A stretch of DNA of 26,090 nucleotides. Origin: a virus. The position numbers and the translations under genes were made by a program. The notes under the pieces are model-generated. The model was given only the letters and a program-made list of their open reading frames with translations, did no database searches and was not told the DNA's origin. Location: positions 1 through 26,090 of IMG/VR virus record IMGVR_UViG_3300025102_005524. One strand, given 5' to 3'. Positions 1 through 26,090 of this stretch are shown in pieces (within the stretch, counting starts at the first letter, position 1; each line of letters begins with the position of its first letter).

Positions 1-217
1 GCCTCACCTCGCCATCCTCCTTGGCCTCAGCGCTGCCGTGGTCATGCTCTGGCCTGCCGATGCTTGGCCGGTCCTGCTCATCGCCATCGGGGTCGCTGCT
101 GATGCTGCTGCTTGAGCTGCTGCTCCAGGCACTGACCGCCGCCGTGCTGGTCAGTGCCGTGTGCTCGCTGGGCTCTTGCTGAGCACCTGATACGTACCCT
201 CGGCAGTTCCCTCGCAT
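1..217 (-). CDS. Partial Ser-rich ORF running off the left edge (uncertain)
   Basis: An open frame begins at an ATG at 217 and has no stop before position 1, giving at least 72 codons. The visible protein has a short basic start, a run of serines near residues 32-41 and a hydrophilic Asp/Glu-rich tail. It would overlap the preceding 160-aa gene by 67 bases, far more than the usual 4-base overlaps here, and no good ribosome binding site is seen. After the stop at 151 this frame has no ATG, GTG or TTG until the last few bases. A competing short hydrophobic frame exists on the plus strand (2-114). I do not recognise a family and cannot decide which frame, if any, is real. Confidence 0.27.
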   Translation of the reverse strand, partial: MRGNCRGYVSGAQQEPSEHTALTSTAAVSAWSSSSSSSISSDPDGDEQDRPSIGRPEHDHGSAEAKEDGEVR

Positions 218-633
218 GGGTCCGCCACCGCTAAGCCCCAACCGCGCCTCACGCATCGCTGGCCGTGCTGGTTGCGCACCTCCTCGCCCTCTGGGAATGT
301 CGCAAGGTGTGGGTCGGTCGGTAGCAGTGTGGCCAGCAGCCAGACCGTGCCATCCTCGCCGCGTGCGACGAAGGCGAGCCGGTAGCCCGCGCCGGGTAGC
401 CTGTACTGGACCCGGAGGGCTTGCGGTGCGCCTCGTGGTCCGTGCTCGACTAGCTCGCCGCTGATGGCATCCTGTGGCGTGACTCGGCCGAATGGAGGCC
501 CAACCCGCTCCGATGGCTTGACCCGCTTGCGGACGCGGTCGTATCGGAGCGTTCGCCTTAGATGGTGCTTGGCGCTGCGACTGCTGCCGGTCAGCCTCGC
601 CAGCCGGTCAGGCATCAGGTCTCGCAGCATCAC
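151..633 (-). CDS. Hypothetical basic protein, 160 aa
   Basis: I do not recognise this protein. The first 45 residues are strongly basic (many Arg/Lys/His). Residues 75-110 form a beta-rich stretch around the motif YRLAFVARGEDG. Two cysteines occur near residues 126 and 139. There is no signal peptide or membrane helix. Its start overlaps the stop of the spanin-like gene by four bases, which argues for translational coupling and for membership of the same late operon. The position just after the lysis genes suggests an accessory late function, but nothing more specific can be read. The start is an ATG followed at once by a second ATG codon. Confidence 0.6.
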   Translation of the reverse strand: MMLRDLMPDRLARLTGSSRSAKHHLRRTLRYDRVRKRVKPSERVGPPFGRVTPQDAISGELVEHGPRGAPQALRVQYRLPGAGYRLAFVARGEDGTVWLLATLLPTDPHLATFPEGEEVRNQHGQRCVRRGWGLAVADPCEGTAEGTYQVLSKSPASTRH

Positions 634-1262
634 CGCCGACGCCTCAGAGCAGCGCGGCCAGCCTCCTCGACAGCGCGGCGCCTGGCCTCCGGATCTTCAA
701 GGCCGGGCAATGCTGCCGCCGCCTCTGGTCGCTGGCGAAGCCGGGCCACCTCTGCACGCGCCTCAGCGTGAGCGATGCGCAGCCGGTCCAGCTCGGCCAG
801 CCGTCCCACCTCAGACTCGCGGGCGACCACGTTGGCGCGCCCCAGGATGCGCTCAGCAGCCCCGTCAGCGATGGCCTCAACATCGACCTTCGGACGACGC
901 GCACGGGCCAGCATCACAGCCAGACCCAAACCAAGGGCAAGCTTGGCCAGATCGCGCAGAAATCCGACCACCGGGACAGAGCTGGGGCGGATGCGCTCAG
1001 CGGCGAGCAGGTCTGCTACGGTGCGATCTACCGCCTCATCAACGGCATCGTTGACGATGCCAATGACAATTTGGTCTTCGGCTGGCAGGGTCGTGGTCCA
1101 GTCGGTGACCTCAACCGCATCGGCCTCCTCGACAGGCTCGACGGGCACACCATCAAGCTCAACGACAACCGCATCGGCCTCCTCGATGATGGTCGGCTCG
1201 GTCATCATCTCGGCGGGTGCGACCTCTGGCAGGTCAGAGCAGGCCAGCAGCAGGGCAATCAC
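630..1262 (-). CDS. Lipobox plus transmembrane protein, candidate unimolecular spanin, 210 aa
   Basis: The protein opens with MIALLLAC, a lipobox (LLAC) with Cys at residue 8, so the N-terminus is probably an outer-membrane lipoprotein. Residues 9-95 are acidic and contain an 18-residue repeat. A hydrophobic helix lies near residues 105-120, then an Arg-rich flank. Residues 125-210 form an Ala/Arg/Glu-rich helix likely to be a coiled coil. N-terminal lipidation plus an inner-membrane helix is the plan of u-spanins such as T1 gp11, which fuse inner and outer membranes at lysis; the amidase gene lies one gene upstream. The roughly 90-residue cytoplasmic coiled coil is unlike T1. The GTG start is forced, because two TGA codons precede it in frame. 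It overlaps its neighbours by four bases on both sides. Confidence 0.55.
   Translation of the reverse strand: MIALLLACSDLPEVAPAEMMTEPTIIEEADAVVVELDGVPVEPVEEADAVEVTDWTTTLPAEDQIVIGIVNDAVDEAVDRTVADLLAAERIRPSSVPVVGFLRDLAKLALGLGLAVMLARARRPKVDVEAIADGAAERILGRANVVARESEVGRLAELDRLRIAHAEARAEVARLRQRPEAAAALPGLEDPEARRRAVEEAGRAALRRRR
1113..1186. repeat. 20-bp direct repeat, 54-bp period, inside the spanin-like gene
   Basis: The identical 20 bases at 1113-1132 and 1167-1186 are 54 bases apart. The period is a multiple of three, so it encodes an 18-residue repeat beginning EEADAV in the periplasmic linker of the lipobox protein. This looks like an in-frame duplication that lengthened the linker. Confidence 0.8.
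1239..1261 (-). repeat. Copy 1 of a 23-bp repeat encoding a lipoprotein signal
   Basis: These 23 bases are identical to 9086-9108. Both copies cover the first eight codons of lipobox proteins and encode IALLLAC after the start codon. The copies use the same codons, which points to duplication or exchange of the signal at DNA level. Confidence 0.85.
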
Positions 1263-2008
1263 TCATCACCTCCGGTGCCCTTGCGGAAGCTGGACAGCAC
1301 GCCACCCAGGCCGAACGGCATGGAGGGCAGGCGCCGGCGCAGTGGCTCCTCCTCCTCGTCGGTGTCTGGGTCGTCGCTGAACTCTTCGTCGACGACGAGC
1401 TCCTCGGCGCGAGGGTCTCCGAGGATGGCGCGGTCGGTCGCGAGCATGTCGGTGAGGCGGTCTTTGACTGCGGCAGCGCTGCCGCCCTCGACATCTGCGC
1501 CGGTCTCCTCGACATCCTCGATGTCGTCCATGCGGCTCGGCATCCAGTCAGGGATCGGAACCTTGGGCGCGACCTTGCGCGGCTTGCTGATGACGGTGGG
1601 CTGCTCGCTGGGTGGCTCGGGCTCTGGCTCGGCGAGGGCCTCACGGGCGGCGTCGATAGCATCGTCAGCGACGGTAAGCAGGCCAGCAAAGCCGGTACCG
1701 GTGCCGAGGATGCGAGCGGTCGCGACGTTGAGAAGCCCGTTCATCACAGCATTGAAGACGAACCCATCAATGGCTTCCAGAGCGGCTCTGACCTCGCGAT
1801 TTCTCACTTTTGACCAGGTACACTTAGAATCCAATTCGTCAGCAACCAGCCGGAAGAAATCTCGCCGGGTGCGCTTGAGTGCGCGCCGAGCGGGCAGACC
1901 ATTATCCAGGTATCCCCGGTATTGTCCGGCCAGCCAATCACTTTGAGCGTCGAAGTAATCATAAAGCAGGTCAGTGAGCCGCTCTTTGTCTTCGCGATTG
2001 AACATCAT
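1259..2008 (-). CDS. Hypothetical acidic late protein, 249 aa
   Basis: I recognise no family. Residues 1-125 look helical, with many Arg, Asp, Leu and Ala. Residues 126-165 are a Pro/Glu linker, and residues 195-230 are very acidic, including a DPDTDEEEE run. The last 20 residues are basic and Gly-rich. No signal peptide is seen and no clear membrane helix; a weak hydrophobic stretch occurs near residues 85-110. The gene overlaps the amidase stop by four bases (ATGA) and the spanin-like gene by four bases, so it sits inside the lysis cluster. A holin or lysis-accessory role is possible from position only, and the sequence does not support it directly. Confidence 0.65.
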   Translation of the reverse strand: MMFNREDKERLTDLLYDYFDAQSDWLAGQYRGYLDNGLPARRALKRTRRDFFRLVADELDSKCTWSKVRNREVRAALEAIDGFVFNAVMNGLLNVATARILGTGTGFAGLLTVADDAIDAAREALAEPEPEPPSEQPTVISKPRKVAPKVPIPDWMPSRMDDIEDVEETGADVEGGSAAAVKDRLTDMLATDRAILGDPRAEELVVDEEFSDDPDTDEEEEPLRRRLPSMPFGLGGVLSSFRKGTGGDE

Positions 2009-2628
2009 GTCACCCCTTGGCGGGCCTGTCCCCAGGCATGGATACCGCGTGCAAGCGCCTGGCCGAGCACACTAACCGAGTCCGCGTTCTCGAAGAACAC
2101 TCGATGATGCTCATGATCCAAGAATGCGGGCTCGTAGCAGATAGCCGGCGCCCTGACCCCGCGGATGGTCGAATAGGCGCGGCTTGTCCAGTCCGTGCTC
2201 TTGGCTGGCCAGATGCGCACCTTGCTCCGCAGCGTCGGCAGCTTGCCCAGCTCGGCGCCGATGGCATCGGCGAGCGCTGGCCCGTTGGCCCTGCTGCTCC
2301 TGCCGTCGTAGAACACTGCGCCATAGTTGCCGCTCTGCCCGCTCCTGGTGCCTCCGGTGAGGCTGTTCAAGTGGAGCGCGACATACACATCGACGCCGAC
2401 CTTGTTGGCGTCCTTGTGGCGCTGCGAGTATCTGCCGTGCGACATCGGATAGACGCTGTGGCCGAGCCGCCGCAGCTCCATTTCAGCCGAGAGCGATATC
2501 AGCGCGGTCCAGATGCTCTCGCTCTCAATCACATCATGCTTACCGTCTCCGTCGAAGTCTCCCCATGCACCTTGATCATCGATGCGGTGGGGCTTGCCGA
2601 CGTGCTGCCTGTCCAGTGCAACGATCAT
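2005..2628 (-). CDS. Endolysin: N-acetylmuramoyl-L-alanine amidase (Amidase_3-like), 207 aa
   Basis: This is the likely cell-wall hydrolase, cutting the amide bond between N-acetylmuramic acid and L-Ala at lysis. Motifs match zinc-dependent Amidase_3 enzymes: IVALDRQH with a zinc-ligand His 9, an acidic ligand at Glu 35 or 37, YVALHLNS with His 86 and Asn 88, and YEPAFL with the catalytic Glu 166. The first motif is diverged (DRQHVG rather than DPGHGG). Between the first two ligands lies DFDGDGKHD (residues 24-32), which fits a DxDxDG calcium-binding loop. There is no signal peptide, so a holin would be needed. The start overlaps the upstream structural gene by four bases and the stop overlaps the next gene by four bases. 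Confidence 0.88.
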   Translation of the reverse strand: MIVALDRQHVGKPHRIDDQGAWGDFDGDGKHDVIESESIWTALISLSAEMELRRLGHSVYPMSHGRYSQRHKDANKVGVDVYVALHLNSLTGGTRSGQSGNYGAVFYDGRSSRANGPALADAIGAELGKLPTLRSKVRIWPAKSTDWTSRAYSTIRGVRAPAICYEPAFLDHEHHRVFFENADSVSVLGQALARGIHAWGQARQGVT

Positions 2629-3305
2629 TGGAGGAATTCACCCTGGAGCTTGACCTTGAGGACTTCAGTGCCAGAGGCGGTCGCCGCCTTACCGAACAGC
2701 AGGGCGATGTAAAAGTTGCCGCTGGCCTGAGCAAATGCCGTCGTCAGCGTCCGCGTCTTGCTGGTGCCGCTGCCATCGTGGCGGGTCAGGCTGCCGCCGT
2801 AGCCGTCGCCATCGGTGGCCACCGTCAGCGAAGCAGACACCGAGTCTGTGTAGTTCTCGAAGTTGCTCGTGCTCAGCGAGGCGGTGCCCGTCTTGAGGTA
2901 GCTGCTCGTCTTGCCTGCTGCGCTCGTGAAGAGCTGGAGGAAGTGCGTCGAGGCACCGTCGATGTCGGCGAGACTGGTGGGTGCCGAGGCGCTGCGCCAG
3001 ATGGCGACGACGACATGGCTGGCAGAGATGCGGCCACCGCTCACCCACTCCGTCAGCGAGTTGACGTTGCCGTTGCTGACCGCTCCGAGATCCCAATACA
3101 CAGCGCCGATTAGGCCGTCGATGCCGCCAGACGCTGCGGCCTGGCCGCTGTCGATTGTCATCTCGATGGAGTCGCTGGCACCGTCCGCGAATTTGCCGCT
3201 GGAGCCCAGCTCGGTCCCGTCGCTGACCTTGAGATACTGCGAGGTCGCGCCGCCGCCGCCGCCAGAGGTCGAGGCCCCTGGGAAAATGACTGTCGGGCGG
3301 GCCAT
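2625..3305 (-). CDS. Gly/Ser-rich structural protein, probably tail fibre or tail appendage, 226 aa
   Basis: The protein starts MARPTVIFPG followed by a five-glycine linker. The rest is rich in Ser, Thr, Gly and Ala with alternating hydrophobic residues, as in beta-rich phage appendage proteins. No catalytic motif is seen. It lies between a small tail-region protein and the endolysin. It begins next to the upstream stop (3306) and overlaps the amidase start by four bases. A tail appendage or adhesin is the most likely role; a capsid-decorating protein cannot be excluded. The family is not recognised by name. Confidence 0.65.
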   Translation of the reverse strand: MARPTVIFPGASTSGGGGGATSQYLKVSDGTELGSSGKFADGASDSIEMTIDSGQAAASGGIDGLIGAVYWDLGAVSNGNVNSLTEWVSGGRISASHVVVAIWRSASAPTSLADIDGASTHFLQLFTSAAGKTSSYLKTGTASLSTSNFENYTDSVSASLTVATDGDGYGGSLTRHDGSGTSKTRTLTTAFAQASGNFYIALLFGKAATASGTEVLKVKLQGEFLQ

Positions 3306-3665
3306 CTACCAGCCTACCAGGATGTGCAAGATGGTGGTGATGGCGTTGTCGCTGCCGCTGTCTGGCTTGGCGCGGTAGAACAGCGAGCCGCTGCTGGTGC
3401 TGAAGGTGGCGCCGCCCACAATCTGACTGTCAACGGTGGCCGCTGCCGTCGCCTCGAAGACCACATTGGAGCCTGCTGGATTGGTTGCGATGCCCAGCAG
3501 CGAGGCCAAGGTGCTCGCCGACCCTGCCGTCTTGTCGGCGATGACTCGCAGCAGCCGGCCTCGCGTGATGTTCAGCGGGATCTCCAGCTCGGTGGCTGTT
3601 CCAACGCTGGTCTGGCTGATCACCACGGTGATCTCTTGGCCCTTGCGGCTCACTTGTGCGCTCAT
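3306..3665 (-). CDS. Small beta-rich structural protein of the tail region, 119 aa
   Basis: The sequence is beta-rich, Ser/Thr/Ala-rich, lacks cysteine and has no membrane segment. Its C-terminus (ITTILHILVGW) resembles small virion proteins located near tail-tip genes. The start at 3665 is supported by a strong ribosome binding site, GAGGGG, six bases upstream. It is the first gene after a 71-base gap, one of the few real gaps in the window, so it may have its own expression signal. The precise role is unknown. Confidence 0.68.
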   Translation of the reverse strand: MSAQVSRKGQEITVVISQTSVGTATELEIPLNITRGRLLRVIADKTAGSASTLASLLGIATNPAGSNVVFEATAAATVDSQIVGGATFSTSSGSLFYRAKPDSGSDNAITTILHILVGW

Positions 3666-3736
3666 TTTTTCCCCTCGTTCGGTCGTTCATTCTGGGGCAT
3701 GTCCACCATACCTCATGTCTTGACGTGAAAACAGTA
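3666..3736 (-). promoter_or_regulatory. 71-base gap with a strong ribosome binding site
   Basis: This gap between the hub gene stop and the 119-aa gene is AT-richer than its surroundings. On the minus strand it ends with GAGGGGAAAAAATG, a clear Shine-Dalgarno site. A weak promoter-like pair (CTGTTT, then TATGGT, 18 bases apart) can be drawn but is not convincing. No ORF is seen. Confidence 0.45.
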
Positions 3737-3763
3737 TTAGCCGGATGCCTTAAGGCTGCTAAT
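3736..3763 (-). terminator. Possible weak terminator or hairpin at the end of the hub gene
   Basis: ATTAGC at 3736-3741 pairs with GCTAAT at 3758-3763. The palindrome GCCTTAAGGC (3747-3756) sits inside the loop. On the minus strand the structure is followed by ACTGTTTTC. The stem is short and the T-run is interrupted, so any terminator would be weak. It overlaps the last codons and stop of the 551-aa gene. Confidence 0.3.
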
Positions 3764-5392
3764 CCTCACCGGGTCATCGTCGAGAGCCAGCGAGAGCGCC
3801 CATGCGTAGCCCGTCCATCGCTTGCTCAGGACCGTGGCCAGAAACACGCGCCCGAGGCTCTCAGAGTCAAGCCTGACCTGGTCACCGGGCATCAGGTATC
3901 CGAAGCGAGCAGTAGCCAGATAGGGCCGCTCCGAGTAGCCGAGGCCCTTGGTCCTGACCCGCTCCCGAGCGATAAGGGCCGCGCTCGTGTCGTCGTAGAT
4001 GTGCTCGAGCGTGAGCGTCTCGGCCTGGATGATGGGCGCCTCTGGGTCGGTGCTCCATCTGTTCGCGCTGATGATGGCGTACTCGTCGGCGAACTGCTCC
4101 GGGTCGCTGGTGTCCGCATCTGGCGAGAGGATGATCCGCCGCTTGTAGTCGCCGGTCCTGGCCCGCGGTGCGAACTTGACCGCCACCTCGTTTACCACCT
4201 CGCCGAGCTGGGTCTGGCCGGTCACCGGGCCGATGGGCTCAAACTCCGGCCCCTCGGTGATGAGCGCCAGCCCTTCAGCCATCGCCGTATCCAGCACGCG
4301 CCCCAGCGGGTACAGCCCAAGAGGCCCGGCGCGCACCTCCACCAGCAGCGGGTCAAGCAGGCGGGCGACGAAGGACCACGGCGATAGGCTGGCCTCGCTG
4401 ATGTACGTGTCTACCTGCACCCGGTTGAGGATGCCGGCCTCGGCCACCCATCTCTCGACATCGACGCGGAGCGAGGTGCGAAGCAGAGCCCATGCACAGA
4501 CATCCCCGAGGCCAGACATCGACGAGCCAGAGAACGGCGAGCGGATGCCGCCGCCACCGTTCCAGAGCGTCCAATACTCGGCGCTCGTGGCGCTGATGCC
4601 TCCCGGTGTCGAGATGTCCACCACAGCGACCAGCCGACCGAGGCCATCGGTCTCGTGCGAAACGCTAAAGCTCTGATTGCCTCCATCGGCGTCGAAGATG
4701 GTTACCGTGGTAGCGAGCACCTCATGGCCAGCGATGACAAGCTTTGTGTAGTCCGATCCTGATAAGGTCACCGGATAGGCCGGGCTCCCCGAGGTAGTCC
4801 CCGATGCGCCGCTGGCCTTTCTGAAGACCCCAGGGGTGCCGATGACCACCGGATACACCTTGCCGTCACTGGTCGAGGGCGCGCCGCTCCATGTGGCGTC
4901 TGTGACCGCTGCGGATGGGTCGAGCAGCAGGCTCACATCATCGCCGGGGTTGTCATCGAGCGTGAAGCTGAGGAAGCCGGGGTCTCGCTCTGGATCGGCA
5001 TAGACGGGCTGCGAGAGCCGGCCAGTCAGCAGGGCGAACCGCTCGCTGTAGTTCTGGCCAGCCCGACCGCTTGACCGGTCCACGAAGACGAAGAACAGGT
5101 GACCAGCGACAGCTTCAAGGCGATGCCCGCGGGCGACCTGGTCAGCGATGGAGACGCCATCCAGGTAGACAGCGAGCGGAACGCTGTTGCTGGCTTCCAT
5201 GCCCTCGCGAGTGGTTTCTTCGATGTAATCAGGGTCAGAGAGCCCATCAGCGTAGTGAAGAACCCGCCCATCCCTGACGACATCAACCGGCTCGGTGGCG
5301 AGGTGGTACTCCACGCCGCCGAACGTCAGATCAAGGCAGTAGACCGGGCGCGCGTTGACGAGCTGCCCGCTGTTGGGAATGCGCGGTGCCAC
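3737..5392 (-). CDS. Tail-tip or baseplate hub-like protein, 551 aa
   Basis: A large structural protein encoded after the receptor-binding candidate. The first 150 residues are beta-rich (VYCLDLTFGGVEYHLATEP and a following strand-rich segment). A central Gly/Ser-rich region lies near residues 190-290. The C-terminal half holds a hub-like pattern (GEVVNEVAVKFAPRAR, LATARFGYLMPGDQVRLDS) typical of phage tail-tip proteins that join tube to fibres. There is no signal peptide or catalytic motif. It shares one base with the preceding gene (stop and start overlap at 5392). The assignment rests on position, size and general pattern, not on a named motif. Confidence 0.65.
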   Translation of the reverse strand: MAPRIPNSGQLVNARPVYCLDLTFGGVEYHLATEPVDVVRDGRVLHYADGLSDPDYIEETTREGMEASNSVPLAVYLDGVSIADQVARGHRLEAVAGHLFFVFVDRSSGRAGQNYSERFALLTGRLSQPVYADPERDPGFLSFTLDDNPGDDVSLLLDPSAAVTDATWSGAPSTSDGKVYPVVIGTPGVFRKASGASGTTSGSPAYPVTLSGSDYTKLVIAGHEVLATTVTIFDADGGNQSFSVSHETDGLGRLVAVVDISTPGGISATSAEYWTLWNGGGGIRSPFSGSSMSGLGDVCAWALLRTSLRVDVERWVAEAGILNRVQVDTYISEASLSPWSFVARLLDPLLVEVRAGPLGLYPLGRVLDTAMAEGLALITEGPEFEPIGPVTGQTQLGEVVNEVAVKFAPRARTGDYKRRIILSPDADTSDPEQFADEYAIISANRWSTDPEAPIIQAETLTLEHIYDDTSAALIARERVRTKGLGYSERPYLATARFGYLMPGDQVRLDSESLGRVFLATVLSKRWTGYAWALSLALDDDPVRISSLKASG

Positions 5393-8300
5393 TATCGAAG
5401 CTCCTCGATGACGACGGTGGAGAACCTCATGGCCTCGCCTGCTGTGTTGCTGTCCTCATCGCCGACGACAGACTCGAACTGGCCCGCGCTGGTGATGGTG
5501 CCGACCAAGCAAGTGTGATGCCGCACGAATGTTTGAGTATCCCCGGCGCCAGTGCTCCGCTCGATGCGGCTGAAGTAGGCGACAGGGTCGCGAGCGCCGA
5601 CCCTCTGAAGCAAGCCGAGCAGGGAGAAGGGCACATCCTTCTGAGCAGCCACAGCGGTATTGCCGGCCGTTGTGGTGCTGGTGATGTAGTCGGGGTTCGC
5701 GCTGATGCCCTGGGTCTGTGTCGTGTCGATGGGGTCCGGCCATGCGATGCGCACGGTGCGGCCTCCAGGTCCAGGTCGGACGGTGCGACGGGTGCCGCCT
5801 GGCGTGTCCTCGGTCAGATCGGCCGACTCATACATGGTGATACGGCCTCTCCCATATTGAGTCCCGAATATAAAGAGACGGCCCAAAGATAGGTGTCCAA
5901 GGCGAATATCGTATTGAGCGGTGCCGTCTACCTTGTAGGGCGCGGTCGTCTGGGCGTCGATCTTCAGCGCCCAGCCGCCTCCGGTCTCGCCGTCAGTGTG
6001 GAACATGACGCACACATGGGACGGGATGAGGGTCAGGGTCGTGGTGGCCGGCTCGCTGCCGTCGATGCCATCAAGAAAAAACGTCGGCTTGGGTCCGGAG
6101 ACATTCGAGGCCAGAGTGCCCGCGGTGTTGCCGGTGATTTTGCGGCAGATGCCAGAGGCAAAGCGCACCGTCCACCCAGCGCATTCGTTCTCGTACAGGT
6201 AGCGCCCGCTCGATGTGGTCGGCAGGGATGGCGGGTGCAGCTCGGAACCTCGGCGGGTGTAGCTGTAGGAGGTGGTGATTTGATTCGAGATGGTCGCGAC
6301 GGTCACCCAGGCCGACGAGCCGGTATCCCACCGCTGCACCGCTCCGGTGCTCCAGTTGATGCCCTTGAGGGCGATGTAGGCCATGGTGCTGCCGAGACCC
6401 TGCTCCTCGCTGCCAAACGTGGTCGCGTCCTTGTTGAGCACGAAGGGGATGAGCTGCTCGGCCACGTTTCCGGAGGTCACCGCAGTGCTGCGCCATTGGG
6501 TGCGAGGGCTCGGGCTCTCGCGGTGGAAGATGCGCGAGATAGGATGGTCGGCTGCGCTGTCGATGTTCCAGCTCTGGTCTGCCATGGCCGAGCCATCGAC
6601 TGCCGACATCCTCACGCCATCATCGACGCCGATGTATCGGCCTCGCCGGCTGAACGTCCGGCCTCTCAGGTCGTCAGGGTTGGTCTGGCCTGCGCCGAGG
6701 GAGCCGTTGGTCTCGGCTCCATACATCGCGTGCAGCTCGTGTACCTTGAGCGATGTGGTCGAGGTGGCATTGATGCCAAACCTGACCTCGTTAGCAGCAG
6801 AGCCGCCGCCGTTGTTGAGGCTGTAGTTCTGCTGTGCGCTGGTCCATTCTCGGTCGCTCTTGCTGTTGAGCGCTCGGAACCAACACGAGAACTTGCCGGC
6901 GACAACAGCCACCAGCACCTCGATACCACCGGAGGGCGCTACGCTGGTCTTGTCGCCGCCGATGGTCGCGCCGCTGTCCTGCACGTCGATCATGCGGAAG
7001 CCGGCAGTGCTAAAGCGGATAGCCACCGTGTATAGCGTGCTGGAGCTGTCGCCGCACTGCACGCGCAAGACGTTGCCCTCTGTCGCCAGCGAGCCACCAG
7101 ACACAGCCGTCATGGCATAGCGGACGATAATGCCCTGTGCGATGGTGCTGGTCGGTGCGAAGTGGCTCTCTTTGGTGTTGCTGCTGCTCGACCGGGCCAG
7201 CAGCCCATCGGTGCCGATGGCATCCGTACCGGCGCCGCTGGTCGTCAGGCTGGAGATGTTCGCCGGCAGCTCGAAGGGCAGGTAGGACTGGCCCCAGCTG
7301 CTCCGCTGGTATGGCGCGGGGTAGGCGATGCGGCCCGGCAGGGTGACCGTCGAGTGACCGCCGAGGAACGTCGCCGAGAGGGTCGTGGAGCTGGTGACGT
7401 CGGTGGTGCTCAAGCCGATGAGCACCTGGCGCCCGCGGTGGCTGACACCGACGAAGTCAGAGAGATAGGTCGATGAGTCGCCAGTGTTGACGACGAAAGC
7501 CGCAGCGGCTTGGGTGTTGAGGCTGTCACCGTTGCCGGTGTATTTGAATGACTCGCCGCCATCGGTAGACCGGACCAAGAACACCGCATTTTCTGCGGTT
7601 GCGCTGCTGGTCGAGAGCCTGAAGGCGCCGAACACAGAGCCGTCCTCGTCAACCCAGACAGAACCGTCGCCGTCGGTGACTTGGTAGTTTGTCGAGTTGT
7701 CATAGTCGATGACTCGGCCAGCAGCGCTATTGTTGCCCTCCTTAAAGCTCAGCACGCCAACCGATGCAGAAAACGCCGTTGTGGTGCGGCTGGCAATGGA
7801 CGATGAAGCCGACGGAAGGCCAATAGAGTACAAGAAATTTGCATTAACGATAGCACTGATAACAGAGGGCCAAGCCACATATAGCGTGTCTCGGTACGTG
7901 TAGACCGAGTGCCGAGCAAAGATGTTTTTAGATCCATCAGCAAAATCCAAACGGAAGATCCCGACCGATGAGAACCGAGCGCCTCTTGATGTGCTGAACC
8001 ACTGACCGAGCTGGTCTCTGGGCTGCTCTCCGCTGGTCGTATTGTTGGCGATGACATGAGCCACGAGGAGGCACTGACCAGCAGCGAAGCCCATCCGCAG
8101 CCGGCCTACCTCATATCCAGCCGTGCCCCCGCCGGGTGAGCCGCTGATGTCTACGCCAGTATCCAGCGCGTACTCGCTGACCGTCTCCCATGTGGCGCCG
8201 TCCTTGCTGCGATGGGTGGCGATCTGCGCCAGGTTGGCATCGCTGTCATAGATCCAGTGGCAGCAGTACAGGTGCCCGTCCACCCGGTTGTAGGCGATGG

Positions 8301-8841
8301 CTGGATGGTAGCCGTCTGTCGGGCTGCTCAGGCTGCTGTAGATGGTCGCTTTGCTCCAGGTGCCGGCGCTCGGGTCATAGGTCGCAGCCTCCACAATGTA
8401 CGCTGTACCGCTCGACACGTCCCGCCGCTGGTACACCGCACAGATGCGGTCTGAGTTGTCGGTGCTGTAGAACGCGGTCGCGTCTGGGTCGCTGACGGCG
8501 CTGGTCAGGGTCTCGGTTGTCGAGCGGATGACCTGGTGCGAGCTCGTCGGCTGGATGTCCTGCCCTCGCCAGTTGGTGTCTCCCTCGTATCGGTAGATGA
8601 ATTCCGCGCCCTGGTCTGCGCCTGGATGCCCTCCTCGATGCGCTCTGATGCGAAGCTGCTTCGAGGCGCTCTGAGTCCCTGCCGTCTGGATGGCGAGGCT
8701 GTAGGCGCCCTGGGGGACGGCTTGCCCCGCTGTCGGTCCCTGCTCGGTGTATGTCCCCTTGTCGCTCCACAGGTGGTCGGAGGTCAGGACATAGGGCACA
8801 CCGAGCCCTCGGAGAACATCACCGGAAACGTCAGAGGCCAT
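5392..8841 (-). CDS. Large tail protein with Asp-box (sialidase-like) repeats, receptor-binding candidate, 1149 aa
   Basis: This is the largest gene in the window. After a short N-terminal attachment region, residues about 90-520 look like a beta-propeller, with Asp-box-like motifs STDGGESF and SKDGATW and repeated Tyr/Trp strands. A lectin-like beta-sandwich may follow (about residues 540-730). A C-terminal region (about 740-1149) contains RYIGVDDGVRM and ends in IEELR. Asp-box propellers bind or cleave glycans, so the protein is a good candidate for host-surface recognition. The catalytic Arg triad of a true sialidase could not be assigned by eye. Residues 287-347 (7801-7980) come from a patch with about 48% GC, lower than the flanks, which may mark recombination. 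Confidence 0.72.
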   Translation of the reverse strand: MASDVSGDVLRGLGVPYVLTSDHLWSDKGTYTEQGPTAGQAVPQGAYSLAIQTAGTQSASKQLRIRAHRGGHPGADQGAEFIYRYEGDTNWRGQDIQPTSSHQVIRSTTETLTSAVSDPDATAFYSTDNSDRICAVYQRRDVSSGTAYIVEAATYDPSAGTWSKATIYSSLSSPTDGYHPAIAYNRVDGHLYCCHWIYDSDANLAQIATHRSKDGATWETVSEYALDTGVDISGSPGGGTAGYEVGRLRMGFAAGQCLLVAHVIANNTTSGEQPRDQLGQWFSTSRGARFSSVGIFRLDFADGSKNIFARHSVYTYRDTLYVAWPSVISAIVNANFLYSIGLPSASSSIASRTTTAFSASVGVLSFKEGNNSAAGRVIDYDNSTNYQVTDGDGSVWVDEDGSVFGAFRLSTSSATAENAVFLVRSTDGGESFKYTGNGDSLNTQAAAAFVVNTGDSSTYLSDFVGVSHRGRQVLIGLSTTDVTSSTTLSATFLGGHSTVTLPGRIAYPAPYQRSSWGQSYLPFELPANISSLTTSGAGTDAIGTDGLLARSSSSNTKESHFAPTSTIAQGIIVRYAMTAVSGGSLATEGNVLRVQCGDSSSTLYTVAIRFSTAGFRMIDVQDSGATIGGDKTSVAPSGGIEVLVAVVAGKFSCWFRALNSKSDREWTSAQQNYSLNNGGGSAANEVRFGINATSTTSLKVHELHAMYGAETNGSLGAGQTNPDDLRGRTFSRRGRYIGVDDGVRMSAVDGSAMADQSWNIDSAADHPISRIFHRESPSPRTQWRSTAVTSGNVAEQLIPFVLNKDATTFGSEEQGLGSTMAYIALKGINWSTGAVQRWDTGSSAWVTVATISNQITTSYSYTRRGSELHPPSLPTTSSGRYLYENECAGWTVRFASGICRKITGNTAGTLASNVSGPKPTFFLDGIDGSEPATTTLTLIPSHVCVMFHTDGETGGGWALKIDAQTTAPYKVDGTAQYDIRLGHLSLGRLFIFGTQYGRGRITMYESADLTEDTPGGTRRTVRPGPGGRTVRIAWPDPIDTTQTQGISANPDYITSTTTAGNTAVAAQKDVPFSLLGLLQRVGARDPVAYFSRIERSTGAGDTQTFVRHHTCLVGTITSAGQFESVVGDEDSNTAGEAMRFSTVVIEELR

Positions 8842-8842
8842 A

Positions 8843-9109
8843 TCAGAGTCCCATGTCGAGCTGAAGGAAGCGAGCGCGGACGATGTCGCCCTCCTCGCAT
8901 TCTACCGTGAGCGCTGCGCCGGCTCGGCTGTAGCTGGTCGGCAGGCATGCACCGTCACATACCTCGATGCCGAGGAGATGGACCGCGCTGTACTGGCTGG
9001 CGAATGTCACGCCCTCACCTGATACGCACTCGGCTTCGAGGACGTAGATGGTCCCCGTGGTCGGGTAGGACTCCTCCGGAGCCATGCAGGCCAGCAGCAG
9101 GGCAATCAT
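8843..9109 (-). CDS. Small lipoprotein, 88 aa
   Basis: The protein opens MIALLLAC with lipobox Cys 8, then a short beta-rich domain with further cysteines (ECVS, EVCDGACLP, VECEEGD) that could form disulphides in the periplasm. It is likely an outer-membrane or periplasmic lipoprotein made by the phage. Roles such as superinfection exclusion or adsorption block are known for phage lipoproteins, but nothing here proves one. The ATG at 9109 is chosen because it overlaps the stop of the upstream 44-aa ORF (ATGA). An alternative GTG at 9151 would add 14 residues including one Arg and give a more usual signal length. The gene sits between tape measure and receptor-binding genes. Confidence 0.7.
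   Translation of the reverse strand: MIALLLACMAPEESYPTTGTIYVLEAECVSGEGVTFASQYSAVHLLGIEVCDGACLPTSYSRAGAALTVECEEGDIVRARFLQLDMGL
9086..9108 (-). repeat. Copy 2 of the 23-bp lipoprotein-signal repeat
   Basis: These bases are identical to 1239-1261, about 7.8 kb away, and encode the same first residues after the start codon of a second lipobox protein. Confidence 0.85.
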
Positions 9110-9240
9110 GCGCTCACCGGGCTGTGCTGGACCCACTGCCACCAGCGACACACAAAGCCGTCAGGATGCGGATGAGGAGGCGGCAGCGGCCAGTCCAGAT
9201 TGGGGACCGGACACACGAGCCAAGAGAGCAGGATGGCCAT
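9106..9240 (-). CDS. Tiny Trp/Pro/Cys protein, 44 aa
   Basis: A 44-codon ORF fills the space between tape measure and lipoprotein exactly. Its ATG at 9240 shares a base with the tape-measure stop (TGATG) and its stop overlaps the lipoprotein ATG (ATGA). That double coupling is the main evidence that it is real. The product starts MAILLSWLVC, has a Pro/His stretch (PPPHPHPDG) and then CRWWQW, with two Cys in total. The start could be a short membrane or export segment. No family is recognised. In other siphophages small proteins with Cys and Trp can follow the tape measure and take part in tail-tip assembly, but that link is inference. Confidence 0.6.
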   Translation of the reverse strand: MAILLSWLVCPVPNLDWPLPPPHPHPDGFVCRWWQWVQHSPVSA

Positions 9241-10844
9241 CAGTAGCCGCCCTGTGGCTTGGGATGAGGGTTGGTCCGGAGGCTGCGAGCGTATCGGCTG
9301 GTGCCACGGCGACCGCTGCGGAATAGCTCTTGGTCCAGGTGGCTGCGGCCGATCACCGCGGTGATGCGTCCGGAGGACTGCACGCGCCCGGTGTTGACGT
9401 CGTTGAGCAGCTGGGTGCCCATGCTGTTTGCGACACCGCCTGGCCCGCTGGCCTCGGTCGTCAGCACCCGGCGCCCGTTGCTCATCCGCTCATCCGGTGC
9501 GAGCGGGTCACGGGAGCCGGGCATGCCCGTTCCGATGTGAGCGGTGGGCGGTGGCACTGCTGCGATGGTGGCGACTTGAGCAGCGCCGAGAGCGCCCATC
9601 ACCGCCGCGGCTGGAGGACCGAATATCGGCCCCAGCTCCAGCGCTTTAGATACGCCCTTGGCTGTGCTGATGGTCGCCTCGACGATGCCGCTGGCTTGGC
9701 TGACGCGGTAGGCGATGAGGGCGGCTTTCTTGTTCTTGTCCGCCATGACAGAGGCAAAAGCGGAAGCGGTTTGGCCGATCTGCTGATTCGCATCCTCAGC
9801 AAAGGCAACCCGTTGGGCCTGAGTCTCAGCCGCCATCCTTGCGGTGTCATCTTGGTGTTTCTGCTCTCTGGCCGCATTGGTGCGGTTGAAGTGCTCGACA
9901 GCGGTCTCCTCCTCGCCTCTTGCGATGGCGCGGTTCTGCGCCTCTTGCCGCTGTGTCCGTCCCAAGCTGTTCAGAGCGTCTTGAGCCTGTCGGGCTGCTC
10001 TGGCCACATCAAGCAGTTGTTGTTCTTCAGCCTTGAGAGACTCGCTGGCTTTGTCGGTCGATGTCGCGGATGCCTCTTGTGCCTGCTCGGCTTGAGACAG
10101 CAGAGCGTTTTGGTTCTTGAGCGCTGCCGACCGTTCCCGGATGCCTTGTATGGCCCTGTCGCGGGCCTCATCGTTCAGGGTTGATGCTGTCGTCTCTCTG
10201 ATGAGCGCATCGGTGGCCCGGTCTACCTCAGCATTGAAGTCGAGAAGCGCCGCCTGCTGCTTGCTCATCTCGCCGGTAGCCAGCGCCAGCCCGCGGGCTG
10301 TGTCCCGCTCAAGCTGCGCCAGCGTGCCGACAGCCTGATTCATCTTCTTGTGCCGCTGGGCGTTGATCTTCAGCTGCTCGTTCTGCTCCTCCAGCTCCTC
10401 ATTGGCATCCGAGATGGCGGCTTCTACTGCCTGATAGGCGGCGACCGCAGCCAGCAAGGTGATGCCGATAGGACCAAGCGAGACAAGGAGGCCCTTGAAC
10501 GCTGCCGACAGACGGGCAGTGGCGCTCGTCTGCACGTTGGTCGCGGTCGTCAGGGCGGGCAGTGCTCGCTGCATGGCAACGAAGCCCGACAGCGCGGCGC
10601 CCATCTCGGGATTGACTGCGCGGAGGCCAGACGCCAGGCCCCTCACCCCTCCCTTGCTCATGCCCTGGAGAGCCTTACTGGCCGAGCCAGCAGCATCACC
10701 CATGCCGCCGAGGCCCTCGCCGGTATCGTCAGCACTTCCACCGAGGTCGCCGAGCGCACCCTGTGCCCTGCCGATCTCCGCTTCCAGCTCCGAGGCATCG
10801 CCGCGGATTCTGATGATGATGTCGCCGCCGTCTACCTCAGCCAT
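9240..10844 (-). CDS. Tail tape measure protein, 534 aa
   Basis: The N-terminus (IIIRIRGDASELEAEIGRAQ) is typical of tape measure proteins. It is followed by Gly/Ala-rich helices, a hydrophobic segment near residues 115-145 (GLLVSLGPIGITLLAAVAAY), long Glu/Gln/Arg-rich coiled coils (about 150-370) and a C-terminal Ala/Gly-rich region containing AHIGTGMPGSRDPL. It sets tail length and is injected with DNA. At 534 residues it is short, predicting a short siphovirus tail. It starts eight bases inside the preceding chaperone-like ORF and shares its last base with the 44-aa gene. It is the strongest anchor for calling this block a tail module. Confidence 0.88.
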   Translation of the reverse strand: MAEVDGGDIIIRIRGDASELEAEIGRAQGALGDLGGSADDTGEGLGGMGDAAGSASKALQGMSKGGVRGLASGLRAVNPEMGAALSGFVAMQRALPALTTATNVQTSATARLSAAFKGLLVSLGPIGITLLAAVAAYQAVEAAISDANEELEEQNEQLKINAQRHKKMNQAVGTLAQLERDTARGLALATGEMSKQQAALLDFNAEVDRATDALIRETTASTLNDEARDRAIQGIRERSAALKNQNALLSQAEQAQEASATSTDKASESLKAEEQQLLDVARAARQAQDALNSLGRTQRQEAQNRAIARGEEETAVEHFNRTNAAREQKHQDDTARMAAETQAQRVAFAEDANQQIGQTASAFASVMADKNKKAALIAYRVSQASGIVEATISTAKGVSKALELGPIFGPPAAAVMGALGAAQVATIAAVPPPTAHIGTGMPGSRDPLAPDERMSNGRRVLTTEASGPGGVANSMGTQLLNDVNTGRVQSSGRITAVIGRSHLDQELFRSGRRGTSRYARSLRTNPHPKPQGGY

Positions 10845-11025
10845 TGATCTGCCTCATGCGCCGGTCAAAGTCGGCGCGCTTTGCCCGCTGGGCGTTCTTC
10901 TTGGCCTGCTCTGGCGTCTCAGTGAGTAGCCGGTGTTCGGCGAGTAGCTGCACCTGCACCGACCGCTCCAGAGACAAGAACCAACCCGGCTGCTGTCCCC
11001 AGAGGCGATCAATGCGGAGGCACAT
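10837..11025 (-). CDS. Small tail assembly chaperone-like protein (second ORF), 62 aa
   Basis: A short protein directly upstream of the tape measure, containing GQQPGWFLSLE, which resembles the second tail-assembly chaperone ORF of many siphophages, and a basic C-terminus. Its ATG overlaps the stop of the previous ORF by one base (TGATG). The same frame stays open further upstream, so it may also be made as a -1 frameshift extension of the 128-aa protein. It overlaps the tape measure start by eight bases. The function would be to coat the tape measure during tail assembly. Confidence 0.68.
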   Translation of the reverse strand: MCLRIDRLWGQQPGWFLSLERSVQVQLLAEHRLLTETPEQAKKNAQRAKRADFDRRMRQING

Positions 11026-11411
11026 CAGATCACCGATACCCCGGCGCCGGTAAAATCCGCGGTGTCGCTGACCTCCTGCTCGCTCGGCAGCGTGGTGGTG
11101 AGCCAGTCGGCGACGGTGCGGCCGCCCCTGATGATCTCGCCGAGCTGCACGCCGCGAGGGATCAGCACCTCAATCACGCTCTCCCCGTAGGCCACCAGGT
11201 CCATCGAAGCGGTGCGGTAGGAGGGCAGCGGGAGGCGCTCATCGTCGATGACGAGGCCGATAGCAGCAGCGGAGCAGCGGAGCAGTCGAGCGCGGAAGGT
11301 TGGATCTTCGGGCTCGGTCGGCCAACTGACGGTGAGGTCAGCCAGCGCGGTCCATGATGCCGGCTTGCGGATCTGGAGGTCAGGAAGGGGGGAAAGCGTG
11401 AGCGTGTCCAT
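11025..11411 (-). CDS. Tail assembly chaperone-like protein (first ORF), 128 aa
   Basis: It lies between tail tube and tape measure, the usual place of the first chaperone (lambda G-like) ORF. The protein is acidic to neutral, starts MDTLTLSPLPDLQIRKP and has a central MDLVAYGESVIEVLIPRGV segment. It has no membrane segment or enzyme motif. The 62-aa ORF follows in the -1 frame with a one-base overlap. Near the 3' end the minus strand has AGGAGG (11072-11077) and then TTTT (11052-11055), which could help slippage. Assignment is by position and size; sequence similarity by eye is weak. Confidence 0.62.
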   Translation of the reverse strand: MDTLTLSPLPDLQIRKPASWTALADLTVSWPTEPEDPTFRARLLRCSAAAIGLVIDDERLPLPSYRTASMDLVAYGESVIEVLIPRGVQLGEIIRGGRTVADWLTTTLPSEQEVSDTADFTGAGVSVI

Positions 11412-11420
11412 CGTTCAATC

Positions 11421-11903
11421 CTATGTCGGGCCGGTCGCAGAATAACCACCCATAACTTCACAGGAGACGCTGATGGTGTCGGGAGAACCTTCACTAAACT
11501 CCCAGGTGCAGATGCACTTTGAGAGCGTCACGACCTGATCAGTTGAGCCATCTTCGACAGTGAAGCGGAGGTCGAGGTTGAACTCTTCGTGAGCAGGGTC
11601 CACAGCGGTCCAGCTTGCAGCGTTGCCCGTCTTGTCGAGGACATCGGCCAGGGTGAGATCCGAGCCGGCGCTGGTCGTGAACATCCGCATGTGAACGTCA
11701 AACGAGGCCGAGAGGACGGGGTCGTCGCCCTTGCGGCTTCCGACAATCACGCCTCGGTCGCGGATGACGATGCGCTCAGCCTTCTCGCGTCCGAAACTGA
11801 GGTTTCCGTTCTCGTATGCGACGGTGTACGTGTTGGACCCGCCGTTGTCGGCGAAGACGATGGTGCCATCGCGCGGCACCTTGACGGTTGTAGATTCTGC
11901 CAT
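11421..11903 (-). CDS. Major tail tube protein, 160 aa
   Basis: A beta-rich protein of typical tail-tube length. It starts MAESTTVKVPRDGTIVF and has the pattern of a tube fold: an early strand pair, a TLADVLDKTGNAASWT loop in the middle and a C-terminal strand (ICTWEFSEGSPDTISVSCEV) resembling siphovirus tube proteins. It sits after the neck genes and before the chaperone and tape measure genes, exactly where a tube gene is expected. No sheath gene is next to it, which supports a non-contractile tail. It is separated by nine bases from the downstream ORF and two from the upstream one. Confidence 0.78.
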   Translation of the reverse strand: MAESTTVKVPRDGTIVFADNGGSNTYTVAYENGNLSFGREKAERIVIRDRGVIVGSRKGDDPVLSASFDVHMRMFTTSAGSDLTLADVLDKTGNAASWTAVDPAHEEFNLDLRFTVEDGSTDQVVTLSKCICTWEFSEGSPDTISVSCEVMGGYSATGPT

Positions 11904-11905
11904 GT

Positions 11906-12292
11906 CTAACCTCTCATGCTCTCGACGAGCGTTACTGCGATATCAGCCTGCAAAGCTGGGATAAGTGAGAGATTCAATCTCTCTGCAACCTCGGTCCATA
12001 CGAGGCGCCTGGAGCGAGGCCGGTGGATGTAAACCGCATAGCCGCGGCCCCTCTGTCTCGCCTCGTTGATGAGGCTGACGAATAGCTGGGTGGGGCTCAC
12101 ATCAATCTCAGCCTGCCAAGCATCGCGACTGATGCCCGTATCGACAGGCCAGCCGCCGCCGCCGTCGCGGGCGTCTTCGACCATGCTGGCGGCGTGCTGT
12201 TCGAGAAGTGGCCGCAGCACATCGAGGTCGAGCCGACCACCGGACTCAAAGACCGGCGAGAGCTGGCGAGTGCTGGAGAGCTTGACATCCAT
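11906..12292 (-). CDS. HK97-gp10-like neck or tail-completion protein (second of a pair), 128 aa
   Basis: The motif GWPVDTGISRDAW at residues 47-59 is the hallmark of HK97-gp10-like proteins, which act at the head-tail joint or in tail completion. An AVYIHRP segment follows, as expected for this family. The N-terminal 40 residues look helical. The gene upstream carries the same motif at the same position, so the two look like an ancient tandem duplication. It shares one base with that gene. No membrane helix is present. Confidence 0.7.
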   Translation of the reverse strand: MDVKLSSTRQLSPVFESGGRLDLDVLRPLLEQHAASMVEDARDGGGGWPVDTGISRDAWQAEIDVSPTQLFVSLINEARQRGRGYAVYIHRPRSRRLVWTEVAERLNLSLIPALQADIAVTLVESMRG

Positions 12293-12780
12293 CAGCGCCT
12301 CCTGACCAGGCGCCGCAGTCGGCGCACCTGAGAGAACACTGATGCGGTCTGCTGCTGTGGCGTCGCCAGGAACAACGAGCGCTGTGGCGGCTGCACTGGC
12401 TGGCTGTATTGCTCGGTCTCGGTGATGGTCCTGTTCAGCCGCTCGACGATGGGCGGAAGGATGCGGTCACGGATGATGATCATCTGCTGCTCCCAGAGCG
12501 GCCCGTCTTCCCCCTCCCCGGCGCGGTGAACCCACTGCGAATAGTCCACACCGTTGCTCACCCGGTAGCCGATGAATGGGCGCTGTATCGCCTGCACGTC
12601 CCAGCCTGCTCGACTGCGACCCGTGACGACAGGCCATCCCGTTCTGAGTTGGATCAATACGTCCTGTGCGCCGGCCAGGAGGACGACAAACTCACCAGCC
12701 GACAGCACCCGCATCTCGCCGTGCTTGCGCTTGAGGTGTCGCGTCACGCTGCGCAGCTCGATGTCGAGGTCGACGCTCAT
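12292..12780 (-). CDS. HK97-gp10-like neck or tail-completion protein (first of a pair), 162 aa
   Basis: The motif GWPVVTGRSRAGW at residues 48-60, followed by GYRVSNGVDYSQWVH, matches the core of HK97-gp10-like proteins. It has a longer C-terminus than its partner, with a Gln/Pro-rich segment and a very basic end (RRLRRLVRRR). The ATG at 12780 is chosen because it overlaps the stop of the Mom-like gene (ATGA); longer in-frame versions upstream would run through that gene and look like shadow sequence. It is one of two neighbouring copies, suggesting separate roles in neck and tail completion. Confidence 0.7.
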   Translation of the reverse strand: MSVDLDIELRSVTRHLKRKHGEMRVLSAGEFVVLLAGAQDVLIQLRTGWPVVTGRSRAGWDVQAIQRPFIGYRVSNGVDYSQWVHRAGEGEDGPLWEQQMIIIRDRILPPIVERLNRTITETEQYSQPVQPPQRSLFLATPQQQTASVFSQVRRLRRLVRRR

Positions 12781-13235
12781 GCGCTCACCTGCCAGCGGAT
12801 CTTCTGTTGCATCGGGTGAAGATCTACCCGCGGCCTCTTGTCTCGGCTCCAGCTTCCCCCGCCTGCTCTGGCGTTGACGACGGACCAGCCAGCACCACGA
12901 AGTGACGAGCCGCCCTCCTCGGGAAGCGTATAGGTCACCAGACGACGAAATCCCATCGCCCGAGCAGCGCGCCAGCATGCACCATATAGCGCGCTGCATG
13001 CGTTGTCGGTGCCGTCAGTCGCAACCCTCACGACTTCAGCAGTCCAGCCGTCTTGGAGCATCCGAGACACCGGGCGAGACACGATAGCCACGCCGCAGAT
13101 CTCCTCTGAGCCCTCAGCTGAAACCGCGATGCAGAACCGGCATCCGCGAGCTGGCTGGTGATGCCGGTGGTGACGATCCACAAACGCATTCGCCTCCCGG
13201 AGAGTGATCGGCACTATGACGAGACGCTTGCTCAT
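12777..13235 (-). CDS. Mom/XF1762-like GNAT-fold protein, probable DNA-modification enzyme, 152 aa
   Basis: The sequence fits the family usually named XF1762-like, related to Mu Mom: FVDRHHRHHQPARGCRF near the N-terminus, GVAIVSRPVSR, EVVRVATDGTDNACSALYG, YTLPEEGGSSLRGAGW and a C-terminal KIRW. Mom adds a carbamoylmethyl group to adenine in DNA and protects phage DNA from restriction; whether this relative does the same is inferred. It is embedded between the tail-terminator-like gene and the gp10-like pair with four-base overlaps on both sides, so it would be made late, in step with virion assembly, as Mu mom is. It has a typical length and no membrane segment. Confidence 0.75.
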   Translation of the reverse strand: MSKRLVIVPITLREANAFVDRHHRHHQPARGCRFCIAVSAEGSEEICGVAIVSRPVSRMLQDGWTAEVVRVATDGTDNACSALYGACWRAARAMGFRRLVTYTLPEEGGSSLRGAGWSVVNARAGGGSWSRDKRPRVDLHPMQQKIRWQVSA

Positions 13236-13666
13236 GGCGCGCTCATGTCGAGATTGAACGTCACGCCGAGCTCGAAGCTCTGGACCATGTAGGCGCCACC
13301 CTGGAGGCGGGTCGTGGTCACCGGTCCGAAGGTAAGCGCGCCCTGCTGGGTGAGGCTGGTCCCCGGCTGGATGAGGTAGCGCTGGGCGCTGTGGAGGTCT
13401 TGGAGCGCTTGCGATGGCGCCTCAAGACCGAGGCCCGGCTTCAGTTCGTGCCCGAGCTGGACGGTAAACCGAGCAGTGACCCGGAGGCCATCGGCGCGCG
13501 CTGCTTCTCTGCTGCGCTGCTTGCGGTCGCCGGCAGGGAGGCAGGCCACCGCACGGTGCCCCCTCGGAGCCCCAGCACCAAGAAGCCCCGCGGGTGACCT
13601 GCATTCAACCAGACCCGCCGCCGTTAGGCGGGCAATGGCTGCGGTAAGGGCGGTGGCATAGGTCAC
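13232..13666 (-). CDS. Tail terminator or head-closure-like protein, 144 aa
   Basis: A protein of 144 residues with an N-terminal helix (TYATALTAAIARLTAAGLV), a Gly/Arg-rich loop, and strands containing RVTARFTVQLGHELKP and YMVQSFELGVTFNL. This pattern and the place after the connector-like gene fit tail terminators or head-closure proteins. It overlaps the preceding stop by four bases and the Mom-like start by four bases. No enzymatic motif is seen. Assignment to a specific neck ring is not possible by eye. Confidence 0.58.
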   Translation of the reverse strand: MTYATALTAAIARLTAAGLVECRSPAGLLGAGAPRGHRAVACLPAGDRKQRSREAARADGLRVTARFTVQLGHELKPGLGLEAPSQALQDLHSAQRYLIQPGTSLTQQGALTFGPVTTTRLQGGAYMVQSFELGVTFNLDMSAP

Positions 13667-14406
13667 CGGGTGAACCTGCCCAGACGACCGGAGGACAGGA
13701 CAAGGACCGGCGATGCGGGCTGCTGCTGCTCGCCGATGGTGTTGTCTTCGCCGTCATCCATCCGGCTGCGGATCTGGCCATACAGACGGGGTAGCGTCTG
13801 CTCGATGCGCCTGGCCTCGTCGCGATACGGTCCACCGTCGCCAAGGGTCAGCGCGAGGTCATCCAGCGCGAACACGAGAGCCTGAGCGGTGAGCCATGGG
13901 CGCAGCGCGGAGGGTGTGCGCATCCGCCAGAACGGCAGCGCCTCGGAGTAGAGGCGGCTTGACAGCTCCGTCCAGGCGTCCGTGATGAACTTCTGAAGGT
14001 CACTCGCCCCTGTCGTCTGGAGCGCAGCGAGGCGGCTGTATCGGTTCGTCAAGTCGGTGGTGCCGATGGGCGGATACAACCGGGCGAGGGTCAGCGCGGC
14101 GTCGTTGTAGAAGTCGTGCGCATCGCCGCCGATGGTCGCGGTGAACTTGAGCAGGAAGCCCTGTCCCAAGGTCTTGCCGCTCGTGGTCGCAGCGGTCACC
14201 GTGTAGCTCAGCGTCCCGCCGCTCTCAGAGGCCGAGACCGCATCGAGCAGCACCGTCCCGCCTGAGTCCCAGAGCGAGAAGGTGACAGCCGAGACGGTCG
14301 GCGCGCTGCCGCTGTGCTCTACGGCGACGGTGATGGTGGTGTCCTGCCCTCGTGGGATGAGGACAGGCCCGGTCCATCGAGCGCTGTATGGTGTGCCGTC
14401 TGCCAC
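13663..14406 (-). CDS. Head-tail connector-like protein with N-terminal beta domain, 247 aa
   Basis: Residues 1-105 form a beta-rich, Ig-like or adaptor-like domain (PVLIPRGQDTTITVAVEHSG). Residues 110-215 are helical, including LTNRYSRLAALQTTGASDL, FITDAWTELSSRLYSE and ALVFALDDLALTLG, which resembles the helical fold of gp6-type head-tail adaptors. A Gln/Pro linker and a basic end follow. The fusion of a beta domain with a connector-like helical part is unusual. The gene follows the decoration-like gene by four bases and overlaps the terminator-like gene by four. Confidence 0.55.
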   Translation of the reverse strand: MADGTPYSARWTGPVLIPRGQDTTITVAVEHSGSAPTVSAVTFSLWDSGGTVLLDAVSASESGGTLSYTVTAATTSGKTLGQGFLLKFTATIGGDAHDFYNDAALTLARLYPPIGTTDLTNRYSRLAALQTTGASDLQKFITDAWTELSSRLYSEALPFWRMRTPSALRPWLTAQALVFALDDLALTLGDGGPYRDEARRIEQTLPRLYGQIRSRMDDGEDNTIGEQQQPASPVLVLSSGRLGRFTR

Positions 14407-14409
14407 CGA

Positions 14410-14769
14410 TTACGCCAGGATGCTGGTCGGGTCGGCGACTGCTGCACGCCAGCGGAGAGCGCCGGAGCGCTTGACGCCGACCATGTCCACCGCCTGGCCG
14501 ATGGCGGTAAAGCTGATCTCGTCGTGGCCCTGGGTGTTGCCGTCACCAGCAACATTGATCACGACGTTCCCGCCCGCATCGGTGTCCATGCTGAGCGTGC
14601 AGCGCTGGCCGTGGAAGCTGGGGACGGCAATCGTGCGGGTCTCGTTGCTGCCGCTGGACGAGGACACAGCGCACACCGCGTTGTGGTGCTCGGGGAGGAC
14701 GATTTGCCCACCATTGCCGGGGTCTGCAACTTCGACGACTCCGGGCATGCGAACGGTCTTGAAAGCCAT
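14410..14769 (-). CDS. Capsid decoration-like or small head protein, 119 aa
   Basis: A beta-rich protein beginning MAFKTVRMPGVVEVADP with a central segment SFHGQRCTLSMDTDAGG. No helix-rich or enzymatic part is seen. Its position between capsid-module genes and the connector-like gene suggests a head decoration or stabilising protein, but the family is not recognised. The start at 14769 is supported by AGGAG about nine bases upstream on the minus strand. A 63-base gap with two inverted repeats lies upstream, so it may have its own expression control. Confidence 0.55.
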   Translation of the reverse strand: MAFKTVRMPGVVEVADPGNGGQIVLPEHHNAVCAVSSSSGSNETRTIAVPSFHGQRCTLSMDTDAGGNVVINVAGDGNTQGHDEISFTAIGQAVDMVGVKRSGALRWRAAVADPTSILA

Positions 14770-14789
14770 GATGTGTGCTCCTGATGTCA

Positions 14790-14822
14790 GGGGTTAAGCG
14801 CCCCAGGTATACAGCGTATACC
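14790..14822 (-). terminator. Two adjacent hairpins in a 63-base gap
   Basis: GGTATAC (14806-14812) and GTATACC (14816-14822) form a perfect 7-bp inverted repeat with a three-base loop. GGGG (14790-14793) and CCCC (14801-14804) form a short neighbouring stem. No T-run follows on either strand, so an intrinsic terminator is doubtful. A regulatory protein site or an mRNA-processing or stability hairpin between head genes is possible. Confidence 0.4.
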
Positions 14823-14832
14823 CGGAGAATGA

Positions 14833-14982
14833 TTAGCGTTTCTTGTCTCGCCGGTCGGCGCGGATGGCCGCATCCTTGGCGATGCTGCGGGCCTCGGTCG
14901 TGCTGACCTTGCCCTTGTTCGATTCGATGATCTGGCGCGTCATGCGGTCGATGGACTCGCGGCGCCCTTTCTTCTCACCCAT
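14833..14982 (-). CDS. Small basic protein, 49 aa
   Basis: A 49-residue lysine/arginine-rich helical protein starting MGEKKGRRESIDRMTRQ. The ATG at 14982 has GAGGG eight bases upstream and overlaps the end of the preceding gene by eight bases. Its frame remains open upstream with a plausible sequence (RLAALAEGQS) before the ATG, so it might also be the natural C-terminus of the 240-aa protein after a +1 shift. A virion-internal or DNA-associated role is conceivable for such a basic peptide but unproven. Confidence 0.55.
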   Translation of the reverse strand: MGEKKGRRESIDRMTRQIIESNKGKVSTTEARSIAKDAAIRADRRDKKR

Positions 14983-15697
14983 CGACTGACCCTCGGCGAG
15001 CGCGGCCAACCTTGCGGCCTGCTTTCTTGTCCGCCTTGGTAGCGGGGTCGTCGGGCTGTGACCGCATCGCCTCAAGGACGGCGAGCGCCTCGGCCAGCTT
15101 GGTGGCGAGGTGGGGGTTGATGGCTGCGCGTCGCTGGAGGTCTTCGACGCGGGCCTGTTGGTTGGCTGTCTTCTCAGCGATGACGAGCGGGTGGATGGGC
15201 TCGACGATGCCAGCATCACGGAGGTGCTTACAGAAGCGAGCGAAGACGATCACGCTCTCGTCTGTGTTCCAGATGATGCGGCCTGCCGGTGTCACGGTCG
15301 GCTCTGCGCCTGGCTCAATCCACCAGCGCTCTCCGCTCGTGGTGCTGTAGTAGCGGCCATACTGGTAAAACTCGGCCTCCTCCGGGTCTTCACCGGACTG
15401 GAGGAGGCGCTTATCTTCCGGCCTGATCACCGTCCCGCCCTTGGCAGTCGCGCCGTTGATGACACGATTCAGGGAGCCGTCATCGCCCACACCGTTCACG
15501 CCGGGCACTGCGATCAGCTTGGACAGCTTCGGAAGCCATCCATGCTCGGCGTGGTAGTTCCATGCCGACTCGTAGTGAACGTAGATGAAGCGTTGCCCGA
15601 TCTTGGTCCGCTGGTCAACCGGTAGAAGGTCGGGGTCGCGGGTCTCGGTCGGGGTCTGGCGCTTCGGAGCGCGTAGGGTGTGAGCGGGCATCGGCAT
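14975..15697 (-). CDS. Hypothetical head-module protein, 240 aa
   Basis: Located directly after the major capsid gene. Residues 1-30 are basic and Pro/Thr-rich. A central domain contains FIYVHYESAWNYHAEHG and YYSTTSGERWWIEPGAEP, followed by a helical C-terminal region (about 150-220) and a basic tail ending RRGSVDG. The family is not recognised. AGAGG on the minus strand lies next to the first ATG and fits the second ATG at 15691 better, so the true start could be two codons in. The position suggests a head-completion or neck function. Confidence 0.6.
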   Translation of the reverse strand: MPMPAHTLRAPKRQTPTETRDPDLLPVDQRTKIGQRFIYVHYESAWNYHAEHGWLPKLSKLIAVPGVNGVGDDGSLNRVINGATAKGGTVIRPEDKRLLQSGEDPEEAEFYQYGRYYSTTSGERWWIEPGAEPTVTPAGRIIWNTDESVIVFARFCKHLRDAGIVEPIHPLVIAEKTANQQARVEDLQRRAAINPHLATKLAEALAVLEAMRSQPDDPATKADKKAGRKVGRARRGSVDG

Positions 15698-15732
15698 CCT
15701 CTGGGGTGGGTGCGGTGGGTCAGGGTCAGCTA

Positions 15733-16659
15733 TCAGACGTCAGAGATGATCTCGACGCCGCGCAGGTCTTCGATCTCAACCACAGCCGGGAAGATCGAAG
15801 CGATGAGCGAGGTCATGAAGTTGGTCTGGTCGCGTGCCATCTCGATCACCAGCGCCTCATTGGCAAGGTAGAGCAGACCGGGCGGGATGTGTCCAGCAGC
15901 AAGGCGAGCATCGGCCAGGGTGTAGCCGAAGGCGCCAGCGCCGAACATCGCACCGGCATAGTCGGCGTTCGTGTTGACTTTTGTAACAGAATCGGACTGG
16001 AAGAACTGAATCCCGTTCCAGGTGCCACGGAAGCCAGGACCGCGAGCGGCCAGCATCTCAGCGGTAGCCGCCTGGAACTGAATCGCGCCAGCCTCAGCGC
16101 GAAGGCTGTTCTGGAAGTCGTTGATCTGCTGCGGGTGAAGGACACAGGCATAAGGCCCGGTGACGCTCTGGCTGTTGAGCTGGAACTGCGCATCGTAGAT
16201 GCTGGAGACATCCAGATCGACACCGCTGCCAGGGCCAACATCCTGAGACAGCGCAGGGAACAGCGCGCAGAGCAGGTCGGTCATGGTCAGGCCAACACCG
16301 GCCACCAGGTTGGCGGCGACGCGCTCGACCTGAATAGGACCGCCAGAGATGGGCAGGAGATCGGTGAGCTGGTACTTGCGGCTGTAGCCAGCCGGGACAA
16401 GGTCAAACTTGCCGGTGTCGTATGCAGCGTTTGCGATGTTGCTTCCGTCGGTCTCGGAAGTCCGTGCGCTGTAGGCGCCTGGGATGGCATCAAGGGTGCT
16501 GCGGATGGTGTCAGAGCCGCCAGCGTTCCACGGCACGCGGATCATGAGCGAGGTCAGGTCCGTCGGATCATAGAGCTGCTCAAGGATGAGATCGGAGAGG
16601 ATCTCAGAGACCAAACCGCCTTCAGCGATCAGGGCGGCTGCTGTAACTTCGTTTGCCAT
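15733..16659 (-). CDS. Major capsid protein, 308 aa
   Basis: A protein of 308 residues with an HK97-fold-like pattern: N-terminal helix (residues 1-30), an extended middle with ISGGPIQVERVAANLVAGV, an A-domain-like stretch (YACVLHPQQINDFQNSLR, then FRGTWNGIQFFQSDSV) and a C-terminal LYLANEALVIEMARD. The early segment LYDPTDLTSLMIRVPW is also typical of capsid proteins. It follows the scaffold-like gene and a 100-base gap. No cleaved delta domain or protease is obvious. GAGAG precedes the ATG. It should be the most abundant virion protein. Confidence 0.82.
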   Translation of the reverse strand: MANEVTAAALIAEGGLVSEILSDLILEQLYDPTDLTSLMIRVPWNAGGSDTIRSTLDAIPGAYSARTSETDGSNIANAAYDTGKFDLVPAGYSRKYQLTDLLPISGGPIQVERVAANLVAGVGLTMTDLLCALFPALSQDVGPGSGVDLDVSSIYDAQFQLNSQSVTGPYACVLHPQQINDFQNSLRAEAGAIQFQAATAEMLAARGPGFRGTWNGIQFFQSDSVTKVNTNADYAGAMFGAGAFGYTLADARLAAGHIPPGLLYLANEALVIEMARDQTNFMTSLIASIFPAVVEIEDLRGVEIISDV

Positions 16660-16759
16660 TGTCGTTCTCTCAGTTGTTCGGGGTCAGTGTGTCCGTACCG
16701 CTGGACCCGCGAGCGACTGATACCGGACAGTCAACCGAGATGCAGCCACTATAGCAGCA
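16660..16759 (-). promoter_or_regulatory. 100-base gap before the capsid gene
   Basis: This is the largest gap in the head module. It holds the capsid ribosome binding site (GAGAG), a TATAGT hexamer near its right end without a good -35 partner, and a distant inverted repeat TGTCCG (16690-16695) / CGGACA (16724-16729). The need for high capsid expression makes a promoter or mRNA-stabilising leader plausible, but no signal is convincing. Confidence 0.3.
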
Positions 16760-17338
16760 TCAAGAGATGAGGCCCTGTTTTTTGAGCAGCTCCAGGTTAG
16801 CGGTGAGCACTCCCTTTCGCCCCAGTTTCTGACGCTGCGCCCGGTAGCTCTTGGCGTCGATCTCGGTGTCTGGCGGCTTCGGTGTGACGGTGCCCGCGTT
16901 GGGGTTGCTGGCTGGCTTGCGCTTTGGCTTGACCGGTGCGGCCTCGGCTGGCTTGTCCGCAGACTTATCGACAGCTGTGGAGAACCACCGACCATACAGC
17001 GGGTCATCCTTGAGGTCATCGACGAAGGTGCCAAACGCGGGCGCCTCGCTGCCCTCTGAGACCTCGCTGAGCGCGTCGGCATACTCGCGACGGATGGCGC
17101 GCCGGCCTCGCTTGCTGGTGATGCCAGCGCTCACCAGGTGCATGTCCTGGCTGTGTCGAGTGGTGCTGCTCTTGAGGTCGGCCTGGAACTTTGCTGCCTG
17201 CTCCTGTGCCGTCTTCAGCTCTCCTGCCAGGCGCGAGCGCTCGGCAGACACTGCGCGGAGCTGTGCGCGGAGGTCTGACGTGTCAGGCGCTGGTGATGCC
17301 GGCGCCGGTGCTGGGGTGTGGGTGGTCTCGTCGCTCAT
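16760..17338 (-). CDS. Scaffold-like coiled-coil protein, 192 aa
   Basis: The protein begins with a Thr/Pro/Ala-rich tail, then a coiled coil at about residues 22-56 (LRAQLRAVSAERSRLAGELK), a central hydrophilic part and a Lys/Pro-rich linker before a basic helical end (KLGRKGVLTANLELLKKQGL). This resembles phage scaffolding or capsid-assembly proteins, and it sits directly before the major capsid gene. The ATG at 17338 overlaps the upstream stop (ATGA). No protease signature is present. The start of a longer open frame at 17401 is shadow of the upstream gene. Confidence 0.6.
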   Translation of the reverse strand: MSDETTHTPAPAPASPAPDTSDLRAQLRAVSAERSRLAGELKTAQEQAAKFQADLKSSTTRHSQDMHLVSAGITSKRGRRAIRREYADALSEVSEGSEAPAFGTFVDDLKDDPLYGRWFSTAVDKSADKPAEAAPVKPKRKPASNPNAGTVTPKPPDTEIDAKSYRAQRQKLGRKGVLTANLELLKKQGLIS

Positions 17339-17658
17339 GATTGGGGCTCCTGCTGTCGAAGGATGCGGCGAGCCCAGGAACGGCCAGCGTTGCCGCCCCA
17401 CAGTCCCCAGGCTTGCGCCGCTTTGCTGGTCCGGTCTTGCCTTGCCTTGGCACTACCGGGTGATGCGCCATGCCTCGCGAAGAACGAGACCATGCGCTTG
17501 ATGGTGTCAAGGCTCACCTGCTGACGCGCGGCGAGTTGGGCAGCGCGACGGACGCCGACCGCTGTGCCTGCCCTCCTCGATGGCGGCAGCTTGGCGCGGA
17601 TGTCGAGCGCCCTACGTGCTGCGCTGGCGACCGCTGCGGGTGGCTTGTAGCTCGGCAT
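17335..17658 (-). CDS. Conserved-looking WGG-motif head-module protein, 107 aa
   Basis: A basic protein with an N-terminal helical region, the motif VSLDTIKRMVSFFARHGAS at residues 49-67 and AWGLWGGNAGRSWA near the end. I associate this motif pair with a domain often found in phage head-region proteins, alone or fused to other head-module enzymes, whose function is unknown to me. It lies between portal and scaffold. GGAGGAG in the last portal codons provides a strong ribosome binding site and the ATG follows the portal stop directly. No catalytic protease residues can be assigned. Confidence 0.65.
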   Translation of the reverse strand: MPSYKPPAAVASAARRALDIRAKLPPSRRAGTAVGVRRAAQLAARQQVSLDTIKRMVSFFARHGASPGSAKARQDRTSKAAQAWGLWGGNAGRSWARRILRQQEPQS

Positions 17659-19248
17659 CTACTCCTCCCGGTCCTCGATAGCGGGCTGGTCATCTTCGCC
17701 GCCAAGCTCGGCAAGGATGGCGAGCAGAGCCTCGTCCAGCGCGGCCACATCGACCACACCACCGCGCAACATCTCACGAGCGGCGCCGATCTCAGCCACC
17801 GCGCCGGGGATGTCCTCCTCTGGCTCGGTGGTCTCTGCGAGCGCCTCGGCCAGTCGCTGCTCTTGTAGCTGCTGATCCACCAGGAAGCTGATCGCCTCCT
17901 CGTCGCTGTCGAGGCCGGGGTTCAGCCGGCGGGCCATCGTGACGCGGCTCACCAGTCCCAGCGCGGTCTCTTTCTCGATGTTCTCGATCTGGATCTTCCG
18001 CTCCTGCTGGCTGAGACCAAGCTGGGCATACTGGATGCTGTAGGCCCGCTCATCGGTCGGCAGGCTGGCGCCTCCGTAGGCATTGGCGAGGCGGGCTGCT
18101 GTCGCGAGCAGTTGAGCATCACCGTCGCGGTTGACCGGCTCGGCCTTCTGCTGTGCCCGTCGCTGTCCGTCTCGGCTCACCACGATGCTGATGCCGCTCT
18201 GTGGTGAGCCGCTGGCGATGAGGTCGCCGGGGTTGAGTCCAGCATAGACGGCGAGGCGCTCACCGTATGCCCTGAGCGCCTCCACGCCATCCATGGGTGC
18301 CATCCCAGGCGGATACGTGTCGATGCGTCCAGCGCTGTCTCTCGTGCTCTCGAACTTGAGGATGGTCTTCGGGCTGGTCGTGATGGTCTCGACGTTCTGA
18401 GAGCCTGCCAGGGTGCGAGCAGTGCCCGCGGGCGGTTGCAAGTCGATGGTAATTCTCTGGGGCGATGCCGAGTTGGAATAAGCGTCCCACCACGAGGTCC
18501 AGCCGACACATAGGCGCAGCGTGCCGCGGACCAACTCGACGCCGCTCATGAAGTCGAACAGCCGGTCTTGCAGGCGGGCATGGTAGAGCACATAGGGCAG
18601 GATGGGCGCGCCGTCTTCGTCGGTGTAGGGGTACTCGTCAGAGTCGGTATACGTCGCGGTCATGTCTACCCGCTCGCCGTCCACCTCCTCCTCGATGCGG
18701 AAGATGGGCGCGGCAGGGTCTCGGATGTCCCACGTCTCGAAGGTCTCGCGCTGCTCACCGTCGCGCATCCTCAGCCGATACTCTGTGAGGCACACAGGGC
18801 GGTCAGGCTGGCTCGCGTCGGCTTCTGCCTTGATGACGTAGCCAGGAGACACCACGCGATAGCTGACGGCCTCGGTGCCCTCCTCGGTTGACCAGTCGAG
18901 GCGCATAAAACACTCACGGATGCCGCGCTGTACCAGGTCGCGCTCTTGGCACAGCGGCCAGAGCTTCGGCGGGATGATGGGCGCCAGGTCGTCAGCGTCG
19001 GTGATGCCCTCGGCCTGCACGGTCGGCACGTGGCTATAGGACACAGCGAGCTGCGACATTGTCATGAGGAACAGGTTGTCCGATACGTCGGGGTTGATCT
19101 GCAACTCCTCCGCAATCTCGGGCGCATAGTCCTTCTGAATCTCCCGCTCTACATCGGGCTCATGTTGCCCCCTCAACAGCCGGTCTCGGAGTAGCTGCTC
19201 TTGTACTCGTGGGGATCTGCTCAGGTCGCCGTAGTAGCTGCTCATCAT
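17659..19248 (-). CDS. Portal protein, 529 aa
   Basis: Size and position after the large terminase gene fit a portal. Residues 60-110 contain LFLMTMSQLAVSYSHVPTV, residues 115-240 carry a beta-rich wing with YRLRMRDG and SYRVVSPGYVIKAEADAS, and a helical stem/crown region follows (GVEALRAYGERLAVYAGLNPGDLIASG). The C-terminal part (about 400-490) is helical with Gln/Glu/Leu repeats, then an acidic tail. Portals form the 12-fold DNA gateway at one capsid vertex. The gene starts with two consecutive ATG codons overlapping the terL stop, so the first residue could be either Met. Confidence 0.84.
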   Translation of the reverse strand: MMSSYYGDLSRSPRVQEQLLRDRLLRGQHEPDVEREIQKDYAPEIAEELQINPDVSDNLFLMTMSQLAVSYSHVPTVQAEGITDADDLAPIIPPKLWPLCQERDLVQRGIRECFMRLDWSTEEGTEAVSYRVVSPGYVIKAEADASQPDRPVCLTEYRLRMRDGEQRETFETWDIRDPAAPIFRIEEEVDGERVDMTATYTDSDEYPYTDEDGAPILPYVLYHARLQDRLFDFMSGVELVRGTLRLCVGWTSWWDAYSNSASPQRITIDLQPPAGTARTLAGSQNVETITTSPKTILKFESTRDSAGRIDTYPPGMAPMDGVEALRAYGERLAVYAGLNPGDLIASGSPQSGISIVVSRDGQRRAQQKAEPVNRDGDAQLLATAARLANAYGGASLPTDERAYSIQYAQLGLSQQERKIQIENIEKETALGLVSRVTMARRLNPGLDSDEEAISFLVDQQLQEQRLAEALAETTEPEEDIPGAVAEIGAAREMLRGGVVDVAALDEALLAILAELGGEDDQPAIEDREE

Positions 19249-20636
19249 CTCACCAGTGTCTGGGTTGTGCCTGATCGGGTGATCGGGCTCAAGTAGTGCT
19301 CAAGTATGTACCCGGCTGCATCGAATGGGTGTTTTAGGTCGTTGTTCTCGCCCATCCAGTGCCGCAGCGTATGCGTTAGCCGCTGGCAGTCCTGATGAAC
19401 GTAGAGCCGACCCTCGATGCACGCGCTGGACAGGATGCGAGCGCGTGCCTTGACGCTGCCCGGCCCTTTGTACGGTGGGCGCAGCTGGCAAGGGCTGCGG
19501 CTCCTGCCAAGCTCCCGAGCTACTGCCCGGTCCATCAGCGCATTGACTGAGGTGGCAATGCCACGGCGCCCGGCACTATTCGAGTCGCCGCGCGCGGTGC
19601 TGATCTGGTCGAAGTCCACACCCCAGGGCAGCAGCAGCTCTCGGCGTAGTGCTTGCGCCTCCTCGGCCTCGGTCATCCGTGAGTCAGGCGACCACTCGCC
19701 GAGCACGTAGGCGACAGAGCCAGTCCAGCCGACGAGGTAATGAATGGTGTTTCCGACGATCTCGCCCCAGTCCACACCCCAGCCGATTTCTTCGATGTGC
19801 AGGCTCTCGATCTCCTCATCGTCGATGAGGTTGGCCTCACTGAAGCCAGGCACCCGGCGAGCGATCGAAAAGCCCTGCCAGCGGGCTTCAATGCGCTGGC
19901 CTCGGTCAAGCGCATCGGTCTCTGCTATCTGCTCGTCGATGCTCTGCTGTGAGCGATGCGGACAGTGCTCCCGGTCCAGCTTGCCAACCAGCTCGAACCA
20001 GTCCGGCTCAAGTGGTGGGTGCCCCTGCTGGGGATTGCCGCTGATGATGTCGCGGAGCCACTCGACCGGCCGACCTATCGGCGTGAGCGTGATCCAAATG
20101 GGCGCGCGCTTGGCATAGCCAGACCGGCGAAACTCGCCGAGGTGCGACCGCTTCGGGGGCTCGTCTACCCATCCCCACTCGACTGTGTCCGACGCCAGAG
20201 CGGTGAGGGGCTGCTCCGAGCCGAATGCCTGGATGAGCGAGCCGTTGGCCAGCCCGACGCCTCGCTTGCCTCTGAAGTAGTAGCCGCGCGCCTCGTCGAA
20301 GCTGCACTCTGGATGCAGGATGCCGGGAGGCTGGACCTCGCGCATCTTCATCGACAACTTCGCCCATCCGTTCTTGAGGTCAGCGCACAGGATGCTGCCG
20401 ATGTTCGGCGCTGGTGCCACGTCGCGGAAGGGATGATCACCGAGGGCGTGCCACCATGCCTCGGCGGCGCCGCTGCGGGTCTTGCCGGTCTGGTTGGGCC
20501 ACCTCAGGAAGCGCTTCCGCTCCTGGCTGGTGTGGAAGTCGCGCTGAGGCGGAGACATCCCACCGTATCCAGGCAGCTCGCGCAGGTACTCCTCCAGCGG
20601 GTCGAGATCGACAGCGGCGACGGTGAGCAGCCTCAC
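19245..20636 (-). CDS. terL: Terminase large subunit, 463 aa
   Basis: The DNA-packaging motor ATPase and nuclease. A Walker A-like motif RWPNQTGKTRSG lies at residues 45-56, Walker B VEWGWVDEP at 152-160 and a coupling motif ITLTPIG at about 182-188. The nuclease part has GVDWG (Asp 289), GDSNSAG (Asp 351) and HPFDAAGY (Asp 439), the acidic triad expected of the RNase H-like domain. The length is normal. A GTG start overlaps the terS stop (GTGA). The first Walker motif has Pro-Asn-Gln-Thr before Gly-Lys-Thr, a variant seen in some terminases. Confidence 0.92.
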   Translation of the reverse strand: MRLLTVAAVDLDPLEEYLRELPGYGGMSPPQRDFHTSQERKRFLRWPNQTGKTRSGAAEAWWHALGDHPFRDVAPAPNIGSILCADLKNGWAKLSMKMREVQPPGILHPECSFDEARGYYFRGKRGVGLANGSLIQAFGSEQPLTALASDTVEWGWVDEPPKRSHLGEFRRSGYAKRAPIWITLTPIGRPVEWLRDIISGNPQQGHPPLEPDWFELVGKLDREHCPHRSQQSIDEQIAETDALDRGQRIEARWQGFSIARRVPGFSEANLIDDEEIESLHIEEIGWGVDWGEIVGNTIHYLVGWTGSVAYVLGEWSPDSRMTEAEEAQALRRELLLPWGVDFDQISTARGDSNSAGRRGIATSVNALMDRAVARELGRSRSPCQLRPPYKGPGSVKARARILSSACIEGRLYVHQDCQRLTHTLRHWMGENNDLKHPFDAAGYILEHYLSPITRSGTTQTLVR

Positions 20637-21262
20637 CCTGCCGCCCTGTCCAGCTCGGCGAGCGCAGCACGGACAACCCGAGCCGCCTGTCCATCCGCCT
20701 CAAGCACAGCCACCAGGCGCCGCGGCCCCAGCTGTGTCAACGACCGACCGAGCGCGGCGATGGTCTCGGGACTGTCCAGGTCAAGCGCATCATCACCGGT
20801 CTCGGCATCGGAGAGCGTGCCCTCCACCTCCAGCGACCGGGCCAGAGCATCGAGGTGGGTCACATACGCCTTGGTCAGCGAGAGGAATTCGCCGGGCTTG
20901 AGCGGCTGAGCGTCTTCGCCGTCGCACTTCTCACACATCAGGCCGGTGTCGAGTTTGCGCACGAGCTGGCGGGCGATGCGCCGGAGCACGAGCCGGTCCA
21001 CTGGAGGAGTAGCCCTCGCGCGTGATGCGGACTTGAGGGCGACCAGTTCCCTATTCCTCAGCTCAATCTTCTCTCTCTTGGTCTTCTTGGCCGGTAGCTT
21101 GACCACCTCGCCGCCGATGGGTGGGAGATGGCCAGACTTGCGCCATCTGCTCATCCACACCCGGAAGGTCGGCCACGCTACCCCGTGCCGCTCTGCGACG
21201 ATCTTGGGGTCTTCGCCGCGCTTGATGGCGGCGAGGGCTTTGGTCTTGGGTGTTACAGCCAT
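20633..21262 (-). CDS. terS: Terminase small subunit-like DNA-binding protein, 209 aa
   Basis: An N-terminal HTH (residues 5-40, including DPKIVAERHGVAWPTFRVWM) is followed by a basic KKTKREKIELRNRE segment, a helical middle and a C-terminal Ala/Leu-rich oligomerisation-like part. A CEKCDG pair lies near residue 110, and whether it binds zinc is unclear because only one Cys pair is seen. Small terminases recognise the packaging site and feed DNA to TerL; direct overlap with terL supports this role. A palindrome lies over the start region, where no good ribosome binding site is visible. Confidence 0.75.
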   Translation of the reverse strand: MAVTPKTKALAAIKRGEDPKIVAERHGVAWPTFRVWMSRWRKSGHLPPIGGEVVKLPAKKTKREKIELRNRELVALKSASRARATPPVDRLVLRRIARQLVRKLDTGLMCEKCDGEDAQPLKPGEFLSLTKAYVTHLDALARSLEVEGTLSDAETGDDALDLDSPETIAALGRSLTQLGPRRLVAVLEADGQAARVVRAALAELDRAAG

Positions 21263-21278
21263 GCCGTTACAGTGTAAC
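21252..21278 (-). promoter_or_regulatory. Palindromic operator-like site over the terS start
   Basis: GTTACAGTGTAAC at 21266-21278 is a perfect 6-bp inverted repeat around one central base, and a further half site GTTACAG lies at 21252-21258 inside the first terS codons. The palindrome ends four bases before the terS ATG, covering the place where a ribosome binding site should be. This suits a repressor or autoregulatory operator, or a terminase recognition site. Confidence 0.5.
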
Positions 21279-21290
21279 AGCTATGAGGCA

Positions 21291-22349
21291 TCAGAATGGC
21301 ATCTCTGCCTGCTGGCTGAGGATCTCCCGCATCGTATCAATGGCAGCGATTGAATACTTGACGATGTAGCCGTATCCGTTGCTGATGCTTGAGACCCTGC
21401 TGTAGCCCGGCACGCTGCGGCCATCCTTGCCACGCATGCCGCACTCCTTGGCGAAGCGGTGAACATCGTAGCGGGTTGTGATGCCCCTGCCTGGAAACTC
21501 TTTGCGCAGAATGTCTGCGATCTTTGATGCCATGAAGACACATTCAGCGTCGGCGCTGGTGACCATGGGCTGATGAGTCGGCTCCGGTCGGTGGTTGCTC
21601 TGTGCCATGGTCGAGAGCATGCGACCGATGCCCTCCATTGCCTTGAGCATGGCGCGGTTGCTCTCCAGCACAGCGGCGAGGACTGCCGACGCCTCACCCG
21701 GTCCTGCTACTGCCTGGCGCATCGGCTCGGGGTTGCCGTCGAGGAGCTCTCGCATGAAATGAGCACCAGCCAGCGCTCGGCGGAGGGCGACCCCGATGGG
21801 CTTGTGTGTCTTGATGAGGACAAGGGCGACACCGGCGCGGGTCAGAGCCATGATGCTGGATGAGTGCTTAGGGACTGAACCGGTAGAATTATTTTCTACC
21901 GGTTGCGCCTTTAAGGCCTCCAGCGCTGGCCCGTCGATGATGCGGAAGTGCTCGCCGTCGATGAATTCATCAGACCACGCGCCGGCGATGGTGTTGACCA
22001 AGCCCTTGCCCGCGTAGTCCAGCAGCCGACCGAGCAGGCCAGCGTCGAGCAGCTCCTCACCGTCGATGCGCCAACCCTGGCACTGCTGACCAGCCAGCGA
22101 GAACGGCACCACCTCGACAGAGACAGCAGGCACAGCGACAACCACGGGCGCCGGCTTGCGCTTGCGCCGGCCTCGGTGCTTGTCGGCTGCGATGCAGTCG
22201 CCGAGGTGTACCAGGATGCTGCGCTCGCCGACGCGCTTGTATCTGACGGCTTTGTCCTCTCGGCTCCACTTGTAGATGCTGTTCAGTGGTCGATTGGTGA
22301 TCTCTGCGGCCTGTGCCACGGTCACCCATTCAGCTGTTTTGTTGTCCAT
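21291..22349 (-). CDS. HTH plus antirepressor-like regulator, 352 aa
   Basis: The N-terminal 65 residues form an excisionase/MerR-like HTH (EWVTVAQAAEITNRPLNSIY). A central part (about 85-190) resembles the phage antirepressor N-domain (P22AR/BRO-like): GLVNTIAGAWSDEFIDGEHF, ALTRAGVALVLIKTHKPIG and VALRRALAGAHFMREL. The C-terminus (about 260-352) forms a further helical DNA-binding-like domain with FAKECGMRGKDGRSV. The ATG at 22349 has AGGAG seven bases upstream. The perfect palindrome at 21878-21904 lies in the linker between central and later parts. A regulatory role in lysis-lysogeny or early-late switching is inferred. Confidence 0.68.
   Translation of the reverse strand: MDNKTAEWVTVAQAAEITNRPLNSIYKWSREDKAVRYKRVGERSILVHLGDCIAADKHRGRRKRKPAPVVVAVPAVSVEVVPFSLAGQQCQGWRIDGEELLDAGLLGRLLDYAGKGLVNTIAGAWSDEFIDGEHFRIIDGPALEALKAQPVENNSTGSVPKHSSSIMALTRAGVALVLIKTHKPIGVALRRALAGAHFMRELLDGNPEPMRQAVAGPGEASAVLAAVLESNRAMLKAMEGIGRMLSTMAQSNHRPEPTHQPMVTSADAECVFMASKIADILRKEFPGRGITTRYDVHRFAKECGMRGKDGRSVPGYSRVSSISNGYGYIVKYSIAAIDTMREILSQQAEMPF
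21878..21904. repeat. Perfect 11-bp inverted repeat within the regulator gene
   Basis: AACCGGTAGAA (21878-21888) and TTCTACCGGTT (21894-21904) are perfect complements around a five-base AT loop. It encodes the linker PVENNSTGS. Its AT-rich centre contrasts with the GC-rich gene. It may be a protein-binding operator or an RNA hairpin in the regulator mRNA. Confidence 0.75.
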
Positions 22350-22497
22350 TCGGGGCTCCTTTGGGGTTGGTAGTGTCGCAAGTGTCCGCCGCCGTGTCAA
22401 TTATCGGCGGGCTCGGTGTCGGTGGTCTCTTGATGCACGCCGTCCATGTCATCAGCGCCCACGCCAAAACAAAGCCCATCAGGCCGGCGACGATCAT
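22330..22497 (-). CDS. Small membrane-anchored Pro-rich peptide, 55 aa (overlapping)
   Basis: The ATG at 22497 opens a 55-codon frame with one hydrophobic helix (MIVAGLMGFVLAWALM), a Cys at residue 21 and a Pro-rich tail (KRPPTPSPPIID). It overlaps the 97-aa ORF in another frame and the regulator start by 20 bases. The ribosome binding site is weak. The plan recalls Rz1-like nested lipoproteins, but the lipobox is imperfect (WTAC) and the lysis genes are 20 kb away. Either this or the 97-aa ORF, or both, may be translated. Confidence 0.42.
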   Translation of the reverse strand: MIVAGLMGFVLAWALMTWTACIKRPPTPSPPIIDTAADTCDTTNPKGAPNGQQNS

Positions 22498-22690
22498 CTC
22501 GACGCGGCTGTATCGTGGTCGCTGCCAGCTCACGACGCCTCCAGACGTGTCGCACGAGGGGATCTGCCCACACCCACAGCGTGAGGATGGACAGACACGC
22601 CGCAGAGCCGGCAGGGGTGACCAGCCATGCCCCGACGATGAGCAGGCCAGCAATGGGCACCTCTGCGGCTGCACGGCGTAGTGGGCTCAC
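22397..22690 (-). CDS. Two-helix membrane protein, 97 aa (overlapping)
   Basis: A GTG at 22690 opens a frame whose first 50 residues have two hydrophobic segments (VPIAGLLIVGAWLVTP and CLSILTLWVWADPLV) followed by a basic HVWRRRE. The remaining half is hydrophilic and looks like shadow of the 55-aa ORF. A frameshift between the two frames would join three membrane helices, so one may be the continuation of the other. It might be a small inner-membrane or holin-like protein; no family is recognised. Confidence 0.42.
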   Translation of the reverse strand: MSPLRRAAAEVPIAGLLIVGAWLVTPAGSAACLSILTLWVWADPLVRHVWRRRELAATTIQPRRDDRRRPDGLCFGVGADDMDGVHQETTDTEPADN

Positions 22691-22709
22691 TCACACGACC
22701 GTCCGGTAG

Positions 22710-23033
22710 TCAGTCGCACGGCTGCACCTCCAGCCCCATGGCACCGCGCAGGTCGGCACCGGTCAGGCTGGCACCAGTGAGGTCGGCACCGTGCAGCCAA
22801 GCATCTCGCAGGTAGGCACCAGTGAGGTCGGCATCTCGCAAGTCGGCATCTCGCAAGTCGGCACCGTGCAGGTTGGCACCAGTGAGGTAGGCACCGTGCA
22901 GGTTGGCACCGTGCAGGTTGGCACCGTTCAGTTCCGCATCGCTCAGGTCGAGCGGCACCCCCAGCGCGGCGCACAGTTCGCGCGCTTGGTCGAGGTGTCC
23001 GCCCTTGACGAGTTCAGTCAGCTTTAGTCGCAC
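22710..23033 (-). CDS. Pentapeptide-repeat protein, about 107 aa
   Basis: After a helical N-terminus (residues 1-30, RLKLTELVKGGHLDQARELC) the protein is built of about 13 A(D/N/Y)LxG or A(D/N/Y)LxD pentapeptides from residue about 34 to 98, for example ANLHG, ADLRD, ADLTG. Such proteins form a right-handed quadrilateral beta helix; some (Qnr, MfpA) mimic DNA and bind gyrase, many have unknown roles. The start is uncertain: a GTG at 23033 shares ten bases with the preceding gene, and an earlier GTG at 23069 would add 12 residues. No good ribosome binding site is seen. It is flanked by 14-bp direct repeats. Confidence 0.75.
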   Translation of the reverse strand: MRLKLTELVKGGHLDQARELCAALGVPLDLSDAELNGANLHGANLHGAYLTGANLHGADLRDADLRDADLTGAYLRDAWLHGADLTGASLTGADLRGAMGLEVQPCD

Positions 23034-23039
23034 GGCTGC
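22712..23039. repeat. 14-bp direct repeats flanking the pentapeptide gene
   Basis: AGTCGCACGGCTGC occurs at 22712-22725 and 23026-23039. Each copy covers the last codons of a small gene (both proteins end QPCD), so the repeat may be a short recombination junction or a duplicated gene end. Confidence 0.75.
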
Positions 23040-23167
23040 GCCCCAGGGCCTCGGCCTGCACCGCTCCACGGCTGGAGGATGAACACCTCGTTGGCCTGGA
23101 GGTCGCCGGTCTCGGTGGTGATGGTCAGCGGCTCGGCCGCAGCGGTGGCAAGTAGCAACAAAATCAT
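23024..23167 (-). CDS. Tiny exported or periplasmic peptide, 47 aa
   Basis: The ATG at 23167 overlaps the stop of the preceding 80-aa gene (ATGA), which is the main reason to accept it. The product starts MILLLLATAAAEP, a very short signal-like sequence with a possible signal peptidase I site after AAA, followed by a small mature part TITTETGDLQANEVF and a Gly/Arg-rich end QPCD. No Cys lies in the signal, unlike the two lipoproteins elsewhere. Function unknown. Confidence 0.55.
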   Translation of the reverse strand: MILLLLATAAAEPLTITTETGDLQANEVFILQPWSGAGRGPGAQPCD

Positions 23168-23406
23168 TCTCTCGTCTTCCACTTCAGGACATTGTTCGGC
23201 AGCGGCTTGGCCGGCTTGATGGGCTCGACTGACCGCTCGGGGGGTCGGTGCCAAGCGGATAGGCCCAGCTCTGGGTCAAAACGGGCAACGACCTCCCCGC
23301 CGTCGCCGTCATCAAGGGACAGGTAATAGACCCCTCTGCTCTGTCTCACCGTCGCGGTCGGTGTCTCGATGAGCACGACGCGCCCATCGGTGTCTCGGGT
23401 GATCAT
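23164..23406 (-). CDS. Hypothetical small protein, 80 aa
   Basis: A beta-rich N-terminal half (VVLIETPTATVRQ, GVYYLSLDDGDGGEVVARFD) is followed by a Pro/Lys-rich tail ending KWKTRE. No membrane segment or known motif is seen. The ATG at 23406 has AGGAGCC about seven bases upstream, a strong ribosome binding site. It is the first small gene after the helicase and is coupled to the next gene by an ATGA overlap. Confidence 0.62.
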   Translation of the reverse strand: MITRDTDGRVVLIETPTATVRQSRGVYYLSLDDGDGGEVVARFDPELGLSAWHRPPERSVEPIKPAKPLPNNVLKWKTRE

Positions 23407-23414
23407 GGGGGCTC

Positions 23415-24764
23415 CTATGCTTCGGTGAACCGCTGAGTCTGAGGCTCAAATTTAAGATACAGCGTCACCGTCTTGTGGTCGCGGTACTTTGCGACGATCA
23501 GCTCGGTGGTGTTGTGGCCGCACATGGGGTTGTAGTAGGCATCTCGGTAGACAAAGACGATGGCATGCGCGTCCTGTTCCCACTGGCCAGAGCCGCGCAG
23601 ATCCGAGAGCTGAGGGCGCTTATCAGCCCGCTTCTCACAGTCCCGATTGAGCTGTGCGAGGGCGAGGACGGGGATCTGTAGCTCCTTGGCCAGCGCGAGC
23701 AGGCCCTGACTGACTCCGCTCTGTCTCTCCTCGGTGGACTTGCCCGGGCTGCGGATAAGCTGCGCGTAATCGACCACGAGCAGCCGCAGCGGCTTGCCCT
23801 CTCGCTGTAGGCGGGTCGCCAGGCGCCGGGCCTTGCTGGCGATCATGTCGATGATCTGCGCTGGCTTGGTGTCGAGGTGGATGGGCAGGGCGGACAGCTC
23901 CGAGAGAGCAGACCGGGTTCGGCGCCATTCGTCGGCATCCATCGAGCCGTCACGCATGACAGCGGTGGGGACGCCAGAGAGCAGGCTGAGCAGCTTGCGC
24001 CCGATACCATCGGCCTCCATCTCAAGGTTGTAGACGCCGACGCTTTCACCGCGCTGCGCAGCGCTGAGGAGCACCTGACAGGCCAGCGAAGACTTGCCCA
24101 TGGCTGGCCGGGCTGGCATCAGGTAAAGCCGCCCCTTCTCCATCGCTGGCAGGACCGGAGCGCTGCGGCCCGTGTCGGGGTCTCTCTCGCGTCGGTCGAG
24201 CGCAGACACCCCCCACGCTACCCCTTGCGGCCTGCCGTCCTTGTAGGCGCTTTGACGGGCGCGGAGGTCGTCATACAGCAGGCGGGCGAGGCTGTCGCCG
24301 TCTGTCCAGGTGGTACTGCTGCCGGCTCCTCGAGCCAGACCCGAGAGCACCTGCTCGGCGCGTGCCTGTAGCCCATCGGGCTCGGTCTCCTGCCGGTAGG
24401 CCTCGACCAGCGCGGTGAGCTGCTGGAGGGCGTTGCGCCGGTAGGACAGCCCGACCAGCTCGCCGGCGTTGTGCGCGGCAAGGATGGGTGAGCAGTCGTC
24501 TGAGTAGCCCGACACATCGGCGAGGCTCGGGAAGTCGGCGCGGTCGGCTCTCAGGGCGATGCTCTCGACGACAGAGACCATGTCGGTAGGCTTGCGCGCC
24601 TCGATGCGGGCAGCCAGCCAGGCGAACAGGCGACCACGCCGCGGCCCCGAGAAATCGCCAGCGGTGAGGCCGGCGCTCTGCATGTCGGTGAGGGTGTCGG
24701 CCTCGATCATCAGGCACCCGAGGAGGTCACATTCCCATCGCTTGCTCTTGAGCAGATCAGACAT
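23415..24764 (-). CDS. dnaB: Replicative DNA helicase (DnaB-like), 449 aa
   Basis: The replisome helicase that unwinds the fork. The N-terminal domain (about 1-150) starts ECDLLGCLMIEADTLTDM. Motifs of the RecA-like domain are Walker A MPARPAMGKSSLA at about 217-229, Walker B LLVVDYAQLI at 328-337, AQLNRDCEKR at 370-379 and RGSGQWEQDAHAIVFVYRD near 390-408. The length matches DnaB. A longer open frame upstream (to 25172) is shadow of the initiator gene; the ATG at 24764 gives the MSDLLKSK start and overlaps the initiator stop by eight bases. Its neighbour is the probable loader or initiator. Confidence 0.93.
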   Translation of the reverse strand: MSDLLKSKRWECDLLGCLMIEADTLTDMQSAGLTAGDFSGPRRGRLFAWLAARIEARKPTDMVSVVESIALRADRADFPSLADVSGYSDDCSPILAAHNAGELVGLSYRRNALQQLTALVEAYRQETEPDGLQARAEQVLSGLARGAGSSTTWTDGDSLARLLYDDLRARQSAYKDGRPQGVAWGVSALDRRERDPDTGRSAPVLPAMEKGRLYLMPARPAMGKSSLACQVLLSAAQRGESVGVYNLEMEADGIGRKLLSLLSGVPTAVMRDGSMDADEWRRTRSALSELSALPIHLDTKPAQIIDMIASKARRLATRLQREGKPLRLLVVDYAQLIRSPGKSTEERQSGVSQGLLALAKELQIPVLALAQLNRDCEKRADKRPQLSDLRGSGQWEQDAHAIVFVYRDAYYNPMCGHNTTELIVAKYRDHKTVTLYLKFEPQTQRFTEA

Positions 24765-25680
24765 GAGACCCCCACGAGCGGACGAACATCGGCCGCACCC
24801 TGAACTGTAGTTCTCGGCTGTGCGTCTGGCAGAGCGCCGACCAGCGGCCAGGACCACCCAGCGCAGCGATGGCGCGGGTGATGGTGTCGGCATCGAGCGC
24901 GGGGATGTCGGCAGGGGTAGGCAGACGGCGAGAGCCCACGCGCCCCATGGCATCAATGATGAGGCTCCATACCTGCTCGGCGTCGGTGGCCGTCTTGGTG
25001 GTCGGCGCGATGCTGGCCAGGTCAAGGTAGCCGGGGAAGTTGGACGGGCGGAGGATGGTATCCACCGTGCATTTCGAGCGCAGCCAGACCGCCCGGTCAT
25101 GCTGCGAGGTCTGCCACCAGCGCCAGACGGTGACCAGCTCCTCGGCGGTGTGCTCCTTGAGTCGAGCACCAAGAGCGCGGCGCCGTCCGCTGGTCAACTT
25201 GAGGGCGCGGGCCTTGGGATTGGCCTCGGTCCTGATGGCTTCGAGCCGAGCCCAGATAGATGTGTAGTCCTGTGAATTTGTAGTCTGTAATTTCGCGCGC
25301 TCGCGAGCGGTCCGCTTCTCGTCCACTTCCGGTCCACTTGTCTTCTGTGTTGCAGGCTCTACCTGCTTAGCTTCGGTCCACTTCCGGTCCACTTCCGGTC
25401 CGCGATCGGTCCACTTCTCCAGCGAGGCCAGCGCATCGGCGCGCGCCTTGACGGTCCGCTGTCTGCTCTTGGTCAGCGTCCACGCCTCGACTTCAGCCAT
25501 CGAGGAGCGGGAGCCCTTCCGGGTGCGGTGGAACACCACCAGCCAGATGAGCAGGTAGGCGATGGCCCATGCCCGGCGCTGTGGTGTCGGTGCTTCGTAG
25601 ATGGCTTCTACCAGTCGCACAGGGACCGGGAGCCACTGCTCACCCATAGACGAGGACGAGCGCTTTGTGTTATTGTCCAT
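24757..25680 (-). CDS. Replication initiator or replisome organiser (lambda O-like layout), 307 aa
   Basis: The N-terminal part (about 5-75) contains PQRRAWAIAYLLIWLVVF and a winged-helix-like region (TLTKSRQRTVKARADALASL), as in phage replication initiators. Residues about 88-125 are encoded by iterons. The C-terminal part has RLKEHTAEELVTVWRWW and RSKCTVDTILRPSNFPGYLD, a pattern of DnaD/replisome-organiser C-termini. The gene precedes the helicase, as O precedes a loader in lambda. The ATG at 25680 is chosen for AGGA seven bases upstream; a longer start at 25728 would read through the inverted repeat. It probably binds the iterons inside its own gene and recruits DnaB. Confidence 0.72.
   Translation of the reverse strand: MDNNTKRSSSSMGEQWLPVPVRLVEAIYEAPTPQRRAWAIAYLLIWLVVFHRTRKGSRSSMAEVEAWTLTKSRQRTVKARADALASLEKWTDRGPEVDRKWTEAKQVEPATQKTSGPEVDEKRTARERAKLQTTNSQDYTSIWARLEAIRTEANPKARALKLTSGRRRALGARLKEHTAEELVTVWRWWQTSQHDRAVWLRSKCTVDTILRPSNFPGYLDLASIAPTTKTATDAEQVWSLIIDAMGRVGSRRLPTPADIPALDADTITRAIAALGGPGRWSALCQTHSRELQFRVRPMFVRSWGSHV
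25256..25417. other. Candidate replication origin: phased iterons and AT-rich stretch within the initiator gene
   Basis: Units of the 11-base form CGGTCCACTTC lie at 25374, 25385 and 25407, with a variant at 25396, and CGGTCCGCTTC, TCGTCCACTTC and CGGTCCACTTG lie at 25308, 25319 and 25330. Every unit falls on one 11-base lattice, with 33 unrepeated bases between the clusters. An 11-base period cannot come from protein repetition. Next to them, 25256-25292 has 12 G/C in 37 bases. Iterons plus an AT-rich element within the initiator gene is the lambda origin plan. Confidence 0.7.
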
Positions 25681-25691
25681 GCGTTGTCCTT

Positions 25692-25727
25692 TGGGGCGGA
25701 CCGGAATTCGAGAGCTGGTCCGCCCCA
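25692..25727. promoter_or_regulatory. 11-bp perfect inverted repeat before the initiator gene
   Basis: TGGGGCGGACC (25692-25702) pairs with GGTCCGCCCCA (25717-25727) around a 14-base loop. The arm GGTCCGC matches the iteron variant CGGTCCGC. On the plus strand a TTTTT run follows, so it could end plus-strand transcripts; on the minus strand it lies immediately before the ribosome binding site AAAGGA, so an operator or mRNA hairpin controlling the initiator is also possible. Confidence 0.65.
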
Positions 25728-25729
25728 TT

Positions 25730-25757
25730 TTTATAGCACAGGGCTACTCGGTGTCGG
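25730..25757 (-). promoter_or_regulatory. Candidate promoter for the initiator-helicase operon
   Basis: On the minus strand CCGACA (25752-25757) is followed 16 bases later by TATAAA (25730-25735), four and five matches to the sigma-70 hexamers. It overlaps the end of the preceding gene and would start transcription within the inverted repeat. Confidence 0.4.
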
Positions 25758-26090
25758 GAGAATAGAGCGCGGGGATCTTGCCGCTGGCCAGGTCAGCGAC
25801 GAAGGCGCCGCGGGCCTCTGGCGACCAGAAACCAGGAGAGCCCCATTCACGCGCAGTCAGGTAGCTGCGGCACTCATCGACACTGACGCCCATGTCGGCG
25901 AGGTGCTTGAGGAACTGCCGCCGCTCACCTTCGGACCAACTATGGCGCTCTGGCTTGGCATCACCGGGCAGCTCCTCGCGAGCCGTCATGCCGATGCCGA
26001 GGTACATCCGCAGCGCCCGGCAGACTGCTCGGGTCTCAGCCATGCGGAGGATGGCGCCCTGCATGCCTCGCTTCACGTTGCCATCGTCCG
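25744..26090 (-). CDS. C-terminal part of a phage protein, possibly recombination-related (partial)
   Basis: The frame is open to the right edge, so the gene's start lies outside the window; the GTG at 26076 is probably internal. The visible 114 residues start with QGAILRMAETRAVCRALRM and then YLGIGMTAREELPG, a motif pattern I have seen in phage ssDNA-annealing or ERF-like and related replication-region proteins, but the match is weak. A second helical part follows (EGERRQFLKHLADMGVSVDE). It precedes the initiator gene, fitting an early replication/recombination operon. No catalytic residues can be assigned. Confidence 0.5.
   Translation of the reverse strand, partial: DDGNVKRGMQGAILRMAETRAVCRALRMYLGIGMTAREELPGDAKPERHSWSEGERRQFLKHLADMGVSVDECRSYLTAREWGSPGFWSPEARGAFVADLASGKIPALYSPDTE

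Follow-up and report, generated by a model that had tools for sequence, protein, structure and literature searches.

A minus-strand gene in the 26,090-nucleotide stretch of viral DNA analyzed here (the window) harbors in its middle, ~260 bp past its start, seven 11-bp units with the plus-strand consensus CGGTCCACTTC, set on an 11-bp lattice at 25308-25417. We propose that this array is very probably an iteron origin embedded in the gene of its own initiator and read by the initiator's N-terminal domain. An embedded origin had been suggested in the initial annotation, and several lines of sequence evidence point the same way, namely module swaps among relatives, a correlation between iterons and N-domains, the adjacent DnaB gene and the annotated origins of known phages. 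Our computations establish the lattice itself, the selection acting on it at the DNA level, its interdomain position, its AT-rich and helicase neighbors and the joint inheritance of the N-domain and the iteron word.

Architecture of the array and its host gene

The unit starts initially listed (25308, 25319, 25330 and 25374, 25385, 25396, 25407) were all exact on recheck, and both clusters were independently recovered with a period of 11 by Tandem Repeats Finder (TRF). The units, whose coding-strand form is GAAGTGGACCG, follow each other at start-to-start steps of 11,11,11,44,11,11, i.e. in a 4+3 layout (Table 1). Counted from 25308 upwards they show 1, 2, 1 / 0, 0, 4, 0 mismatches to CGGTCCACTTC, the unit at 25319 being the one with two, and the unit at 25396 (CGGTCCGCGAT) being badly degenerate, with its first part alone retained. 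Elsewhere on the plus strand of the window, five scattered sites match the unit at <=2 mismatches. The proposal that the clusters are separated by a multiple of 11 stands for the window (44 bp start-to-start), Sf6, phage L and several contigs but is not a strict rule, because the swapped relatives nearest to the window, described below, have a gap of 43. Similarly, the sites lie on one face of the DNA, as had been suggested, only roughly and inside one cluster: across the whole array there is a drift of ~150 degrees. A turn of B-DNA takes ~10.5 bp, and since 11 bp exceeds this, each unit is rotated by ~17 degrees, which would favor a gently writhing assembly over a flat one.

Table 1. Positions of the origin-related features in the window
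Feature	Position	Strand	Remarks
Initiator gene	24757..25680	-	ORF list, orthologs L003-L005; 307 aa from ATG at 25680
Most of the N-terminal domain (presumed iteron-binding), exchanged part	25420..25632	-	30-55% DNA identity to L004/L005, versus 78-97% in the flanks
Iteron 1	25407..25417	+	CGGTCCACTTC; cluster adjoining N-domain
Iteron 2	25396..25406	+	CGGTCCGCGAT; degenerate
Iteron 3	25385..25395	+	CGGTCCACTTC
Iteron 4	25374..25384	+	CGGTCCACTTC
Inter-cluster spacer, 33 bp	25341..25373		32-33 bp in many relatives
Iteron 5	25330..25340	+	CGGTCCACTTG
Iteron 6	25319..25329	+	TCGTCCACTTC
Iteron 7	25308..25318	+	CGGTCCGCTTC
AT-rich stretch, presumed DNA unwinding element	25257..25293		67.6% A+T
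Conserved C-terminal domain	24757..25240	-	93-99% protein identity across four orthologs
Putative exchangeable origin-recognition cassette (N-domain, iterons and AT-rich stretch)	25240..25632		Sliding DNA identity; ends approximate
DnaB-type replicative helicase gene	23415..24764	-	Pfam DnaB_C 1.7e-63, PHROG 19 9.7e-67

The start of the initiator gene is preceded by a Shine-Dalgarno-like AAAGGA, and an alternative in-frame ATG at 25728 is possible. The helicase gene lies directly downstream, its start at 24764 giving an 8-bp overlap with the initiator. The 37-base AT-rich stretch that had been pointed out 3' of the array is indeed present and ranks in the top 0.05% of window 37-mers, in a contig of 64% G+C; almost every relative likewise has an AT-rich 30-mer after its iterons. 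The array encodes the linker between the two domains, as originally suggested, a region of low pLDDT (residues 93-139) in the model of the ortholog L004.

The C-terminal domain of the initiator gives a weak match to PHROG replication-initiation families. Its N-domain has no family match in Pfam or PHROG and is modeled poorly by AlphaFold (pLDDT about 40); for the whole protein, a Pfam search yielded no useful match and a PHROG search none to the DnaD-like helicase loader families (PHROG 2514/186). A profile search of PDB sequences returned nothing credible and Foldseek against PDB nothing below E 0.68. Lattice-bearing relatives appear to have a weakly HTH-like N-domain, with BFVD matches to HTH and replication proteins, and residues 34-91 of the L004 model align weakly to the HTH domains of FadR and of sigma region 4 (Z <= 4). 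From these relatives, whose structural matches are weak, the N-domain of the window may likewise be of the HTH type.

GC skew of the linear 26-kb fragment gave no informative signal, and scans of the window for Rfam families and tRNAs were empty. A perfect hairpin with 11-bp arms (TGGGGCGGACC ... GGTCCGCCCCA) occupies 25692-25727, between the upstream gene and the ribosome-binding site of the initiator; on the plus strand it is followed by TTTTT and is terminator-like, and in L004/L005 its stem is kept with a varying loop. It was considered as an extra iteron pair and dropped, because the stem persists when the iterons are swapped. A separate minus-strand ORF at 22710-23069 contains a 45-bp tandem repeat coding for a pentapeptide-repeat-like sequence (LHGANLHGAYLTGANLHGADL).

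DNA-level maintenance and breadth of the 11-bp lattice

The period of 11 is not divisible by 3, so that the reading frame shifts from one unit to the next (EKWTDRGPEVDRKWTEA). We generated 10,000 synonymous versions of the array region with the codon usage of the gene itself: the observed 95 matches at lag 11 plus lag 22 compare with a mean of 70.9 in recodings (z = 4.0), and 0/10,000 recodings of the same peptide reach that count, which bears out the earlier claim of selection on the DNA. Because no recoding attains the observed value, the lattice is maintained at the level of DNA rather than arising as a side effect of the encoded peptide. The same test on 61 further initiators gave p <= 0.01 for 56 of them.

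Further phage initiators were gathered by scans for period-11 triplets and by protein searches; many single-triplet matches from the pattern scans are not initiators and were left out. A lag-11 self-match score >=10 is reached by 37/43 non-redundant initiators and by 0/118 control ORFs, i.e. other ORFs of the same contigs. It is also reached by 44 of the 50 loci obtained through protein similarity alone, a set meant to limit circularity, though the search queries were themselves lattice carriers. These data bear on the alternative that the array merely reflects a repetitive linker, or is a functionless recent tandem duplication: 11 codons do span three units, making the peptide partly repetitive (EVDRKWT), but the period is out of register with codons, falls beyond all recodings and control ORFs, and recurs with unrelated sequences in many lineages. 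We accord such an origin of the array a next to negligible probability, since the recoding test, barring a serious flaw in its model, rejects both chance and protein-level repetition.

The iteron word varies from phage to phage and the step is constant, with 256 steps of 11 and 27 of 12 in a histogram that was seeded on lag 11 and is hence biased towards it. Two clusters are common: the window, type-B and HK022/Sf6/L groups have them at a distance of 43-44 bp, and the DnaD-like group, where a second one exists, at 66-68 bp. The known phage records contained no tblastn match to the window protein or to a type-B relative, and the synthetic periodic peptide EVDRKWTGSGP gave none as a query.

Several variants were seen beside the regular arrays. 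Three different DnaD-like initiators (L164, L165, L154) have a common spacing starting 12,12,67,12,12,11,11, their upstream cluster lying within the N-domain coding sequence and stepping by 12 rather than 11. A type-B relative (L134) has GTCCCGGTGA units mostly stepping by 12, with the usual 44-bp gap. L012, L035, L042 and L059 contain two triplets, 106 bp apart, made of TTGGACCAAAC-like units that step by 11 bp; being AT-rich and apparently outside a long ORF, these are probably a different element. An unrelated contig (L001), in which two units match, was set aside as a coincidental or unrelated hit.

Exchange of the N-domain together with its iteron word

A search of IMG/VR recovered three relatives of the window, of which L003 is 99% identical to it and retains the array. 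The other two, L004 and L005, have a C-domain 93-97% identical to that of the window, and the helicase gene is also common to them. DNA identity between the window and these two, measured in sliding 60-column blocks, is about 78-90% immediately before the gene starts and about 70-98% across the C-domain and the greater part of the helicase gene, and falls to 30-65% between ~25632 and ~25240. The low-identity block spans the N-domain, the array and the AT-rich stretch, which are replaced together in L004/L005: the iteron word changes from GAAGTGGACCG to GCGTACCAGAG, with the 4+3 units and the 11-bp steps kept and a cluster gap of 43 against 44 in the window. Conversely, L090 shares with L004 both the N-domain type and the GTACCA word, yet has a different C-domain, a comparison that concerns type B and not the window's own iteron word. 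Further swaps of N-domain and word with a shared C-domain are presented by Sf6 versus HK022/HK620 and by phiAT3 versus BH1. As judged from these alignments, the word and the presumed recognition domain are exchanged together as one cassette.

The same relationship emerges from a set of 53 non-redundant phage initiators: iteron similarity, once controlled for that of the C-domain, correlates with how similar the N-domains are (partial rho 0.43, 0/999 permutations), and its partial correlation with C-domain similarity is -0.04 (811/999 permutations). The iteron sequence, by this measure, tracks the N-domain and not the C-domain. An origin read by the N-domain is favored most strongly by this natural double dissociation, in which L004/L005 swap the N-domain and the word, and L090 swaps the C-domain. 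Phased direct repeats in general also serve partition or regulator roles, and the array might be composed of sites that chance to fall here and serve another protein, for instance one for partition or a nucleoid or initiator protein of the host. We hold this to be highly improbable, since a third protein leaves unexplained why the word changes exactly with this N-domain and stays when the C-domain alone changes. On the other side of the ledger, the bad degeneracy of the second unit weighs against an origin, as does the fact that the window type has one near-identical relative: beyond that near-identical contig, the window's own N-domain was found in no other viral contig, and in none of the genome contigs.

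A mechanistic proposal and its implications

The above observations lead to the proposal that the N-terminal domain binds to the seven units, with about one protomer per helical turn, the units being arranged in two phased clusters (4+3) with about three turns of spacer between them. Once assembled, the protomers would bend the array or wrap it, putting strain on the AT-rich stretch at 25257-25293, which would then open, upon which the C-terminal domain would recruit the DnaB-type helicase from the next gene. This model thus predicts physical binding, unwinding and loading of the helicase.

Many DNA-binding proteins use sites in their own genes, and the array could instead be an autoregulatory operator, through which the protein represses its own transcription or acts as a roadblock; the window being a 26-kb fragment, the true origin could then lie elsewhere on the genome. 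This is improbable given that the array is ~260 bp into the gene, that the AT-rich stretch is 3' of it in nearly all relatives, that a helicase gene is next both here and in HK620 and phage L, and that the array overlaps, by correspondence, the regions annotated as rep_origin in the Sf6 and HK620 records. Autoregulation and origin function are in any case not exclusive.

An embedded 11-bp origin is not new in kind, having been noticed before in lambdoid relatives. What may be new is the breadth of the lattice, the two-cluster geometry and the cassette exchange, of which we found no prior description; our literature search for 11-bp phage iterons, in which subscription coverage was thin, returned the phage L statement alone, and earlier descriptions may exist. 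A more general possibility, which we consider evenly balanced between holding and failing, is that a large share of the origins of temperate-type phages obeys one rule that has yet to be formulated. Under such a rule, asymmetric iterons, one per turn, would lie inside the initiator gene as two 11-bp-step clusters at a fixed distance (43-44 or 66-68 bp apart), and the N-domain, the iterons and the unwinding element would form a portable cassette, swapped among otherwise unchanged replication genes, with the word diversifying freely. This would allow the origins of many uncultured phages to be located from sequence alone, and each initiator N-domain paired with its target word would add to a training set for protein-DNA recognition. 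The natural swap pairs are suited to asking whether the N-domain and iterons alone set replication specificity and the incompatibility of co-infecting phages. There is also a structural question, namely how a monomer-per-turn assembly on asymmetric sites opens DNA in comparison with the longer, wider-spaced iterons of lambda.

Relationship to known replication systems

The array resembles lambda O and ori-lambda in that the iterons sit midway along the initiator gene, between the coding regions of its two domains, with AT-rich sequence 3' of them. The annotated lambda iterons are however 18 bp long and spaced by 20, 24 and 23, in agreement with the initial remark that lambda uses longer units, as against the period of 11 in the window, and lambda has the P helicase loader rather than a DnaB of its own. 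P22 gene 18/gene 12 likewise combines an internal-origin initiator with a following DnaB-like helicase gene and differs in having repeats of about 20 bp (PMC8022706). Lag 11 is absent from lambda O, P22 18, 80-alpha gp20 and TP901-1 Rep, for which the best lags are 20, 24, 30/15 and 15, respectively.

The unit sequence and the 11-bp spacing had initially not been recognized, but six 11-bp repeats in gene 18 of Salmonella phage L were published in 2020 as the likely origin (PMC8022706), and 11-bp lattices prove common in phage initiators. The closest relative of the array is hence the HK022/Sf6/phage-L type and not lambda. Phage L gene 18 (O-like), Sf6 gene 43, HK620 O and HK022 O have, as does the window, 11-bp direct repeats in two clusters in the initiator linker, and the steps of Sf6 and phage L (11,11,44,11) share its 44-bp start-to-start spacing. 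HK022, HK620, Sf6, phage L and Klebsiella Chronis all combine lag 11 with two clusters and then an AT-rich stretch, like the window, and the gene that comes next is a helicase gene or replication gene P; in HK620 and phage L this is a DnaB-like helicase gene, directly downstream as in the window. Within this group, Sf6/L and HK022/HK620 differ in N-domain and iteron word and have the C-domain in common. The replication genes of L and P22 are not exchangeable singly but are exchangeable as a region (PMC8022706). The window differs from phage L, Sf6, HK620 and HK022 in its iteron word and in having 4+3 units versus six, and its initiator has no detectable tblastn-level similarity to HK022/Sf6 O; the window and its relatives give weak PHROG replication-initiation matches.

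DnaD-like phage loaders or initiators (PHROG 2514, 186; Staphylococcus SA345, Lactobacillus BH1 and others) have an 11-bp lattice behind an N-domain unrelated to that of the window, followed by an AT-rich stretch that often codes for Asn/Asp; the records examined carry no origin annotation on these lattices. The 'bind' locus of a rolling-circle plasmid also has 11-bp direct repeats, in a different system. ORF20 of 80-alpha cannot be complemented in trans, from which its authors infer an embedded origin (PMC5499656), as we propose for the window, and the replication role of TP901-1 Rep, which contains internal repeats, has experimental support. The embedded arrays in these replisome-organizer genes, at L195:175-400 (80-alpha) and L197:3547-3800 (TP901-1), have periods of 30/15 and 15 rather than 11, and by their geometry appear to be a second class beside the 11-bp one.
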